Shown here piece by piece: positions 1 to 64,000 of a stretch of DNA of 64,000 nucleotides (the first letter of the stretch is position 1; every line of letters starts with the position of its first letter). The translations under genes were made by a program, and so were the position numbers. The DNA comes from Bdellovibrionales bacterium (GTDB lineage Bacteria; Bdellovibrionota; Bdellovibrionia; Bdellovibrionales; Bdellovibrionaceae), in the NCBI GenBank assembly GCA_018266295.1, contig JAFEAQ010000008.1:124001-188000 (forward strand), read 5' to 3'. Under the pieces are notes generated by a model. The model was not told where the DNA came from. It made no database searches and was given only the letters and a program-made list of their open reading frames with translations.

Positions 1-693
1 CTTTATTCTTATTGCACGGCGAACCCGACGGCGTTGGGTTGCGAAACGGCGGCGACAGATTGTTCCAACCCGCAAGTGGCGGCGAGCAATCAGATTTGTA
101 TTTGTAAAAACAATCCAAACGCGAGTGGCTGTATTGGCGCTCAAGCAAAAGTTTCTGATATGGGAACTGCTGGCAGTGCCGATGTTTCTAGTCTTGCGAG
201 CAACGCAGGGGCGGGCTCTGCGAGCTCCGATTCTCCATTCTCAACTCTGGGTTGGGATGGCAATGGCATGACACCGTCTAAAGACAAAGCCGGCGACATC
301 GGCGGTAAGATGGGTAAAGGTGCGAACCTCGGCGATGGCGGCGGCGGAGCTCCCGGTGCTGGCGGAGATGGCAAAGGCGGCGCGGCTGCTCAAGCGGCGC
401 AAGTCAATGCAGGTTTCCGTGGCGGCGGTGGCGGCGGCGGAGGCTGGGGCAATGGTGGTGGTTACGGTGGCTATGGTGATGATCGTCCTTATGATCCGAA
501 AGATCCGAAGGCAGCAGCTGCCGGTGGACCGGATTTAAAACAGTTCTTGCCAGGCGGAAAAATGGATCCAAAAACGGCGAATCGTGGTCTTGCCGGGATT
601 TCAGGCCCGGACGGCATCACCGGCCCACACTCGGATATTTGGAAGAAAATCCAAAATCGCTATCAGATTAAAACTTCTGAATTAATGCCTTAA
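1..693 (+). CDS. Gly-rich protein, 5' end outside window
   Basis: The reading frame is open from the first base of the window, so the N-terminus is missing and any start inside the window would be internal. The visible 230 residues begin with a Cys-containing stretch (motif CICKNN), pass through a low-complexity Gly/Ala/Asp region rich in GGG runs, and end in a more ordinary tail of about 60 residues rich in Pro, Gly and Lys. No domain is recognised. Composition suggests a secreted or surface protein, but the signal peptide cannot be checked. It is followed by 355 bases without a convincing gene. Confidence 0.6.
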   Translation, partial: LYSYCTANPTALGCETAATDCSNPQVAASNQICICKNNPNASGCIGAQAKVSDMGTAGSADVSSLASNAGAGSASSDSPFSTLGWDGNGMTPSKDKAGDIGGKMGKGANLGDGGGGAPGAGGDGKGGAAAQAAQVNAGFRGGGGGGGGWGNGGGYGGYGDDRPYDPKDPKAAAAGGPDLKQFLPGGKMDPKTANRGLAGISGPDGITGPHSDIWKKIQNRYQIKTSELMP

Positions 694-1048
694 ATAGGAA
701 CCGGAGCTGGGTTGTGGAATTTCGCGTATACGCCCAGTCGCGGACACAGCGACGGCCATCCGTCCGTGAGAGCGGGGCCAGACGACCATCGTGGTCGTCT
801 GGGAATGAAGACTTAAAGGCAAGTACTTGAATTGTAGCTCTGATTGCCAAGATCCTTCCCATCAAATGGTCTATTATACGACCGGGTCGTCTTATAGACG
901 ATTCGTTCTAAAGGGTCGTCCGATGGTACGAGAACCTGACGGCCCGCCCCCGATTATCAGGATGTAGGAAGAAGCGCGGAGCCAATACTGTCGAAGGCAT
1001 CCTAACGTCAGTCCGCAAGTTCTATCTCAACATCAAAGAAAACACTTT
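694..1048. other. Intergenic region with strong dyads, no gene seen
   Basis: This spacer lies between the convergent Gly-rich gene and lysC. It holds a perfect 11-bp hairpin with a TCG loop at 778-802, and a second near-palindrome around 879-891 (ACGACC then GGTCGT with one base between). Neither is followed by a T-run, so they are not classical terminators. An open frame of 65 codons on the minus strand (668-865) has no ribosome site or family resemblance. None of the conserved motifs of RNase P RNA, tmRNA or SRP RNA was seen. Confidence 0.4.
778..802. repeat. Perfect 11-bp palindrome
   Basis: The arm CCAGACGACCA is followed by a TCG loop and its exact reverse complement. There is no T-run after it, so it could be a protein-binding site, an RNA hairpin at the end of the Gly-rich gene's transcript, or a rho-dependent stop. 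Confidence 0.6.
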
Positions 1049-2251
1049 TTAAATAAGAGTATGCAACGCTTGAAGCGTCGTCTTGCGGGTCGCTGAATCC
1101 ACGAGCACGGTCACGCTCATTGCGTGAATCATCATCTTGTGTGCCTGAACCTTGGCGCCATCCAACGTCTTCATTACTTGCTGAGGAATTTCCGGTGCGG
1201 TCGAGCCCGTGCAAGTCAAAGTCACTGTGGAAAAATCCGTGGGATTCAAAGTAAAATCCTGGTGTTGATGAAGAGCGCCCTTGATGGCTGACATGATTTC
1301 TTGCGGACCAGTCATCAGAAGAACCGTCTTGCCATCTTTTCTTTCAAGATCCAACAACTGCGGGAATGCGATCTGTTTGACTTCGAAGTATTTTTTCAAA
1401 GAATCCAAAGCATGATTTGAAGAATGATGAGAGGTGATTTGTAAAACCGTTTCATGGGAATTCAATGAAAGAGCTTTGCAGGATTCAAACATATTCAGTC
1501 CTTCCTCAACCAGAGTGCCGTCAGAAGTTTTTGTGGCCGCAGGGCCGATATAGAGACTCACTTTGCGGATCTTCGCCAGTTCCACAGATCTGTAATGCAA
1601 AACCTTAGCGCCCCAGAAAGTCATCTCCATCAGTTGATCGTAATTTAATTGCTGAAGTGGGCGGGCTTCTTTCACCACATTGGGATCTGCCGTGAAAACC
1701 GCCGGCACGTCTTTCAAAATTTCGCAGCGAGTGGCCGAGAATGCCGCTGACATCGCAACGGCTGAAGTATCAGAGCCACCGCGACCGAGAGTGGTGATTT
1801 CTTTTGTGACCGGCGAAACTCCTTGGAACCCGGCAAGGATCACGACTTTGCCTTGATCCAAGGCCTCTTGAACACGGAAGGCTTTGACATCCACGATGAA
1901 CGCATTCACGTGGGAATCATTCGTCAGAATCCCGGCTTGGCTGCCAGTGAAACTGATGGCCTTACAGCCGAGATCATTCAAAGCCATACTCATCAACGCC
2001 ATACTGATACGTTCGCCGACGGTGAGGAGCATATCCATTTCGCGCTGGTGGGGATTCGTAGAAACCTGGCTTGCAAGATCAATCAAAGAATTGGTTGTTT
2101 TACCCATTGCACTGACGACAACAACCAAACGAGTACCAGACTTTGCTTGCTCGGCAATTCGTTGAGCGACCGCTTTAATTTTGACAGGATCGGCAAGAGT
2201 CGCGCCACCATATTTTTGGACGATGATTTTTGGTGGTTGAGAGGTCGCCAT
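1049..2251 (-). CDS. lysC: Aspartate kinase
   Basis: Phosphorylates aspartate, the first step toward lysine, diaminopimelate, threonine and methionine. The 400 residues are a normal single-polypeptide length. The N-terminal kinase signature is seen as QKYGGATLAD (residues 12-21), followed by the GRGGSDTSAV nucleotide and substrate segment near residue 155. The C-terminal 130 residues fit the two ACT regulatory domains of the family. The start is ATG, 9 bases after the stop of the transglycosylase gene, so the two are probably co-transcribed. Feedback control by lysine or threonine is expected for the family but cannot be read from the sequence. Confidence 0.95.
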   Translation of the reverse strand: MATSQPPKIIVQKYGGATLADPVKIKAVAQRIAEQAKSGTRLVVVVSAMGKTTNSLIDLASQVSTNPHQREMDMLLTVGERISMALMSMALNDLGCKAISFTGSQAGILTNDSHVNAFIVDVKAFRVQEALDQGKVVILAGFQGVSPVTKEITTLGRGGSDTSAVAMSAAFSATRCEILKDVPAVFTADPNVVKEARPLQQLNYDQLMEMTFWGAKVLHYRSVELAKIRKVSLYIGPAATKTSDGTLVEEGLNMFESCKALSLNSHETVLQITSHHSSNHALDSLKKYFEVKQIAFPQLLDLERKDGKTVLLMTGPQEIMSAIKGALHQHQDFTLNPTDFSTVTLTCTGSTAPEIPQQVMKTLDGAKVQAHKMMIHAMSVTVLVDSATRKTTLQALHTLI

Positions 2252-2260
2252 GCGTAGGGT

Positions 2261-3235
2261 TTACTCCGCGTTTTTGCCAGTGGCCTGTTGGCTGGTGAAA
2301 CTTGACACCATACGGCCGGCACCTTTTGGTACGCGGATATAATGTCTTTCGATCTGACGAGGAATGTAACCCAAAAGGATCTCAGCGTTCAAATCTTTTA
2401 ATGATTTTCGCGTAACCCCAAGATGATCGGCAACTCCATCTAGATCAGTTCCTCCAGGAACCGAGACAACTTCGTAATCTAACGGGTCCAACTTCTCGAC
2501 GTCGCGGAAGCCATATAGGTTTGGCGCTTTCGCGATCAGCATCGCGGCAAGAATTTTTGGAACATACTCCTGGGTCTCTTCGGGCAGAGCGCCTTTTTGC
2601 ACCAGGGTCCAATAATCTTTGGTTTGATATTTCTTAATCTGACGGCGAAGACCCGCTTCACCCATGTTGTAGCTCGCAGCTACGAGGTACCAAGAGCCGA
2701 ATTCTTCACGCAGATCTTTCAAGTAACGAATGGCAGCGAGAGTGCTTTTCTTCAAATCGCGGCGCTCATCAAGCCACCAGTTATTTTGCAAACCATAGCG
2801 ATTGCCGGTGGGAGCAATAAACTGCCACGGGCCGACCGCGTCCGCGTGACTGACGGCCGCTGATGAGAAACCACTTTCAATCATCACCATGAAGGCAAGA
2901 TCTGTCGGCAAGTTCGCACGCTGTAGTTCAGCTTGAATAAAAGGCATATACTTCGAAGAACGGGCCAGCCACTCGCGAAACCATTTTTGTCCGCGGGACT
3001 GATAGTAATGGACCCACTTGCTGACCTTTTTGTTGTAGGTCACGGGCAAGTCAAAGATCAAAGTGTTGTTATTAGCCGCATGGGTATTTTTTTGCGTCAA
3101 AGTTTGCAGCTTCTCTTTCAGGCTCGGAGTTTTAATGCTGGACGTATTCAGCACGGGCTTTTCATCCACAGTTTTTTGAACTGCGGAAGCTGCCAGGGGA
3201 ATACATGTGATTAAAGCCGCCAGAAAGCGTTTCAT
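2261..3235 (-). CDS. MltD-like lytic transglycosylase
   Basis: Predicted secreted murein lytic transglycosylase that cleaves the MurNAc-GlcNAc bond to leave 1,6-anhydro ends. A Sec signal peptide covers residues 1-18 (MKRFLAALITCIPLAASA). The SLT fold follows with catalytic Glu120 in MIESGFSS, then AVGPWQFIAPTG and AASYNMGEAG, all typical of family 1D. The last 70 residues resemble one LysM-type glycan-binding module. MltD of enteric bacteria usually has two or three LysM units, so this is a short version. It lies upstream of lysC with a 9-base gap and diverges from the flagellar operon. Confidence 0.88.
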   Translation of the reverse strand: MKRFLAALITCIPLAASAVQKTVDEKPVLNTSSIKTPSLKEKLQTLTQKNTHAANNNTLIFDLPVTYNKKVSKWVHYYQSRGQKWFREWLARSSKYMPFIQAELQRANLPTDLAFMVMIESGFSSAAVSHADAVGPWQFIAPTGNRYGLQNNWWLDERRDLKKSTLAAIRYLKDLREEFGSWYLVAASYNMGEAGLRRQIKKYQTKDYWTLVQKGALPEETQEYVPKILAAMLIAKAPNLYGFRDVEKLDPLDYEVVSVPGGTDLDGVADHLGVTRKSLKDLNAEILLGYIPRQIERHYIRVPKGAGRMVSSFTSQQATGKNAE

Positions 3236-3446
3236 AAGTTTTATTATGAGTTTACTTACGAACCAGCGTCGAGCCCTAGAGTGAAAACTAGGCTTCGCTG
3301 ATTTTGACGGTTTCTATAACAGCGACAATATTCTGTCACCTCGACAGAGGTCGGGGAAAAGATTTCCCTCGGCTCAGATCCAAATAACTTGAGTCCAAAT
3401 TCAGAATTGCAAAATGAAACTAGACGTTCGCTTGGTGTGGTCTGAG

Positions 3447-3462
3447 TGGCACACCGCTTGCT
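3447..3462 (+). promoter_or_regulatory. Sigma54-type promoter of flgF operon
   Basis: TGGCACACCGCTTGCT matches the -24/-12 consensus (TGGCAC, R, four bases, TTGCW) at every defined position. It would start transcription near 3473, about 15 bases before the flgF ATG and just ahead of its ribosome site. This fits the common use of RpoN for rod, ring and hook genes. No enhancer-binding site was identified. Confidence 0.75.
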
Positions 3463-3487
3463 CACTTGAATGCTTGGAGGGGTTTAA

Positions 3488-4309
3488 ATGAGTACAAAAG
3501 GTGTCTATACAGCGCTCAGCGGAGCTCTCGCACAAAGTTTGAAACTCGATACGATTGCCAATAACTTGGCAAACGTGAACACTCCAGCCTTTAAACGTGA
3601 CCAGCAATTATTTAATGAATACCTCACGGCCAACGAAAAGCCACCTGAAGTCATTCAGGTTCCGCGCGTGCCGGCCTCCATCGAAAGTTTTTATGACATG
3701 CAAGGTGGCGATAAGAGCTACGTTGATTCCAAAGGCACCTTCACAGATTTCTCGCAAGGCGGCTTGAAGCCGACCGGCAATACTTTAGACGTGGCGATTG
3801 ACGGTAAAGGCTTCTTTGAAGTGGCAACTCCAAACGGTGTTAAACTTACTCGCGCCGGAAATTTCACAATGGATGGTAACGGCCAGCTTGTTACGAAAGA
3901 CGGCTTTCCGGTTCTAAGAAATGGCGAACCAGGAGCAGATCCCGCGTCGCGCACAATCCGCTTTGATGCGGGAGCTGGCGCCGTCACTATCAATGATAGC
4001 GGCGATATTTTCCAAGGCACTGAAAACGTGGGCCGCTTGTCACTGGTTGAAGTGAAAAATCCAGAGTCGTTGCAGAAAACCGGAAACTCTCTCTATGGTT
4101 TTAAGCCGAATATGGCTCCAGAAATGACAAACGTGGCGGCGCCAAGTTTGAAGCAGGGATTTGTAGAAACCAGTAATGTGAATATCGTTCAAGAAATGAC
4201 GGACATGATTCAAACGAACCGCGTTTTTGAGAGCACTCAAAAAGCGATCGGTGCGTATGACAGCATGTCTGAAAAATTAGTAAATGTCGTCGGCAAGACT
4301 TCGCTCTAA
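3488..4309 (+). CDS. flgF: Flagellar proximal rod protein FlgF
   Basis: Forms part of the proximal rod of the flagellar basal body. The 273-residue protein has the N-terminal rod/hook family motif (KLDTIANNLANVNTPAFK, residues 18-35) and the matching C-terminal helix (VQEMTDMIQTNRVFES). There is no signal peptide, as expected for an axial protein exported by the flagellar type III apparatus. The start ATG is set by a GGAGGGG ribosome site. It is the first gene of the operon, directly behind the sigma54-type promoter, and 16 bases ahead of flgG. FlgF and FlgG are paralogues; order and shorter similarity to the FlgG motif set decide the name. Confidence 0.9.
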   Translation: MSTKGVYTALSGALAQSLKLDTIANNLANVNTPAFKRDQQLFNEYLTANEKPPEVIQVPRVPASIESFYDMQGGDKSYVDSKGTFTDFSQGGLKPTGNTLDVAIDGKGFFEVATPNGVKLTRAGNFTMDGNGQLVTKDGFPVLRNGEPGADPASRTIRFDAGAGAVTINDSGDIFQGTENVGRLSLVEVKNPESLQKTGNSLYGFKPNMAPEMTNVAAPSLKQGFVETSNVNIVQEMTDMIQTNRVFESTQKAIGAYDSMSEKLVNVVGKTSL

Positions 4310-4325
4310 AGGATTGAGGTAGGAA

Positions 4326-5111
4326 ATGTTGAAAAGTCTTAATACCGCAGCAACAGGCATGGCAGCACAACAGACCAATATGGATGTGATCGCCAATAAT
4401 ATCGCCAACGTCTCAACCGCAGGGTTCAAAAAATCTCGTGCTGAGTTTGAAGACCTTGTCTATCAAACTCAAAAAGAGCCTGGAACTGCGACGGGAATGA
4501 ACTCTTATTCTCCAAATGGTGTGCAAACCGGTTTGGGTGTGCGTACAGCCGCTGTTCAAAAAGACTTCGCGATGGGAAATGCTCTGGTAACGAAGAATCC
4601 TCTTGATATTCAAATCGAGGGTTCGGGCTTTTTCCAAGTTCTAACTCCAGATGGTCAAGTTGGCTTTACTCGTGACGGCGCTTTCAAAAAAGATCCTAAC
4701 GGGAAGATCGTTGATAAAAACGGCAATGCACTTCAACCGGAAATCACCATCCCGCCAAATGTAGCGGGCCTCGAAGTGTCTCCGAGTGGTGAAGTGCGCG
4801 TGATTCAGGGTTTGAACGATGCGCCTCAGGTCATCGGTCAAATTGATGTTGTGAACTTCATTAACCCAGCGGGCCTCAAAGCGATGGGTAAGAACGTATT
4901 TACACAAACACCTTCCAGTGGTCAGCCGCAAACGACTCGCCCTGGTTTGAATGGTACAGGCTATCTTTCACAAGGACAGCTTGAATCCAGCAACGTAAAC
5001 ATCGTGGACGAGATGGTGAATATGATCACGGCTCAGCGTGCTTATGAAACGAATAGCAAAGTGATCCAGGCGTCGGATCAGATGCTTCAATCCATCAATA
5101 ACATGAGGTAA
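4326..5111 (+). CDS. flgG: Flagellar distal rod protein FlgG
   Basis: Distal rod subunit that passes through the L and P rings. The 261 residues match the usual FlgG length. The N-terminus carries TAATGMAAQQTNMDVIANN and the C-terminus ends with EMVNMITAQRAYETNSKVIQ, the standard axial-protein signatures, with GSGFFQV in the middle. The TAA stop overlaps the flgA ATG by one base, so translation is probably coupled. Confidence 0.96.
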   Translation: MLKSLNTAATGMAAQQTNMDVIANNIANVSTAGFKKSRAEFEDLVYQTQKEPGTATGMNSYSPNGVQTGLGVRTAAVQKDFAMGNALVTKNPLDIQIEGSGFFQVLTPDGQVGFTRDGAFKKDPNGKIVDKNGNALQPEITIPPNVAGLEVSPSGEVRVIQGLNDAPQVIGQIDVVNFINPAGLKAMGKNVFTQTPSSGQPQTTRPGLNGTGYLSQGQLESSNVNIVDEMVNMITAQRAYETNSKVIQASDQMLQSINNMR

Positions 5112-6052
5112 TGGGGATGAACTTCGTGAGAGCTCTTTTGGTTGGAGTCACAATGATGGCAAGCCTGGCATGGGCTCGTCCTGAAGTGATTTTTCCCAAT
5201 GAAGCTGAAGTTTCAAATACGACGGTGATTTCGGTTTTTCAAGTTGCCGAGTTAAAAGAACTCAGCGGCGTTGCATTTAATGAAATCGCTAAAATGCCTC
5301 TGGTTGATAAAATTGAAACGCAAGACACCCTGACCTTGTCCGGTGAAGATGTTTCCAAAAAACTTCGCGCGCTTGTTAGAAACAGCGAAGTGCTTAAGAA
5401 ACTGAACCCCGCATTTAAAATTCCTTCTGAGATCCGAATTAAGATCCGCCAGGATGGCTTCTCGAAAATCGATCTTGAAAGATCGTTGCGTAATGTTTTG
5501 GCGGCTCGCTGCGGAGAGTGTACTTTTCAAATCCGTTTCAACAACTTGCCGAAAGTGGCTAGCAGAGGTTGGAACATCGATTGGGATCAAGAAATCAAAT
5601 ACGGCTCCTTCATGATTCCGGTGCTTGAAGAAGGTCAGTTTGCCAATAAATGGATTACAGGAACTGCCCGCGTACAAAAACAAGTTCCGGTGGCAAGAAA
5701 GCTCATTCGCTTTGGCGAGCGTCTGCAGGTGGAAGATCTTGAGATGCTAGAGGCAGATATCACATTTGTGAAAGAAGAAACGCCATCGATGGATCAGATC
5801 GTCGGCTTGATTGCAAACCGCAGTTTGACTCCGCGTTCGCCAATCGTTTTGTCGGATCTTAAGCGCGAGCCGGCGGCTCGTCGCGGCCAAGTGGTTAAAG
5901 CTTTGGTTGGTGATCAGAACTTTGAAGTTTCTATGAATGCTTCTGCCGAAGAAAACGGTTTTATTGGCGATGTGATTAAGATCAAAAACACTGAAACGCA
6001 GAAAGTAATGTCGGCAACCGTGATTGAAAAGGGCGTGGTGAAAGTACAATGA
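5111..6052 (+). CDS. flgA: P-ring assembly chaperone FlgA
   Basis: Periplasmic chaperone needed for assembly of FlgI into the P ring. Residues 1-22 form a signal peptide ending in SLAWA. The C-terminal 130 residues form an SAF-type domain (VARKLIRFGERLQVEDLE, then ANRSLTPRSPIVLSDLK) and end with the characteristic NGFIGDVIKIKN. At 313 residues it is longer than enteric FlgA (about 220), with extra sequence at the N-terminal side. A second in-frame ATG lies two codons downstream and could also be used. The gene ends in an ATGA overlap with flgH. Confidence 0.9.
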   Translation: MGMNFVRALLVGVTMMASLAWARPEVIFPNEAEVSNTTVISVFQVAELKELSGVAFNEIAKMPLVDKIETQDTLTLSGEDVSKKLRALVRNSEVLKKLNPAFKIPSEIRIKIRQDGFSKIDLERSLRNVLAARCGECTFQIRFNNLPKVASRGWNIDWDQEIKYGSFMIPVLEEGQFANKWITGTARVQKQVPVARKLIRFGERLQVEDLEMLEADITFVKEETPSMDQIVGLIANRSLTPRSPIVLSDLKREPAARRGQVVKALVGDQNFEVSMNASAEENGFIGDVIKIKNTETQKVMSATVIEKGVVKVQ

Positions 6053-6795
6053 GTCGTTGGTTTTTAAGCTTCATGATGATGACAGCCGTGTTGATGCTTT
6101 CCGGCTGCGCGACAATGAATGAATTCTGGACGCGTGTTTCCGGCAAGCAAGAAGAAGCTGTGGTGACTCCAGATGCTGATGGTGGGTCTGTTCGCTATTC
6201 TGAGAACCCTCAGATGAGTGTGCCATCAAATCGTCAATATAAGCGCATGACTCGCTCTCGTATGGAAGAAGAGGCAGACTTGGGGGCCCAGGCAGGTTCT
6301 ATGTGGGTGATGGAAGGCCAAGGAGCCTATCTGTTTGCTCAGAATAAATCTCGCCGCGAAGGTGATGTGCTCAATGTTAAACTCGATGGTCCATCACTCA
6401 AGCAAGTTGAAACAAAAGTCAATGTGATCAAAAAGCTCTTAAAGCAACTTGAAGAGCAAGAGCTTGCTAATCAAGGTGGCGGCCTCGCGGCAGCAAGCGA
6501 AGGCGATGCGAATCGTGCTCCAGCGGCGGCAAAGCCCGACGAGAAAAAGGATGATGCTAAAGAAGAATTGGCAAACATCCAGCAGATCGGCACAAAAATC
6601 GTCGAGAAGCTCGCAGATGGAAACTATCGCGTGCGTGGTGCTCAGCCATTCATGATCGGCAAACGTGAATACAAAGTCATCGCGGCGGGCCTTGTTCGTC
6701 CAGAGGATTTCAATGACGAAGGCGTCAGCTCTACAAAGCTGATTGATCCTCAATTTGACGTTGTTAGCATCAGAAGGAAGCCAACCAATGAATAA
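6049..6795 (+). CDS. flgH: Flagellar L-ring lipoprotein FlgH
   Basis: Builds the L ring, the bushing in the outer membrane around the distal rod. The N-terminus is a lipoprotein signal with the lipobox LSGC at residues 18-21. The motif SMWVMEGQGAYLFAQNKSRREGD is the FlgH core (residues near 89-111). A charged Ala/Lys/Asp-rich insertion sits between residues 140 and 190. The last 50 residues return to the family pattern (NYRVRGAQPFMIGKREY). It overlaps flgA by 4 bases and flgI by 8. Confidence 0.92.
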   Translation: MSRWFLSFMMMTAVLMLSGCATMNEFWTRVSGKQEEAVVTPDADGGSVRYSENPQMSVPSNRQYKRMTRSRMEEEADLGAQAGSMWVMEGQGAYLFAQNKSRREGDVLNVKLDGPSLKQVETKVNVIKKLLKQLEEQELANQGGGLAAASEGDANRAPAAAKPDEKKDDAKEELANIQQIGTKIVEKLADGNYRVRGAQPFMIGKREYKVIAAGLVRPEDFNDEGVSSTKLIDPQFDVVSIRRKPTNE

Positions 6796-7780
6796 GACTC
6801 TTCTAGCTCTTCTTGTGACACTCATCGGTTATACGGCGTCGGCGGCACGTCTGAAAGACATCGCCAGCATTCGCGGTGTGCGTGAAAATCAGTTGATTGG
6901 TTACGGTATCGTTGTCGGTCTTAAAGGCACGGGCGACGGTAAGAGTGAATTTACTTCGAAATCGATGCTACGTATGCTCGATAAGCTCGGCATGAAGCTT
7001 GATTCTCCGGATTTCCAAGGTAAGAACGTGGCGGCTGTGATCGTGACAGCGACGCTGCCTCCATTCGGTAAGGCCGGAAATCCAATGGATATCACTGTGA
7101 GTGCGATCGGCGAATCACAGAGCTTGCAAGGTGGTACGCTCTTGCAAACTCCGTTGCGTGCAGCAAATGATCAGGTCTTCGCAGTCGCTCAAGGGAGCAT
7201 TATTTTGGGTGGCGACGGTAAAGACGTTCACACGACGTCAGGCAGAATTCCGAATGGTGCGATCATTGAACGTGATGTGACAGGCGACTTTGCCTCTCGC
7301 AAAATGTTCAGAATGACTTTGCACAATCCTGATTTTACGACGGCCGCTCGTACAATTCTGACAATCAATAAAGAGCTTGGCGGCGTGTACGCAACTGCGA
7401 AAGATGCCGGCACAGTAGACATCATTACTCCTGCTGCGTATGAAAATCGCGGCGTAGAATTGCTTGCAACGATTGAAGCAATTGAAATTAATCCTGACAG
7501 TGTTGCTAAAGTTGTTATCAATGAAAAGACCGGCACGATTGTTATCGGTGATAAAGTGAAGATTTCCAAAGTGGCCATTTCGCATGGAAGTCTCGCATTG
7601 AAAGTTGGCGATGGTAAGAAACCATCGGATGACAAAGTGGCGGTTTTAGACACGGGTGTGAGTGTTGGAGATTTAGTCCAGGCTTTGAATAAGCTCGGCG
7701 TCTCTCCAAAGGACCTGATTACAATACTTCAGTCCATCAAGGCAGCTGGAGCTTTGCACGGGGAACTCGACGTTTTATGA
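6788..7780 (+). CDS. flgI: Flagellar P-ring protein FlgI
   Basis: Subunit of the P ring in the peptidoglycan layer. The 330-residue form starting at 6788 is chosen because it gives a clean signal peptide (MNKTLLALLVTLIGYTASAA) and an AGAAGGAAG ribosome site. An upstream start at 6743 would place 15 extra residues before the signal. The mature protein begins with RLKDIASIRGVRENQL and contains GYGIVVGLKGTGDG, both diagnostic. The gene ends in the last 4 bases that overlap a small ORF of uncertain status. Confidence 0.96.
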   Translation: MNKTLLALLVTLIGYTASAARLKDIASIRGVRENQLIGYGIVVGLKGTGDGKSEFTSKSMLRMLDKLGMKLDSPDFQGKNVAAVIVTATLPPFGKAGNPMDITVSAIGESQSLQGGTLLQTPLRAANDQVFAVAQGSIILGGDGKDVHTTSGRIPNGAIIERDVTGDFASRKMFRMTLHNPDFTTAARTILTINKELGGVYATAKDAGTVDIITPAAYENRGVELLATIEAIEINPDSVAKVVINEKTGTIVIGDKVKISKVAISHGSLALKVGDGKKPSDDKVAVLDTGVSVGDLVQALNKLGVSPKDLITILQSIKAAGALHGELDVL

Positions 7781-8064
7781 AAAATATGTTTCGAAATGAA
7801 ACAGAGAATATTAAAATGAAGTTATTAGTTTCAGAGACATGGATGTTTTTGAAACGCGGGGAGGGTGAGGAAGAGATCGCGAACCATGGATGGTCAAGAG
7901 TCGAAAGTTTCTCGCAGGAAACGGTAGCAATAGGTCAGCGAACGTCAAGGAATGACGAACACGAGCCGAAGCTTAGGTCCTTCGCAAGAAGGGCTACTCA
8001 GAGTCAAGTGCAGGATGCACGAGATTCTCGAACTCTAACTCCCCTTTTTTTTCTCTTCACGTGA
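7777..8064 (+). CDS. Possible small coupled ORF between flgI and flgJ
   Basis: A 95-codon frame starts at an ATGA overlap with the flgI stop, which would allow translational coupling. The predicted product is basic in its second half, has no signal peptide and resembles no family known to me. Its Arg codons (AGA, AGG, CGA) are less like those of the neighbouring flagellar genes, so it may be a non-coding spacer or a decayed gene. The 299-base gap it fills is unusually long inside this otherwise tight operon. Confidence 0.25.
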   Translation: MKNMFRNETENIKMKLLVSETWMFLKRGEGEEEIANHGWSRVESFSQETVAIGQRTSRNDEHEPKLRSFARRATQSQVQDARDSRTLTPLFFLFT

Positions 8065-8079
8065 AGCAGGGCACGCACT

Positions 8080-8772
8080 ATGAAAATCCCTAGCAATAAT
8101 TTATCAGCGCCACCACAAACGAAAACTCCGGAAGAAAAACTCCGCGAAGTTTCTGAAATGTACGAGAAGCATTTTCTTGGTGAAATGACCAAGGCGATGC
8201 GCTCGACGATTCACGAAGGTGGCTTTATTCAGAGTAACCAGGCGGAAAAGATTTTCCGTGAGCAACTCGATCAAGAGTACGTCGACAAGTGGGGTCAGCA
8301 AGGCGGGATTGGTCTTGCGGATTTGATCTACAAACAGATGGTTGAAAGATACGGCGTGCAGATGGGGATCAAGAACCCTGTGCAAAAACCTCAAGGTCCA
8401 TTGCCACTGACGCAAAAAGATGAATTTACAGCAAAGCCATTTCATCAAAACAAGAAATCGGAAAATCTTTCTTTCCGTTTCGATAAAAGCCCGCAAGCGA
8501 TGGCTGAAAATAAGAAGCCTATGGAAGTCTCGAACCCATGGCAGGGAGTTCTTCTGGATAAGAAGACTTTATTAACCGGCGAGAACCTCTTAGAGGTCGA
8601 ACATGACAATGGTCTAAAGAGTCAGCTGGTTTTTAAAGGAAGTGTGAATTCCTTAAAACCCGGCCAGAAAATCCAAGCTGGCGAGACTGTTGGACTTTTA
8701 AGCCCTGAAGCAAAAACTTTCTTTTGGCATACCCAGACTGGACCTCAAGACCAGGCGGCTGTCTCAGAATGA
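8080..8772 (+). CDS. flgJ: FlgJ-type rod-binding protein with degenerate M23 tail
   Basis: The N-terminal 90 residues match the rod-capping domain of FlgJ (KHFLGEMTKAMRSTI, then AEKIFREQLDQEY and GGIGLADLIYKQM). Enteric FlgJ continues into a glucosaminidase domain; this protein does not. Instead residues 150-225 look like a worn LytM/M23 beta-barrel (LEVEHDNGLKSQLVF, SLKPGQKIQAGETVGLL) in which the expected HLH metal motif is replaced by FFWHTQ. It is therefore probably a rod scaffold without muralytic activity. The order flgJ then flgM fits the operon. Confidence 0.82.
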   Translation: MKIPSNNLSAPPQTKTPEEKLREVSEMYEKHFLGEMTKAMRSTIHEGGFIQSNQAEKIFREQLDQEYVDKWGQQGGIGLADLIYKQMVERYGVQMGIKNPVQKPQGPLPLTQKDEFTAKPFHQNKKSENLSFRFDKSPQAMAENKKPMEVSNPWQGVLLDKKTLLTGENLLEVEHDNGLKSQLVFKGSVNSLKPGQKIQAGETVGLLSPEAKTFFWHTQTGPQDQAAVSE

Positions 8773-8826
8773 GTTAGTAGATAGTGTCTCATTGTGGTAC
8801 TATCAAAGAATGAGTAGGAGACTCTT

Positions 8827-9177
8827 ATGAAAATTACGCACAATAAAGTTGGCCAGAATCTGAACTTGGTTGATGGTGCAAAAACAGAGCGCGCGAAAAA
8901 CAGTGCGACTTCTGCAACAGCAACTCCTGCAAATGCAAAAGCCGATGCACTCTCTGAGCTTGGCAAAAATGATTCTTCTGCAAAAGTAGATGTTTCTCCA
9001 AAAGCTCAAGAAGCAAAACGCATTAAAGAACTTGCGATGGCTGCACCGGATATCGATGAAGCAAAAGTTGCGAAGTTCCGTCAATTGATTGATGACGGAA
9101 AATACAAAGTCGACGCCAAAGCGGTAGCAGACCGTTTGGTTGACGAACACTTATCAATGGAAGATCTGAAAAGCTAA
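8827..9177 (+). CDS. flgM: Anti-sigma28 factor FlgM
   Basis: Binds and inhibits the flagellar sigma factor FliA until the hook-basal body is complete, then is exported. The protein is 116 residues. The first 60 are polar and low in complexity, as in other disordered FlgM proteins. The C-terminal half has the sigma-binding helices (DEAKVAKFRQLIDDGKYKVD, then AKAVADRLVDEHL). The start ATG follows a TAGGAGA ribosome site. It is 54 bases after flgJ and 46 bases ahead of flgN. Confidence 0.9.
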   Translation: MKITHNKVGQNLNLVDGAKTERAKNSATSATATPANAKADALSELGKNDSSAKVDVSPKAQEAKRIKELAMAAPDIDEAKVAKFRQLIDDGKYKVDAKAVADRLVDEHLSMEDLKS

Positions 9178-9223
9178 TTCGGCTCGATCCAGAATTTAGC
9201 TCAATCAAGGAAGACAGGGGCTT

Positions 9224-9754
9224 ATGGAATCAACAATCACAGAACCAACCAAAGACAGAAGCTTTCAAAGACTGGTTGCCAATCTTGAAGAGATGACCAA
9301 GCTTTATCGTCAGCTTTTGGATCTTGTCAGAAAAGAAAAGCAGTTGCTCATCGATGCAGATATGGAAAAGCTGCAAGAGAACAACGAGATCAAAGAAAAT
9401 CTTTTATATAAAATCAAATCCATCGACGGTTTGCGTATGCGCTATGCTGCGGAACTTGCAAGCCTCGTTCATGCGGATCATGAGAACCCACGTTTGTTGG
9501 ATATCGCAAAAAACCTCGGCGGAGCTGAGGGCGATCGTCTGCGCGTGATTCACTCTGCATTGGATCTATTGATAAAACGTCTTTCAGAGCTCAATAAAGA
9601 GAACGAAGGCGTTGCTCAATCCGCTCTGAAAAACTTGAACGGTGCTTTGGGTAACATCAAAGACACTTTGAGCGGTAAGAAGACCTACGGAGCTAAAGGC
9701 CAAGTCCAACGCGGCCCAGAGCAAGCAGGTCACTTCGTTTCTAAAGAAGGTTAG
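9224..9754 (+). CDS. flgN: Flagellar export chaperone FlgN
   Basis: Cytoplasmic chaperone for the hook-associated proteins FlgK and FlgL, whose genes follow directly. The 176-residue protein is mostly helical with heptad-like spacing; residues 10-65 (LVANLEEMTKLYRQLLDLVR onward) match the FlgN family. The last 30 residues are Gly/Lys-rich and probably flexible. The ribosome site is GACAGGGG. Confidence 0.85.
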   Translation: MESTITEPTKDRSFQRLVANLEEMTKLYRQLLDLVRKEKQLLIDADMEKLQENNEIKENLLYKIKSIDGLRMRYAAELASLVHADHENPRLLDIAKNLGGAEGDRLRVIHSALDLLIKRLSELNKENEGVAQSALKNLNGALGNIKDTLSGKKTYGAKGQVQRGPEQAGHFVSKEG

Positions 9755-9763
9755 TCGGCGTAC

Positions 9764-9806
9764 GGGCCTAACAGGATGTTAAGCCCAAACAAAGAAGGAC
9801 AGGATG
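9764..9806 (+). promoter_or_regulatory. Candidate CsrA-binding leader of flgK
   Basis: A hairpin at 9764-9786 has a 9-bp stem with one C-A mismatch and presents AGGAT in its loop. The loop and flanks read ACAGGATGT, close to the CsrA consensus RUACARGGAUGU. The same ACAGGATGT occurs again at 9799-9807, spanning the flgK ATG at 9804. Two such sites, one in a loop and one over the start, are the classical layout for translational repression by a CsrA dimer. csrA and fliW lie 2.6-3 kb downstream in the same gene set. Confidence 0.6.
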
Positions 9807-11216
9807 TCTAAAATTTCTGCAATGATGGACGTGGGTAAGCGCTCTCTGATGAACAGTCAGACAGCTCTCCAAACCGTCGGCCATAACATCGCGAATAAAT
9901 CCACCGAAGGCTTTTCTCGCCAGCGCGTGGAACTCATGACAAATGAACCTTCGGGCGAAGGAAATCTTCGCATCGGGATGGGCGCCCGTGCCGGCGTCGT
10001 CACTCGCGTCAACAATCCTTGGCTTGAAAAGCAAATCCAGCGCGAAAGCACCAATATGGGCTATGCGGACTCCCGCGCCGATGCTTTGAGCCGCGTCGAG
10101 CAAGTTTACAACGAACAAACTAATAAGGGCCTCAATCAATACATGACGGGTTTCTTCAACTCGTTCCGTGAATTGAGTAACAACCCAGAGTCCCTGGCAT
10201 CCAGAACGATGGTTCGCGAGGCCGGTGAATCCATGACCAAAGAGTTCGGTCGTGTGGTGACTCAATTGAAAGACGTGCAAGACGATATCGATGGTCAGTT
10301 GCTGACAGTCACTCAAGAAGTGAATCAGATGGCCAAAGAGATTGCGCAACTTAATGAAAAAATCCAAGTGGTGGAAGTCCAAGGGATGCCTGCCAATGAT
10401 GAACGCGATCGTCGTGATTTGTTGCTCAAGAAAATGGGCGACAAAATTGATATCTCTTGGGCGGAAGGCACTGATGGTCACGTCAGTGTCACGGCCGGCA
10501 AAACAGCGATCCTGGTTTCAGGAACGACTGCCAACGAATTAAAAGCGGCTCGCACCGATGACCGTGACCGCGTTGAAATCTTTTTCCAATCCACAGCCAA
10601 TGGCACGCCGGTGAATATCACCAATCAAATCCGCGGCGGCCGTATGGGTGGTGCTTTGGAAGTTCGTGATGAAGTGATTGAGCAATTCTTAGGTAGCATC
10701 GACAATATGGCTTACCAAATGGCGACGGAAGTGAATAAAGCCCACGTTGAGGGTTTCGACCGTTACGGCAAGGCGGGCGTGTTGTTCTTTGAACAGCCTG
10801 AAAACGTAAAGGGTGCCGCAGAAACTCTTTCAATGAATCGCACGATCTTCAATGACGTGGGTCGTATTGCTGCCGGTGCTGAAGCGAATGCACCGGGCGA
10901 TAATACCGTTGCGAACATCATTTCGAATTTGCAAAACCGTCAGATGATGGACAATGGCTCTGCGACTTTTGATGACTACTACAATACTCAAGTTGGCCAG
11001 ATCGGTACGGTCACTCAGCGTGCAATGCGTTCGCAGGAATCTCAGAAGAACGTTCTAAGCCAGTTGCAGAATATCCGTGAAAGTATCAGCGGGGTGAGTC
11101 TGGATGAAGAGACCACCAAAATGATCGAGTTCCAAAAAGCTTACGAAGCGTCTGCGCGCGTGATTAAAACCGCAGACGAAATGTTTGATACCGTCTTGAA
11201 CTTGAAACGATTGTAA
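9804..11216 (+). CDS. flgK: Hook-filament junction protein FlgK (HAP1)
   Basis: First hook-associated protein, joining hook to filament. The 470 residues carry the N-terminal axial motif (QTALQTVGHNIANKSTEGFS, residues 19-38) and the C-terminal partner (GVSLDEETTKMIEFQKAYEA, then SARVIKTADEMFDTVLNL). Length is within the usual 450-650 range, with a short central exposed domain. The start codon lies inside a possible CsrA site. Confidence 0.95.
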   Translation: MSKISAMMDVGKRSLMNSQTALQTVGHNIANKSTEGFSRQRVELMTNEPSGEGNLRIGMGARAGVVTRVNNPWLEKQIQRESTNMGYADSRADALSRVEQVYNEQTNKGLNQYMTGFFNSFRELSNNPESLASRTMVREAGESMTKEFGRVVTQLKDVQDDIDGQLLTVTQEVNQMAKEIAQLNEKIQVVEVQGMPANDERDRRDLLLKKMGDKIDISWAEGTDGHVSVTAGKTAILVSGTTANELKAARTDDRDRVEIFFQSTANGTPVNITNQIRGGRMGGALEVRDEVIEQFLGSIDNMAYQMATEVNKAHVEGFDRYGKAGVLFFEQPENVKGAAETLSMNRTIFNDVGRIAAGAEANAPGDNTVANIISNLQNRQMMDNGSATFDDYYNTQVGQIGTVTQRAMRSQESQKNVLSQLQNIRESISGVSLDEETTKMIEFQKAYEASARVIKTADEMFDTVLNLKRL

Positions 11217-11234
11217 TAGCTGGGGTAGTGGGCC

Positions 11235-12323
11235 GTGAGAATAGCTGACAAGATGTCATACAATCAAGTGAATCAGAATCTGACGAAGAATCGTTCAGAG
11301 ATGAATGAATTGCAGAATCAAGCGGCCACTCAGAAACGTATCAACAAGCCTTCGGATGATCCCTTGTCTTCAGCCCGTGTCCTCGCGGCGCGAACGGAAG
11401 AGCGTGGCAATCAGCAGTACATTAAAAACATCAATAACGTAAAATCCTTCTTGGAGTTCTCGGATCAGTCCCTGAGTGAACTCAGCGAGATCTTGATGCG
11501 CGCGAAAGAACTCGCGATCAGTCAGGCCAATGATGCCAGCGGTAATGAACAGTCCCGCGAAGTGACGGCTTCAGAGGTCGAGCAGATCTACAATCAGTCG
11601 ATCCAAATCGGAAACCGCAAACTCGGTGAAAGATATATCTTCGGTGGCTCAAAGACTCAGACGGCGCCTTTTAATCAGTCCGGCGAGTACTTCGGTAACG
11701 ACGGAGACATGAAGATCGGGATCCACAAAGACTCTTTCGTGGCGATGAATATGCCTGGCGACAAGGTCTTTTTGGGTAAAGGCCTCAGCGGTGATGGCAT
11801 TGTTCGCTCCCGTTATGAAACTCCGAAAACGGCCGAAGACGTCCAAGAATTCAAGCATCAAGAGATCGAGCGTAAAGAGAAAAACCAAGAGTTCGAGGAG
11901 AACTATGTTCAAACTCGTGCTCCGGCCAGTGCCTACCGCGCTCAGCGCATCGGGGCTCCAGCTAAGGATCCGGTGACCAACGGGGCGGGAGTGAATGTGT
12001 TTGAGACCCTGAAGGGGTTGGAGATCTCGTTACGTACCAATGACAAATCGGGGATTCAGGAAAGCTTGGATACCTTGGACCAGGCTATTTCTCAGGTGGT
12101 CCTCGCCCGTTCTGAGGTCGGGGCTCGTGTGATGGCCGTGAATAGTACGGCGGAGTCCCTGCAAAAAGCGATTGTAGATAACAAAACGACGGCTTCCCAG
12201 CTGGAAGACGTGGAATTATTCGATGTTGTGTCTAACATTAACAAGACTGATAGCGCCCTGCGCGCAACTCTCGAGACTTCTGGCAAGGTTATTCAACCAA
12301 GCCTTCTTGACTTTCTAAAATAG
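11235..12323 (+). CDS. flgL: Hook-filament junction protein FlgL (HAP3)
   Basis: Third hook-associated protein, next to the flagellin filament. The 362-residue protein has the flagellin-like N-terminal coil (NQNLTKNRSEMNELQNQAA, residues 12-30, then KRINKPSDDPLSSARVLAAR) and a C-terminal coil (SQLEDVELFDVVSNINKTDS). It starts with GTG after a GCTGGGG ribosome site. It follows flgK by 18 bases. Confidence 0.94.
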   Translation: MRIADKMSYNQVNQNLTKNRSEMNELQNQAATQKRINKPSDDPLSSARVLAARTEERGNQQYIKNINNVKSFLEFSDQSLSELSEILMRAKELAISQANDASGNEQSREVTASEVEQIYNQSIQIGNRKLGERYIFGGSKTQTAPFNQSGEYFGNDGDMKIGIHKDSFVAMNMPGDKVFLGKGLSGDGIVRSRYETPKTAEDVQEFKHQEIERKEKNQEFEENYVQTRAPASAYRAQRIGAPAKDPVTNGAGVNVFETLKGLEISLRTNDKSGIQESLDTLDQAISQVVLARSEVGARVMAVNSTAESLQKAIVDNKTTASQLEDVELFDVVSNINKTDSALRATLETSGKVIQPSLLDFLK

Positions 12324-12333
12324 AAATTATACC

Positions 12334-12361
12334 TACAGTTCCGCTTAAACCATACCGATAA
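12334..12361 (+). promoter_or_regulatory. Weak sigma28-like promoter before csrA
   Basis: TACAGTTC (six of eight matches to TAAAGTTT) is followed by 12 bases and ACCGATAA (seven of eight matches to GCCGATAA). The usual spacer is 11 bases. It would give csrA and possibly fliW a late-flagellar input. Confidence 0.35.
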
Positions 12362-12429
12362 CTCTTTTGTGCATAGTTATCTGTGCGGCTAGGGCAAGAA
12401 GTCCCTGCTAGGAATAAAGGAGTAATCCT

Positions 12430-12657
12430 ATGTTGGTTCTCACAAGGAAGTTGGGTGAAAGCATCGCGATTGATGATCACATCAAGATTCGCGTTGTACA
12501 AATCAAGGGCAAACAGGTCCGTCTCGGGATCGAAGCGCCTAAAGATACCAAAATCCATCGCGAAGAAGTTTATTTGGCGATTCAAGAGCAGAATCAGCAA
12601 TCGGCTACTGTTTCCTCTGACAAAACTCGTTCAGTCGCAAAACTGTTAAAACCTTAA
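12430..12657 (+). CDS. csrA: Carbon storage regulator CsrA
   Basis: Dimeric RNA-binding protein that blocks translation by binding GGA motifs near ribosome sites. The first strand MLVLTRKLGESIAI and the RNA-contacting segment VRLGIEAPKDTKIHREEVY are intact. The protein is 75 residues, normal for the family. The ribosome site AAAGGAG is followed by ATCCT, so a short AGGA/TCCT hairpin could fold over it. fliW, encoding its protein antagonist, follows. In Bacillus and Campylobacter FliW and CsrA couple flagellin level to flagellin translation; a similar switch is likely here. Confidence 0.97.
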   Translation: MLVLTRKLGESIAIDDHIKIRVVQIKGKQVRLGIEAPKDTKIHREEVYLAIQEQNQQSATVSSDKTRSVAKLLKP

Positions 12658-12843
12658 TATCCCTCTGAGCCGCTCGGCTCGCGCATGTCCGGTAGGGCGC
12701 TTTTAGAAGCGCTCTGTCATGGGGCAAATTTTTCAATTGAGTAATCCCCGATTTAGGTCCAGATTTATAGCTAAGTTAACCCTTTTCTGAGGTCTTTGTG
12801 TCTGTATGAAAGGGTCTACTTGTCTCAATTGCAGGGGGGCTGC

Positions 12844-13374
12844 GTGATCATCAATACTTCCAGATTTGGCCGAGTTGAATTGCAAAACAACGATGTTTTG
12901 ACTTTTCCAGAGGGCCTTTTGGGATTTGCAGATCTTCGCCAGTTCGTTCTCCTCGATGATCCAAGCGACGAAATCTTTGCTTGGCTTCAAAGCTGTGAAT
13001 CAGCTCACATTGCATTCCCAGTCTTGGAACCGGAACTTTTCACTGAAACTTACAAAGTCACTCTTACGAAGAGTGACCTTGAGGCTTTGAAACTTCAGAC
13101 TCAGGAAAAGGCTCGTTACTTCTCAATCGTGACGATTCCAGATGATCCAACTCAAATGACTGCCAACTTGAAAGCTCCTATCGTGGTGAATGTGGCTGAA
13201 AAAGTCGCTCGTCAGTGTGTGCTTCAAGATAATAATTTGGCGATCCGCGAGCCGATCTTCGCCAAGCTTCAGCAACGTGTGGTTCAAAACCCATCTATCT
13301 CCATTAAGAATCAATCTGCGGGGATGGACGTGGCAATCAAGCTGGGCGGCAAATCCCCAGATCAGTCTCTATAG
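12844..13374 (+). CDS. fliW: Flagellar assembly factor FliW, CsrA antagonist
   Basis: FliW binds CsrA (and in many bacteria flagellin) and relieves CsrA repression. The GTG at 12844 is preferred over an upstream TTG at 12796: it has a strong AGGGGGG ribosome site and gives a 176-residue protein beginning directly at the domain (NTSRFGRVELQNNDVLTFPE). The motifs GLLGFADLRQFVLLDD, ANLKAPIVVN and QCVLQDN are typical. About 20 residues extend beyond the domain at the C-terminus. Confidence 0.93.
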   Translation: MIINTSRFGRVELQNNDVLTFPEGLLGFADLRQFVLLDDPSDEIFAWLQSCESAHIAFPVLEPELFTETYKVTLTKSDLEALKLQTQEKARYFSIVTIPDDPTQMTANLKAPIVVNVAEKVARQCVLQDNNLAIREPIFAKLQQRVVQNPSISIKNQSAGMDVAIKLGGKSPDQSL

Positions 13375-13414
13375 CTCTTGGTCCTATAAACAGGACATTT
13401 AACAAATTTAGCAG

Positions 13415-13474
13415 TGACCTGTTCGAATTCAGGTGATTTAATCGTAGACAACTTGAGAATTTTGTTCGATTAAA
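13415..13474 (+). promoter_or_regulatory. Paired dyads before TetR-type gene, candidate operator
   Basis: An imperfect palindrome at 13415-13436 (TGACCTG then, after 8 bases, CAGGTGA) is followed by a perfect 8-bp inverted repeat, TTTAATCG at 13437-13444 and CGATTAAA at 13467-13474. They lie just upstream of a TetR-family gene, where autoregulatory operators are common. Confidence 0.35.
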
Positions 13475-13496
13475 CACGTAAAGGCACCTGGGGTCC

Positions 13497-14156
13497 ATGA
13501 ACAAAAAAAAGTCCACATCGACGGTTGAGCCACGTAAAGAGCCTAAACAAGAGCGCTCTCGGCAGACCTATCAAGTGATCTTGCAAGGCGCGTCAAAAAT
13601 CATTCGCAAATTCGGTGTGCAAAAGTTCAGTACCAATAAGGTGGCTGAAGAGTCGGGTGTGAGCATTGGCTCTCTTTATCAGTATTTTCCCTCCAAAGAG
13701 GCCGTGATAGCGGCTTTGATCGATCAGACCTTTGAGTATGAGTATGGCCGTTTGAAAGTGCGCCTCAGTGAGATCTCGCCAAAATTGGGAGCACGTGAGG
13801 TTATCACGCAGCTATTTTCTCATTACTACAAAGTGAACTCTGAGGATCTGTCTTTCCGCAAAGTGATGATTGGGGCTGTGTCGATTGTTGATAAAAACAA
13901 CGAGGCTTTGAAGTTTCACCGAACGATGGCAGAACTGATTCTGGATTTTATGAAAGAGCATTACGGCGTGAACAAAACGGGGAAGGACTACGAGACGACC
14001 CTGTTCATCGTGCAGTACATGCTTCGTGCGACGGCTTTGTCTTCTGTTGATGAGAATATTGATCAAATTGACATAGATCAGCTTGTCGAAGAGCTCACCG
14101 AGACATTGATGAATTTCATAAAAGTTCCTGCTGAATACCGCGAGCGCATGTCCTAA
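13497..14156 (+). CDS. TetR-family transcriptional regulator
   Basis: A 219-residue one-component regulator. Residues 20-75 form the TetR helix-turn-helix (GASKIIRKFGVQKFSTNKVA, then EESGVSIGSLYQYFPSKEAV). The remainder is the helical ligand and dimer domain, with no recognised ligand class. The Lys-rich N-terminal extension of about 18 residues is unusual but short. The gene ends 8 bases before the methyltransferase gene, suggesting joint transcription. Confidence 0.88.
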   Translation: MNKKKSTSTVEPRKEPKQERSRQTYQVILQGASKIIRKFGVQKFSTNKVAEESGVSIGSLYQYFPSKEAVIAALIDQTFEYEYGRLKVRLSEISPKLGAREVITQLFSHYYKVNSEDLSFRKVMIGAVSIVDKNNEALKFHRTMAELILDFMKEHYGVNKTGKDYETTLFIVQYMLRATALSSVDENIDQIDIDQLVEELTETLMNFIKVPAEYRERMS

Positions 14157-14164
14157 GATAGGGC

Positions 14165-14944
14165 ATGTCACAAGATGCCTGGAATCCAAAACAATACGAA
14201 AAGTTTAAAGAGGAAAGGTCTCAGCCTTTCTTCGATCTTATGAACCTTCTCGAAACTCCACGCTCACGCATCAAGGTCATCGATCTTGGCTGCGGCACCG
14301 GAGAGCTCACGGCGGAGCTTCATCACTTCATTCGCGCCGATCAAACCACGGGGCTTGATTCTTCTGAGCAGATGCTCGCGAAGGCGCAGGTCTTTGCCGA
14401 GAATAATCTGAACTTCGTGAAGGGGGATATTCAAACGTGGTCGCCGAGCGAAGACTACGACATCATCTTTTCAAACGCGGCTCTGCAGTGGTGTGGTGAG
14501 CAGCACGCGTTGTTCGCGCGATTGACGAAAGCTCTGCATGCGGGCGGGCAGCTCTGTGTGCAGATGCCGATGAATCACGATTACCCGACGCACACTCTGG
14601 CGGCGACGATGAGCCTGGAGCAAAAGTGGCGCGATCTGCTAGCGAATCCTTACGATAAAACCGCGACGATGCTGACGCCGGAAGAGTATGCGCACATGAT
14701 GTACAAGTTGGGATTCCAGCGCCAGAAAGTTTTCGTGAACGTGTATGGCCACGTGCTTGAATCTCGCGAAGGCGTGATTGAGTGGGTGAAGGGCACGATG
14801 CTCACGCATTTCCAAAAGCAGTTGTCGGAAGCCGACTTCGCAGCCTTCATGAACGAGTACAAGCAACGTCTGTTTGCGATCCTTCCCGACGAGAAACCGT
14901 TTTTCTATCCGTTCAAGCGGATTTTTATCTGGGGCCGGTTGTAA
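14165..14944 (+). CDS. tam: Trans-aconitate methyltransferase-like SAM methyltransferase
   Basis: Class I methyltransferase of 259 residues. Motif I is VIDLGCGTGELT (residues 37-48), and FSNAALQWCGEQHALFARL and GGQLCVQMPMNHDYPTH are typical of Tam, which methylates trans-aconitate to relieve inhibition of aconitase. Substrate cannot be proved from sequence; Tam-like enzymes also act on other small carboxylic acids. It starts with ATG close behind the TetR gene and ends 81 bases before the Cys-repeat gene. Confidence 0.78.
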   Translation: MSQDAWNPKQYEKFKEERSQPFFDLMNLLETPRSRIKVIDLGCGTGELTAELHHFIRADQTTGLDSSEQMLAKAQVFAENNLNFVKGDIQTWSPSEDYDIIFSNAALQWCGEQHALFARLTKALHAGGQLCVQMPMNHDYPTHTLAATMSLEQKWRDLLANPYDKTATMLTPEEYAHMMYKLGFQRQKVFVNVYGHVLESREGVIEWVKGTMLTHFQKQLSEADFAAFMNEYKQRLFAILPDEKPFFYPFKRIFIWGRL

Positions 14945-14975
14945 AAACTGAGGGCCAAAATAGCTCCGATCTCGG

Positions 14976-14991
14976 TGGCATGGGTATTGCT
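14976..14991 (+). promoter_or_regulatory. Sigma54-type promoter of the Cys-repeat gene
   Basis: TGGCATGGGTATTGCT keeps the GG and GC elements at the exact -24/-12 spacing and differs from TGGCACR-N4-TTGCW only at the sixth base. Transcription would start near 15002, about 24 bases before the ATG at 15026. Confidence 0.6.
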
Positions 14992-15025
14992 CAGTGGTGC
15001 GATGAACACCACTGGGGGGTATTTC

Positions 15026-15925
15026 ATGAAACTTTTAAAAACGCTTGTCTTGATGCTGCAGCTTTGTTGTAGCTTCACTTTTGCTCAATCACCTAATCAA
15101 TCCATTTCAACATCTCATCCGCTCTCGCAAATCATTGCGCAGGCTGCTGATAACGGCTGTAAATCAAACAACGATTGTTCTTTCGGCGAAGTCTGTGTTC
15201 GAAAATCTTGCCAACCTAAAGGTGATACTTGCTCTTACGACTTTGACTGCGGCACCGGTTTGAAGTGTCGTTCTGGCCACTGCTCTGGCGGTGATAGTGG
15301 TGACTCTTGTACTTATGATTTTGATTGTGGCACAGGTAAGAAGTGCCGAGCTGGAAAATGCTCTGCCGGAGAAAATCACAGTACATGTCAGTATGACTTT
15401 GACTGTGGCACCGGTATGAAATGTCGCTCGGGCACGTGCTCTGCGGGTGGCAATTCAGATACTTGTCAGTATGATTTTGATTGCGGTTCAGGAATGAAAT
15501 GCCGCTCTGGTAAATGTTCTTCGGGTGATAACGGAAACACCTGCCAATATGATTTTGACTGTGGTACCGGTATGAAGTGTCGTAGCGGTAAATGCTCTGC
15601 GGGTGGCAATTCCGATACATGTCAGTATGACTTTGATTGCGACGGTGGGATGAAATGCCGTAATGGACAGTGTTCAAATGGCAGCAATGCAGATACTTGT
15701 AATTATGATTTCGATTGTGGTTCTGGGATGAAATGTCGCTCTGGCAAATGCTCTGCAGGTGGCCGTGCGGATACTTGTCAGTACGATTTTGATTGCGGTA
15801 CAGGAATGAAATGTCGTTCGGGCCAATGCTCAGCAGGGCAAAATACCGATACCTGCCAATATGACTTTGACTGCGGCACAGGTTTGAAATGCCGTGCAGG
15901 ACAATGTTCTGCGGGTGGAAACTAG
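15026..15925 (+). CDS. Secreted protein of ten four-Cys repeats
   Basis: A 299-residue predicted secreted protein. Residues 1-20 are a signal peptide. From residue 45 it is built of ten units with the spacing C-x5-C-x5-C-x4-C; the first is divergent and nine (from residue 68) are 26-residue repeats with the consensus TCQYDFDCGTGMKCRSGKCS. All forty Cys are kept, so each unit probably folds around two disulfides; the Asp-rich YDFD segment might bind metal. The spacing loosely recalls small Dickkopf-like modules, but no family is claimed. The ATG at 15026 is chosen for its GGGGGG ribosome site and signal peptide. It has its own sigma54-type promoter. Confidence 0.85.
   Translation: MKLLKTLVLMLQLCCSFTFAQSPNQSISTSHPLSQIIAQAADNGCKSNNDCSFGEVCVRKSCQPKGDTCSYDFDCGTGLKCRSGHCSGGDSGDSCTYDFDCGTGKKCRAGKCSAGENHSTCQYDFDCGTGMKCRSGTCSAGGNSDTCQYDFDCGSGMKCRSGKCSSGDNGNTCQYDFDCGTGMKCRSGKCSAGGNSDTCQYDFDCDGGMKCRNGQCSNGSNADTCNYDFDCGSGMKCRSGKCSAGGRADTCQYDFDCGTGMKCRSGQCSAGQNTDTCQYDFDCGTGLKCRAGQCSAGGN
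15227..15922 (+). repeat. Nine 78-bp tandem coding repeats
   Basis: Nine consecutive 78-base units (the last 6 bases shorter) encode the Cys modules. Most differences are at third codon positions, which points to selection on the protein rather than recent expansion. Confidence 0.85.
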
Positions 15926-15937
15926 CTAGGAATGGAT

Positions 15938-15967
15938 AATGCCTTTGCTGATGACGGTGAAGGCATT
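15938..15967 (+). terminator. Weak hairpin after the Cys-repeat gene
   Basis: AATGCCTT and AAGGCATT form a perfect 8-bp stem with a 14-base loop. A T-run occurs only 26 bases further on, so termination here is uncertain. Confidence 0.3.
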
Positions 15968-16135
15968 CACTCTCTAGAGGACGCTAAAAATCCTTTTTTC
16001 TTTTTCGCCCAGTAATGAGTCGTCAATCGATTCGACATCGTGATACTTTTAGATCACGAATCTTGACCTGCCCCCAGAGTTCATACCACTTATGAAGTGA
16101 ATATTTTCCCTAAACTTAACAAATAAATTTTTGAG

Positions 16136-17299
16136 TTATCCCTCAATCTGCGGCAATGACTTTTCAGTCTTCGCGCCCATTGCTTTCAACTCATCCACTT
16201 GGCGAATAAGATTACCCTTGCCAGTCGCGAGTTTTCCCATCACGTCGTCGTGAGCTTTTTGGGCCGCCGTCAACTTGTCGCCGAGAGCTTCGATGTCTTT
16301 TACGAGGCCTACGAATTTGTCATAGAGAGCGCCGCCGCGTTTCGCGATATCAAGCGCATTCTTCTGTTGGCGATCTTGTTTCCACAACGCTGCCACAGTT
16401 CTGAGAGTCGTGAGAAGGGTCGTAGGGCTTACCACCGCGACTTGCTTATCCCAAGAAGATTGGAACAAGTCTGGCTGCAGTTTAAACGCCAAGGCGAAGG
16501 CTGGTTCTAGTGGCATGAACAGAATCACGAAATCCGGAGTCACGAGTTTGTCGAGGGCGTAGTACTTCTTATCACTTAAACCTGCGATGTGCTTTTTCAA
16601 AGATTCTACGTGCAACTTACCCATGCGCTCTTGCTCCTCAGGAGTCGTTGCTGCGGAATAAGCTTCGTAGGCCGTCAGAGTCATCTTCGAGTCGACGATC
16701 AAGTGCTTGCCGTCTGGAAGATTCACGATCACGTCGGGTCTTAGCACGTTGCCGTCGTCGTCGCGCAGGTCCATGCCTGTGCCTTGGATGATGTACTCTT
16801 CGCCTTTGCGAAGGCCTGAGCGCTCAAGAATGTTTTCGAGGATCAATTCGCCCCAATTACCTTGGGTTTTGACTTCGCCCTTCAGAGCTTTCGTCAAATT
16901 GGAGGTCTCGCTCGACATCAAACGGTTCAATTCCATGAGCTTTGTTAATTCACCGCGGAGGGCGCCGCGTTCAGAGCGCTCGTGGCCGTAAGTGTCTTCG
17001 ACCTTCTTTTCGAAATCTTTGATACGCTCTTTGAGGGGTTCTAAAACCGTTGTCAGATTTTGCATGTTTTGAGTGGTGAACTTGGAGCTCTTTTCTTCAA
17101 AGATCTTATGAGCCATGTTTTCGAACTGTTGAGACATCTTGCTTTGCAACTCACTTTGTTGCTGCTGCAATTGTTGAAGGCTTTTTGCGGTAAAATCGTT
17201 TTGCAAATCGAAGCTCTGTTGCTTGATTCGATAGAGAACCCACGCAGCAGCGGCGGTGAGAAGGGCTCCGGCAAAAAAGGCTAACACGATCGATAACAT
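16136..17299 (-). CDS. rmuC: DNA recombination protein RmuC
   Basis: Family linked to limiting DNA rearrangement and inversion. An N-terminal membrane anchor (residues 1-20) precedes a Gln/Lys-rich coiled coil to about residue 130. The conserved nuclease-like core follows: GNWGELILENILERSGLRKG, RPDVIVNLPDGKHLIVDSK, then SPTTLLTTLRTVAALW. The ATG at 17299 is preferred to a GTG four codons upstream because GGAG sits 6 bases before it. Length 387 residues is normal. Confidence 0.93.
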   Translation of the reverse strand: MLSIVLAFFAGALLTAAAAWVLYRIKQQSFDLQNDFTAKSLQQLQQQQSELQSKMSQQFENMAHKIFEEKSSKFTTQNMQNLTTVLEPLKERIKDFEKKVEDTYGHERSERGALRGELTKLMELNRLMSSETSNLTKALKGEVKTQGNWGELILENILERSGLRKGEEYIIQGTGMDLRDDDGNVLRPDVIVNLPDGKHLIVDSKMTLTAYEAYSAATTPEEQERMGKLHVESLKKHIAGLSDKKYYALDKLVTPDFVILFMPLEPAFALAFKLQPDLFQSSWDKQVAVVSPTTLLTTLRTVAALWKQDRQQKNALDIAKRGGALYDKFVGLVKDIEALGDKLTAAQKAHDDVMGKLATGKGNLIRQVDELKAMGAKTEKSLPQIEG

Positions 17300-17358
17300 A
17301 AAAGTCTCCACAGGCGATTTAAACTCTGATACTACTATAAACCATAATCGAGGCTCTA

Positions 17359-18240
17359 ATGCAAAGTATCAAAAATTGGCTCATGGCATTCCGTCCAAAA
17401 ACTCTCACCGCTTGTTTAGTTCCTGTTGTCGTAGGGACGGCACTGGTGAAAGCGATGCATCTTCCCATCGATGGCGAAGTCGTGCTTTACGCTCTGCTCG
17501 CGAGTTTTCTGATTCAAATCGGCACGAACTTAGTCAATGACGCCGTGGATTTCAAAAAGGGCGCGGATACGGAAAAACGTATTGGCCCTCAGCGCGTGAC
17601 TCAGTCGGGGCTTTTCTCGTATCGCCAAGTGATGTTCGGAGCGGGGCTTTGTTTCTTGCTCGCGGTTCTTTGCGGAGTTCCGCTTGTGATGAAAGGCGGC
17701 ACTGCAATTATTGTTATTGGGATTCTGTCGGTGTTGATGGGCTATGGTTACACCATGGGGCCGATGCCGTTGGCATATTTTGGTCTTGGTGATTTGTTCG
17801 TAATTATTTTCTTTGGCCTGATTGCTGTGATGGGAACCTTCTATCTGCACACGCACGAGTGGACCTTCCAATCGTTCTGGTTGGGGCTGCAAATTGGCTT
17901 TCATGCAACGGTTTTGATTGCGATCAATAACCTTCGTGATGCTGACCAGGACCGGACCGTGAATAAGCGAACCCTGGCAGTTCGCATGGGGAAAAGCTTT
18001 GCTCGTTACGAGATCGCAGCCCTCGCTTTTGCTCCGTTTGTGATGAATGCGTATTGGTGGACGGTGGACTATAAGACGGCGGCTTTGATTCCACTTTTGA
18101 CCTTGCCTTTAGCCCTGGTCGTTACAAAAAACGTATTTCAAACTGAGCCTGGCTCAGTTTACAATAAGTTCTTAGGACAGTCCGCGCTTTTGCATTTATC
18201 ATTTGGATTGCTCCTTAGCTTAGGACTTTTCTTAGAATGA
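17359..18240 (+). CDS. menA: 1,4-dihydroxy-2-naphthoate polyprenyltransferase
   Basis: Integral membrane UbiA-family enzyme that prenylates dihydroxynaphthoate to demethylmenaquinone. The 293 residues give about eight membrane segments. Both Asp-rich motifs are intact: NLVNDAVDFKKGAD near residue 55 and NNLRDADQDR near residue 191. The N-terminal WLMAFRPKTL is typical of MenA. It ends in an ATGA overlap with menC. Confidence 0.93.
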   Translation: MQSIKNWLMAFRPKTLTACLVPVVVGTALVKAMHLPIDGEVVLYALLASFLIQIGTNLVNDAVDFKKGADTEKRIGPQRVTQSGLFSYRQVMFGAGLCFLLAVLCGVPLVMKGGTAIIVIGILSVLMGYGYTMGPMPLAYFGLGDLFVIIFFGLIAVMGTFYLHTHEWTFQSFWLGLQIGFHATVLIAINNLRDADQDRTVNKRTLAVRMGKSFARYEIAALAFAPFVMNAYWWTVDYKTAALIPLLTLPLALVVTKNVFQTEPGSVYNKFLGQSALLHLSFGLLLSLGLFLE

Positions 18241-19229
18241 TTATTAATTATAGCCCTTACACACTCAAACCGGTTCAACATCTCAACAACGTCGCCCACA
18301 TGGGAGACCGCAAAGGCGTTTTACTAAAGATTGAGTGGCCGGACGGGCTTATCGGGTTTTCGGATCTTCATCCTTGGCCTGAGCTCGGAGATGCTTCCTG
18401 GGAAGATCAACTCGCAGGAGTTCGTCAGGGGCAGATTTCGCCGATGATGGAGCAAGCTATCTGGCTTGCACGCAAAGATGCCCAGCTTCGTAAGCAAGGT
18501 AAGAATGCTTTCGAAGGTCTCGCGACCGTAAAAAATAACTACATCGTCACCGATATTGCGAGCGAAGCCGAAGGTTTTGCCGATCGGATGAAAGCCGATG
18601 GCTTTGAAACGGTTAAAATCAAAGTCGGCCACGACCTGCGTAGAGAGGCTGAGTTTATCAGCCTGATCGGCCGGGACGGAGCCTTTAAGCTGCGTTTGGA
18701 TTTCAATGCCATGGGAAATTGGCAGACCTACGAACGTTTTATGTCTTCGATCGATAAGGTCGCCCTGCAACGTGTTCAGTATGTCGAAGATCCGTTTCCT
18801 TTCGATGTACAAGCTTGGACTGAAGCAAAGCGCTTTGCCCCGATTGCCATCGATAACGAACTTTCTAAAGTGGATTTGAAAAAACTCAAAGGAAAGCCCT
18901 TTGATGTACTGATTTTGAAACCGGCAAAGACTGACGTGAATTCGGTTCTGCATCAAAGTGTGATCCATGATTTCAAAATTACAGTCACAAGCTATATGGA
19001 TCATCCGGTGGGCGTCGTACACGCACTTGCAATCGCAAGTGAATTGAAAAAAGCCCATCCGCAACGCATCCTCGATGCGGGCTGCATGACCTTAAAGCTT
19101 TTCCAAATGGACTCTTACTCAGCTGAAGTGGTAACCTCTGGGCCATTCTTGAAACGGCCGGCCGGCAAAGGCATTGGCTTTGATACGCTGCTGTCAAGGG
19201 AACCATGGGCTCAACTAAAACTTCGCTAA
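18237..19229 (+). CDS. menC: o-Succinylbenzoate synthase
   Basis: Enolase-superfamily enzyme of menaquinone synthesis that dehydrates SHCHC to o-succinylbenzoate. The acid-base Lys lies in VKIKVGHD; metal ligands are seen in LRLDFNAM, YVEDPFPFD and AIDNELSK, and the second Lys in LILKPAK. Length 330 residues is normal. It overlaps menA by 4 bases and menE by 25, so the three genes form one translational block. menB, menD, menF and menH are not in this window. Confidence 0.9.
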   Translation: MIINYSPYTLKPVQHLNNVAHMGDRKGVLLKIEWPDGLIGFSDLHPWPELGDASWEDQLAGVRQGQISPMMEQAIWLARKDAQLRKQGKNAFEGLATVKNNYIVTDIASEAEGFADRMKADGFETVKIKVGHDLRREAEFISLIGRDGAFKLRLDFNAMGNWQTYERFMSSIDKVALQRVQYVEDPFPFDVQAWTEAKRFAPIAIDNELSKVDLKKLKGKPFDVLILKPAKTDVNSVLHQSVIHDFKITVTSYMDHPVGVVHALAIASELKKAHPQRILDAGCMTLKLFQMDSYSAEVVTSGPFLKRPAGKGIGFDTLLSREPWAQLKLR

Positions 19230-20392
19230 ATCCAGATGTGATCGATTGGCAGAGCACTGAGAACTCAGCTCTTCTGAATCCGCGCTGGACAGAGGCTGAG
19301 AGAGACGCACTTTTTGAAGTCGCGCAAACGGTGAGTGAGCGCCGTGGATTGCAAGGCCATCTTTGGCTTGCCACATCGGGATCGACCTCTGAATCTGTGG
19401 GCTACATCAAGCTCGTCGCTCTTTCTAAGCAGGCTTTTCTTGCATCAGCAAAATCCGTGAATCAGCATCTGAATGCCACTCCGTCAGATACTTGGTTGCA
19501 AGTCCTGCCACGTTTTCACGTCGGCGGCTTGGGTGTTGAAGTGCGTGCGATGCTTTCTGGGAGCAAAGTCGTTTCGGATTTTGAAAAGTGGAATCCGCTG
19601 CGGATTCATAAGCTCATGACGGAAAATAAAATCACCATTGCCTCGATGGTGCCGACTCAAGTGTTTGATTTGGTTCAGGCCGAGTTGAAGTCGCCATCAA
19701 GTCTGCGCGCTGTGATTGTCGGCGGTGGAGCTTTGAATGAAAGTCTTTACCACTCAGCGCGCTTGCTCGGCTGGCCCTTGTTGCCAAGTTATGGAATGAC
19801 GGAGACTTGCTCGCAGATCGCGACGGCGTCTTTGGCGACGTTGAAATCTGAAAAGATGCCGCTGGCGCAAAGATTGAGTCACGCTGAATGGCGCGCAACT
19901 CCTGAAGGGCTTTTGCAGGTGCGTGGGCCTTCGTTATTGACTTGTTATGGCCAGCTTCAGAAAGATGGACAGATCCGCGACTGGGATCCAAAAGATGACG
20001 GCTGGCTCGAGACCGAAGATTTTGTCATTCTTGAAAACGACACCGTTCGCTTTTCAGGACGCAAAAATGATTTCATCAAAATCGGCGGAGAAGGCAGTTC
20101 CATGGGCCGCCTGCGCGAGATCTTTGATCGCGTCGTTGCAACGATGGATGCGAGTGTCAGCCAGCAGGTCTTGCTTGCAGATGCACCGTCAGAACGTCTG
20201 GGCAGCGAGATTCATTTAATTACGACAATGCAAAATAAGAATGATTTCATTTCTCAGTTACAGGAAAACTTCAACCGTGAAGTGCTGCCCTTTGAAAGAA
20301 TCCGTGAAGTAAAGTATATTTCTACTATTCCCCGTTCTGATTTGGGAAAGGTTCTTTGGGTGCAATTGAAAAGGAATTTATATGGCCATTGA
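19205..20392 (+). CDS. menE: o-Succinylbenzoate-CoA ligase
   Basis: Adenylate-forming enzyme that activates o-succinylbenzoate with CoA. The P-loop-like motif is LATSGSTSESVGYIKLV (residues 57-73), followed by LPSYGMTETCSQ, the A5 motif, and FSGRKNDFIKIGGEG, the A8 hinge. The C-terminal Lys of PRSDLGKVLW completes the set. At 395 residues it is somewhat shorter than typical MenE (about 450). It overlaps menC and the following ferredoxin-like gene. Confidence 0.88.
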   Translation: MGSTKTSLNPDVIDWQSTENSALLNPRWTEAERDALFEVAQTVSERRGLQGHLWLATSGSTSESVGYIKLVALSKQAFLASAKSVNQHLNATPSDTWLQVLPRFHVGGLGVEVRAMLSGSKVVSDFEKWNPLRIHKLMTENKITIASMVPTQVFDLVQAELKSPSSLRAVIVGGGALNESLYHSARLLGWPLLPSYGMTETCSQIATASLATLKSEKMPLAQRLSHAEWRATPEGLLQVRGPSLLTCYGQLQKDGQIRDWDPKDDGWLETEDFVILENDTVRFSGRKNDFIKIGGEGSSMGRLREIFDRVVATMDASVSQQVLLADAPSERLGSEIHLITTMQNKNDFISQLQENFNREVLPFERIREVKYISTIPRSDLGKVLWVQLKRNLYGH

Positions 20393-20717
20393 AAAACAAG
20401 AAAACGCCTGGTCCGATGCCGTCGTATTGATCTGCGAAAAGTGCGGTAAAAGCCTTGATGGTTTGAAGCTCAAAGAAGAGGGCAATGCCTCTGAGAACTT
20501 GAAAAAATATCTCAAGAGCCAAATGAAAGAGCTCGGTCATGGCAAACAAATCCGCGTCATCAATTCCGGCTGTTTGGATATTTGCATTAAGAATGAAGTG
20601 GCCGTGAGCTACAATCCGGTGGATTCACACAAGCATCCCCAACAGACTTTCACGGTTCATCCCGAAGAAGATCGCGAGCAGTTATTAAAATATCTCGTTG
20701 GTACTTTGAAGAAATAA
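20382..20717 (+). CDS. Thioredoxin-like [2Fe-2S] ferredoxin
   Basis: A 111-residue protein with the fold pattern of thioredoxin-like 2Fe-2S ferredoxins. Four Cys could ligate the cluster: Cys18 and Cys21 (CEKC) and Cys64 and Cys68 (GCLDIC). The Cys18-Cys21 spacing is tighter than the usual 8-12 residues in this family, so cluster binding is likely but not certain. It overlaps menE by 11 bases, suggesting co-expression. Its stop is immediately next to the stop of the convergent gene. Confidence 0.75.
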   Translation: MAIEKQENAWSDAVVLICEKCGKSLDGLKLKEEGNASENLKKYLKSQMKELGHGKQIRVINSGCLDICIKNEVAVSYNPVDSHKHPQQTFTVHPEEDREQLLKYLVGTLKK

Positions 20718-21455
20718 TTAAGGCTTAAAAATCTTGTCGAGTGTGCCGTTCTTTTTCAGGGCGGCAATAGCTTTGTTCAATTCGCCAAGTTCGATCCCGG
20801 CTTTTTTAGACAGCGCACATTTTACTTTGACGGTGTCCAATCCTAAGTCGTAGGAACGCAATTCGGGATTTTTCTTTTTATAAAAATCATATTCCAAGTT
20901 AGAGATAATCATGTACTCCATGCGCCCATGAAGGAGTTTTTGAATATTGCTCGCAGTGCTGGGGCCGGTTTCTTTGGTAATCTTTCCGCTTTCAAAGTAG
21001 GGATCCATTTTTTTGTAGTAGTAATTAACGATGGCGCCAACCTGTTTGCCGAAGAGGTCTTCGATTTTGCTGACTGGCTTTCCTTTGATCGTGGTAATAA
21101 GATTGGTGTTGGAAGTCAGTTCATCACTCCAAAGAAGCTGATTGGTCAGCTCGGGCGGGAACCAGGATTGGTGAACGAAGCAAACGATTCCGAGCTCGCC
21201 AGAGACAAGATCGGGCCCTACACGTTTTTGCGGGAGAAGAATAATACCGGGCTTTAGATTGAGTTCGTTAGTAAGGGCGTCGGCGAGTTTTTTGAGAATC
21301 CCACCGGTGACTTCGGCGCGGCCGTTGCTGTAATCCACTTCCACAAATGGCAGATTGGTCTCGTTAGCGACTCCGTAATAGAGCGTCTTTGTTTTGGCAA
21401 ACGCAGCGCCAGCGAGCAGAACCAAGGATGTCAGCACAAGTAAACAGATCCGCAT
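20718..21455 (-). CDS. Periplasmic solute-binding protein (family 3 type)
   Basis: Predicted periplasmic binding protein of 245 residues with a signal peptide (MRICLLVLTSLVLLAGAAFA). The order of segments, including VTGGILKKLADALTNEL, then IEDLFGKQVGAIVNYYY and a C-terminal LNKAIAALKKNGTLDKIF, fits the amino-acid-type SBP_bac_3 fold. No transporter genes adjoin it, so it could serve a sensor or an unlinked permease. Its stop codon abuts the stop of the convergent ferredoxin gene with no spacer. Confidence 0.75.
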   Translation of the reverse strand: MRICLLVLTSLVLLAGAAFAKTKTLYYGVANETNLPFVEVDYSNGRAEVTGGILKKLADALTNELNLKPGIILLPQKRVGPDLVSGELGIVCFVHQSWFPPELTNQLLWSDELTSNTNLITTIKGKPVSKIEDLFGKQVGAIVNYYYKKMDPYFESGKITKETGPSTASNIQKLLHGRMEYMIISNLEYDFYKKKNPELRSYDLGLDTVKVKCALSKKAGIELGELNKAIAALKKNGTLDKIFKP

Positions 21456-21524
21456 GGACCTAGCATGCGGCTATCTCGAGGGCTTTGTCACGAGTTCATA
21501 TTAAGAACCGTTCGATTCGAGTAT

Positions 21525-22574
21525 TTACTTATAAAGGGGGCTCGCGAAATATTTACGGCGAACGTGTCTCATCAAGACAACGATCACAGAGGCTGCTGGA
21601 ATTGCGAGGAGCATTCCGAAGAAACCGAACAGCTGGCCACCTGCAAGAATCGCAAAGATCACAGCCACGGGATGCAGACCCACTTTATTTCCTACCAAGT
21701 AAGGGATCAAAACCCAGCCCTCGATGATCTGTCCAATGCCAAACACTGTCCAAACCCATACCACCGGCAGAAAATCCTGGAACTGAAAGATCGCGGCTAT
21801 CGTTGCGATCACAATACCAATCGTAAAGCCGAAGTAAGGAATGATGCTGCCAAGGCCCGCAATCAAGCCGACAATGACTGCGATATCAAGCCCGACAACC
21901 TTCAAGCCCAACGCATACACGAGGCTCAAGCAGATCATCACGATAAATTGTCCCCGGAAAAACGCGCCAAGAACCTCGTCGATTTCGCCGGCGATGGTTC
22001 TGACGTTGCCTTCAATTTGTCGAGGTAAAAGTTCATAGAAAGAGGTCATCAATTTTTGCCAGTCGAGCATTAGGTAAAATGCTACAACCGGAATTAGCGC
22101 CACACTCGCCAACGTTCCCACGATGGCCATACCACCTTGAGCGACACGAGTGATCACTTGACCGGCGACAGAGCCGGCCTCTTGCCAAGAGTTGGTCAGC
22201 ATTGTCGTCAGAGTCTCAACATCGAAATGCATGAGATCGACCTGGAATGTTTTTCGAATCCAAGGAATCGCTTGGGTGTTAATCCACTTCACGAAATCCG
22301 GCATTTTTGTATTGAGGTAGATGATCTGATCGCGAATCAACGGAACCAAGATACCGATCAAGATTAACAAGACGAGTGTGATTCCAGCAAAAACGATAGT
22401 GACGGAAAGCACGCGGGGAAGTTTCCAGCGGCTCAAGCGTTCAACAAGAGGGTTTCCGAGGTAAGCCAGCAAAAAGCCTACTACAAATGGCATCAAGATC
22501 GGCGCAAGAAGATAAATCAAACCGCCGGTAACTGCGATGAGGACCAAGGTGAGCCACTTTTGTGAATCTGTCAT
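21525..22574 (-). CDS. AI-2E/PerM-family membrane transporter
   Basis: A 349-residue membrane protein with about eight helices. The N-terminal pattern (LAPILMPFVVGFLLAYLGNP, residues 24-43), the extramembrane middle and the C-terminal segment LVGNKVGLHPVAVIFAILAGG are typical of the family once named for autoinducer-2 export. Members also include Na+/H+ antiporters and permeases of unknown cargo, so no substrate is assigned. The ATG overlaps the stop of the upstream YkgJ-like gene by 4 bases. Confidence 0.85.
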   Translation of the reverse strand: MTDSQKWLTLVLIAVTGGLIYLLAPILMPFVVGFLLAYLGNPLVERLSRWKLPRVLSVTIVFAGITLVLLILIGILVPLIRDQIIYLNTKMPDFVKWINTQAIPWIRKTFQVDLMHFDVETLTTMLTNSWQEAGSVAGQVITRVAQGGMAIVGTLASVALIPVVAFYLMLDWQKLMTSFYELLPRQIEGNVRTIAGEIDEVLGAFFRGQFIVMICLSLVYALGLKVVGLDIAVIVGLIAGLGSIIPYFGFTIGIVIATIAAIFQFQDFLPVVWVWTVFGIGQIIEGWVLIPYLVGNKVGLHPVAVIFAILAGGQLFGFFGMLLAIPAASVIVVLMRHVRRKYFASPLYK

Positions 22575-23023
22575 TTACCAAACCCTTTTTCGCTTTTGAT
22601 TTGTTCGTTCAGGATCTTTTCGATTTCATCGCCAGACCAAATTTTTCCTTTGCCGACGCCCGGGCAGAATTCGACAACGTCTTTCTTCCACGCTTTGGCT
22701 TCCATCACTTCAGGCCAGAACGGCCAAGTACGGCATTGGGTAGGTCGGCCTTCATAGACGCCGCAGCGTTTGCCTTCAAGGAACATGCAATCTGGTTTGC
22801 CTTTTTCCTCGATCAGATGATAGATGCCGCCGGTTTTTTCACAGTATTTTTTTGTGAATTCAGAAGTGCGCATTTTTAAAACTTTGGCCATGCGCTTGCG
22901 GTCTTCAAGAGTCATGAAGACGAAGCCAAACTCGCCGTGCGATGTGCAACATTGGCCCGAGCCCTGGCATTGAAATTGGACTCCGGCTCTCCACCATTCA
23001 TTTTTAGTTTCAGCTTTAGACAT
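22571..23023 (-). CDS. YkgJ-family Cys-cluster protein
   Basis: A 150-residue cytoplasmic protein of the YkgJ or Fe-S oxidoreductase-like family. Eight Cys are arranged as FQCQGSGQCC near the N-terminus and then CEKTGG, DCMFLEGKRCGVYEGRPTQC in the middle, a layout thought to bind a zinc or iron-sulfur centre. The ATG at 23023 has a GAGG ribosome site and is preferred to a TTG five codons upstream. It overlaps the thioesterase gene by 8 bases. Confidence 0.85.
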   Translation of the reverse strand: MSKAETKNEWWRAGVQFQCQGSGQCCTSHGEFGFVFMTLEDRKRMAKVLKMRTSEFTKKYCEKTGGIYHLIEEKGKPDCMFLEGKRCGVYEGRPTQCRTWPFWPEVMEAKAWKKDVVEFCPGVGKGKIWSGDEIEKILNEQIKSEKGFGK

Positions 23024-23441
23024 TTGCAGGCGCCTCAAGGTAAGGACTCAGGCGTTGCTTCATGATCTCAGGCAACGGCATTTTGTCTTTGGTTTTAGGA
23101 TCCAAGACAGCATGAACCATATGGACGGTTGCATGCAAGCGACCGTTCTGCTCAAACAGGTATTTCATCTTGAAAGAGGTGCTACCCATGTGCTCCACCG
23201 TGGCTGTCACATCATAGGTTTGCCCTGGAACAAAGGGGGCTTTGTAGTCCGCCTCCACGTGACGAATCGGGATGAGATGTTCGTTTGGGCTGAACCATTC
23301 GCGGTACTTGTAACCGGCAGCCACAATAAACTCCTCAAAAGTGTCATGGGCGAGGCTAAAAACGTTAGCGAAATACATGATTTGGGCTGGATCGGCCTCA
23401 CGGAACTTAATGCGGATTTGGGTCTTGAATTTTAGGCTCAT
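23016..23441 (-). CDS. 4HBT-type acyl-CoA thioesterase, MenI candidate
   Basis: A 141-residue hotdog-fold thioesterase. The motif READPAQIMYFANVFSLAHD (residues 14-32) holds the catalytic Asp of 4-hydroxybenzoyl-CoA thioesterase-like enzymes. The start at 23441 is chosen because it places the domain at the N-terminus; an upstream frame adds 14 unlikely residues. Its neighbours make quinones and polyprenyl chains, and DHNA-CoA hydrolase (MenI) of cyanobacteria is of this type, so MenI is a reasonable but unproven role. Alternatives are general acyl-CoA hydrolase or a YbgC-like enzyme. Confidence 0.82.
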   Translation of the reverse strand: MSLKFKTQIRIKFREADPAQIMYFANVFSLAHDTFEEFIVAAGYKYREWFSPNEHLIPIRHVEADYKAPFVPGQTYDVTATVEHMGSTSFKMKYLFEQNGRLHATVHMVHAVLDPKTKDKMPLPEIMKQRLSPYLEAPANV

Positions 23442-23530
23442 TTTTAACTTGTAAGATGAAGGACTCCTTGACAGCAAGCACATAAATTTGAAATCTTACG
23501 ACCTTCCGAAACGGACCCTAGGAGCTTATT

Positions 23531-24487
23531 TTGCAGCGCAATGTCATAGATCTCAAAGTCTACGATTCAAAGGACTTTCCAGCCTATCTTCCCAAATTGA
23601 ATTCGCTTTATGACGACTTGTTCAGTGGCGGCAAAGGCTTCCGCGCAAAAATGATCTGGATGATGAGCGATTCTTTGAGACTCGCTTCAAAAACCGAGCT
23701 GCTTTTAGCGCAGACGATTGAGTTCATCCATAACGCCTCTCTTTTGCATGATGACTTAGTGGACCGTTCCCACCTTCGCCGTGGTAAAACGACGGCGTGG
23801 ATGAAGTACACTCCGGAGTACGCGGTGCTTGCGGGTGATTATTTGCTCGCCCGCGTGATGGTGAACCTTTCAAGCTTCGGCAATATCAAGCTCGTCGCTT
23901 ACACCTCGCAGGTCATTTCCGATTTGCTCGAAGGGGAGTGGTTACAGGACTCCGTCGTCGGCGACTTCTTCGTGACTCTCGATCAGCTCGATCGCATTCA
24001 TAATCTGAAAACGGCGTCGTTGTTTAAATGGTGCTTGCGTGCGCCGTTTATCGCGCTGGAGCGCTATGACGATGATCTTCATCGCACGCTTGAAGAAATG
24101 GGTACCATTCTCGGTCAGCTTTTCCAGCGCAGCGATGATTTGCTCGATTACGATATTCGTAACTACGAAGGCAAAGCGATCTTAGGAGATTTAAAATCGG
24201 GCTACTTGAATTCCTTTGGCGCTTTCGTTTGCGCGGGCCTGACTCGTCACCAGATCGACCAAGTGGTGCGTTCTCGTGATATGGATTCTTTCTATAACAG
24301 CATTGGTGGCAAGGCTTACTTTGATGAGAAGCTAAAAGCATTCGATGCGGCTAATGAAAAGCTGATTCAGTTGTATTTCCATCACATGGACCGTTTGAAG
24401 CCTCACTTGCGTCCTGGCGAAGAAAAGCTTTTCACCTATTTGAATCCTCTGACGGATCTTCTCTACTGGAGAAAGAAACCATCGTGA
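23531..24487 (+). CDS. Trans-polyprenyl diphosphate synthase
   Basis: Makes the all-trans polyprenyl diphosphate side chain, probably for menaquinone. The 318 residues include the first Asp-rich motif LLHDDLVDRSHLRRGK and the second FQRSDDLLDYD, plus GGKGFRAKM for pyrophosphate binding. The start is TTG behind AGGAGC. It reads divergently from the thioesterase and overlaps the next prenyltransferase gene by 4 bases (GTGA). Chain length cannot be read reliably. Confidence 0.9.
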   Translation: MQRNVIDLKVYDSKDFPAYLPKLNSLYDDLFSGGKGFRAKMIWMMSDSLRLASKTELLLAQTIEFIHNASLLHDDLVDRSHLRRGKTTAWMKYTPEYAVLAGDYLLARVMVNLSSFGNIKLVAYTSQVISDLLEGEWLQDSVVGDFFVTLDQLDRIHNLKTASLFKWCLRAPFIALERYDDDLHRTLEEMGTILGQLFQRSDDLLDYDIRNYEGKAILGDLKSGYLNSFGAFVCAGLTRHQIDQVVRSRDMDSFYNSIGGKAYFDEKLKAFDAANEKLIQLYFHHMDRLKPHLRPGEEKLFTYLNPLTDLLYWRKKPS

Positions 24488-25569
24488 GCGAAATCGTTAC
24501 GCTTTCTAAAGGTTCTGCGAACTTTGAGTCTTATCTTTTGGGCACGTTCTCAAAGGACCAGCGAGCTTTGCCTTTGCAGACTCTGAATGCGAACTCGTCG
24601 CTTGAAACAGTCACTTTCGAAGTAAAGCCTGTCAGCGAGATCCAGCGTCCGATGTTGCCGGTGATCTTGCTGCATTTATTGAAGGTGCGTGCCTTTATTT
24701 TGGTTCTCTTCCCGATGTATCTCATTCTGGTCAAGAACACGGCAGATAAAACCATTCGCGATCCCTTTGTGGTGGTCTTAAGCACACTTGGGATTTTGTT
24801 TGCCTACATTGCCGTGAACCTTCGCAATGATTTTACCGATCACATGAAGGGCATTGACCGCATCAACGCCAAAGCGGGGAGCCGCGTGATTCAAAATGGT
24901 TGGATGACGGCGGCTCAAGTAAAAAGCTGGGCGAATTTCTTTGTTGTGATGTCGTTGCTATTCGCGGCGATTGTGATCTTTGCTTTTCCGGTCGTGATTG
25001 GCGTCGTTATGCTGACCTTCCTTGTAGGCGTGTGGGCGCAGTTCCTCAAAAAAGGTTCTTTCAAATATCACAAGGGTGGTGAGATCTTTGTGTTCTTGCT
25101 GCTCGGACCTCTCTTGACGACGGGTTATCACATTTCTATTGCCGGCTCTTGGGATTTAGAGTCTCTATACCTCGGCGTGATGTGGGGCTGGATTGTTGTT
25201 TTCCTTCAACATATCAAAAATTTTGAATTCATCATGGTGAACTCGCAAGCCGGTTTTCATAATACGGTGACTTGGCTGGGCTTTGATAAGTCGAAGGTCT
25301 TACTCAAAGTTTGGTGGATTTTGTTCCTGGCGATGTTCATTTGGTATCACATGCGCTACGCCGGCGATTTCTGGACCTGGTTTGTGGGGGCCACTGTGGC
25401 GTTTAGCTCATTTCCATTTTTTATCGGTATCAACAACTTGCATAGCCCGGCGGGCTCCGATCTTTTGCGCGTTCGCCGTCGTGGCTACAACCTGGTTCTC
25501 GTGACGATCTTCTTGTGGGCGCTAGAAAATATTTGGTACTGGGCCCAGTGGCAGGCATGGGGAGTTTAG
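24484..25569 (+). CDS. UbiA-superfamily prenyltransferase, second paralogue
   Basis: A 361-residue membrane protein with about nine helices. The first Asp-rich motif is intact (NLRNDFTDHMKGIDRIN near residue 113). The place of the second is taken by HIKNFEFIMVNSQAG, which lacks the usual Asp pair. Fused or adjacent coupling to a polyprenyl synthase suggests it handles the product of that enzyme. It may transfer the chain to an unknown acceptor or be a non-canonical MenA partner, since a full menA is at 17359. A 55-residue soluble N-terminal extension is unusual. Confidence 0.75.
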   Translation: MSEIVTLSKGSANFESYLLGTFSKDQRALPLQTLNANSSLETVTFEVKPVSEIQRPMLPVILLHLLKVRAFILVLFPMYLILVKNTADKTIRDPFVVVLSTLGILFAYIAVNLRNDFTDHMKGIDRINAKAGSRVIQNGWMTAAQVKSWANFFVVMSLLFAAIVIFAFPVVIGVVMLTFLVGVWAQFLKKGSFKYHKGGEIFVFLLLGPLLTTGYHISIAGSWDLESLYLGVMWGWIVVFLQHIKNFEFIMVNSQAGFHNTVTWLGFDKSKVLLKVWWILFLAMFIWYHMRYAGDFWTWFVGATVAFSSFPFFIGINNLHSPAGSDLLRVRRRGYNLVLVTIFLWALENIWYWAQWQAWGV

Positions 25570-26288
25570 CCTGTCTTTCTTTTTCTGAAGCGTCTTTAGC
25601 GGCGAAGGCTCAAAGCCTCGCTGAGTTTCTGCAAATTCCCGTAAATCCCGAACATCGCGAAGAGTTTTCTTTCTGCCTGGAGTTATCCAGCGAAGGCGTT
25701 CGCCTGGTGGATGCACAAAAGCGTGTCCTGGAAATCGATTTCATCAAGGATCACCTCAATTACCAGCGCCGCGGTCTTCGTGGTAAGAACGAGCTACTTG
25801 CTAAAGCTCTCGGCTATTCGAAAGGTGTTCGTCGCGTGTTGGATTTGTCTGCCGGTATGGGAATTGATGCCGTCTTTATGACTCAGCTCGGGTTTCAAGT
25901 GACTTCGGTGGAAAGATCCAAGCTGTTATTTGTTTTGCTCAATGAAGCCTTAGGGCGCGCTCCGGAGCTTCAGCCAAAGCTGCAATTTGTTTCTGCTGAT
26001 AGTTTTGAGTACCTGCATGCGGCGGAGAGTTCGCGTGAAGTCGATGCGATCTTCTTTGATCCGATGTATCCGCACAAAAAGAAAACGGCTTTGCCGAAAC
26101 AAGAGATGGTGGTCTTTCGTGAACTTGTCGGTCACGATGAAGATGCCGCTCGAGTGTTAGAAGAAGCGATGAAGTGGCCTGTGAGCCGCATAGTTGTGAA
26201 ACGTCCTTTGGGTGCTGAAGAGCTTTTACCTGGCGTTCGCCATGCCTTTGAAGGCAAGGTCGTCCGCTATGATGTCTATATGAGGTAG
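25557..26288 (+). CDS. rsmJ: RsmJ-like 16S rRNA methyltransferase
   Basis: SAM-dependent enzyme resembling RsmJ, which methylates G1516 of 16S rRNA at N2. Diagnostic segments are LDLSAGMGIDAVFMTQLG (motif I), VERSKLLFVLLNEAL, and FFDPMYPHKKKTALPKQEM, then RIVVKRPLGAEEL. The ATG at 25557, overlapping the previous stop by 13 bases, is chosen; a GTG at 25515 would overlap the previous gene by 55 bases. Length is 243 residues. Confidence 0.85.
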   Translation: MGSLACLSFSEASLAAKAQSLAEFLQIPVNPEHREEFSFCLELSSEGVRLVDAQKRVLEIDFIKDHLNYQRRGLRGKNELLAKALGYSKGVRRVLDLSAGMGIDAVFMTQLGFQVTSVERSKLLFVLLNEALGRAPELQPKLQFVSADSFEYLHAAESSREVDAIFFDPMYPHKKKTALPKQEMVVFRELVGHDEDAARVLEEAMKWPVSRIVVKRPLGAEELLPGVRHAFEGKVVRYDVYMR

Positions 26289-26290
26289 TT

Positions 26291-27487
26291 ATGATTTTGA
26301 CGTGGTTGGGACCTTTGATTTTAGCAGTGTATTGGCTCCGCCGGTTTGCTATTTCAACAAGTATGGCTCTGTCTGGATTGCAAAAAAGATTTTTGGCTCT
26401 TACAGAGTCTGCGCCGAAGGTGAAAACAATGCTCACCACGAAACTCTGCGGAGTCTCTGTTGGCAGTTTTGTGCGAACTCAGTATAGCGCCGTGGCCTTA
26501 CTCAACTCGCGAGCTTTTTCACGCAGTCATGCTCTTTTACTTTTGTGTCTTAGCAGTGCAGGAACCTGGGCCACAATGCTGGTGATATTACTTTCGTGGC
26601 AGTTTGAACCTCTATTACTGCTTCTTCCATGGCTAGCCGGTGCTATTTATGGAATGTGGCGCAAGCGCACTTTGACTTGGTACCGTCCATTTGGTGATTT
26701 TGCCTTGGTGTTGATCGCTATGCGCTGGGTGCTTCAGAATCAGTCGGTTTTGATGACGAGCCTTGGAGAAAGTGATCTACACTTCCTTTTGGCTGACGGG
26801 CGTTTCCCGGCTCAGCTTCTGTGGTTGGCGGTGGCTTTTACGATGACGCTTTTGATTGGTATCGAGTCTTGGGCTGTGATCTTGGCGCTGGTGTTGGTCG
26901 TTGCGGGATCTTTATCGTTGAACGGCGCGGTGGCGCTGATCATCGGCGAGATGCTAGGTCATGTTTGGTTGCTGTGGTGGCGCTCGCGTAAATTGAATCA
27001 AGATGTCCGCGAGATTACAAAATCCTACGCCGTGGTAAGTTCAGTGGGATTGGTTGTGGCGTTTTTTGTTGCGGGCTTATTGCGAGACGCTTTTGCCTGG
27101 AACTTTACTTTCGAAGGCAGTCAGCTGACTGAGAAGAGTTTGCAGTTTTTTAGTCTGTATTTTGTGATCGTTGTTGTTCAGGCGTTCGCCGTTTTAGCTT
27201 GGGGCCACTTTGCTGCTCAGAAGAAAGTCGACGAAGTTCAAAAAGGAGAATATTTTCCAATTAGCTGGATCACTTTCATGCTGATTTCGAACGAGATCCT
27301 GGACTTTATACTAAAGAAAATTGCGACTCGTTTGGACTTGTTGATTGCGCAGAAAAAAGAACTAGATTCAAAGGATCGGGCTCAGATTCCGACAGCGTTC
27401 CTTGCTGAGCACGAAAACGAAATTACTCAATTGGCTTTGTGGTTGCCAAAAGCTCTCGAAGAAAGCCAAAACGAAAAAAGGATTTAA
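26291..27487 (+). CDS. Multi-pass membrane protein, unknown function
   Basis: A 398-residue protein with roughly nine hydrophobic segments and a charged C-terminal tail of about 60 residues (IAQKKELDSKDRAQ onward). The middle, with LNGAVALIIGEMLGHVWLLW, loosely recalls the repeated re-entrant motif of Na/phosphate cotransporters, but the QSSS signature of that family is missing. I do not assign it. It starts 2 bases after the rsmJ stop and its stop lies 1 base before the GNAT gene start, so it belongs to this operon. Confidence 0.7.
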   Translation: MILTWLGPLILAVYWLRRFAISTSMALSGLQKRFLALTESAPKVKTMLTTKLCGVSVGSFVRTQYSAVALLNSRAFSRSHALLLLCLSSAGTWATMLVILLSWQFEPLLLLLPWLAGAIYGMWRKRTLTWYRPFGDFALVLIAMRWVLQNQSVLMTSLGESDLHFLLADGRFPAQLLWLAVAFTMTLLIGIESWAVILALVLVVAGSLSLNGAVALIIGEMLGHVWLLWWRSRKLNQDVREITKSYAVVSSVGLVVAFFVAGLLRDAFAWNFTFEGSQLTEKSLQFFSLYFVIVVVQAFAVLAWGHFAAQKKVDEVQKGEYFPISWITFMLISNEILDFILKKIATRLDLLIAQKKELDSKDRAQIPTAFLAEHENEITQLALWLPKALEESQNEKRI

Positions 27488-27488
27488 G

Positions 27489-27947
27489 ATGGAAATCTCT
27501 GTTATCTCAGCTCAGCATATTTTGAATGAAATCAACGAATTTTATCAAATTCACTCGCGTACAGCAGAGATTGCCGCCGAAGAAGAGCTCGTGGTGGCCT
27601 ATGCAGATCAAAAATTCATCGGTTCTGTTCGTCTTTGCAATGAAGATGGTGTGTATACATTAAGAACCATGCAGGTTGCTGAAAGCTACCAACGCCGTGG
27701 TTTGGGTTTGGAAATTCTAAACCGTTTCCGTCAACGTGTTGAAGAGTTAAACCTCACCGAAGTTTACTGTATTCCATACACTCATCTTGAAGATTTCTAT
27801 GGCAATGTTGGTTTTAAAAAGATTGATGCTCATCAGGCACCTGAATTTTTGCAAGAGCGAATTGCCACTTTTAGCTCAAAGTACCCTGACAAGAAGTACA
27901 TCCTTATGAAACTGACTTTGACCCCGGATTTGCTCGAAACTCATTAA
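27489..27947 (+). CDS. GNAT-family N-acetyltransferase
   Basis: A 152-residue acetyltransferase. The acetyl-CoA loop is VAESYQRRGLGLEILNRF and the late strand is YCIPYTHLEDFYGNVGF. The start at 27489 has an AAAAAAGGAT ribosome site immediately before it; a longer frame from 27402 would overlap the membrane-protein gene by 86 bases and adds a Lys-rich, unlikely N-terminus. Substrate unknown. Confidence 0.85.
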   Translation: MEISVISAQHILNEINEFYQIHSRTAEIAAEEELVVAYADQKFIGSVRLCNEDGVYTLRTMQVAESYQRRGLGLEILNRFRQRVEELNLTEVYCIPYTHLEDFYGNVGFKKIDAHQAPEFLQERIATFSSKYPDKKYILMKLTLTPDLLETH

Positions 27948-28050
27948 AACTAGACTTAGCAATCGTTTAGTAAAATCCAAGAAACGTCGAAACTTCCTAT
28001 TTGGGACCAGCGTTTCTGGCTATTAGAAATGTTCTAGTGTCCGAACACCG

Positions 28051-28341
28051 TTAATAGTTCCGGCCGGCGCACCAGTTGGCGTATTTCACAAAGCGACTCA
28101 GCATAGAGCAATCATCTTTTTGGTTGCAGAGAGTGCGCACGCAGGTGCCGTCTCGAACGAACTCGCAGGCTTTCGTGATTGCTTGAATGTCTGAATCAAA
28201 ATCACAGTGACCATAGAAACAACCTAACTGCACACAATCGCCGTTGACTCCCCATCGAGGCGTCGGCGAGGGCTGCGGACGTCTGGCAAAACCAGGTTCA
28301 GCAAAAATAGCCAGTGCCAAAAGAATGGTGAGGATCTTCAT
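28051..28341 (-). CDS. Small secreted Cys-rich protein
   Basis: A 96-residue protein with a signal peptide (MKILTILLALAIFAEPGFA) and eight Cys in the mature part, which suggests four disulfides. A Pro-rich start (RRPQPSPTPRW) precedes the Cys domain. No family is recognised. The ribosome site CAGGAGG is strong. It is convergent with the GNAT gene and divergent from the esterase gene. Confidence 0.72.
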   Translation of the reverse strand: MKILTILLALAIFAEPGFARRPQPSPTPRWGVNGDCVQLGCFYGHCDFDSDIQAITKACEFVRDGTCVRTLCNQKDDCSMLSRFVKYANWCAGRNY

Positions 28342-28487
28342 GGGACCTCCTGACGGAGCGAGTATCTAAACTATTTCAACAATTTGTCGCAGATAACAGC
28401 ATCAAGAGAGAAGTTTTCGTCAAATCTTGAAAGCAAGGGAGTATCTCCGTCGACTGTTTGTGGTTTGCTAGGAATGTGGGGGGAGCA

Positions 28488-30074
28488 ATGAAAACTTACC
28501 TTGTGGTGCTGAGCCTTTTGGTCTTCGCCGGTGCAAAGGCTGCTGAGCCAAAAAAAGCGACCGTGGTTGAGCTCGACACAGGATTTATCGAAGGCGCGGT
28601 GAATCTTGATGTCATGTCATTTAAAGGAATTCCCTATGCGGCTCCACCGGTGGGGCATTTCCGCTGGCGAGAGACTCAACCCATGCCACCTTGGATTGGT
28701 GTGCGTAAAACCATGGACTACGGATCTGATTGTATGCAGAAGCCGGATCCGCAAGATGCTGCTCCGCCAACAGTTCCTTCTTCTGAAGATTGTCTTTACA
28801 TGAATGTCTGGCGGCCGGCGATTGTGCCGATGGGACAATCGCTGCCAGTCCTGGTATGGGTTTACGGCGGTGGATTTGTGAATGGAGGCTCATCTCCCGC
28901 CATCTATGATGGGTCAAGCTTTGCGAAAAAAGGCATGATCTTCGTGAGTTTTAATTACCGGTTGGGACGCTTCGGCTTCTTTGCTCACCCCGCACTGACG
29001 GCCGCTCAAGAAGGACCTCTCGGCAATTACGGCCTTATGGATCAGATTTATGCCTTTCAATGGGTTCGCAGAAATATTGCAGCCTTCGGCGGTGATCCGA
29101 ATCAAGTGACAGCCATCGGCGAATCTGCGGGTGGCATTTCGATTTTAACAATGATGACATCACAGCAGGACAAAAAACTCTTTGATCGCGCGGTTGTCAT
29201 GTCGGGTGGCGGGCGCAGCACAATTCTTGGCGGCTTGCCATTGAATACAGGTCCAACAAAAACTGCAGAGACAGTAGGGATTAACTTTGCCGTCGCGCAT
29301 GGGGTCCAAGGGGCGGGAGTACAAGCGCTGGCAGCACTGAGATCTTTACCGGCAGAAGATGTGCGCGGTGACTTGAATATGTCGTCATTGATTTCAGGAG
29401 CTGAGTCGCAAATTTACGCCGGCGGTCCGATTGTCGATGGGAAAATCTTTATTGCCCAGCCGGGAAAAGTTTTAAGTAATGGAAAAGCGGCGAAGATCCC
29501 GCTTGTGATCGGTACAACGGGTAGAGACATCTCCGCCATTTTGGGTAAAAGCAAAGAAGAGGTGTTTGCTCTTTTTGGTGCGAAGGCTGATGAGGCAAGG
29601 ACTGTTTATGATCCCGATGGCCTGAAGACGGCTGATGAATTGAATCAAGAGGTGGGATCTGACCAGATCATGAATGAGCCTGCAAGGTTTGCAGCAAAGG
29701 CAATGACCAGTGCGGGAAATAAAACTTGGGTCTATCGTTTCTATTACGTCGCAGATGTTGAGAAATCCAAAGTAAAAGGAGCGGGTCATTCAAGTGAGTT
29801 GCCATTTTTGTTTGAAACTCTCGAAGCTCGCTTTGGTAAAGATGTCTCGGCCGCCGATCAATCCATGGGAAGCATGCTCAATAACTACGTCAGCATCTTT
29901 GCAAAAACCGGAGACCCAAATGGTTCTGAGCAACCGATGTGGATGCCGTTTGATCCGGGGCAGTCAAATATCTTAAGCTTTCAGCCGGATGCTTCGATCC
30001 TGATGGGGAAAGATCCGTGGAAAGCTCGTCTCGATTTGATGGAGTGGCTGAATAACAACATGAAAACTCCTTAG
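28488..30074 (+). CDS. Secreted type-B carboxylesterase
   Basis: Alpha/beta-hydrolase of the acetylcholinesterase/carboxylesterase B family, 528 residues. A signal peptide ends near residue 18. The oxyanion region is VYGGGFVNGG, the nucleophile Ser213 sits in GESAGG, and the His is in GAGHSSELPFLFE near the C-terminus. The start at 28488 has a GGGGGGAG ribosome site; an upstream frame adds ten residues. It would act in the periplasm or outside the cell, and such esterases are plausible in prey digestion, which is inference. It overlaps the convergent kinase gene by 4 bases. Confidence 0.88.
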   Translation: MKTYLVVLSLLVFAGAKAAEPKKATVVELDTGFIEGAVNLDVMSFKGIPYAAPPVGHFRWRETQPMPPWIGVRKTMDYGSDCMQKPDPQDAAPPTVPSSEDCLYMNVWRPAIVPMGQSLPVLVWVYGGGFVNGGSSPAIYDGSSFAKKGMIFVSFNYRLGRFGFFAHPALTAAQEGPLGNYGLMDQIYAFQWVRRNIAAFGGDPNQVTAIGESAGGISILTMMTSQQDKKLFDRAVVMSGGGRSTILGGLPLNTGPTKTAETVGINFAVAHGVQGAGVQALAALRSLPAEDVRGDLNMSSLISGAESQIYAGGPIVDGKIFIAQPGKVLSNGKAAKIPLVIGTTGRDISAILGKSKEEVFALFGAKADEARTVYDPDGLKTADELNQEVGSDQIMNEPARFAAKAMTSAGNKTWVYRFYYVADVEKSKVKGAGHSSELPFLFETLEARFGKDVSAADQSMGSMLNNYVSIFAKTGDPNGSEQPMWMPFDPGQSNILSFQPDASILMGKDPWKARLDLMEWLNNNMKTP

Positions 30075-32089
30075 CCGTTGGACTGGCAATACTGGGCTAT
30101 CATGTTGAGTAAATCTCCGCGACGAAAAGGCTTACAGAGAAAATCATTGCAGCCTGAATGCAGGCATCGTTTCAGATCTTCTTTCATCGCATGAGCCGTC
30201 AGTGCAATGATGGGAGTCTTAAAACCCTTATCTCGTAGTTCGAGGGTGGCGGTGTATCCGTCCATCACCGGCATTTGCATATCCATCAGCACAAGATCGA
30301 AAGTATTTACGGTCATTGCCTGTAGCGCTTCAAGGCCATTGTTGGCAATAACCACTTCCGCACCTTCTTTAAGTAGATATTGCTGCGCTAAGAGCTGATT
30401 GTCCGTAGAGTCTTCAACGACTAAAATGCGCTTTCCATGAAGGTTGGTCGAACTTTCTGTCGGAGTTTGTCGGTTTTTGGCTGGAGCCTCCGCAGTAGTA
30501 TCTGCATCAAAAACGATGGAGACTTCAAATTCGCTGCCACGTCCAGGTTCACTGTGTTTTAGAATGACATCACCGTCCATGAGATTCGCCAAGCGGCGCG
30601 ATAAAATCAGCCCCAGCCCGGAGCCGCCATACTTTTTACGGATCGAGAGGTCTACTTGTGAAAAGGGCTGAAATAATTTGTGCCGGCTTTCAACCGGAAC
30701 GCCGACGCCGGTATCCTGAATGTTACAAAGGAGTTTTTGTGCCTCAGTTCGAAATGTCACTTTCACTCCACCTTGAGAGGTGAATTTGATCGCATTGCCG
30801 ATGATGTTGATAAGAATCTGCTTAAGCCGGCTTTGGTCGGTGACAATTCTTTTCGGTAAATCAATCATTTCAAAATTCAGCGTAATGCCTTTTTCTTCAC
30901 AGCGAAGTCTGAGCATAGCCTCTAAATCCGAAGCAATCTGTTGTGGAGAGCAAGGAGCTTTTTCGATCTCAAGTTTGCCCGCTTCGACTTTTGAGATATC
31001 TAAAATATCATTGATGATCGTGAGCAGACCAAGGCCCGTGCGTTCAATGATCTCGAGGTATTTGCCGCTTTCACTGCGGGGAAGGGAGGTGTCCTTCAGC
31101 AGGTCGGCAAAACCCAGAATCGCATTCAGTGGGGTGCGGATCTCATGGCTCATATTTGCCAAAAACAGACTCTTGATTTGGTTTGAGCGCTCTGCAATTT
31201 GCCGTTCGCTGTGCATTTCTTGAAGCTCTTCAGTCATTTTGTTGAGAGCAGCCGCTAAGTGTCCAAGTTCATCATTGGACCGCACAGGAACCTTCTTGGA
31301 AAAATCACCGGACCCTACTTTTTTGGCAAAGCCATTGAGCTCGTTTAGGACTCGGGTAAGGCCTTTGCTGAAGGTGATCGTTAAAAGCAAACCGGTGCTT
31401 TCAACTGTAATTACAGCGATAATCAAAAGAATCATCAGCGTGCTTTCAAGCCACCGTGATGCTTCTCCGAGAGTCGATGAGAATTGATTTTCAAACTCCG
31501 TGATTTCTTTGTTGATGACTAAAATTTTGTCCATCAGAGCCTGAACCTCTTCATCACTGGCTCGGCGCCCTCCGGACTGATTGATGAGTTGATGCAGCTG
31601 TTCGGAGGCATCAATAATAGCAAAAATCTGCTGGTCCGCTTTCTCCCAGGCGAAAATAGCTTCACGAAGATAGGATACTTCGTTAAATCGGCGCATGAGT
31701 TTCACCATGGGCACAATATCCTGAGGATGGACCTGACCTTCAAGAAATGCTTGAGTGACGACGGCCATATCCATGTTAGGTTTTTGCATCTCGAGGCGAG
31801 CCGCGTGATCTCCGAGCGGAACTTTAAGGTGTTCACGAAAAGCTTGATAGTATTTTTCGTCGCGGGTGCGGGCATAGGTTTGAATTTCAAGCACCGCATC
31901 TTTCTGCGCTTTTGACCAAAGGCCTTCGCCACCCACGAAAGCCCGCACGGCAGATAAGATATTCATTGCAAATAGCAGAGTGAAAAGTTCGGTGGCAATA
32001 AGCACTGCCATGACTCCCACCACCGCATAGAGTTTGTGGGAGACCGACAGGTTTTTCCATTGATTCTTAAACGGCACTAAACGTTGCAT
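30071..32089 (-). CDS. Hybrid sensor histidine kinase/response regulator
   Basis: A 672-residue membrane sensor. Helix 1 is at about 21-45, a helical periplasmic sensor domain runs to 215, helix 2 is at 217-240 and a HAMP linker at 240-292. The phospho-acceptor is His315 in ANMSHEIRTPLN. The ATPase has NAIKF (N box) and DTGVGVP, GGSGLGL (G boxes). A C-terminal receiver carries Asp603 in LVLMDMQMPVMDG. It has no built-in HPt; the HPt gene lies immediately upstream, so a four-step phosphorelay is likely. Confidence 0.93.
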   Translation of the reverse strand: MQRLVPFKNQWKNLSVSHKLYAVVGVMAVLIATELFTLLFAMNILSAVRAFVGGEGLWSKAQKDAVLEIQTYARTRDEKYYQAFREHLKVPLGDHAARLEMQKPNMDMAVVTQAFLEGQVHPQDIVPMVKLMRRFNEVSYLREAIFAWEKADQQIFAIIDASEQLHQLINQSGGRRASDEEVQALMDKILVINKEITEFENQFSSTLGEASRWLESTLMILLIIAVITVESTGLLLTITFSKGLTRVLNELNGFAKKVGSGDFSKKVPVRSNDELGHLAAALNKMTEELQEMHSERQIAERSNQIKSLFLANMSHEIRTPLNAILGFADLLKDTSLPRSESGKYLEIIERTGLGLLTIINDILDISKVEAGKLEIEKAPCSPQQIASDLEAMLRLRCEEKGITLNFEMIDLPKRIVTDQSRLKQILINIIGNAIKFTSQGGVKVTFRTEAQKLLCNIQDTGVGVPVESRHKLFQPFSQVDLSIRKKYGGSGLGLILSRRLANLMDGDVILKHSEPGRGSEFEVSIVFDADTTAEAPAKNRQTPTESSTNLHGKRILVVEDSTDNQLLAQQYLLKEGAEVVIANNGLEALQAMTVNTFDLVLMDMQMPVMDGYTATLELRDKGFKTPIIALTAHAMKEDLKRCLHSGCNDFLCKPFRRGDLLNMIAQYCQSNG

Positions 32090-32123
32090 ACGGGCCTCGC
32101 TTCTCCTGGCCGCAAAGGGGACG

Positions 32124-32504
32124 TTACTTCCTTGTTGAGTCCACAGTCATGAGTGCTTTTAGCTCGTGGGAAAAAGTTGAGAGCTTTGCAATCGATAACT
32201 GAATTTCTTCTATATCCTGATCAAGAGCGGCTTGCTCAAGGTCTTTGCCGATGTCGGTGATGATTTGAAAACCATATCCGAGTCCGGTGCCTTTGAGCTT
32301 GTGGCCGACCGACTTGATAGCCTCGAAGTGCCGGAGTTTTAAATAGTCCGACAACTCGGTCACTTCACTTTCTCGTCGCGCTAAAAACCCAGGGAGGAGA
32401 TGAAGCAGCTCTGGCGGCACCATTGCGAGCAAGTCGTCATTGGTGTCTGTATACTCATCGTCGCTTCCCCAGTCTAGAGCAGTGTTGGTATGGAACTTAC
32501 TCAT
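32124..32504 (-). CDS. Histidine phosphotransfer (HPt) protein
   Basis: A 126-residue stand-alone HPt. The phospho-accepting His is in SVGHKLKGTGLGYGF, the family signature. The start at 32504 is set by AAGGAGG; an upstream frame would overlap the receiver gene. It lies between two receiver genes and the hybrid kinase gene, all on the minus strand with gaps of 11 to 34 bases, so it probably shuttles phosphate from the kinase's receiver to those receivers. Confidence 0.85.
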   Translation of the reverse strand: MSKFHTNTALDWGSDDEYTDTNDDLLAMVPPELLHLLPGFLARRESEVTELSDYLKLRHFEAIKSVGHKLKGTGLGYGFQIITDIGKDLEQAALDQDIEEIQLSIAKLSTFSHELKALMTVDSTRK

Positions 32505-32515
32505 GGGAACCTCCT

Positions 32516-33208
32516 TTATTTTGCGGTCAGCAAGCCTGAGGCTCGCTCGATCGCTTCGCGGAAGGGCATGGGCTTTTGCCAATGATCAATATGCTTGAAG
32601 TAGTGTTTCCCAGATTCCGGCAGCAGAGTCTCTGTGCAATCCAGCGAAGAGTAAGTCACAATTCGCGGTGGATGGATCTCAAACTTGTGGCGGAGATCTG
32701 CGAACTTATCGATCAGCATATTCGTTTTCTCCATGACCTGTCCTGCGGTGACATTGTTGTCGAGCTTCCAATCGAGGAAGATATAATCCGCATTGCCTTC
32801 CGCGATGGTGTGATGCAGATTTTCATGCTTGTTGGCGACGTCAACGTGATAACCCAAATCGGTCAGCGCCGTTTGCATTGCTAAAGCAAGGTCCACATCG
32901 TCATCGACGATTAAAACTCGCGGCGGCGGATTTGAAATATTTAGGTTTAAGAACCGCGTCTTATGCCAGTGATCGAGCTGTTGCATGATCAGCTGGCGGG
33001 CCACCATGAAAGCTTCGTGCGGGCTTTGCCCGACGCCGGTCGCATGAAAGCTTCCGCCCACATGATTGCAGTCAAATTGAAAGCGCCAAAGATCGTTCTC
33101 CATTTGAAAGCTGTTGTCGATCCAAGAATTCGCCGGCAACTTGTCAATGAGCTCTTGGAGCTCCACTTTATCTAAAACTTGTGTGAATGGCTTAGGTGTG
33201 TACAACAT
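32516..33208 (-). CDS. Receiver-domain protein with N-terminal extension
   Basis: A 230-residue response regulator. The first 95 residues form an unassigned alpha/beta region. The receiver follows: RVLIVDDDVDLALAM with the acidic pocket, the phospho-Asp in YIFLDWKLDNNVTA, IVTYSSL, and the Lys in DHWQKPMPFREA. No output domain follows, so it must signal by binding or pass phosphate on. The receiver is clearly paralogous to that of the next gene (shared YSSL and HWQKP). Confidence 0.82.
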   Translation of the reverse strand: MLYTPKPFTQVLDKVELQELIDKLPANSWIDNSFQMENDLWRFQFDCNHVGGSFHATGVGQSPHEAFMVARQLIMQQLDHWHKTRFLNLNISNPPPRVLIVDDDVDLALAMQTALTDLGYHVDVANKHENLHHTIAEGNADYIFLDWKLDNNVTAGQVMEKTNMLIDKFADLRHKFEIHPPRIVTYSSLDCTETLLPESGKHYFKHIDHWQKPMPFREAIERASGLLTAK

Positions 33209-33220
33209 AAATCCTCCTTA

Positions 33221-33676
33221 CTAGCGGTGGAGCTGATTCAAGAGCCCAAGGGCTCGAATCAGTAATTCCCGCTGGGGTATGGGTTTTTGCCAGTGATCCA
33301 AATGATCAAAGTACGGAGTTTGTGGTACATTAATTTCCGCGTCCGTCAGACTTGAATACGTAATAACTTGCGGCCGGTTCTGCGTACGATATTTCATGGA
33401 ACTGGCTTGGCTATTAAACTTTGCAAACGTCTTTGAGCAATGTTTAATGACCTGGGCCGCATTCACTTCGTGATCTAGAAGCCAATCCATAATGATAATG
33501 TCAGGCTTGGTGGCGCACATTTTCTTGAGGGCTTCGCTCCAATTCAGAGCACACGTCGTTTGGCAGCCCAGGTGATGAAATATCGTTTCGACCTTCAGTG
33601 CTGAATCAACATCATCATCGACAATGAGGACCTGAGTACGAAAATGATGGAGTTGATGAACTCGTTCCTTGTGCAT
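33221..33676 (-). CDS. Stand-alone receiver protein
   Basis: A 151-residue single-domain response regulator. Key residues are in VLIVDDDVDSALKV, IIIMDWLLDHEVNA and LDHWQKPIPQREL. The start at 33676 has an excellent CAGGAGGAA ribosome site; a longer frame to 33805 runs into the divergent promoter region. It is the first gene of the phosphorelay operon and is probably a duplicate of its neighbour's receiver. Like CheY it may act by protein contact. Confidence 0.82.
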   Translation of the reverse strand: MHKERVHQLHHFRTQVLIVDDDVDSALKVETIFHHLGCQTTCALNWSEALKKMCATKPDIIIMDWLLDHEVNAAQVIKHCSKTFAKFNSQASSMKYRTQNRPQVITYSSLTDAEINVPQTPYFDHLDHWQKPIPQRELLIRALGLLNQLHR

Positions 33677-33848
33677 ATCTTCCTCCTGGTACACCAATAG
33701 TTTCCCAAAAAAATGCTTAAGGCAGGGTTGTAAGAAGGTCGTGAGAACTCGACATTTTTGTTTCAAGCTAGGATGAAATCTCATTTTGAGGCGGCATTTT
33801 CTCATAGCGAAAGTGGGCTATAAACAAGCAAAATGATAAAATAGTGGT

Positions 33849-34550
33849 ATGGCTGAAATCCTTTTAATTGATGATAATCAGGATATTGGTGACTTGATCA
33901 CCATTGGCTTAAAACCCAGTGTGGTGACTCATGCTCATACTTTCAGTGAAGCCGAAGAGGCTTTGAAGGCATCTTCTTTTGACCTCCTCATCATCGACAT
34001 TAATTTACCTGACGGAAACGGCTTTGATTTCTGTGTCCGTCTTAGTCAAAATCAACTTTATCAAAACGTACCTAAGATTATTCTCTCGAGTGAAAACGAG
34101 GTGGCGGATAAGGTCTATGGTTTCAGCTGTGGGGCAGATGATTATATGACGAAGCCTTTTCATGTGGTTGAGCTCCGTGCCCGGGTTGAGCGTCTTTTGC
34201 GCCGGATGCAAAACCCTATGAAAAACACCGTTAACGTTGCCGGTTTTACTTTCGATACTGAGTTTTTGAAATGCTACAGAGTGGGCGATAGCAAAAGAGA
34301 TCTTGAGTTGACGCCGACGGAATTCAGAATTTTCTTAACGCTTGTGAAGAGCGAAGGTCACGTAGTGACTCGTAGAAATCTTGAGCAAGCAGCCTGGGAG
34401 CCTCAAGGGTCCCATATCAAAATTCGTGGCATCGATACTCACATCGCCCACTTGCGCAAAAAACTGGGCGCCGAAATGAATATGATCGTCTCGGTTTATG
34501 GCCAAGGATATTCATTTAATAGCAAAGAACCTAAATCTGAAGCGGCTTAA
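33849..34550 (+). CDS. OmpR-type response regulator
   Basis: A 233-residue DNA-binding response regulator. The receiver spans 1-120 with Asp50 in LLIIDINLPDG and Lys in DDYMTKPF. The C-terminal winged helix (ELTPTEFRIFLTLVKSEGHV, then IDTHIAHLRKKLG) is of the OmpR/PhoB class. No kinase gene is on its own strand; the divergent hybrid kinase operon is a possible partner. Its 3' end overlaps the convergent CPBP gene by 20 bases. Confidence 0.93.
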   Translation: MAEILLIDDNQDIGDLITIGLKPSVVTHAHTFSEAEEALKASSFDLLIIDINLPDGNGFDFCVRLSQNQLYQNVPKIILSSENEVADKVYGFSCGADDYMTKPFHVVELRARVERLLRRMQNPMKNTVNVAGFTFDTEFLKCYRVGDSKRDLELTPTEFRIFLTLVKSEGHVVTRRNLEQAAWEPQGSHIKIRGIDTHIAHLRKKLGAEMNMIVSVYGQGYSFNSKEPKSEAA

Positions 34551-35376
34551 GCCGTCCCTTCGCGAGATATTTCTTATAGATAACAAGAGCGAGAACGCCA
34601 TAGATCACGGCGATGATCACGCCGGACTCTCCGCCAAAATAAGGATCCAGAGCACCTGGTTTCAGGAAAGTTGGGTAGATCATCTGTATCCAGAGATTGT
34701 GAACTCCATGGGTCAGTGCTGCGGGAAATACGGTACCTGATTTTTCTCGGAGCCAGCCAATGAAGACACCAAAAGAAGTCACCGTCACCGTAAAGAGCGC
34801 GACACTGAGAGCTGGCTGATCCGAAGTCGCGTAGTTTGAAAAAAGAATCAGCGGCCAATGCCAAACGGCCCAAATAAATCCTGTCAGAAGAAAAGGGTGG
34901 GGCAGATTGAGCGCGATCATTTTTGAATGTAAAAATCCGCGCCAGCCGATCTCTTCACCGAATGCACTGACTGAGCCAATCAGAGCACCTAATACAGGCG
35001 ACACAAGCAGAACCAGCATGAGTGCTTTCGGCGTACTGCCGGCTTTTTCAAGAAGCTTCGGGCTTAGTTGAAATTCGCCAAGCCCTGTTGTGATAAGCGC
35101 AATCAAAATTAGCACCGCTGTCACGGCCGGAACCAAATAGGCCCAGAGATAATAGCGCCATTTGCCAAGTTTGAATCCAATGTCCTTGAATCTCCAGCCA
35201 AAGACCCAAGACAAAACTAAACCGACAAGTCCCGGTGTCCACATCAGTGCAAAAACACGGGCATTGTCTTTGATGCCGGCTTCGGCTTTGGCAATGAAGT
35301 AGACTTCAATCCAAGAAATCAGGAATGTGATCAGCAAAAATGTAATCAGCTGGGCTTTGAGGGAAACTTTTGTCAA
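34531..35376 (-). CDS. CPBP-family intramembrane metalloprotease
   Basis: A 281-residue membrane protein with about seven helices. The glutamate motif EEIGWRGFLHSKM and the following WAVWHWPLIL and THGVHNLW supply the Glu, Arg and His residues expected of the CAAX-protease/bacteriocin-processing fold. Substrate is unknown; family members give bacteriocin self-immunity or process membrane peptides. Its ATG overlaps the stop of the transposase-like gene by 4 bases. Confidence 0.82.
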   Translation of the reverse strand: MTKVSLKAQLITFLLITFLISWIEVYFIAKAEAGIKDNARVFALMWTPGLVGLVLSWVFGWRFKDIGFKLGKWRYYLWAYLVPAVTAVLILIALITTGLGEFQLSPKLLEKAGSTPKALMLVLLVSPVLGALIGSVSAFGEEIGWRGFLHSKMIALNLPHPFLLTGFIWAVWHWPLILFSNYATSDQPALSVALFTVTVTSFGVFIGWLREKSGTVFPAALTHGVHNLWIQMIYPTFLKPGALDPYFGGESGVIIAVIYGVLALVIYKKYLAKGRLKPLQI

Positions 35377-35960
35377 CTAGGAGCACCTTTGAGGAAGTAG
35401 CTTTCATAAAGGGTTCGCGGCCGATAGGCGAGATAACCTATGGCCGCGAGGTGGTTCAGTATCAATGCATCTTTGGCCAATGAATAGGCCTTTTTAAGCT
35501 CTAAAATCCGGGTCCAGGGACGGTAATCCCAGAACTTTTCCTTCAGTTTCGTGAGCTTATTCGCCTTGGTCACTTGCAAGGCGATTGTGCCACTCAAAGC
35601 CCTTATAAAAGGCGCAAAACTTGCCCGGTTTTTAAGCCGTATTAGCAAATGCAAATGGTCGCCGGCATTGCCGAACTCATGAATCTTGATGCCGTATTCT
35701 TTGGCGAGTCGCCTCAGTATTCGTTCAACAATTTTCTGATTCCGCAAATTCCGTAAAGACCACTCGCCCGTCGCCCTCGACGACCGCAAAACCACATGCA
35801 TGGCCTTTTTGGTGCTGAGAGGACGGGCGGTTTTGGCGTTGCTTTTCTTGAGCAATGAGCCTCCGAACTGAAACATTCGTCTCAGCTCGGAGGCCCTGAT
35901 CGGACCTTGAGATCCTGCGTTTTCGTACCTTTGCTCGTTTCGGGAGGAGCGCTTTGCCAT
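35373..35960 (-). CDS. REP-associated tyrosine transposase-like protein
   Basis: A 195-residue Y1/HUH-type single-strand transposase. The metal-binding HUH motif is seen in DHLHLLIRL, and the candidate catalytic Tyr in KKAYSLAKDALI near the C-terminus. No flanking terminal repeats or target duplication were seen, and it is overlapped by the next gene, so it is probably a resident gene rather than an active insertion sequence. RAYT proteins act on hairpin-forming REP sequences; whether it handles the cruciform elements of this window is inference. An upstream frame adds five residues. Confidence 0.75.
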   Translation of the reverse strand: MAKRSSRNEQRYENAGSQGPIRASELRRMFQFGGSLLKKSNAKTARPLSTKKAMHVVLRSSRATGEWSLRNLRNQKIVERILRRLAKEYGIKIHEFGNAGDHLHLLIRLKNRASFAPFIRALSGTIALQVTKANKLTKLKEKFWDYRPWTRILELKKAYSLAKDALILNHLAAIGYLAYRPRTLYESYFLKGAPS

Positions 35961-36150
35961 GAAAAAACTGTACAAAAGTAGCGATGGTATTTCAAGATTG
36001 ATTTTTGAAAACTAGACCTTTTATTTGTGGAGTTTTTTGTGAATGAAAATGGAACCAGGACGCACGGCGAAAGTCGGGAAATGTTCCAGGTTCCGCGAAG
36101 CTCATTTTCCGTGCTTGGCCGGGTTTAGAATCGGTTCTAAGATAGTGGCG

Positions 36151-37044
36151 ATGGCAAAAGAAATCGATCAGCTCAAAGAACGTATTCAAGAACTAGAAAT
36201 GGAACTTGTCGCAAAGGACCGCGAACTTCTGAAATATCGTCAGGAGCTCGGCCGAGCCAATGTTTCTTTGGAAAATCTGATTGGGCAAATCACCGAAGAG
36301 ATCCGCATGGCGGGACTCATCCAAAAAATGCTTTCACCCACTCAGCTCCCGAACATCGCCGGCTTTGACTGCAGCACAAAATATCAACCAGGCGATCGTT
36401 ACGGCGGCGACTACTTCGATATTTTTGAGCACGAAGATAAGCTGAAGTTCGGCGTCGTGATCGCCAGCGCTTCAGGCTACACGATGTCAGCACTGTTTCT
36501 GTCGGTGCTAATTAAGATTTCCTCGCAGATTGAGGCCCGCCGCGGCCTGGAACCCCACAAGATGATCGAACTCCTGGCAAAGGAGCTGGTCCCGAATATT
36601 CAGAACAATGACAAGGCCAGTGTGTTTTATGGTGTGATCGATCGCCGTTCGTATGAGCTCAGCTATTGCGGGGTCGGCCGAATAGAAGCCTGTTTACAGG
36701 TTTACGGTCAGGAAAGTCTGCAGACGCTTGAGTCCTGTGGGCCGGCGTTTGCGAAGGATTTTAACACACAGCCACATAGCATGAAACTGCAACTAAACCC
36801 GCGCGATCGCTTGATTCTTGCCACGGAGGGATTGACTCAAGCACAGGATACTCAGGGTAAAATGTGGGGCGGAGAAGGCATGCGCGAGGCGATTCGTATG
36901 GCGCCACGTCAGGGAGTTCATGAACTCCGCAACGAGATTCTCCACCAGAATGAGAAATTCACCGGCCGCCAGACTCCTCTCCGGGATCAGACGGTGATTG
37001 CGATGGAAGTTAAAGACCGAGTCATTAAGCTTGCAAAAAATTAA
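36151..37044 (+). CDS. PP2C/SpoIIE-type Ser/Thr phosphatase
   Basis: A 297-residue soluble protein. Residues 1-45 form a coiled coil (LKERIQELEMELVAKDREL). The PP2C core has QPGDRYGGDYFDIFE, then FGVVIASASGYTMSALFLS, and LRDQTVIAMEV, placing the metal-binding acidic residues, although the usual DVSGHG is changed to ASASGY. That substitution may reduce metal binding at one site. Family members dephosphorylate anti-sigma antagonists. The ATG at 36151 precedes the coil; an upstream frame from 36043 has atypical sequence. Confidence 0.75.
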   Translation: MAKEIDQLKERIQELEMELVAKDRELLKYRQELGRANVSLENLIGQITEEIRMAGLIQKMLSPTQLPNIAGFDCSTKYQPGDRYGGDYFDIFEHEDKLKFGVVIASASGYTMSALFLSVLIKISSQIEARRGLEPHKMIELLAKELVPNIQNNDKASVFYGVIDRRSYELSYCGVGRIEACLQVYGQESLQTLESCGPAFAKDFNTQPHSMKLQLNPRDRLILATEGLTQAQDTQGKMWGGEGMREAIRMAPRQGVHELRNEILHQNEKFTGRQTPLRDQTVIAMEVKDRVIKLAKN

Positions 37045-37114
37045 GTATGTGACTTGTTTAGTAAATTTTTGATAAGACGAATTGTTTAAATTGATGGTCA
37101 GAAAGGACACTCAC

Positions 37115-38254
37115 ATGGCAGACGTGACTATTTACGAAGGCGCCTTGGATAAAGGCTTAGAGGGCGTAGTAGCCTGTACAACAAAAGTATCATTCATCGT
37201 TGGTGATCACTTAAATTTCCGTGGTTACACAATCGACGACTTGGCAGCTAATTCGACTTTCGAAGAAGTAACTTATCTTCTTTGGAACGACAAACTTCCA
37301 AATGCTTCCGAGCTTTCTGCGTTCTCAGCAGAGCTTCACAAAGAAATGGCGTTGAGCCCAGACTTCATCAAAGTTTTGAAAGGCATTCCAACCAATGTTC
37401 ATCCGATGGGCTGGTTGCGCACGGCTGTTTCTTTGATGGCTCACTGGGATTCAGATGCTAACGACAATTCCCCAGAAGCAAACTTGCGTAAGTCAGTTCG
37501 CTTGACGGCAAAAATGGGCACCCTTCTTTGTGCATTCGATGCAATCCGCAAAGGCAAAGAGCCTGTGACTCCTAAAGCTGACAAATCGATCGCTTGGAAC
37601 ATGATGTACATGTTGGGCGGCGGTACTGAGCCTAAAACTGAGCACGTAAAAGTAATGGACACTTGCTTGATCTTGCATGCGGACCACGAATTGAACTGCT
37701 CGGCGTTTGCAACTCGCGTGACGGCTTCTTCGTTGTCTGATCTTCACTCTGCAATCGTTTCTGCAATCGGCGCTTTGAAAGGTCCTTTGCACGGCGGAGC
37801 GAATGAGCAAGTAATCTTGATGCTGAAAAAAATCGGCAACATGGAAAAAGCTCAGCAATTCGTTAAAGATGCTTTGGCAGCTAAAGAAAAAGTGATGGGT
37901 ATCGGTCATCGCGTTTACAAAAACGGTGATCCACGGGCTCGTATCTTGCGTGGCATGTCTGACAAGCTGACGAAAGACGCCGGCATTCACCACATGTACG
38001 AAATGTCGACTTTGATCGACGATACTATGTACAAAGAAAAAGGCTTGATGCCGAATGTGGATTTCTATTCTGCGACAGTTTACTTCGCAATGGGCATCCC
38101 AACTGATTTGTTCACGCCAATCTTTGCAGCGTCTCGTATTTCGGGCTGGTGCGCTCATGCGTTTGAACAATATGCGAACAACCGTATCTACCGTCCTCGC
38201 GGTAAATGGGCTGGTAAAGAAGGCCTTACTTGGAAGCCAGTAGCTCAACGCTAA
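37115..38254 (+). CDS. gltA: Citrate synthase
   Basis: Condenses oxaloacetate and acetyl-CoA to citrate. The 379-residue length and sequence are of the short Gram-positive/archaeal-type (CitZ-like) class. Active-site residues are in LHADHELNCSAF (His), PLHGGANEQV (His), GIGHRVYKNGDPRA and the Asp in the C-terminal VDFYSATVYFAMGIP. The start at 37115 follows GAAAGGA. It is monocistronic, ended by a strong terminator at 38279. Confidence 0.96.
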   Translation: MADVTIYEGALDKGLEGVVACTTKVSFIVGDHLNFRGYTIDDLAANSTFEEVTYLLWNDKLPNASELSAFSAELHKEMALSPDFIKVLKGIPTNVHPMGWLRTAVSLMAHWDSDANDNSPEANLRKSVRLTAKMGTLLCAFDAIRKGKEPVTPKADKSIAWNMMYMLGGGTEPKTEHVKVMDTCLILHADHELNCSAFATRVTASSLSDLHSAIVSAIGALKGPLHGGANEQVILMLKKIGNMEKAQQFVKDALAAKEKVMGIGHRVYKNGDPRARILRGMSDKLTKDAGIHHMYEMSTLIDDTMYKEKGLMPNVDFYSATVYFAMGIPTDLFTPIFAASRISGWCAHAFEQYANNRIYRPRGKWAGKEGLTWKPVAQR

Positions 38255-38278
38255 TTGACTTCTCAATGTTAAATATAG

Positions 38279-38308
38279 AAAGGGAAACGGAAACGTTTCC
38301 CTTTTTCT
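38279..38308 (+). terminator. Rho-independent terminator of gltA
   Basis: An 11-bp stem (AAAGGGAAACG with its complement) around a GAAA tetraloop runs straight into TTTTTCTTTT. Strong and at the right distance after the gltA stop. Confidence 0.9.
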
Positions 38309-38428
38309 TTTCCGTTTCGGGTTTTGCGGAAATCAATTCCTTTCTTCGTGGCTTTCGTCTGAACGTAACTGGGCTTTTGCTACGGACGGTTTTATTCTAA
38401 GACTGTAAGCCCCACAAGGAGGCATGCC

Positions 38429-38749
38429 GTGAGTTCCTTCCGCAAAGCTTTCATTGTACTGTCTGTGTTTTTCCTGAGTTCTATTTTTGTCCAAGCGCAA
38501 CCAGAAGACACCATGCGAGCAGGCTCTGGAGGTTCGGCGGGAACCACACAGCAGGGGCCGGTTTATGATGGTGGTGTTTTGGGACCGAATAGTGCCATGG
38601 GTGGGCCTGATGTGACCGCTGTCGATCCCGAGGGCGCTTCTTATCGCCGCAAGACACTTAAGAAGAAACCTGTAGGAACAATTCGTGTTGATGCTGAAGC
38701 TCCGCAGGCGCCTGATCAACAGCAGTCGAAGCCCTCGACGACAAAATAG
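38429..38749 (+). CDS. Small secreted protein, unknown
   Basis: A 106-residue protein with a signal peptide ending SSIFVQA and a mature part rich in Gly, Pro, Gln and Lys, without Cys. It looks unfolded or extended. It starts with GTG behind AAGGAGG. No family is recognised. It stands alone between gltA and the L,D-transpeptidase gene. Confidence 0.65.
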   Translation: MSSFRKAFIVLSVFFLSSIFVQAQPEDTMRAGSGGSAGTTQQGPVYDGGVLGPNSAMGGPDVTAVDPEGASYRRKTLKKKPVGTIRVDAEAPQAPDQQQSKPSTTK

Positions 38750-38846
38750 GTTCTTTAAAAATTCCAGAATCTCTCTATTTGCTTTCTAAAGTTTTCATAG
38801 AAGGGCGAATTAGGTTTCTTTTAATTAAGACATCTAAGGAGATACT

Positions 38847-40397
38847 ATGGGAATCTTTCTTACTCTGATGTTGCTGCTTTCTCTTTCTCCAGTCGTTCAT
38901 GCCTTGCCGCTCGACTACGACGAAGAGCTCACGGCGCAAGTCAAACTCCAATATGATACTGTGATTGACGTGCTTCCTCTTGATGATATGAGGGCGGCCA
39001 TCGGCGGAGTCTGGCAGCACGGGCTTAATCCGACGCAATACTGGACGGCCGATATGGAAAAGACCTACATGAAAGGACCTGATCAGCGCGTGAAAATGAA
39101 AAAACGCGTGAATCAGAACTTCTTACGTCTGCTGAGTGATATCTCGGTGGGTTCCGTCGATCCTGAAGCTCTCACGGGTGATATTAAATTCAAGCGAAAA
39201 AAATTCTTAACGCCACAGCAATTACAGACGGTGATTGTGTCAACGGGACAGAAAGCCGATTTGTTGATTGAATCCTTGGCGCCTCAGAATTCTCCGTATG
39301 TGTCGTTACGAACGACGTTATTGAAAATCTATCCCGCTTGTAGCAATGGACAGTGGGCGCCCATTGGAAAAACCAAAAAAGTTCTTAAGCTGGGAGTCAA
39401 AGATCCGGCGGTTCCATCCATTAAGAGCCGTCTGATGTTTATGGGTTATGCGATTTCAAGCCCTGACGACACCTTTGATCAAGAGTCTGTCAATGCAATC
39501 AACGATATTGAGTGGAATTTACACCTCAAGCCTGATAGCGCGGTTCATCCCAGCGGCAAGGTGACGAAATTCCTCAACGTCAGCTGTCTGGATCGTGTCC
39601 GCCAATTACAAGCAGACATGGAAAAGATGCGCTGGTTCCCAAGTCAATTTGAAGATCGCTATATCTTTATTAATCTGGCCATGACGTATTTTGTGATGGT
39701 CGATAAGACACAAAATCCGGCGTACATTACAAGCTTCCGTACGATCAATGGCCGTGCGGAAAGAAAATCTCCAACGATGAAAGATAAAATCGTGCGTGTG
39801 ATTTTGAATCCTTCTTGGATTGTGCCGCCGACAATCTTTATCGAAGATAAAGTGACAGAGATCCGCAATCTGCCGCGCTATCAGATTAAGTACTATTTTG
39901 ATTCGCATAACTATGAAGTCTGGAACAAAGATATGAGCCGCCGTTTGGATCCGACAACGATCGACTGGTGGTCTTTTGATGCCAGTCTGGATGCGGATAT
40001 CTACATTCGTCAGAAACCGAACTATTGGAATGCGCTCGGCGTGATCAAGTTCGAATTGACGAACTCATTCTCGGTTTACCTGCATGATACCAATCAGCGC
40101 GAACTCTTTTGGGAGCCGCAGAGATTGCTGAGTTCGGGTTGCATCCGCTTGGAAAAACCGTTTGATCTTGCGGAGTATCTCTTAAAGGGAACTGCATGGG
40201 ATCGTGCAAAAATTGAAGCTTCGACCTTGAAACCGGGAGAAGTGGCGGATAAATCGATTAAGATCGATCTCACGAATCCGATGCCGGTCTATACGGCGTT
40301 CCTGACATCGTTTTTGAGCAGTGATAATATCATTCGCTTCACCGATGACATCTACGGCCAGAACACCGATATTCTTAGCTCGATGAAAGCGCTTTGA
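38847..40397 (+). CDS. YcbB-type L,D-transpeptidase
   Basis: Predicted periplasmic enzyme that makes 3-3 cross-links in peptidoglycan or attaches D-amino acids. The signal peptide ends at MLLLSLSPVVHA. A peptidoglycan-binding-like region lies in the middle. The catalytic domain has YLHDTNQRELFW with His and LLSSGCIRLEKP with the nucleophilic Cys. The 516 residues match the large YcbB class (about 600) but slightly shorter. Bdellovibrio uses such enzymes to remodel prey wall, which is background knowledge and not proved here. Confidence 0.9.
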   Translation: MGIFLTLMLLLSLSPVVHALPLDYDEELTAQVKLQYDTVIDVLPLDDMRAAIGGVWQHGLNPTQYWTADMEKTYMKGPDQRVKMKKRVNQNFLRLLSDISVGSVDPEALTGDIKFKRKKFLTPQQLQTVIVSTGQKADLLIESLAPQNSPYVSLRTTLLKIYPACSNGQWAPIGKTKKVLKLGVKDPAVPSIKSRLMFMGYAISSPDDTFDQESVNAINDIEWNLHLKPDSAVHPSGKVTKFLNVSCLDRVRQLQADMEKMRWFPSQFEDRYIFINLAMTYFVMVDKTQNPAYITSFRTINGRAERKSPTMKDKIVRVILNPSWIVPPTIFIEDKVTEIRNLPRYQIKYYFDSHNYEVWNKDMSRRLDPTTIDWWSFDASLDADIYIRQKPNYWNALGVIKFELTNSFSVYLHDTNQRELFWEPQRLLSSGCIRLEKPFDLAEYLLKGTAWDRAKIEASTLKPGEVADKSIKIDLTNPMPVYTAFLTSFLSSDNIIRFTDDIYGQNTDILSSMKAL

Positions 40398-40472
40398 TTG
40401 TGGTTTGGGGCGTAAAGTGTTGCTCCTTGAAATACCTCTGTGAATAATAAACGGGATTTTAAGGAGAACACC

Positions 40473-40868
40473 ATGGCATCTGTATTTACGAAAATCATCA
40501 GTGGCGAATTGCCTTGCTATAAAATCTATGAAGATGAAGAGATCTTTTCATTTCTGGCATTGGATCAAGTGAATCTTGGCCACACGCTCGTGATCTGTAA
40601 GCAAGAAGTCAACCATTGGACGGAAGTTCCGACAGATGTCTACGCAAGACTTCATGTTGTCTCTCAGAAAATCGGTAAAGCGATTTTGAAAGCCTCGGGC
40701 AGTCCACGTGTGGGACAAATTGTTGCCGGCTTTGAAGTGCCTCATTATCATTTACATCTCATTCCAGCGTGGTCCATTCCAGACCTCGATTTCAAAAGAG
40801 CACAGCGCCGTTCTGAAGAAGAGATGAAAAAAATCCAAGCAGAAATTATTAAGCATTTAAGCGTTTAG
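40473..40868 (+). CDS. HIT-family nucleotide hydrolase
   Basis: A 131-residue histidine-triad protein. The triad is seen in VPHYHLHLIPAW. The first 40 residues (FTKIISGELPCYKIYEDEEI) fit the Hint branch that hydrolyses adenosine phosphoramidates. The start at 40473 follows AAGGAGA; a frame from 40440 adds 11 Lys/Asn-rich residues without a ribosome site. Confidence 0.9.
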   Translation: MASVFTKIISGELPCYKIYEDEEIFSFLALDQVNLGHTLVICKQEVNHWTEVPTDVYARLHVVSQKIGKAILKASGSPRVGQIVAGFEVPHYHLHLIPAWSIPDLDFKRAQRRSEEEMKKIQAEIIKHLSV

Positions 40869-40960
40869 TTAGACGCGTCTCATATTGAGAACTGACAACT
40901 AGACCTCTTTCTTGTAGCGATGAAATTCGCAAAAAGGTAATATGAAGTAAAGCTACTCTG

Positions 40961-41105
40961 GTGGCTGGGAAGGAGGTGGTGCTTATGGTTCAATCATATG
41001 ACATAACCAAGGCGGAGGTGGCGGCTTCTTAGCCGTACTAGACCTTCGCCAACTTTGTCAGGCGGACGGCTGAAGCGCCGAAAGGATCCAGGCCGTCCCG
41101 CCACT
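40961..41105 (+). ncRNA. Candidate structured RNA upstream of cheA
   Basis: Two stable stems are visible. The first pairs GGCGGAGGT (41011-41019) with ACCTTCGCC (41042-41050), one G-U pair, and encloses a 5-bp CGGCT/AGCCG hairpin with a TCTT loop. The second pairs 41061-41070 with 41092-41102, ten pairs with one bulged base. Upstream, TGGTT and AACCA can form a smaller stem. The segment GGAGGTGG occurs twice, once as a ribosome site and once in stem 1. It resembles no RNA family I know; c-di-GMP riboswitch signature bases were looked for and not found. Confidence 0.4.
40985..41032 (+). CDS. Possible 15-residue leader peptide
   Basis: ATG at 40985 lies 8 bases after a perfect AAGGAGG (40970-40976) and opens a 15-codon frame, MVQSYDITKAEVAAS, ending at TAG 41032. 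The stop falls inside the first stem, so translation would open or close it. It could be a regulatory leader peptide, a small protein, or chance within a purine-rich RNA. Confidence 0.3.
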   Translation: MVQSYDITKAEVAAS

Positions 41106-41177
41106 ATCGCTTCTTGTTTACAGCCCATTTCTAACCGACTTTTCTGTCAAATTCCAGTGACTTCGCATTTCCATCGT

Positions 41178-41204
41178 TAAGGCAACCTCTTGTAATTCCG
41201 ATAA
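41178..41204 (+). promoter_or_regulatory. Sigma28-type promoter of cheA operon
   Basis: TAAGGCAA is followed by exactly 11 bases and TCCGATAA, close to the FliA consensus TAAAGTTT-N11-GCCGATAA (strong at the -10). Transcription would begin near 41211, about 29 bases before the cheA ATG. Confidence 0.55.
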
Positions 41205-41239
41205 CTTATCAAACAGGTTAAGATTGATCGCAAGGGTGT

Positions 41240-42973
41240 ATGTCGGATTCTGAAGAGAGTAATAAATCACAGCAAATCATTGAACTCGATTTCGATTTCA
41301 ATGAGGTTCAAGTTGTTTCTGAGGCCTTCTTTAAGGAGTCTGAAGAAATACTTTCTGATCTTGATGATCATATTTTGCGCCTTGAGGCTCATCCTCATGA
41401 TGAGATTCTGTTACAAGGACTTTTCCGCAAAGTTCATACCCTTAAAGGCAGTGTTGGAGCAGTTCCTGGTGGTCAGCTTTTGGGATCTTTGTCGCACGAG
41501 TTTGAGACGTTGCTGGAACGCCTGCGTAAGCAGAAAATCTTGCCGACAAAAGAGTGCATTGAAATTTTCCTTCATAGCTCACGCATTTTGAAAGTTCTAG
41601 CGGAGAACTTACGCACTCATCGCGAAATCTATCCCGAAGAGCTCAGTGAGGCGATCGAGCTGATCGCTCGCTATGGAGCGTTCCAGCTTACGTCGACAGA
41701 GTCTGCAACCACAGAGCGCAGCGCTGTTGTGGAACCTGAAATTGAAGCCTCTCGCAATAAAGAAGATGGGATCTGGCTCTCACAAGAACATATGGCGTCA
41801 CTTATGCAGCTTTCAAGCGATTTCATTCTGTTGAAGAACTCTTTCCAGAACATGCTGGATACAAAAGAAGACGCCGCGGAAAAACTCACGGTTAAAAAAG
41901 TGCTCGAGCGCCAAGGCACATTGTCGCATTCTTTGAATGCGCTTTCAGATCAATTCCAGGGCATTTTGGATAAAGCCCAGAAGCTGCCGTTAAAAGAAGC
42001 TTTTGCGGGACTTGTGCCTCTCGTTCGCCAAGCCGCTTATGAATTAAAGAAAGACGTTCGCTTTGAAGATGTCGGCTTTGAGCTCGAAGTCGATAAGGTC
42101 CTGGCGCACGATATGTATAAAGCTTTAATGCACATGGTGCGAAACTCTCTCGATCACGGGATTGAAAAACCCGAGGATCGAACCGCTGCCGGTAAGCCTA
42201 TGCAAGGGGTGTTGCGTATTTCTCTCGAAGAGAAATCTTCTGTGATTCACTGTGTGGTGAAGGACGATGGGCGTGGTCTTGATAGAGAACGCATTTTGCA
42301 ACGAGCTCTTGCCAAGGGCTTGACGAATGCTTTGGAAGCATCACAAATGCCCGAGGAAAAGATTTTCTCTTTCATTTTCCATCCGGGTTTTTCGACGAAA
42401 GAAAAAATCACCACGATGTCGGGCCGTGGTGTTGGTATGGACGTTGTGCAGAATATAGTCACAAAGTACGGTGGCCAGATTGAAATCAAATCAAAAGCAG
42501 GCGAGGGATCTGAGATCTCTTTGCATATTCCTGTGCCGAAGAAGCTTTTGGTTGAACGCTGTCTCCTGGCGAGTTGGAGCGAGTTTACGTTTGCGTTCCC
42601 GCTATCTGAAGTTTCGCATATCAGCTCTTGTGATGAGTTGCATATTACTGACGTTGACCATCTGCGCTTCTGTCAGTTTGAAAACCGCACAGTGCCGCTT
42701 ATGACTTTTGAAGAAATTTATCAGTTTAAGAATTTATTGCCTTTGGATCATGTTAAGAAGATGTCTGTTGTCTTCTTGCATGTTCAAGATTTCCATTTGG
42801 GAATTCTTGTCGACAAGATTGATCATCAGACAGACTTAGTGATCAAGTCTTTCGGGGGCCTCATTAAGAAAACCCCTGGCTTTAAGGGCAATTCCGTTTT
42901 GACGGATGAAGAAATCGCTTATGTCGTAGATTCGACGGAGCTGCAGACCTTGTTGCAGAAGGAGAGCGCATGA
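41240..42973 (+). CDS. cheA: Chemotaxis histidine kinase CheA
   Basis: A 577-residue cytoplasmic kinase. The P1 HPt domain has His66 in RKVHTLKGSVGA. A linker of about 40 residues follows, with no recognisable P2 (CheY-binding) domain. Then come the dimerization helices, the ATPase (MVRNSLDHGIEKPEDR from about residue 297, then DDGRGLD and GRGVGMDVV) and a C-terminal CheW-like P5 domain from about 435. Absence of P2 makes it shorter than E. coli CheA (654). It overlaps the CheW-like gene by 4 bases. It is driven by a sigma28-type promoter. Confidence 0.93.
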   Translation: MSDSEESNKSQQIIELDFDFNEVQVVSEAFFKESEEILSDLDDHILRLEAHPHDEILLQGLFRKVHTLKGSVGAVPGGQLLGSLSHEFETLLERLRKQKILPTKECIEIFLHSSRILKVLAENLRTHREIYPEELSEAIELIARYGAFQLTSTESATTERSAVVEPEIEASRNKEDGIWLSQEHMASLMQLSSDFILLKNSFQNMLDTKEDAAEKLTVKKVLERQGTLSHSLNALSDQFQGILDKAQKLPLKEAFAGLVPLVRQAAYELKKDVRFEDVGFELEVDKVLAHDMYKALMHMVRNSLDHGIEKPEDRTAAGKPMQGVLRISLEEKSSVIHCVVKDDGRGLDRERILQRALAKGLTNALEASQMPEEKIFSFIFHPGFSTKEKITTMSGRGVGMDVVQNIVTKYGGQIEIKSKAGEGSEISLHIPVPKKLLVERCLLASWSEFTFAFPLSEVSHISSCDELHITDVDHLRFCQFENRTVPLMTFEEIYQFKNLLPLDHVKKMSVVFLHVQDFHLGILVDKIDHQTDLVIKSFGGLIKKTPGFKGNSVLTDEEIAYVVDSTELQTLLQKESA

Positions 42974-43737
42974 GTGCATTAGCTTTAGATGAATTTGCTC
43001 TTGAGATGCGTCAGCATTATATCACGACGACAGTGGAGTCGTTGGAGCGCTTTAAGACCTTTGAAAATTATTTTGGTGAAATTAAGCTCGCAGTCGACGA
43101 TTGGATCGCGGAAGCGCGTTCTAATGAGATGAGCCATTTTGTCGGACTATTGGAAATTCTAAAAAACGCCGTTGCAAACGGTGATATTGGCGGCAAAGAA
43201 GACTCTCTTTGGGTGTCAGCTGCTTTAATGGAATACCTGGAATTATTGAAGACCCGTGCTGATTCGCCGGTTTTCTTTGAAAAATATCATTCAATTTTCC
43301 GCAGCCACTTAGACGAAGGGGCTCAGCTTTATTTGCAATGCGTGCGAGATCAGCATGCATTTCTAGTTCCGGTTAAAAACGTGATTGAAATCGTTGGCGG
43401 TAAGAAGGTTTATGCATTGCCAATGGCGCAAAGTGGAGTGCGTGGCCTCATGGGTTTCCGGGGGCAGGGGATTCCAGTTATGAATTTGGCGGATTTTGGT
43501 TTTAACAAACAAAATGAGAGTAGCGGCGCAAAAACCTATTTTGTGGTCTGTGAGTACGAAGACTCTTTCTTCGCGCTCGAAGTGAATGCCACCGAAGATG
43601 TTTTAGAAATAGAAGCCTCTCAATTTCAAAAATGCTCAGAGTCCAACTTGCTTTCTCCGATCGTTGATCAATTTGTGATTCACGAAGAAAAATCTCTGAT
43701 GCTTTTAGATATCGAAAAATTGGTGGGACATGAATAA
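42970..43737 (+). CDS. CheW-like protein with helical N-terminal extension
   Basis: A 255-residue adaptor. The first 115 residues are helical and not recognised. The CheW domain follows, from QLYLQCVRDQHAFLVPVKNV through LPMAQSGVRGLMGFRGQGIP and NLADF, to a final LLDIEKLVG. It would link CheA to chemoreceptors. The extension could be a localisation or output module. It overlaps both cheA (4 bases) and the CheD-CheB gene (8 bases). Confidence 0.85.
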   Translation: MSALALDEFALEMRQHYITTTVESLERFKTFENYFGEIKLAVDDWIAEARSNEMSHFVGLLEILKNAVANGDIGGKEDSLWVSAALMEYLELLKTRADSPVFFEKYHSIFRSHLDEGAQLYLQCVRDQHAFLVPVKNVIEIVGGKKVYALPMAQSGVRGLMGFRGQGIPVMNLADFGFNKQNESSGAKTYFVVCEYEDSFFALEVNATEDVLEIEASQFQKCSESNLLSPIVDQFVIHEEKSLMLLDIEKLVGHE

Positions 43738-45298
43738 GCACTATCTTTTTCCTGGCAAGCTTGCGGCTTTTAGAGAAGAAACCCAGATTTCGACTCTTTT
43801 GGGTTCTTGCGTGTCCGTGGCGCTCTTTGATCCAGAAACAAGAATCGGCGGATTGAATCACTATCTTCTGCCGGAGCTGGGTCCAAATGATGTTGGCAAT
43901 CCTCGTTATGGAACCTCGGCCATCACTATGTTGATTGAAGAGATGGTTCGCCTTGGTGCTTCAGAAAAGCGCCTTCAGGCAAAAATCTACGGCGGTGGGA
44001 ATGTGATCGCGGTGTCTCCCATGGGGGAAAGCATCGGCCGTCGCAATATTGAAGTCGCTGAACAAATGATGCGGGAACGAGGAATTCGCGTTGTTGAGAA
44101 AAACGTTGGCGGTGAGTCCGGCCGGACTTTAAAGCTTAATACGGCGACCTTTGATGTGCTTCACAATTTTAGCAATGAAGGAGCGGGGGCCAGTGCGACG
44201 GTGGACGTCTCTGGTTTTAAACCGCTCGCAGTTGCAAAGTCTGTAAAGGTCTTGATTGTCGATGACTCGGCAACGGTCAGAACGCTGTTTACAAATATTT
44301 TCCAGAAGAGTGGCCTTGAGGTCGTGGGCGCCGCTGCGGATGCTTATCAGGCTCGCGAACTGATTGCCTCCAAGAAACCGGATGTTTTGACTTTAGATAT
44401 CGAGATGCCGCGGATGAGCGGCGTGATGTTCCTTGAAAAGCTTATGAAGTTCCAACCGACTCCGGTGGTTATGGTGTCGTCACTTGGAAGTACCGGGGAA
44501 GCAGCGATGAAATCGTTGGAGCTTGGCGCCGTGGAGTTCGTTCATAAGCCTTCGCAATTTGACCCGCAAATTCTGAAAGACCTCGCTGGGACGCTTGTTG
44601 AAAAAGTGCGTGCAGCGGCGTCTGTGAATGTTTTAAAGAAAATGAAAGAAAAGCCGGCACCATCTCCGATTGCTGACATGAATATTTCAGCCAGTGCGAA
44701 GATGAAAAAGAAAACGGCAGAACTCAAGGTCGTTGTGATGGGCGGAAATGCCGGTAGTGCAACAGCGGTAGAAAAAGTTTTGGAAGGCCTCGCGGTGGAT
44801 ACTCCGCCGGTGGTGATCTCTTGCAGTATCGTGACGAACTTCTTGGAAAGCTTCCTTCAGAAGATGAAGGGAAAAACGAAGGTCACGTTATCGGCTGCAA
44901 AAGACGGCGACTGGCTCCGTATGGGGAATGTTTACTTCATTCCGGCGGGCCATCATGGCAAAGTCCTCAATACGGCTAACGGTCCGCAATTGAAGCTCGA
45001 AAAAGGCGCTCCTGTGGCGTCGCAAATCCCGTCAGCCAATGTCCTTTTCCAATCAGCAGCGCAGGCATATGCGGGTGGCGTGTATGGAATTCTCCTTGGA
45101 GGCTTTGGTGTGGATGGAGTGGATGGCTTGACCGCTATTCAAAACAAAGGCGGAATGACCGTGGTTCAGCATCCTGAGGAAGCTCAGTTCCCTTACGCTC
45201 CACAGAAAGCAATTGAAGTTGGTGTGGCTGAACAAATCACCGAAACCAACGAAATCGCAGCTCGCCTTATGCAATACCGTAACCAAACTGTATTCTAA
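43730..45298 (+). CDS. CheD-CheB fusion, esterase active site degenerate
   Basis: A 522-residue fusion. Residues 1-160 are CheD, the receptor glutamine deamidase, with Thr22, Cys27 (LLGSCVSVALFDP) and His44 (GLNHYLLP) intact. Residues 170-295 are a CheB receiver with Asp178, Asp179, phospho-Asp223 (LDIEMPRMSG) and Lys273. Residues 332-522 follow the CheB methylesterase fold, but the nucleophile Ser of GAST is Asn340 (GGNAGS) and the His of TQHMP is Ser366; only Asp462 of the triad remains. The esterase is therefore probably inactive. No cheR or cheY is nearby. Start ATG overlaps the previous gene. Confidence 0.88.
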   Translation: MNKHYLFPGKLAAFREETQISTLLGSCVSVALFDPETRIGGLNHYLLPELGPNDVGNPRYGTSAITMLIEEMVRLGASEKRLQAKIYGGGNVIAVSPMGESIGRRNIEVAEQMMRERGIRVVEKNVGGESGRTLKLNTATFDVLHNFSNEGAGASATVDVSGFKPLAVAKSVKVLIVDDSATVRTLFTNIFQKSGLEVVGAAADAYQARELIASKKPDVLTLDIEMPRMSGVMFLEKLMKFQPTPVVMVSSLGSTGEAAMKSLELGAVEFVHKPSQFDPQILKDLAGTLVEKVRAAASVNVLKKMKEKPAPSPIADMNISASAKMKKKTAELKVVVMGGNAGSATAVEKVLEGLAVDTPPVVISCSIVTNFLESFLQKMKGKTKVTLSAAKDGDWLRMGNVYFIPAGHHGKVLNTANGPQLKLEKGAPVASQIPSANVLFQSAAQAYAGGVYGILLGGFGVDGVDGLTAIQNKGGMTVVQHPEEAQFPYAPQKAIEVGVAEQITETNEIAARLMQYRNQTVF

Positions 45299-45523
45299 AA
45301 AGGTACCAGGTCGCTTTTCGGAATTGACTTGGTACCCAAACGGGGATTCGGAAGCAAGGCAAAGTACTTAGCAGAAAACTTCGCAGGCACGCCCTCCAGG
45401 CTCGACAGCGTCCGCCCTTTGGGCGGATTTGCGCCTCCTGCGCCCCTGAGTCCCACTCAGTTCTTTGCCTTGCTTCCGAATTGTTTAGATATGTCAATTC
45501 CGAAAAGCGACCTGGTACCTTTT
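45298..45523. repeat. Cruciform element 1
   Basis: Perfect 31-bp outer arms at 45298-45328 and 45493-45523, then perfect 18-bp inner arms at 45347-45364 and 45463-45480 that continue imperfectly inward. The central 98 bases contain a GC-rich hairpin (TCCGCCC, TTT, GGGCGGA) and a second, smaller one (GCGC, CTCCT, GCGC). It starts within the 3' end of cheD-cheB and ends 48 bases before the aldehyde dehydrogenase-like gene. The core matches elements 2 and 3; the arms do not. Confidence 0.9.
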
Positions 45524-45571
45524 CGGGGGCTTTTCTTGCTTTTTGGGGGGAATTGCAGGATCTTGGGGGCC

Positions 45572-46972
45572 ATGGGCGCACAGGAGTTTCTCAATTTTAT
45601 TGATGGCGAATTTTCTCAATCTCAAAGCAAAGCCAGCTTTGCAAAGACCAATCCGTTTAATGGCGAGGTTCTCGGGAATGTCGCAGCGTCTGATGCCATG
45701 GATGTGATCCGTGCGATTCAAGCTGCCAAACGCGCCCAAACTGAAATGGAAAAATGGACTCTCGCCCAACGAGCGGAGTTGTTGACCAGCATCGCCGCGA
45801 AGCTTGAAGAAAAAGCCGAAGAGTACGCCTACGAAGAAGCTCTTCACCAAGGCTTGCCGTTAAACTTTGTGCGTGAGAAAAGTTTGCAGTACGCCATTCA
45901 ACAATTCCGTACGGCGGCTGAAGCTGTTTTAAGGTTTGAGCAAAGCAAATCACAAAACTTACAAGCACAGCCGACGGGAATTATTTCGATCGTTCTTTCC
46001 TGGAATCTTTCACTGCGTTTATTGGCGGAGCGTTTAGCTCCAGCACTGGCTGCGGGAAATATCTGTCTTGTTAAGATCTCAGAACTTTCTCCGGTGACTG
46101 CGAAAATCATGGGCGAAGTGCTGACAGCGGCAAATGCACCGAAAGGTCTTGTGCAGTTGATTCAGGGCCGTGGTTCAGAAGTGGGCGCATTGCTTGCGGC
46201 TCATCCTTCGATCCGTGCGGTGAATTTCGTCGGTAAATTAACGAATGCAGAAAAAATCACGCAGGGGGCTTTGCCACAGTTTAAGAAAGTACAAATCCAC
46301 TCGGGTGTTAAAAACAATATCTTTGTTTTGAATGAAGTCGATTTCCAAAACAAGATGCCGCAGATTCTTGAAAGTTTTTTGATCGGCCAGGGGCAACTCT
46401 GCTGGAACACGACCAGAATTTTCGTTCTGGAGTCTTTCCAGAAAGAATTCACTGAAAAGTTAAAAGAATACTTAGCGAGCCTCAAGCCCGCGACGTCACC
46501 AAAAGATTCAAGTCCTTGGTTACCGGTGATCCAAGCGGAAGTTTTGCAACAACTCGAAGCCAAAGCTCAGCAAATCAAAATGGAAGAAGGCAAGCTGATC
46601 GCCGGTGGCGCAAAGGCCGACAGCACTGGTTACTTCTTCCAGCCGACGGTGAGCCTCGATCTACCGAACTGTTCAGAGATGCAACAAGAAGAAATCCGCG
46701 GTCCAATTCTGATTTTAACGGCGGTGAAATATCAGCACGAGATGGTGAAGTGGGCGAATACCGGTTACTACGGTCATTCGGCTGTCATCTGGGCGCCGAA
46801 TTCAGAAAAAGCGCTGAAGGTTGCCGAGAAGATCGATGTGGGGACGGTGTCTGTGAACTCTTGGTTCCCTGTGAACTTTGAGCCCGGTCATCGCCAAACG
46901 ACGTTTGGCCTTGTGGATATGGGGCCATGGGAAAGATTCTATTCTGACGTCAAAGTCTTGACGGGTCTCTAA
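45572..46972 (+). CDS. Aldehyde dehydrogenase-like protein lacking the catalytic Glu motif
   Basis: A 466-residue member of the ALDH superfamily. The Cys is present in IGQGQLCWNTTRIFV and the later QEEIRGPILIL motif is present. The NAD-binding segments are altered (VLSWNLSLRLLAERLAPALA, VKISELSPVTA, NFVGK), and the usual ELGGK that supplies the general base Glu reads QIHSGVKNN. Activity is doubtful, or it uses a different reaction. The ATG at 45572 has a TTGGGGG ribosome site; an upstream frame through the cruciform element adds 81 residues of unlikely sequence. Confidence 0.8.
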   Translation: MGAQEFLNFIDGEFSQSQSKASFAKTNPFNGEVLGNVAASDAMDVIRAIQAAKRAQTEMEKWTLAQRAELLTSIAAKLEEKAEEYAYEEALHQGLPLNFVREKSLQYAIQQFRTAAEAVLRFEQSKSQNLQAQPTGIISIVLSWNLSLRLLAERLAPALAAGNICLVKISELSPVTAKIMGEVLTAANAPKGLVQLIQGRGSEVGALLAAHPSIRAVNFVGKLTNAEKITQGALPQFKKVQIHSGVKNNIFVLNEVDFQNKMPQILESFLIGQGQLCWNTTRIFVLESFQKEFTEKLKEYLASLKPATSPKDSSPWLPVIQAEVLQQLEAKAQQIKMEEGKLIAGGAKADSTGYFFQPTVSLDLPNCSEMQQEEIRGPILILTAVKYQHEMVKWANTGYYGHSAVIWAPNSEKALKVAEKIDVGTVSVNSWFPVNFEPGHRQTTFGLVDMGPWERFYSDVKVLTGL

Positions 46973-47014
46973 AACCGGCAAAACTTTGGCGAAACAGCAG
47001 TCAGGGATTTGTCG

Positions 47015-47236
47015 TTAATTCAATGGATGGAAACGAGCGCGGGTACGAACTTCGCAAGAAGGGCAGTGAGCTTCTTCGCGGATGTGGCCAACGATATGAT
47101 CTACGGCATGTGAAAGTTCCAGAACGGTGCCGCAAAGTACGCAATTGCTTTGGGAATTTATAAACTCACGATGCTTGTCACAATCTGCTTTTTCAAAATA
47201 TTGCATCTTCTCTATAATGTTTTGCGATTTATCCAA
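47015..47236 (-). CDS. Small putative zinc-binding protein
   Basis: A 73-residue protein. Two Cys pairs (CVLC and CPSC) with His residues between them suggest one zinc site. A TTG start at 47236 is chosen because GAGGAG lies 7 bases before it; the longer frame to 47266 lacks a ribosome site. Function unknown; small zinc-ribbon proteins often bind nucleic acid or regulate a partner. Confidence 0.6.
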   Translation of the reverse strand: MDKSQNIIEKMQYFEKADCDKHREFINSQSNCVLCGTVLELSHAVDHIVGHIREEAHCPSCEVRTRARFHPLN

Positions 47237-47387
47237 GATGTAACTCCTCTGTACTAGAGACCTCACTGCAAGATCCGTTCACAGGCCAAGGTCCGGACGC
47301 CCTCCGCTTTCCGGATACTAAAACGCAATTAGGTGAATCAGACCTTGGTCTAAGCTTTGTAAGCAACCCCGAGCTGGAGGGATTGCA

Positions 47388-48092
47388 ATGAAACATAAAA
47401 TTTCCGTTTTGATACTTCTCTGCTTACAAGCCGGCTGCGCTGTGGAACTGAAAGACAAACCCAAGGACGAGCCGAAGGTCCAGACGGCAGCGGTGCCTGA
47501 CTATGTGATCGATGGGCCAGTGAAGCTGACTCAGCATTTAAAGGTTGAGGCGGATCGCGTGGTTTTAACTGAGAATGCTGTGATAACCACGGAAGATAAG
47601 ACTCTCACTATTATTACTAAGGAGCTAGTCACCGAAGGTGCAATGATCCGTAATTTTCCGTCGGGTGCGAAAGCTTACTTTGCAATGAATGGAAGAACTG
47701 GGGGAGCTGTGATCATTTCAGCGCGGAAGGCGCGTGGCACTCTTGATGTTCAACTGAATGGCGAAGGCGGCGGTCATGGTAAGAATGGCTATCTGTCTGA
47801 AGGAGGGCATGGCGGGTGTCCTACTGATGGAGCTAATGGCGGGAACCCGGGGAGCCTCAACTTGGAGGTCGTTGATAATAATAGTTTCAATATTAACTGG
47901 ACGAACACAGTCGGAGAAGCGGGTGAAGCAGGAGTCAAAGGAGCTGCCAATGACAGCACACCGAGAGACCAAATCGGTCCGGGTGGATGCTCTCGAGATC
48001 GTGCAGACTCAGTGCCAGGGCTGCCAGGACAGTTTAAAGGTCAAGTTTGTTTAAAATTAGGAAATGCGGAGGCCTTCCGCTGTCAGGAATAA
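47388..48092 (+). CDS. Gly-rich lipoprotein with collagen-like segment
   Basis: A 234-residue lipoprotein. The lipobox is LQAGC (residues 13-17). Residues 45-110 look like short beta strands of alternating hydrophobic residues. Residues 125-215 are Gly-rich, with GxY-like triplets (GEAGEAGVKG, PGLPGQFKG) and four Cys. The function is unknown; such proteins are often surface-exposed. Its ribosome site is TGGAGGG. Confidence 0.7.
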   Translation: MKHKISVLILLCLQAGCAVELKDKPKDEPKVQTAAVPDYVIDGPVKLTQHLKVEADRVVLTENAVITTEDKTLTIITKELVTEGAMIRNFPSGAKAYFAMNGRTGGAVIISARKARGTLDVQLNGEGGGHGKNGYLSEGGHGGCPTDGANGGNPGSLNLEVVDNNSFNINWTNTVGEAGEAGVKGAANDSTPRDQIGPGGCSRDRADSVPGLPGQFKGQVCLKLGNAEAFRCQE

Positions 48093-48120
48093 AAAAAGCC
48101 GGGGTTCACCCGGCCTCTTT
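48091..48120. terminator. Bidirectional terminator
   Basis: A 6-bp GC stem (GCCGGG and CCCGGC, loop GTTCA) flanked by an A-run on the left and CTCTTTTTT on the right. It can serve both the lipoprotein gene and the convergent ddl gene. Confidence 0.85.
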
Positions 48121-48136
48121 TTTACTTAGAGCTGTT

Positions 48137-49234
48137 TTAGTTCAAAGCTGCGTAGCTGAACATCAGCTTCTCATCTGCGGCGTGCTTTTCGAAAGCGAAG
48201 CCGATGAGTTTAGAAATCAGCTCGGTGTAACCGACACCGGTTGCTTCCCACATCTTTGGATACATCGAGATCTTCGTGAAGCCAGGGATCGTGTTGATCT
48301 CGTTCACGTAAAGGTCGCCGTTCTTTTTCAAGAAGAAGTCGACGCGGGTGAGACCGTCGCAGCCCATCACTTGATAAGTCTTCACAGCCATCTTTTGGAT
48401 CTTTTCAACTTCTTGCGGAGTTAATTGCGCAGGAATCACAATCGAAGCGCCGTTTTCATCCGTGTATTTCGCATCGTAAGAATAGAACTCATGGTGCGCG
48501 ATCACTTCGCCGGGCAAAGAGGCCTTGGCAGTCGCGTTCAGACCCATCACAGAGCATTCAATCTCGCGGCCTTGAATGAATTCTTCAGCCAATACTTTTG
48601 TGTCGTAAGCAAAAGCGTCTTTCAAATCTTTTTCAAAACCCGCTTTGTCTTTGATTTTGTGAACGCCGACAGATGATCCCGCGTTGGCAGGCTTAATGAA
48701 AAATGGCGTACCGAGTTTTTTCACAAGTTCGTCGTAAGAAGGTGTGTGCTCTGGAGTCAGAAGTTCGTACTTCGCATTCGGAACCTGCGCGACAGCGAGC
48801 AAACGCTTCATCACTTCTTTATCCATGCCAGCTGCTGATGACCAAACACCGCAACCCACAAATGGCAAGTTCATCATTTTGAAAAGACCCTGAATCGTAC
48901 CGTCTTCACCGAAAGTGCCATGCAAAACCGGGAAGGCACAATCGACCGTCGTCTTTGTCTGGTTTTTCAGAGAGAAAAACAAGGGCTTACCGCCTTCAGA
49001 GATCAAGGCCACGGGGTCCGAGCCTGCAGGCAAAGATTTGTCAGACAAGCGCACCACTTGGTCGAAAACTTCAAGGCCACTAAAGCGATACCAAGAGCCT
49101 TCTTTGCTGATGCCAACCAAGATGAAGTCATATTTTGTCTTATCAAGAGCGTTGGCTACGTTTTTAGCCGAGCGAATGGATACTTCGTGTTCTGAAGATC
49201 TTCCGCCAAAAATGAGTGCTACTGTTTTCTTCAT
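48137..49234 (-). CDS. ddl: D-alanine-D-alanine ligase
   Basis: ATP-grasp enzyme that makes the D-Ala-D-Ala dipeptide of peptidoglycan. The 365-residue length is that of the longer DdlA class. Motifs include the N-terminal [48 protein letters not shown] and the C-terminal [19 protein letters not shown]. It overlaps elbB by 4 bases, so the two are coupled. Confidence 0.96.
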
Positions 49235-49884
49235 GCCATCTCCACAAGTTCTTTTGCTAATCCAGAAATCCCTTTAAAGATTTCGTGAGGTTTTGCATTA
49301 CCATACATGTAAGCCGGTGTTGTAATGACTTTTGTTTCGCGATCAGTGACATAATCATCCACTGGGCAAACTTCGTGCTGCGCTCCGGTTTTCAAAACTT
49401 CAGCGATAGTTTCTTTATCATCACCGAGAGTCACAGTGACTCGTTCGCTGCCCAAAACTTTCGCCAGCAGAACAGGCGCGATGCAAATCGCCGCGATCGG
49501 TTTAGTTTCTTGGTGAAAAGCTCTGATGTTTTTTTCTACGTCAGGAAGAACCGTGCACTTCGAGCCTTTGAAGGCCCAGTCACTCAAGTTCTTCGCCGCG
49601 CCAAAGCCGCCGACGAATGCTAAAGCATCGTACTTTTTAACGTCGAGAGTTTTCAGATCTTGAATATTGCCACGAGCGATGCGAGCGGCCTCAGTGAGGA
49701 CGTTGCGTTTCTGGCCCATGGCTTGATCAGTGGTAAAATTGAGAGCTTCGAACTCCACGCTGGGAGCAAAACACATATACTCGGCACCATTTTGGCTGAG
49801 TGCAATCAAGAGGCTCACTGCTTCAGTGATTTCAGCCCCATCTTTGTTGCCACAACCCGCAAGAACGACGGCTACTTTTTTCAA
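49231..49884 (-). CDS. elbB: ElbB-like glyoxalase
   Basis: A 217-residue protein of the DJ-1/PfpI fold. Signature segments are [34 protein letters not shown] and [17 protein letters not shown] with the nucleophile Cys. ElbB has weak glyoxalase activity; its older name as an isoprenoid biosynthesis protein rests on indirect evidence. It is the first gene of an elbB-ddl pair. Confidence 0.92.
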
Positions 49885-49951
49885 AGGGTCCTCCGTGAGA
49901 GTGAAAGAGATCTTTCAACTCTAACGAAGGCTCCGCAACTTGTCTATGAAT

Positions 49952-50845
49952 CTAATTCTGTCCAGGTTCGAAATTTTGGACGCGATTGCAAATCTTAACG
50001 AGAACTTTTTGAGAAGAAGTCGGTACCATGCCTTGATAGCAGAATTCCGTCAGGCGCGAGAGGTAAGGAACATCGGGGCTGAAAGTCATTTCATAGACGA
50101 CTTTCTCAGTGCGCGTGCTGCCAGAGTCTTCGTCTTTAAAGTTGACGACGAGATCAAACGCGACTTTTTTGTAACGGATCTGGCAATTCGGAATGCCGGC
50201 GCAATCTTGCTGACCGGACACTCCTGTTGGCGGAGACATCATGCCTTCTGAAGTTTGCAGGTTGTGACATGTTACATCCCAGTTTTCGCTTTTAACGCAA
50301 GCACTCAGCATGTTCTGCACCATGAGGACGCCGAGGAAATGGCTCGTGCCAGTTCCGGAGCGAACACCCACAGTTCCGTTAGCCATCGATTTTTGCAGCT
50401 CCTCAACAGAGCCGGGAAGACCTTTACCCTGAATCGCCGATGTCGTTGGAGCCTCGGTCACCGAGGGAGTGGTCTTTGTAACAGAAATATTGTCTTCATA
50501 CGATGTCACAGGTTTAAAATTGCCGTTTTCCATGGCCTGTGAACGAATCAAAAACTTGTAATCGATCGTGTCGGTATTTTCGGTACGGGCAATAATTTGA
50601 CTGGCCTCTTTGTAAACCACTTTTGGATCCAGAGTGCTGATCTTCTGGTCTTGCTCGACGTACAAGAACTCATTGAGCTTGATCGAGTTAAAATCAGCGT
50701 TGTCCCATGCGGAAAGAACTGCTTTTTGCACTTCGTCCGCCGCCACTTCGGGACCGTTATCGTCGCTTAAAGAAGGCGGCTTTAAACAGCTCGTCGCTGC
50801 AATGAGGAGCACTAACAAAGCGGAACGGCGGAGGAACTGAATCAT
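49952..50845 (-). CDS. Lipoprotein, unknown
   Basis: A 297-residue predicted lipoprotein with a signal of MIQFLRRSALLVLLIAATSC; the Cys at 20 would be lipidated. The mature part contains a Thr/Ser/Pro linker near residue 135 and a C-terminal domain with five Cys. No family is recognised. Its ATG overlaps the stop of the upstream acetyltransferase by 4 bases. An upstream frame adds eight residues before the signal. Confidence 0.7.
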   Translation of the reverse strand: MIQFLRRSALLVLLIAATSCLKPPSLSDDNGPEVAADEVQKAVLSAWDNADFNSIKLNEFLYVEQDQKISTLDPKVVYKEASQIIARTENTDTIDYKFLIRSQAMENGNFKPVTSYEDNISVTKTTPSVTEAPTTSAIQGKGLPGSVEELQKSMANGTVGVRSGTGTSHFLGVLMVQNMLSACVKSENWDVTCHNLQTSEGMMSPPTGVSGQQDCAGIPNCQIRYKKVAFDLVVNFKDEDSGSTRTEKVVYEMTFSPDVPYLSRLTEFCYQGMVPTSSQKVLVKICNRVQNFEPGQN

Positions 50846-51933
50846 ATAGAATCCCAGCCCCAGATCCACAAGTTCAGAGGGAGGATTTTAGATAATTTCT
50901 CGGCAGTCTCGGGTTTGAATACTTCGAGTTCAGCGATATCCACGGGACCGAAAAGCAGGTGAGTCAGATTCTGCTCGCCACCCAAAACCGCGAGGTCTTG
51001 GCCGCAACCAAATACAAACTTACCATTTTGCTTTTCCAGCACGATGTCAGAAATACCTTCAGCGCGGAAGGCGCGTTTAATTTTTGCCGAGAGCTGATCG
51101 AAGTTCAAAATCTTGATCATACCCAAGTAACCTTGGTTGTAAGTAACCGGTTTTTCGCGCAGGCGTTGAATCAAGTTTTGTGAGTGGCGCGGAACAATGA
51201 TTGTGATCGGCTGCTGCTTTTCACGGCGGATAAAGCTCAGCAAAGTCATAATCGCAGTGACCGAGCCGCCCCATTCGTGAATGTAGCCGCCCAAGTCGAC
51301 GCCTTTGCCTTCAATCGCATACGCTGCGAGCTGGCCCGAAGAGTCCCAAGCCGTATAAACCTGGGTTTGCGGAATTGCTAAATACTTACGAGTTTCTTCA
51401 ACTGTGCGCACTGAGTTCACTGTATGAGTCGAGTAAAGACGGTGAATGGCCTCGGCCGCGACCTTCGAGTCTTTTGATAAACGCAAAGAAGGATCTGGGG
51501 CTTGGAATTCTTCTTCCACCACGATGCTGATTTCAGTGCCAGCGAGTTCAAAACCGATGCGGCGATAGAAGTCATACAAATCCGTCCAAAGGATCGCGAT
51601 ATCGCATTGTTGGCGAGTCGCCTGGGCAATGCAATCCTCGATAATTTGGGTGCTGAGTCCCTTATTGCGATGATTTTCATTAGTTACAACCGACCCGATA
51701 GCGCCCACTTTGAAAATTACATGGGGAGATTTTACAACAAGGGGCTTTAAAACGGCGTGCGAAACAACCTCGTCGGCTTCGGTAATAATTCTCATGTTGT
51801 GGAGGTTCGAACTCGATAACGCCGTCGGGTATTCGGCGGCTATAGACCAATTGGCTTCAGAACGAAGGCTCTGGGTCAAAAAATTGAGTACTGACGGCAA
51901 TTCTGACTCTGCGGGTGAACGCGGTCCTTCCAT
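50842..51933 (-). CDS. Eis-like GNAT acetyltransferase
   Basis: A 363-residue protein. The N-terminal GNAT domain has GSVVTNENHRNKGLSTQIIE, the acetyl-CoA loop, and LYDFYRRIGFELAG. A second degenerate GNAT-like region and a C-terminal sterol-carrier-like tail fit the Eis/enhanced-survival architecture. Substrate unknown. It is divergent from the ferredoxin gene. Confidence 0.8.
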   Translation of the reverse strand: MEGPRSPAESELPSVLNFLTQSLRSEANWSIAAEYPTALSSSNLHNMRIITEADEVVSHAVLKPLVVKSPHVIFKVGAIGSVVTNENHRNKGLSTQIIEDCIAQATRQQCDIAILWTDLYDFYRRIGFELAGTEISIVVEEEFQAPDPSLRLSKDSKVAAEAIHRLYSTHTVNSVRTVEETRKYLAIPQTQVYTAWDSSGQLAAYAIEGKGVDLGGYIHEWGGSVTAIMTLLSFIRREKQQPITIIVPRHSQNLIQRLREKPVTYNQGYLGMIKILNFDQLSAKIKRAFRAEGISDIVLEKQNGKFVFGCGQDLAVLGGEQNLTHLLFGPVDIAELEVFKPETAEKLSKILPLNLWIWGWDSI

Positions 51934-52100
51934 GGATCCTCCTTAGAATGTCCCTTTCAGTTTAACGAAATCGGCCCCTTTCTTCAGTGTTTGTTAGGGG
52001 TTTTAGCCGCCATCCGGCCCTAAATGCGACCTCGGTCCTGAGGCGGAATTTGACTTTTTCCGGTCTTGCATTATATTGGGGCCCTCTTGGAGGCATTGAG

Positions 52101-52340
52101 ATGGCTGAGTTAGATCAAAAATGGAAAGAAAACGCGCACGGCAAGATGTTCGTAGATCAATCTTGTATTGCTTGTGATGCCTGCGTTTTAACAGCTCCCA
52201 AGAACTTCTCAATGCACGAAGAAGACGGCCACGCCTTTGTGACCAAACAGCCTGAAACTCCTGAAGAAGAAGCAGCCTGCAAAGAAGCAATGGAAGGTTG
52301 CCCGGTAGAAGCTATCGGCGACTTTGGCGATAAAGCCTAG
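52101..52340 (+). CDS. Small [4Fe-4S] ferredoxin
   Basis: A 79-residue ferredoxin with one cluster: Cys22, Cys25 and Cys28 in CIACDACV and Cys67 in GCPVEAIG. The start at 52101 follows TTGGAGG. An upstream frame to 51987 adds 38 unlikely residues. It lies 11 bases before nth, which also carries a 4Fe-4S cluster. Confidence 0.88.
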   Translation: MAELDQKWKENAHGKMFVDQSCIACDACVLTAPKNFSMHEEDGHAFVTKQPETPEEEAACKEAMEGCPVEAIGDFGDKA

Positions 52341-52351
52341 GACCTAGGTCG

Positions 52352-52987
52352 GTGAAAAAAGCACCGGCGAACGCCGCCATCGTTCTCAAGTTATTACCCA
52401 GATATTATCCCGATGCTCACTGTGCCCTTGATCACAAGAATGCCTTTGAGCTCCTGATCGCAACCATCCTTTCTGCACAATGCACTGACGAACGCGTGAA
52501 CATCGTTACGAAGGGGCTTTTTGCCAAGTATCCGACGCCGGAGAAAATGGCCAAAGCTAAGCAGGAAGACCTTGAAGAGCTCATCCGCTCTGCGGGCTTC
52601 TATAAAAACAAAGCTAAAAATATCAAAGCGTGTGCTCAAGCGCTGGTCGAAAAGCATCAAGGTCAGGTTCCTGATAAGATGGATGAGCTTGTCGAGCTTG
52701 CGGGGGTTGGCCGTAAAACTGCGAACGTTGTGCTCGGAAATGCCTTTGATATCGCCAGCGGTATTGTTGTTGATACTCATGTCACTCGTTTAAGCAATCG
52801 CCTGGGCTGGGTGAAAGGGGAGGACGCTGTGGCGATCGAGAAGCGTCTCTGTGAGTTCGTCCCCAAAGATCATTGGATTAAGCTGTCACATGAACTGATT
52901 TTCCACGGCCGGCAAATTTGCAAGGCGCGCAAACCTCTCTGTGAGAGGTGTTTTCTTCTTGAGCATTGCCCGCAAAAAGGTGTCTAA
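52352..52987 (+). CDS. nth: Endonuclease III
   Basis: Base-excision repair glycosylase and AP lyase for oxidised pyrimidines. The helix-hairpin-helix ends in LAGVGRKTANVVLGN with the catalytic Lys; the catalytic Asp is in VVDTHVTRLSNRLGW. The cluster loop is CKARKPLCERCFLLEHC. The length of 211 residues is standard. The start is GTG. Confidence 0.96.
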   Translation: MKKAPANAAIVLKLLPRYYPDAHCALDHKNAFELLIATILSAQCTDERVNIVTKGLFAKYPTPEKMAKAKQEDLEELIRSAGFYKNKAKNIKACAQALVEKHQGQVPDKMDELVELAGVGRKTANVVLGNAFDIASGIVVDTHVTRLSNRLGWVKGEDAVAIEKRLCEFVPKDHWIKLSHELIFHGRQICKARKPLCERCFLLEHCPQKGV

Positions 52988-52995
52988 TCAGACAC

Positions 52996-53478
52996 ATGTT
53001 CGTAGCCTTTTTTGAAAGCGTTAAATACGTCGGCCATCTATTGCCAATTTCGTTCCTGAGAGTTTTCTTGGGCTATTATTATTTGCAGCAAGCGATGAGC
53101 AAATTTAAGGGCGACTTTTTGTCCCGTCCGCGCATTGCAGATCAAATTGCCGAGTGGCTTCCGGCAAGTCATGCTCCTAATTGGTATAAACTTTTTGTGA
53201 GCAGCCAGATTATTCCTCACTGGCAGACCGTGGCTTTCATTATCGTGGGTTTGGAATTCACGATCGCGATTTCTTACATTGCTGGATACGTGGTTCGTCC
53301 CGTAGCACTTTTAGGTGTTCTGCTTTGTTTTAATATGTTGTTCTTCTCAGGTCCGATGAACGAGGATCTCTATAAGACCTTTTTAGCAATTCACTTTATC
53401 ATGGCATGGGTGGGAGCAGGTCGTTGCTTGGGCTTCGATTATTACTTCTTTAAGCGTCGCCGCGGTATTTGGTGGTAA
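52996..53478 (+). CDS. DoxX-like membrane protein
   Basis: A 160-residue protein with four hydrophobic helices of the DoxX/DoxD type (LRVFLGYYYLQQAMSKFKGD near residue 21). The start at 52996 lies 8 bases after the nth stop; a frame from 52966 overlaps nth. Family members are linked to thiol or quinone stress, but the role here is open. It is followed by the thiamine transporter genes with a 7-base gap. Confidence 0.75.
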   Translation: MFVAFFESVKYVGHLLPISFLRVFLGYYYLQQAMSKFKGDFLSRPRIADQIAEWLPASHAPNWYKLFVSSQIIPHWQTVAFIIVGLEFTIAISYIAGYVVRPVALLGVLLCFNMLFFSGPMNEDLYKTFLAIHFIMAWVGAGRCLGFDYYFFKRRRGIWW

Positions 53479-53485
53479 CTGAAGC

Positions 53486-54526
53486 ATGAAGCATTTTATT
53501 TTATTCGTCACAGTCGTTTTTGTCGGCCTCTTCTTAGCGCTTCTGAATAAGAACGATGAGAGCAAGCCGCAAGAGGTGAAGCCCACTCTGCGTGTGTTTG
53601 GTTACAGCTCGTTTACGGGACAATGGGGCCCGGGCCCGGGTTTGAAAGAGCTTTTCGAAAAAGACTGCGACTGCCAAGTTCAGTACATCGAAGGCAGTGA
53701 TTCTGGAATTCTTCTTCAGCGTTTGAAAATCGAAGGTGACAGTCTTGGTGCCGATCTTGTTGTCGGATTGGATCAATTTGATTTGCAAAAAGCATTGGCA
53801 GAGCAAAAATGGCGTGAACTCAATATCTCCGGCCTTGATGCTTATGATGAAGTAAAGCCAGCGTTGCAGAACAGCTACTTCGTTCCATTTGATTGGGGCG
53901 TGATTGCTTTTGTTGCGCGTAAGGGTGAGATCAGCAAGCCGCCACAAAGTCTTGATGATTTGATGGAGCCGGAGCTGAAACGCAAGATCGCCATCGAAGA
54001 TCCGCGCACGAGTTCTCCGGGCATGCAGTTCTTGTATTGGGTGGTTCGTGCTAAGGGTGAAGAAGAAGGTTTCAAGTTTATCCAGAAAACCATGGACCAA
54101 GTTCATAGCTACTCACCGACATGGTCCGCGGCTTACGGTCTTTTCACAAAAAAACAAGCCAAGCTTGCTTTGTCTTATGTGACGTCGCCAGTCTATCACC
54201 AGGTTGAAGAAAAAAATAATGACTATGTCGCCTTGGAATTCAAAGAAGGCCATCCGATTCAGTACGAGTTCATGGGCATTCCTGATTTCTGCAAAAACTG
54301 CGAGCTGGCTGAAAGATTCGTAAATCTGATGCTGTCGGATCAAGGTCAGAAACTCATCATGCAGAAGAATTACATGTTCCCGATTATCAAAAACGTGAAA
54401 GAGGGAACTCCATTTGCCAACATTCCGCAGTTTAAAACTTTGGGCGACTTCCAAATTCCTTCTGCACAAGAAGTTGAGAGATTGCTGAAGAAGTGGTCTG
54501 AAGTTCGCCGCGGAGACGGCAATTGA
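53486..54526 (+). CDS. thiB: Thiamine-binding periplasmic protein
   Basis: Substrate-binding protein of the ThiBPQ importer for thiamine and its phosphates. The 346 residues begin with a signal or anchor helix (residues 1-20). TLRVFGYSSFTGQWGPGPGL, VVGLDQFDLQKALAEQKW, FDWGVIAFVARKG and EDPRTSSPGMQFL are ThiB signatures. The stop overlaps the TTG of the permease gene. No TPP riboswitch was seen upstream. Confidence 0.93.
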   Translation: MKHFILFVTVVFVGLFLALLNKNDESKPQEVKPTLRVFGYSSFTGQWGPGPGLKELFEKDCDCQVQYIEGSDSGILLQRLKIEGDSLGADLVVGLDQFDLQKALAEQKWRELNISGLDAYDEVKPALQNSYFVPFDWGVIAFVARKGEISKPPQSLDDLMEPELKRKIAIEDPRTSSPGMQFLYWVVRAKGEEEGFKFIQKTMDQVHSYSPTWSAAYGLFTKKQAKLALSYVTSPVYHQVEEKNNDYVALEFKEGHPIQYEFMGIPDFCKNCELAERFVNLMLSDQGQKLIMQKNYMFPIIKNVKEGTPFANIPQFKTLGDFQIPSAQEVERLLKKWSEVRRGDGN

Positions 54527-55983
54527 GCCCACGCAATCTGATTCGTTCCGCATTGCTGATTTATTTGGTCTTTCCGTTTTTGTTCCTGTTATCGCATTTC
54601 TATATTACCAGTTGGCCAGAGTGGCGTGAGCTCCTCTGGGCTTTTAAGAACTCTTTTCTGCAAGCATTCTTCTCGGCGGTTTTCTCACTGCTGCTGGGAA
54701 CCTGGGTGGCCTTCGGGCTTATCTGTTTTACGGATGGTTTCCGCCGTCATTACAGAATGGTTTTGGAAGTTCTATGTTTGCTTCCGAATTTTTTGCCGCC
54801 GCTCTTTACGCTTTTATCTATTTTGAATTTCATCGATCCATTCCCTATGGGGATTACTGGGATCACAATTGCACACACCATGATCAATTTTGGCTTGGTG
54901 GCTGTGATGATGGCGAATATTATCGAAAACAAAATCGGGAACCTCGCAGAACTAGCCTATATCGAGGGGTCGACACGTTGGCAGTTTCTGCGAGGGGCCT
55001 TCTGGCCCATCCTTAAGAACGATATTTTTCTACTTTTCCTTTTTGTCTTTGCGGTTTGCTTCGGAAGCTTTGCGATTCCGCTGATCGTCGGTGGTGGCAA
55101 GGGTACGACGATGGAAGTTCTGATCTATGAAAAGATCCGTCTTTCCAGCAACTGGAGCGAAGCAGTCGTGCTTGCGGTGATTCAGTCTGCATTTATTTTC
55201 ACGGTTTCGTTTTTTGCCAAACGTGGGGGCACAGTGAGCTCGAGCCGGGTTGTGAACCTGCGGATTCTTCGCTCCTTCTCGGGTATCGGCGTTTTATTGC
55301 TGATCACAGTTTTTGGTTTCTTAGGCTATGCTCAAGGTGTGGTTGAGGGCTTTCGCCAGATCAGTGCCTTTTATGAATTGCAATCGCCGCTGCTGTGGAA
55401 TTTCTGTGGCAGCCTTGTCATGGGCATCTTGGTGGGGTTGCTATCTTACGGCAGTCTTCTGGTGATTGCTTACTGCTGGCCCAAGGCGTGGTTTGAAAAG
55501 TTTCTTGCCGGCTATGTGGCTCCGAGCACGGCCTTGTGCTGTTTCGCTTTTCTGATTATGGGCACGAATGAATCGTTCTGGCCGTTTATCAAAATTCCGC
55601 TGGCGTTTAATCTGCTCTGCCTGGCGAGCTTGTATCGCATGGGCTGGGACGGAGTTCTACGCTCGCTGGAGGGACAGATCACGATTGCGCGCACCCTCGG
55701 CGCGAACAGCACGCAGATCTTTAAAGAAGTGCTGATGCCACAAATTTCAAAGCGCGCGGCCCTGTTTGCGGGAGTCGCGGCGGTGTGGGCGTGCGGCGAC
55801 TATTCGGTTTCGCGAATTCTTGCTCACCGGGATGTGACGCTGGCGATGATGACTGAGACTTTGATGTCGAGCTATCGCCTGGGGCTAGCAACGGTTTTAA
55901 GTTTGAGCCTGGTTGTCTGTGGCGTGATTTGTTTCTTTGTCATTATGGGAGTGGGAAATGTCTTTAGTCGAAAATCTATTTAG
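54523..55983 (+). CDS. thiP: Thiamine ABC transporter permease
   Basis: A 486-residue double permease with about 12 helices and two EAA-type loops (AYIEGSTRWQFLRGAFWPIL, then QITIARTLGANSTQIFKEVL), as in ThiP. It starts with TTG overlapping the thiB stop by 4 bases. The 3' end overlaps thiQ by 26 bases. Confidence 0.93.
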   Translation: MSPRNLIRSALLIYLVFPFLFLLSHFYITSWPEWRELLWAFKNSFLQAFFSAVFSLLLGTWVAFGLICFTDGFRRHYRMVLEVLCLLPNFLPPLFTLLSILNFIDPFPMGITGITIAHTMINFGLVAVMMANIIENKIGNLAELAYIEGSTRWQFLRGAFWPILKNDIFLLFLFVFAVCFGSFAIPLIVGGGKGTTMEVLIYEKIRLSSNWSEAVVLAVIQSAFIFTVSFFAKRGGTVSSSRVVNLRILRSFSGIGVLLLITVFGFLGYAQGVVEGFRQISAFYELQSPLLWNFCGSLVMGILVGLLSYGSLLVIAYCWPKAWFEKFLAGYVAPSTALCCFAFLIMGTNESFWPFIKIPLAFNLLCLASLYRMGWDGVLRSLEGQITIARTLGANSTQIFKEVLMPQISKRAALFAGVAAVWACGDYSVSRILAHRDVTLAMMTETLMSSYRLGLATVLSLSLVVCGVICFFVIMGVGNVFSRKSI

Positions 55984-56608
55984 AAATTACGGCGATTTTA
56001 AAATCGACATTCCCTCTTGGGAAATCCTTGATGAAGGAGTGACGGTTCTTTCCGGTCCTTCGGGGTCAGGGAAAACATCGGTCTTTCGCTTGCTCATCGG
56101 ACTAGAGACGGCGCCGAATTTTCGTTGGATGTTTAAAGATCATGACCTGGCAAAAATGGCGGTTCCGCAAAGACGCTTGGGTGTTGTCTTTCAAACGCTG
56201 GATCTTTTTCCTCATATGACGGCCGAAGAAAATATTCTGTTTGCGGCAAAGGCCCGCGAGATTCCGCCGGAGCAGGCTTTTGAAAGGCTTCAAGAGCTCA
56301 CCAAGGTGCTTCAGATGACCTCGTTCTTAAACCGCCCTGTCAGTGTCTTGTCGGGCGGCGAAAAGCAGCGCGTGGCGATTGCACGCGCTCTCAGCGGAGA
56401 TCCGCGCATTCTGTTACTGGATGAGCCGTTCTCAGCGCTGGATCAGGAGCTTCGCCAAGAAAGCCGGGCCCTTATTAAGAGCGTGATCGAGAAAGAAAAG
56501 ATTCCGACAATTCTTGTGACTCATGATCCGGCAGACGTGGAGGCGCTCGCCAACAAAGTCAGCGTCATTCGCAATGGGTCGATCGTTGAAGACAAAAGGA
56601 TCCGCTGA
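55958..56608 (+). CDS. thiQ: Thiamine ABC transporter ATPase
   Basis: ATPase of the importer, 216 residues. Walker A is GPSGSGKTS, the signature is LSGGEKQRVAIARALSGDPR and Walker B is ILLLDEPFSALD. The ATG at 55958 lies inside the thiP 3' end; an upstream frame to 55937 adds seven residues. It ends the operon. Confidence 0.92.
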   Translation: MSLVENLFRNYGDFKIDIPSWEILDEGVTVLSGPSGSGKTSVFRLLIGLETAPNFRWMFKDHDLAKMAVPQRRLGVVFQTLDLFPHMTAEENILFAAKAREIPPEQAFERLQELTKVLQMTSFLNRPVSVLSGGEKQRVAIARALSGDPRILLLDEPFSALDQELRQESRALIKSVIEKEKIPTILVTHDPADVEALANKVSVIRNGSIVEDKRIR

Positions 56609-56727
56609 GTAAGGCTAGATGCGAATACAGCCCCTCCCTCTGGTGTCGAGTCTTTGGACACTCCCGTAATAGTTACAGCTATGACGGGTGCTTCAGGCTA
56701 TTTTCACCAAAACAAGATATGATCCGC

Positions 56728-56761
56728 ATTGGACTTGTTAGGCCTTCATGGTAGGTCCAAT
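56728..56761. repeat. Inverted repeat just before the 3D-lipoprotein gene
   Basis: ATTGGAC (56728-56734) and GTCCAAT (56755-56761) form a perfect 7-bp inverted repeat with a 20-base spacer, ending 5 bases before the ATG at 56767. It may be an operator or a stem over the ribosome site. Confidence 0.35.
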
Positions 56762-56766
56762 ATCTT

Positions 56767-57447
56767 ATGGCGAGATTAATTTTGGTCTTCCTCATTCTGC
56801 CTCTGCTGATTGCGGCTTGTTCCCGCAGTGTGGGCGACAATTTGCCAATGATAACGCCGACCATTTATTACAAGCCGGTGATCTATAAAGAAAAAGACAT
56901 CTGTGCGAGTAATGAACTCAAAGATCTCATCGACGAGAACGACAAAGTTTTGATCTCACTTTGCAAAAAGAATTACGATAACTGCTTGCTACAAGGTTCT
57001 TGTTACGTGGTTGAAGACCAGCACACCCGCAATTTTAATTTCACAAAAAAGAAAGATGGCATTAATCGCTTTGCTGAGAAAAAAGAAGCGCGTTGTCCTT
57101 ATGGCTATGGGGTTCAAGCGCTGTGCTTGGATCCTTTCTATTCTGTGGCCGCGGATCTTACTATTCACAAAGTGGGGGATGTGATTTTTGTCCCGAAGTT
57201 GGTGGGAGTGCGGTTGCCTGACGGAACAGCTCACAACGGGTACTTGGTGGTACGCGATCAAGGCGGCGCGATCCTCGGAGAAGGACGCTTTGATTTTTTC
57301 ACCGGCTTTTTCGGCCCCTTTGATAAGGGCAACGTTTTTGCACAATTAGGATTAGGAGATAAGAATCATCGATTCGGTTATCAAAAAGTGAGTGAGGACA
57401 TCGCTAGGATGGTTAGGGAATACCGGGCATACCCAAATATTCCCTAA
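56767..57447 (+). CDS. 3D-domain lipoprotein
   Basis: A 226-residue lipoprotein with lipobox LIAAC (residues 14-18). The C-terminal half matches the 3D (Asp-Asp-Asp) or MltA-like barrel domain: YSVAADLTIHKVGDVIFVP, LVVRDQGGAILGEGRFDFF with conserved Asp residues, then FGPFDKGN. Such domains occur in glycan-cleaving enzymes. The N-terminal half has seven Cys and is not recognised. Confidence 0.78.
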   Translation: MARLILVFLILPLLIAACSRSVGDNLPMITPTIYYKPVIYKEKDICASNELKDLIDENDKVLISLCKKNYDNCLLQGSCYVVEDQHTRNFNFTKKKDGINRFAEKKEARCPYGYGVQALCLDPFYSVAADLTIHKVGDVIFVPKLVGVRLPDGTAHNGYLVVRDQGGAILGEGRFDFFTGFFGPFDKGNVFAQLGLGDKNHRFGYQKVSEDIARMVREYRAYPNIP

Positions 57448-57455
57448 TTGCTCCA

Positions 57456-57737
57456 TTAGCCTTTGCCTTTTTTGCCGTAGAATTTTTTGCGCAAGTCCAC
57501 GGTCACCTGATTGATCATCGTTTTAAGAGTGATATCGAAAAGCATGTCAGGAGGAATTTGATACAGCTCACTGAGCTTTCTAAGAGTGTGAATCGGAGGG
57601 CTAGAGAGGCCACGTTCCCAGTTGGAAACGAATTGAGCTGAGGTGTAACCCAGCTTTTTGGCGATGTCCATTTGAGAGTGTCCAGATTCGATCCGCTTAT
57701 CTCTCAGGAAATCGGCCAGAAGTTTATTCTCTTTCAT
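57456..57737 (-). CDS. XRE-family DNA-binding protein
   Basis: A 93-residue regulator with a helix-turn-helix of the phage-repressor (XRE) type: LRDKRIESGHSQMDIAKKLG, then SAQFVSNWERGLSSPPIHTL. The basic tail (LRKKFYGKKGKG) is short. Its start faces a region with several dyads. It is convergent with the 3D-lipoprotein gene. Confidence 0.85.
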   Translation of the reverse strand: MKENKLLADFLRDKRIESGHSQMDIAKKLGYTSAQFVSNWERGLSSPPIHTLRKLSELYQIPPDMLFDITLKTMINQVTVDLRKKFYGKKGKG

Positions 57738-57813
57738 ATTAATCCTGTGCTTCGAGTTGTTACATCAATGTTGTTTTATCTGAGTATGACTAATCTAACT
57801 GAAAATAAAAATA

Positions 57814-57912
57814 CCCTTATTGTTGTAAATGATAAGGGGCCGTCAAACCAGAAAAAAAACATTTAAAGGCAATTTTTCTAACCCTTTAGAGCGATTTTAG
57901 AAGGGCTCTAAA
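57814..57912. promoter_or_regulatory. Dyads in the XRE-dacB divergent region
   Basis: CCCTTAT (57814-57820) with ATAAGGG (57832-57838), and TTTAGAGC (57885-57892) with GCTCTAAA (57905-57912), are perfect inverted repeats. Both are possible operators for the adjacent XRE regulator. The rest of the 260-base gap is AT-rich. Confidence 0.35.
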
Positions 57913-57997
57913 TGTGATTTTCGCAGAAGAATTTATAACTTTTATATATTGCTGAGGGCGATAACGTGCGTATAGATGTCTTTGGAAAGGGGATAAT

Positions 57998-59251
57998 GTG
58001 AAGGGAATAGTTCTTTTCAGCATTCTATTGGGCCTTGCTGTTCACGCAGAGGCGAAAACGAGTCTCAACTCCGTTTGCTATATGCTCGATGAAGGCGCTC
58101 GCTCAAAAATCCAAGGTGAACACACCAATGAACTTTTTGAGATTGCTTCAGTTTCTAAAGTCGTCACTTCTTATTGGGCCCTTCATCAATTAGGCCCTCA
58201 ATTTCGTTTTGGTACTCGTATTTTTATTACCCCGGTGGGACGTGATGTTTTCGACGTGCACATTCAAGGGGCCCGAGATCCCTTTTGGGGCCGCCAGTTA
58301 ACTCACTTTTTATTTTCACAGTTGAATCGAAATGGTGTTCGCGAAATTCGGAGGCTGAGTTTTGACGAGAATCTTGGTTTCCGCTGGCTTGTTATCTCAG
58401 ACAACGTGGAATCTGAGGTGCTAACTCCGCAGGAAATTGCCGATTCTATTGCTCGGCACATTCGGGCGCTGGCGAGTGAATATCCTCGAACACGTCAAGA
58501 AGCTGCGAACCTCGGAATGAGCTTACCTAAGACTCTCAGTTTAAAAGCCCAATCCGTTGAATTTATACCAGCAAACACGTTCCAGCCGTCTTCTGGCACG
58601 AAGTCGTTCGTTGTGAAGTCTGCGCCACTTTATCGTTACCTCAAAGAAATGAACACAGTTTCGAATAATCATGTGGCGGATAAACTTTTTGAAATCCTTG
58701 GCGGAGTTCAAAACTTCCGTAACTTTGTACAAAGCAATTTAAATCTAAATGATCGAGATCTCGTGTTTGTGAATGGATCTGGAAACTCCATTGGCGGAGC
58801 GAATGGTGGGGTTAAAGATTATAACAGAGCCACCTGCGAGGCGATCCTGCGTGTTCAATATCAAATGCAATCCGAGCTTCATACGAAGCATGGTATGAGT
58901 TTAAAAGACGTGATGTCAGTTTCCGGTGCTGATGGTGGGACTCTGAGTCCGCGGTTTGATTCCATCCGGAACAGTATGGTGGCGAAAACGGGCACTGTAG
59001 ATCCTGCCGTCACTCTGGCGGGAGTACTATCCACCAACCAAGGCGAAGTCTATTTCGGTGTTTTCATGAATACCGATAGTCCTGCGGATTGGAACAATGC
59101 TCGCGATCAGGTTCGAAACAAAGTCATGGATTTGATTCAGCAATACGGCGGCCGCCGCACGTTTGATTATGCAACACGAAGTTTCTTGCCGTTCGATAGT
59201 TCTTCTGGTGTTGCTTTTGAAGAGCCGCCCATCCTAACGGCCTTGCCATGA
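57998..59251 (+). CDS. dacB: PBP4-like D-Ala-D-Ala carboxypeptidase/endopeptidase
   Basis: Peptidase S13 family, 417 residues with a signal peptide ending AVHAEA. The catalytic Ser51 and Lys54 are in ASVSKVV, the SxN motif is in [13 protein letters not shown], and KTG is in [11 protein letters not shown]. It would trim or cut cross-links in peptidoglycan. The start is GTG behind AAAGGGG. Bdellovibrio PBP4 homologues round prey cells; which role this copy has is unknown. Its stop overlaps the ATG of the aspA remnant by 4 bases. Confidence 0.92.
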
Positions 59252-60073
59252 ATGAAGCGTCCTCCGGCTATCGCATAGAAAAAGATCTGCTCGGAGAGAA
59301 AGCGGTTCCTGCGAGCGCCTATTATGGCATCCACACTTTGCGAGCGATGGAGAATTTTAAAATCTCTGGACGGGTGATCGCAAACCTCGGGCTTGAACTC
59401 GCGGGTCATAGCAAAGTATTACAAAATTCTTCATCCCCATGATCACGTGAATAAATGCCAGTCGATGAAGGGTCTAATGGCGGCGATGGCGAATCTTCAA
59501 GAAATGTTTACGAAAAAATCCAATGAGTTTGATCGATTCTTGAAAATGGGTCGCACACAATTGCAAGACGCCGTTCCAATGACCTTGGGTCAAGAGTTCG
59601 CAGCGTTTGCCACACTCATACGCGAGGATCAGAAAATTTTGGCGATGGTTGGTAAGCTGATCCTCGAGGTAAACTTGGGAGCAACAGCGATTGGCACAGG
59701 AGTGAACGCACCGAGGGGCTATGGGCCGCTTGCGGTGAAGCTTTCAAAAATTTGCAACGACTTACGGTTGCTCTCATCCGGGCCGCGCGCAGGTTTGAAA
59801 GAAATCAATCTGCCGGAACTCCAAGCGGGTTCTTCGATCATGCCGGCTGAAGCGGGGCAGTTACAGTTAAATGTCATGGAGCCTTTGATTGCGGAAAGTC
59901 TTTTTGAATCTATTCTGCTTTTGCAAAATGCTTGCATCGCTCTCGGTGAAAAATGCGTCGCGGGTATTGTGCGCGAGGTGGCCCTCGCTCGCGGCGTGGT
60001 CACTGAAGAGCAGCTGGATGAGGTCTTCTCGTTAGAGAACCTGATGAAGCCGAAATACGATGTCTCAAAATGA
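59248..60073 (+). pseudogene. aspA: Aspartate ammonia-lyase remnant with several internal deletions
   Basis: Two frames, 59248-59442 and about 59408-60073, together align block by block with AspA (aspartate to fumarate and ammonia) but total about 275 residues against about 470. The N-terminal block [20 protein letters not shown] is followed, from near 59375, by the distant block [14 protein letters not shown] frameshift near 59410 moves to [17 protein letters not shown]. Further losses lie near 59465, 59739 (LAVK joined to LSK), 59849 (GSSIMPA joined to EAGQLQLN, removing the Lys and Asn of the lyase signature) and 59970. The active-site loop is gone, so it cannot be functional. It was once coupled to dacB by an ATGA overlap. 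Confidence 0.88.
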
Positions 60074-60103
60074 GTCGTGAGATCCAATAATATACAATGA
60101 TCC

Positions 60104-60130
60104 TAAAGTTTTAACGCAATGCGCCGAAAA
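60104..60130 (+). promoter_or_regulatory. Sigma28 promoter of flagellin gene 1
   Basis: TAAAGTTT, then 11 bases, then GCCGAAAA: a full match at -35 and six of eight at -10 (GCCGATAA), with exact spacing. The expected start is near 60137, giving a leader of about 100 bases. Confidence 0.8.
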
Positions 60131-60137
60131 GATTCCT

Positions 60138-60155
60138 GACTGCTAGACAAAGGTC
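60138..60155 (+). repeat. 18-base sequence shared with the other flagellin leader
   Basis: GACTGCTAGACAAAGGTC lies at the predicted start of the flagellin 1 transcript. Its exact reverse complement is at 62935-62952, in the leader of flagellin gene 2. Confidence 0.75.
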
Positions 60156-60193
60156 TTAAGAGTTTAAAAGTGGGCGCTTTTTTCCTTCCATAA

Positions 60194-60210
60194 TGTCTCG
60201 GGGCGAGACA
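60194..60210 (+). promoter_or_regulatory. Leader hairpin of flagellin gene 1
   Basis: TGTCTCG and CGAGACA form a perfect 7-bp stem with a GGG loop, 24 bases before the ATG and just upstream of the GGGGAGG ribosome site. Confidence 0.5.
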
Positions 60211-60234
60211 CTCGGGGAAGGGGAGGTAGCTTCA

Positions 60235-61059
60235 ATGTTACGTATTTCTCCTGTTTCGGCATCTCTGATGGCACAGCGATACCTGGGCTCCACCCAGCGT
60301 TCCACTGAAAAGGCCATGAAGGATTTGGCTTCTGGAACCCGCTTTAATACGCCCGGCTCTGATGCCGCCGGCGCTGCCATTGCAGAACAGCTTAAAGGTC
60401 AAATGAGGGGCCAGCGTGCCGCCCTCAACAATGCCGACAACGCCACGAGCTTTATTCAAGTCGCTGAGGGAGCCCTCAACGAACAGAATAATATTCTGAT
60501 CCGCATGCGCGAGCTCGCAGTTCAGGCGGCCAGTGATACATACTCTGATAAAGAGCGCGAATATTTGAACTATGAATACACGCAGCTTTCGCAAGAGTTG
60601 GATCGTATTGCAAAGACCACCACTTTTGGTTCTACCCCATTGCTGAGTGGGAAATCGAAAGATTATGAATTCCAAGTCGGCACTTCGGGTGGGAGCGATA
60701 GTATTATTAAATATACTTCAGACACCGATACCACAGGCTCTTCATTGGGAGTGGATGGCGGTGATATTGAATCTAAGAGCGATGCCCGCAGTAACCTGAA
60801 AGACATCGATGAGGCGATGATGAAGGTGGCAGAGGCGCGCGCTAAATACGGAGCCGTCCAATCCCGCATGGACAGCGCCGCCAACAATCTCGCGGTGGGC
60901 ATCGAGAACATCGAAGCCGCGCACTCGCGCATGGCCGACACCGACGTCGCTCAAGCGGTGAGCGAAGTTCGCCGTGGCCAGATCCTGCAGCAGTATCAAG
61001 CTTCGGTGTTGGCTCAGTCCAACATGTCGAATGAAGTGCTGCTGCGACTGATCGCTTAG
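60235..61059 (+). CDS. fliC: Flagellin 1
   Basis: A 274-residue filament subunit with both terminal coiled-coil domains and only a short variable middle. The N-terminal coil holds RYLGSTQRSTEKAMKDLASG and ends with NILIRMRELAVQAASDTYSD. The C-terminal coil has NIEAAHSRMADTDVAQAVSE and ends LLRLIA. The first 30 residues differ from usual flagellins (no LRINxN motif). The ATG at 60235 is chosen from its GGGGAGG ribosome site. It has its own sigma28 promoter and terminator. Which of the several flagellins it matches cannot be told. Confidence 0.92.
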   Translation: MLRISPVSASLMAQRYLGSTQRSTEKAMKDLASGTRFNTPGSDAAGAAIAEQLKGQMRGQRAALNNADNATSFIQVAEGALNEQNNILIRMRELAVQAASDTYSDKEREYLNYEYTQLSQELDRIAKTTTFGSTPLLSGKSKDYEFQVGTSGGSDSIIKYTSDTDTTGSSLGVDGGDIESKSDARSNLKDIDEAMMKVAEARAKYGAVQSRMDSAANNLAVGIENIEAAHSRMADTDVAQAVSEVRRGQILQQYQASVLAQSNMSNEVLLRLIA

Positions 61060-61117
61060 GTGCCAGGTCCTGTTTCTTGGAATAACGCATAATTTTTAAT
61101 TCAGGGGCGACAACTCG

Positions 61118-61158
61118 AGGCGAATAACGTCCATGGCGTTGTTCGCCTTTTTCTTTTT
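61118..61158 (+). terminator. Rho-independent terminator of flagellin 1
   Basis: An 11-bp stem (61119-61129 with 61137-61147, one G-U pair), a 7-base loop and TTTTTCTTTTT. Strong. Confidence 0.9.
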
Positions 61159-61173
61159 CTTGCCTGCACGGGG

Positions 61174-61323
61174 ATTTCAAGGGGAAGGGGCTTAGGCTCT
61201 TGAATCATCGGGGACGGGCATCCAGCCGCTCACGCCAGCGTCCGCGCTTTGCGCGGATTCGCGCCATCCGGGCGCCGCTGGAGCCCCGCTGCTCCAAGAG
61301 CCTAAGCCCCTTCCCCTTGAAAT
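61174..61323. repeat. Cruciform element 2
   Basis: Perfect 29-bp arms at 61174-61202 and 61295-61323. Inside are CCAGCG and CGCTGG, which enclose a 7-bp hairpin (TCCGCGC, TTT, GCGCGGA) and a 5-bp hairpin (GCGCC, ATCCG, GGCGC). The core has the same order and linker (TTCGC) as the other two elements. The arms are unrelated to theirs. Confidence 0.9.
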
Positions 61324-61427
61324 TGTGCACTCAAGAGAAATAAAAATTCGATAGCACTCTTCGTTACTTGTTTGCGTTGGGCGGGTTCGTATTTAGAATT
61401 AACCTTCGCTATCTCGGAGAGTGGAAT

Positions 61428-61904
61428 ATGTCTGAATCTAAGAAGCCTGTTGCTGTTCAATCTTTAGATGTGCCTTTGCGGGTGAAGCCTTCGAATTATC
61501 CGGAGCCTTTTGCTTCGATGATGAATGGGCGCGAGAAGAGGCAGCTCGGGGATGTTTTTGGTTTGAATAATTTTGGCGTGAATCTTACGCGGTTGAAGCC
61601 AGGTTCTCAGTCTTCGCTTTTTCATCAGCATTCGAAGCAGGATGAATTCATTTATATTCTGGAGGGCGAAGCGACGCTGATTACGGATCATGCGGAAACT
61701 CTTCTGACTCCGGGAATGTGCGCGGGCTTTGCAGCTGGCGGAACAGCTCATCAGCTTGTGAATCGGTCTTCTGGGGATGTCGTCTATCTTGAAGTCGGCG
61801 ACCGCACGCCGGGCGACGAGGGCTCATACCCGCGCGATGATCTTAAAGCGGTGATGGTGAACGGGAAGTGGGTTTTCACTCGCAAAGATGGCACGCCTTA
61901 CTAA
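61428..61904 (+). CDS. Cupin-domain protein
   Basis: A 158-residue single-cupin protein. The metal motif is LFHQHSKQDEFIYILEGEA (His, His, Glu), and the second is AGGTAHQLVNRSSGD. Sequence resembles family members annotated as sugar-phosphate isomerase-like cupins; no reaction is assigned. The start at 61428 has a GGAGAGTGG ribosome site. It is monocistronic. Confidence 0.82.
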   Translation: MSESKKPVAVQSLDVPLRVKPSNYPEPFASMMNGREKRQLGDVFGLNNFGVNLTRLKPGSQSSLFHQHSKQDEFIYILEGEATLITDHAETLLTPGMCAGFAAGGTAHQLVNRSSGDVVYLEVGDRTPGDEGSYPRDDLKAVMVNGKWVFTRKDGTPY

Positions 61905-62146
61905 AATATAAAATCAAGTTGTGATAGCTCTAGTTCACGCCTCCGTCGAAGGGGAATACGATGGTGGTTTCAATATTTTGAAAACATAAATGATGTTTTT
62001 TAATTAGACACCGCCTTGCCAAATTCAGTCTGTTTTGTTGCCTGGCTGTGCCTTTTAATATGGAGGCTACTATATCCGTTTTCGCATGGTCTTGTGATTG
62101 CATGGGGGTTGGTATGTAAACAACATAACAATCAGGAGGATATCCT

Positions 62147-62446
62147 ATGAAAAAGTTAACAGCATTTTTGGCTCTCGCAATCAGCATGACTTCAACAATG
62201 GCTTTCGCTGACAGCCAGGTCGAAGTTCAAACAGCTAAGAACCGTGAAAACACGATCAACATCACAATCACTGGCGAAGCTGCAGAACAAATCTCAGCTC
62301 AGCTTTCAAAAAACGGCATTAACATGAGAAGAGAGCCTTTCTCAGGCGCCATGGTTCAGTCAGGCACGGGCATCCGCTGCATCACTGAACACAGCAGCAA
62401 GCCCCTCTACTGCTCAATCTCCGTAGTAGGCACAGAAGTAAATTAA
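62147..62446 (+). CDS. Small secreted protein, unknown
   Basis: A 99-residue protein with a signal peptide ending TMAFA and a mature part with two Cys (RCITEH and YCSIS) likely forming one disulfide. No family is recognised. The ribosome site CAGGAGGATATCC is strong and partly palindromic (AGGATATCCT), so it may fold on itself. A terminator follows 29 bases after the stop. Codon use, rich in AAC and ATC, suggests high expression. Confidence 0.7.
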   Translation: MKKLTAFLALAISMTSTMAFADSQVEVQTAKNRENTINITITGEAAEQISAQLSKNGINMRREPFSGAMVQSGTGIRCITEHSSKPLYCSISVVGTEVN

Positions 62447-62474
62447 AAAGAATCAAGCACAACAGCTTGTACTG

Positions 62475-62505
62475 AAGCCACTGAGCACCACTCAGTGGCT
62501 TTTTT
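62475..62505 (+). terminator. Terminator of the small secreted-protein gene
   Basis: AAGCCACTGAG and CTCAGTGGCTT form an 11-bp stem with a CACCA loop, followed by T residues. Confidence 0.85.
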
Positions 62506-62592
62506 ATTTCTAAATAACTTTCCCCGAAACGCCCTCGCGCTAGTTTCAGTGATATTTACGGAATTGAGTGATGGAACAAATTTGGGGGCGGA

Positions 62593-62704
62593 GGCAGGGA
62601 ACTCCTCTGTGGGGGCCTTCGGTGGCGCATGGATGCGCGAACCCGCCCGAAAGGGCGGGCACCGACGAGCGAGGAGGCGTGCCCCCACAGAGGAGTTCCC
62701 TGCC
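62593..62704. repeat. Cruciform element 3
   Basis: Perfect 24-bp arms at 62593-62616 and 62681-62704. Read on the minus strand, the core has TCGGTG and CACCGA enclosing a 7-bp hairpin (CCCGCCC, TTTC, GGGCGGG), the linker TTC and a second hairpin (GCGCA, TCCA, TGCGC), the same layout as elements 1 and 2. The orientation is opposite to theirs. Confidence 0.9.
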
Positions 62705-62875
62705 TTCGTCACCAAATCCTTGTTCAAGACCATCCAACTCCGTAACATAATCACTGCAAGGTCTAGGAAGACCTAGACCTAAGTACGTAATTCTAAAAAT
62801 ATTTTTTTAAGCCCCAATCCCAATGCTTTCGCACACAAGACGCGCTGAGCCAAAGATCCAACTGGACCAAGGGCC

Positions 62876-62902
62876 TAAAGTTTCCTGGACCAAGGCCGAG
62901 AA
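62876..62902 (+). promoter_or_regulatory. Sigma28 promoter of flagellin gene 2
   Basis: TAAAGTTT, 11 bases, GCCGAGAA: full -35 match and seven of eight at -10. The predicted start near 62909 gives a leader of about 220 bases. Confidence 0.82.
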
Positions 62903-62934
62903 GTACGGTGTACACGTTGGAGCTAAAACCTCGG

Positions 62935-62952
62935 GACCTTTGTCTAGCAGTC
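62935..62952 (-). repeat. 18-base sequence shared with flagellin 1 leader
   Basis: Exact reverse complement of 60138-60155, lying about 26 bases into the predicted flagellin 2 transcript. Confidence 0.75.
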
Positions 62953-62963
62953 ACTCGGCAAAA

Positions 62964-63123
62964 CCTCCTTAGGCGGATAGCTCGCCTCTCTGAAGGGACA
63001 GTCACCCCGTCAGAGAGTGCGAGCCCGCTCCAATCTAAAAAAACATTTTAACGTAACTATTTTTTTAGAACTCCAGCGCGAGCTTCGGTGGGTCGGAACC
63101 GCGTTGGCTTTATCCTAAGGAGG
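62964..63123 (+). promoter_or_regulatory. Flagellin 2 leader: anti-Shine-Dalgarno and long hairpin
   Basis: CCTCCTTAGG (62964-62973) is the exact complement of CCTAAGGAGG (63114-63123), which contains the ribosome site. Between them, 62980-62993 pairs with 63010-63024 (14 pairs, one bulge), which would bring the two close. The ribosome site could therefore be masked until something opens the leader. Confidence 0.55.
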
Positions 63124-63128
63124 ATACA

Positions 63129-63953
63129 ATGGGCTTAAGAATTCAGACCAATATGGCGTCTATCTCGGCACAAAGGGTGTTGTCGGTTCAGCAAAAGAGA
63201 GCTGAACATGCGACGGCGGCCTTAGCTTCTGGTTCGCGTATCGTGCATGCATCGGATGATGCTGCCGGCCTCGCGATCTCTGAAAATATCCGCGGTCAGG
63301 TTCGTGGTATTGCTCAGGCCAGAAACAATGCGTTCAATGCAACTTCAGCAATTCAAGTGTCTGAGGGTGGATTGAACGAAATCAGTAACATCTTGATCCG
63401 TTTGCGTGAGTTGGGAGTACAAGCTGCTTCTGACCATATCGGTGAGCGCGAACGCGGATTCTTGAATCTAGAGGCAACACAACTCACTCAAGAGGCCGAT
63501 CGTATCGCTAAAACCACAGTGTTTGGTGATAAACGACTCTTGGACGGCTCCGGCGGTAAGATGGAGTTCCAGGTGGGTGCCTTCGCCGGTGATGAGAATA
63601 TTATTAAGTACGATCTGGGTGCGAATGCAACTGGCTCTGAACTGGGTATCGATGGTCTTGAAGTCGGTACGAAATCAGACGCTCGTTCCGCTTTGAAAAC
63701 AGTCGATGATGCCCTCGTGAAAGTCAGCTCCCTCAGAGCGAACTTCGGTGCGGTCCAAAGTCGCTTGGATTCAACAGTGAGCAACTTGGATATCCAGTAC
63801 GAAAACTTAACGGCTGCGAACTCTCGTATCCGTGACACAGACGTAGCGAAAGAAACATCTGAGATGACGTCTGCCAATATCTTGCAACAAGCAGCGGTAG
63901 GGGTTTTGGCTCAAGCCAATCAAACACCAGCGGTTGCATTGAAGCTCTTATAA
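63129..63953 (+). CDS. fliC: Flagellin 2
   Basis: A 274-residue flagellin, the same length as flagellin 1. The N-terminus (MGLRIQTNMASISAQRVLSV) has the standard flagellin start, followed by ASGSRIVHASDDAAGLAISE, and the C-terminal coil ends ANSRIRDTDVAKETSEMTSA, then NQTPAVALKLL. The variable middle is short. The ribosome site is AAGGAGGATACA. A long structured leader and a sigma28 promoter precede it. It differs from flagellin 1 through most of the sequence, so it is an old paralogue. Confidence 0.96.
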   Translation: MGLRIQTNMASISAQRVLSVQQKRAEHATAALASGSRIVHASDDAAGLAISENIRGQVRGIAQARNNAFNATSAIQVSEGGLNEISNILIRLRELGVQAASDHIGERERGFLNLEATQLTQEADRIAKTTVFGDKRLLDGSGGKMEFQVGAFAGDENIIKYDLGANATGSELGIDGLEVGTKSDARSALKTVDDALVKVSSLRANFGAVQSRLDSTVSNLDIQYENLTAANSRIRDTDVAKETSEMTSANILQQAAVGVLAQANQTPAVALKLL

Positions 63954-64000
63954 TAAAATTTCACTGAAAGTTTCAGTGATACAAAATGGTGGGTCTGTGA

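Follow-up and report, generated by a model that had tools for sequence, protein, structure and literature searches.

We describe here a chemotaxis protein of a Bdellovibrionales bacterium that joins CheD, a receiver and a CheB-type domain in one chain, and whose CheB-type domain has lost the catalytic serine and histidine of a methylesterase. Judged from comparison of relatives, this loss has a single origin and the dead domain is under purifying selection. Our preferred reading, to which we give a probability of roughly 0.45 and hence a little less than even odds, is that of a pseudo-esterase module which is driven by CheA, controls CheD or sets its position, and probably cooperates with a live CheB. 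In general terms, pseudoenzymes, neighboring CheD and CheB, and fusions among chemotaxis proteins are already known. Our literature search, whose scope did not extend to subscription literature, turned up no fusion of CheD with a catalytically dead CheB.

Results

The fusion gene and its operon

The window, the 64,000-nucleotide stretch that was analysed (G000:C8:124001-188000), belongs to a genome of 4.2 Mb in 23 contigs. Translation gives the fusion from one open frame. It comes third in a series of overlapping genes, after cheA and cheW (Table 1). An aldehyde dehydrogenase gene (45329-46972) comes after it, here and in most related genomes. Pfam matches cover residues 56-144 (CheD, PF03975, 8.7e-24), 174-277 (Response_reg, 3.6e-25) and 335-513 (CheB_methylest, PF01339, 5.9e-36). 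In the operon CheA, no P2 domain was found with Pfam. The N-terminal part of the CheW-like protein (about 115 aa) is likewise without a Pfam match, and CheW-like orthologs in the tandem operons described below are longer (325-444 aa). Upstream of the fusion locus lies a gene for a SpoIIE-type phosphatase with a coiled coil (36043-37044); such a phosphatase gene adjoining citrate synthase and HIT genes is conserved in relatives of genus g19.

Table 1. Coordinates of the fusion gene, its domains and key codons, and the preceding operon genes (positions in the window).
Feature	Position	Strand	Remarks
operon cheA	41240..42973	+	577 aa; Hpt, HATPase and CheW domains
cheW-like gene	42970..43737	+	255 aa; CheW domain C-terminal; overlaps each neighbor by 4-8 bases
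cheD-REC-cheB(dead) fusion gene	43730..45298	+	522 aa
CheD domain, residues 1-150	43730..44179	+	Thr22/Cys27/His44 intact; Foldseek match to 2f9z_C
receiver domain, residues 171-290	44240..44599	+	Asp178/179, Asp223, Ser251 and Lys273 intact
phospho-acceptor Asp223 codon of the receiver	44396-44398	+	
pseudo-methylesterase domain, residues 331-515	44720..45274	+	CheB fold without Ser/His
Asn340 codon	44747..44749	+	aligns with nucleophile Ser164 of Salmonella CheB
Ser366 codon	44825..44827	+	aligns with catalytic His190 of Salmonella CheB
Asp462 codon	45113..45115	+	aligns with catalytic Asp286 of Salmonella CheB; retained

A CheB fold without the catalytic serine and histidine

The catalytic residues of Salmonella CheB are the nucleophile Ser164, His190 and Asp286. 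Alignment to this enzyme (1A2O/1CHD; 32% identity to 1A2O in the Foldseek alignment) bears out the replacement of serine and histidine that the initial annotation had read from the sequence, and places Phe459 at the position of Met283. Its further statement that the CheD residues and the receiver are intact holds as well, all the residues listed in Table 1 being present. The fusion thus resembles CheB of Salmonella and of its own genome in the receiver, the CheB fold and the equivalent of Asp286, and differs from them in Asn for Ser164, Ser for His190, Phe for Met283 and the CheD domain in front. By family and fold the C-terminal part is a CheB, and an N-terminal receiver that is phosphorylatable by sequence precedes it. 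However, the scores stay below the NCBIfam cut-offs for CheB (253 bits against 293 for NF001965, 229 against 342 for NF009206), and because the defining Ser-His-Asp triad is missing we do not class the fusion as a CheB methylesterase.

The AF2 model of the protein (mean pLDDT 74.8, pTM 0.52, the CheB domain mostly 83-95) is good for single domains, not for their arrangement. Foldseek matches its CheB domain to 1CHD (rmsd 1.5, TMt 0.88) and 3SFT (TMt 0.93), the receiver to 3t8y and the CheD domain to 2f9z_C (TMt 0.79), and a strand-turn-helix surrounds Asn340 in the model. The CheB fold is hence predicted to be kept. The initial annotation had asked whether another Ser/His might fill the triad; in the conservation count, none of the Ser, Thr or Cys residues that might take the place of the nucleophile is invariant across the relatives that share the loss (the dead clade), and no pair of Ser/Cys and His is conserved through it.

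Origin and distribution of the dead fusion

Members of the dead clade were collected by a protein search of relatives in the order followed by alignment, and one genome of a distant family (G273) was added; it is included in all counts of 31. Asn at position 340 and Asp at position 462 are each found in 31 of 31 members, while position 366 holds Ser, Ala or Thr and never His. Since identical substitutions are shared by more than 20 genomes that were sequenced independently, some of them to completion, neither sequencing error nor chance can account for them. No stop codons interrupt the fusion, which persists in lineages as far apart as Bdellovibrio, G273 and L118.

All other CheD-CheB fusions that we found in the phylum (20/20) have a complete triad, so that the idea that such fusions lose it in general was rejected. 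In a CheB-domain tree, built without the active-site columns and before G273 was found, a branch with 100/100 support sets all dead domains apart; the eight triad-intact fusions that were included fall outside the dead clade. The CheD parts of dead and intact fusions also separate, with weaker support (95/72), and neither tree thus unites the two as descendants of one fusion. As the other 20 keep their triad, the loss belongs to one of two fusions that arose separately: the sequences suggest that the CheD-CheB fusion probably arose at least twice in the phylum and that one of the two fusions was inactivated a single time, early on.

Among viral contigs no relative was found. Plasmids yielded one truncated copy, on the Bdellovibrio plasmid pBdHAGR1 (L081, AP029177.1), where positions 5240-7053 hold cheW and a fusion copy that ends at residue 347, with the dead domain mostly missing, downstream of an IS21-type istB gene. 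The other plasmid matches listed are partial or in two pieces, and in some of them cheB and cheD are annotated as separate genes. A different protein, excluded from the counts, is a 661-aa CheR-receiver protein from a Bdellovibrionales MAG (L129, 1859-3844), whose C-terminal tail aligns weakly to CheB, lacks the triad and is possibly another dead CheB, here fused to CheR.

Constraint on the dead domain

For genus pairs with usable dS, the dead domain has dN/dS values of roughly 0.02-0.09, which resemble those of CheD; the linkers are far looser. Such ratios, far below 1, indicate that the dead domain is under purifying selection and disfavor a neutral relic. The constraint is weaker than on the live enzyme: over 66 pairs, mean identity is 0.41 for the dead domain and 0.65 for live CheB from the same set of genomes, so that the dead domain is the faster to diverge. 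The receiver is the most conserved part of the fusion (mean identity 0.90 in the genus) and is about as conserved as the receiver of live CheB, or more so.

Live CheB next to the fusion in relatives

About 20 genomes, including Bdellovibrio and the window genome, have the operon cheA-cheW-fusion, and others show the order cheR-cheA-cheW-fusion-cheB. A triad-intact CheB lies directly downstream of the fusion in eight cases (G066, G003, G080, G087, G088, G273, L115 and L118), usually with overlapping codons; cheR, cheA and cheW often precede the pair. L118 is a Silvanigrella MAG; L115 is a MAG labelled Betaproteobacteria, and its contig is possibly mis-binned. In the CheB-domain tree the tandem live CheBs cluster with the canonical enzyme of Bdellovibrio and of the window genome, so that in the window lineage the partner has probably moved rather than been lost.

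Four of the eight tandem pairs keep both receivers. The live CheB of L115 (7560-8186) consists of the catalytic domain only (208 aa); it starts on the stop codon of a dead fusion whose receiver is intact. Decayed live CheB receivers are seen in G087 (E-D-D-gap-L) and G273 (E-E-D-L-I), compared with D-D-D-S-K, while the fusion receivers of both keep D-D-D and K, with Gln at the Ser position in G273. The situation is reversed in G088 (L058, 5255-6394), where CheD is joined straight to the dead CheB and an intact receiver-CheB comes next. Each of the eight pairs therefore has at least one receiver, a small sample for which we claim no significance.

Joint loss of cheA and the receiver-CheB part

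Two genomes (G005, G012) and four of genus g19 carry CheD alone at the same locus, flanked by the aldehyde dehydrogenase gene or by the HIT/citrate synthase genes, and have lost cheA and cheW too. These CheDs are 52-62% identical to that of the fusion; G032 also has CheD alone, with 42% identity. The CheD-only genes nest among the dead-fusion CheDs in the CheD tree, which requires at least two separate changes to CheD alone on its starred branches; the best tree implies three or four losses. Where the fusion has its receiver, an ortholog of the operon cheA was found at E <= 5e-98 in the genomes tested, with the exceptions of G087 (64% complete), which has no clear ortholog, and G273, whose neighboring CheA is divergent (28%). 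The cognate cheA is absent from the CheD-only genomes (G005, G012, G060-G063, G032) and also from G088, whose fusion is without receiver. The simplest reading of this pattern of genes would be that the receiver-CheB part is a module facing CheA and that CheD is useful by itself.

Other chemotaxis genes in the genome

An intact CheB of 352 aa (G000:C8:19677-20735) is encoded elsewhere in the genome, within a run of cheA, cheR and cheB (C8:16.7-20.7 kb). C11 carries a single-domain CheB with CheR, and C14 a second CheD with receptor and CheR. In total there are three CheR and 16 receptors; 44 methylation-like sites were counted in the 12 receptors examined, 18 of them with Gln. The initial annotation had suggested looking for cheR and an intact cheB elsewhere, and both are there. 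It had also stated that receptor demethylation, if any, needs another CheB, which stands insofar as an intact CheB with CheR exists but is over-stated, because CheD itself might demethylate: both NCBIfam NF041119 and the literature (PMC3447774) describe CheD as a glutamine deamidase/glutamate methylesterase. We had considered the fusion as the sole regulator of CheD in a genome without a CheC-type protein. This was rejected, as a CheX-like protein of 168 aa is present, and CheD may thus be controlled otherwise.

Discussion

The fusion may act like a phosphorylation-gated CheB without the chemistry. The operon CheA would phosphorylate Asp223, and this would shift the receiver off the CheB-fold domain, as in normal CheB. 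The dead domain would still bind the methylation helices of receptors, or the live CheB, without hydrolysis, and this binding could set where and when CheD acts, or when CheD leaves the receptors. Demethylation would fall to the live CheB. In several relatives the gene for this enzyme directly follows the fusion, and in some of these the enzyme lacks a working receiver of its own. A phosphorylation-controlled CheD or a scaffold was also what the initial annotation had proposed. We regard this as plausible, and the fact that cheA and the receiver-CheB part have been lost jointly points there.

In Bacillus subtilis, binding of CheD to CheC and receptors, tuned by CheY-P, outweighs its deamidase activity (PMC3513319). 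The likeness is that CheA output would govern the action of CheD on receptors, and the fusion might do in one chain what CheC and CheY-P do there. The analogy is functional only: here the phosphorylated receiver would sit in the same chain and a CheB fold would replace CheC. CheD of Thermotoga maritima (2f9z) has the same fold and the same Thr/Cys/His and is a stand-alone protein, whereas here it is fused. Triad-intact CheD-CheB fusions of the same phylum (such as G116, G061 and G202) share the order CheD-REC-CheB; however, they form a separate clade for both the CheD and the CheB part, keep the full Ser/His/Asp triad and are usually found in operons with mcp and cheR, without a second CheB.

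The fusion could instead be chiefly a regulatory subunit of live CheB, in which the two CheB folds pair, the receiver gates the esterase in trans and CheD is a passenger with a second activity. The eight fusions directly before a live CheB fit this, as do the pairs that have given up one receiver, on the side of the live CheB in L115, G087 and G273 and of the fusion in G088. However, half of the tandem pairs retain both receivers, and in Bdellovibrio and the window genome fusion and live CheB belong to different operons and each has an intact receiver, so that the partner idea is weaker there. It also counts against this reading that, to our knowledge, no contact between two CheB chains has been described. 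We consider it a possible but rather unlikely account. Doubtful, too, is an obligate pair of pseudoenzyme and enzyme in which one receiver, on either protein, would control CheD and the live esterase in trans; if it were true, receptor deamidation and demethylation would be driven by a single phosphorylation event.

A phosphate sink or decoy, in which the receiver and the dead domain would do no more than drain CheA or compete with live CheB at receptors while CheD works independently, would agree with the strong conservation of the receiver and its loss together with cheA. A receiver alone would suffice for this, but selection has preserved the dead domain, which G088 has retained after losing its receiver; we judge a sink improbable. 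Still less credit is due to a decaying relic carried along by a useful CheD and receiver. Its faster divergence than live CheB, its deletion with the receiver in the CheD-only lineages and the truncated copy on pBdHAGR1 would suit a relic, but not the low dN/dS, the invariant Asn340 and Asp462, the intact fold and the persistence over such distances without stop codons. Catalysis by the CheB-fold domain through other residues is very hard to credit: His409, which corresponds to Salmonella His256, is kept in most members of the dead clade but missing in G066, G136 and G273, and an invariant Ser, Thr or Cys substitute is lacking.

If the CheA-driven module that we prefer is right, chemotaxis adaptation would include a conserved pseudo-methylesterase, and CheA phosphorylation would be coupled to CheD within a single chain. 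The lineages in which one receiver has been lost or has decayed (L115, G087, G273 and G088) make the question of how dead and live CheB relate testable. The dead CheB part has been kept across many relatives of predatory bacteria, where it probably serves control or docking alongside a live CheB.
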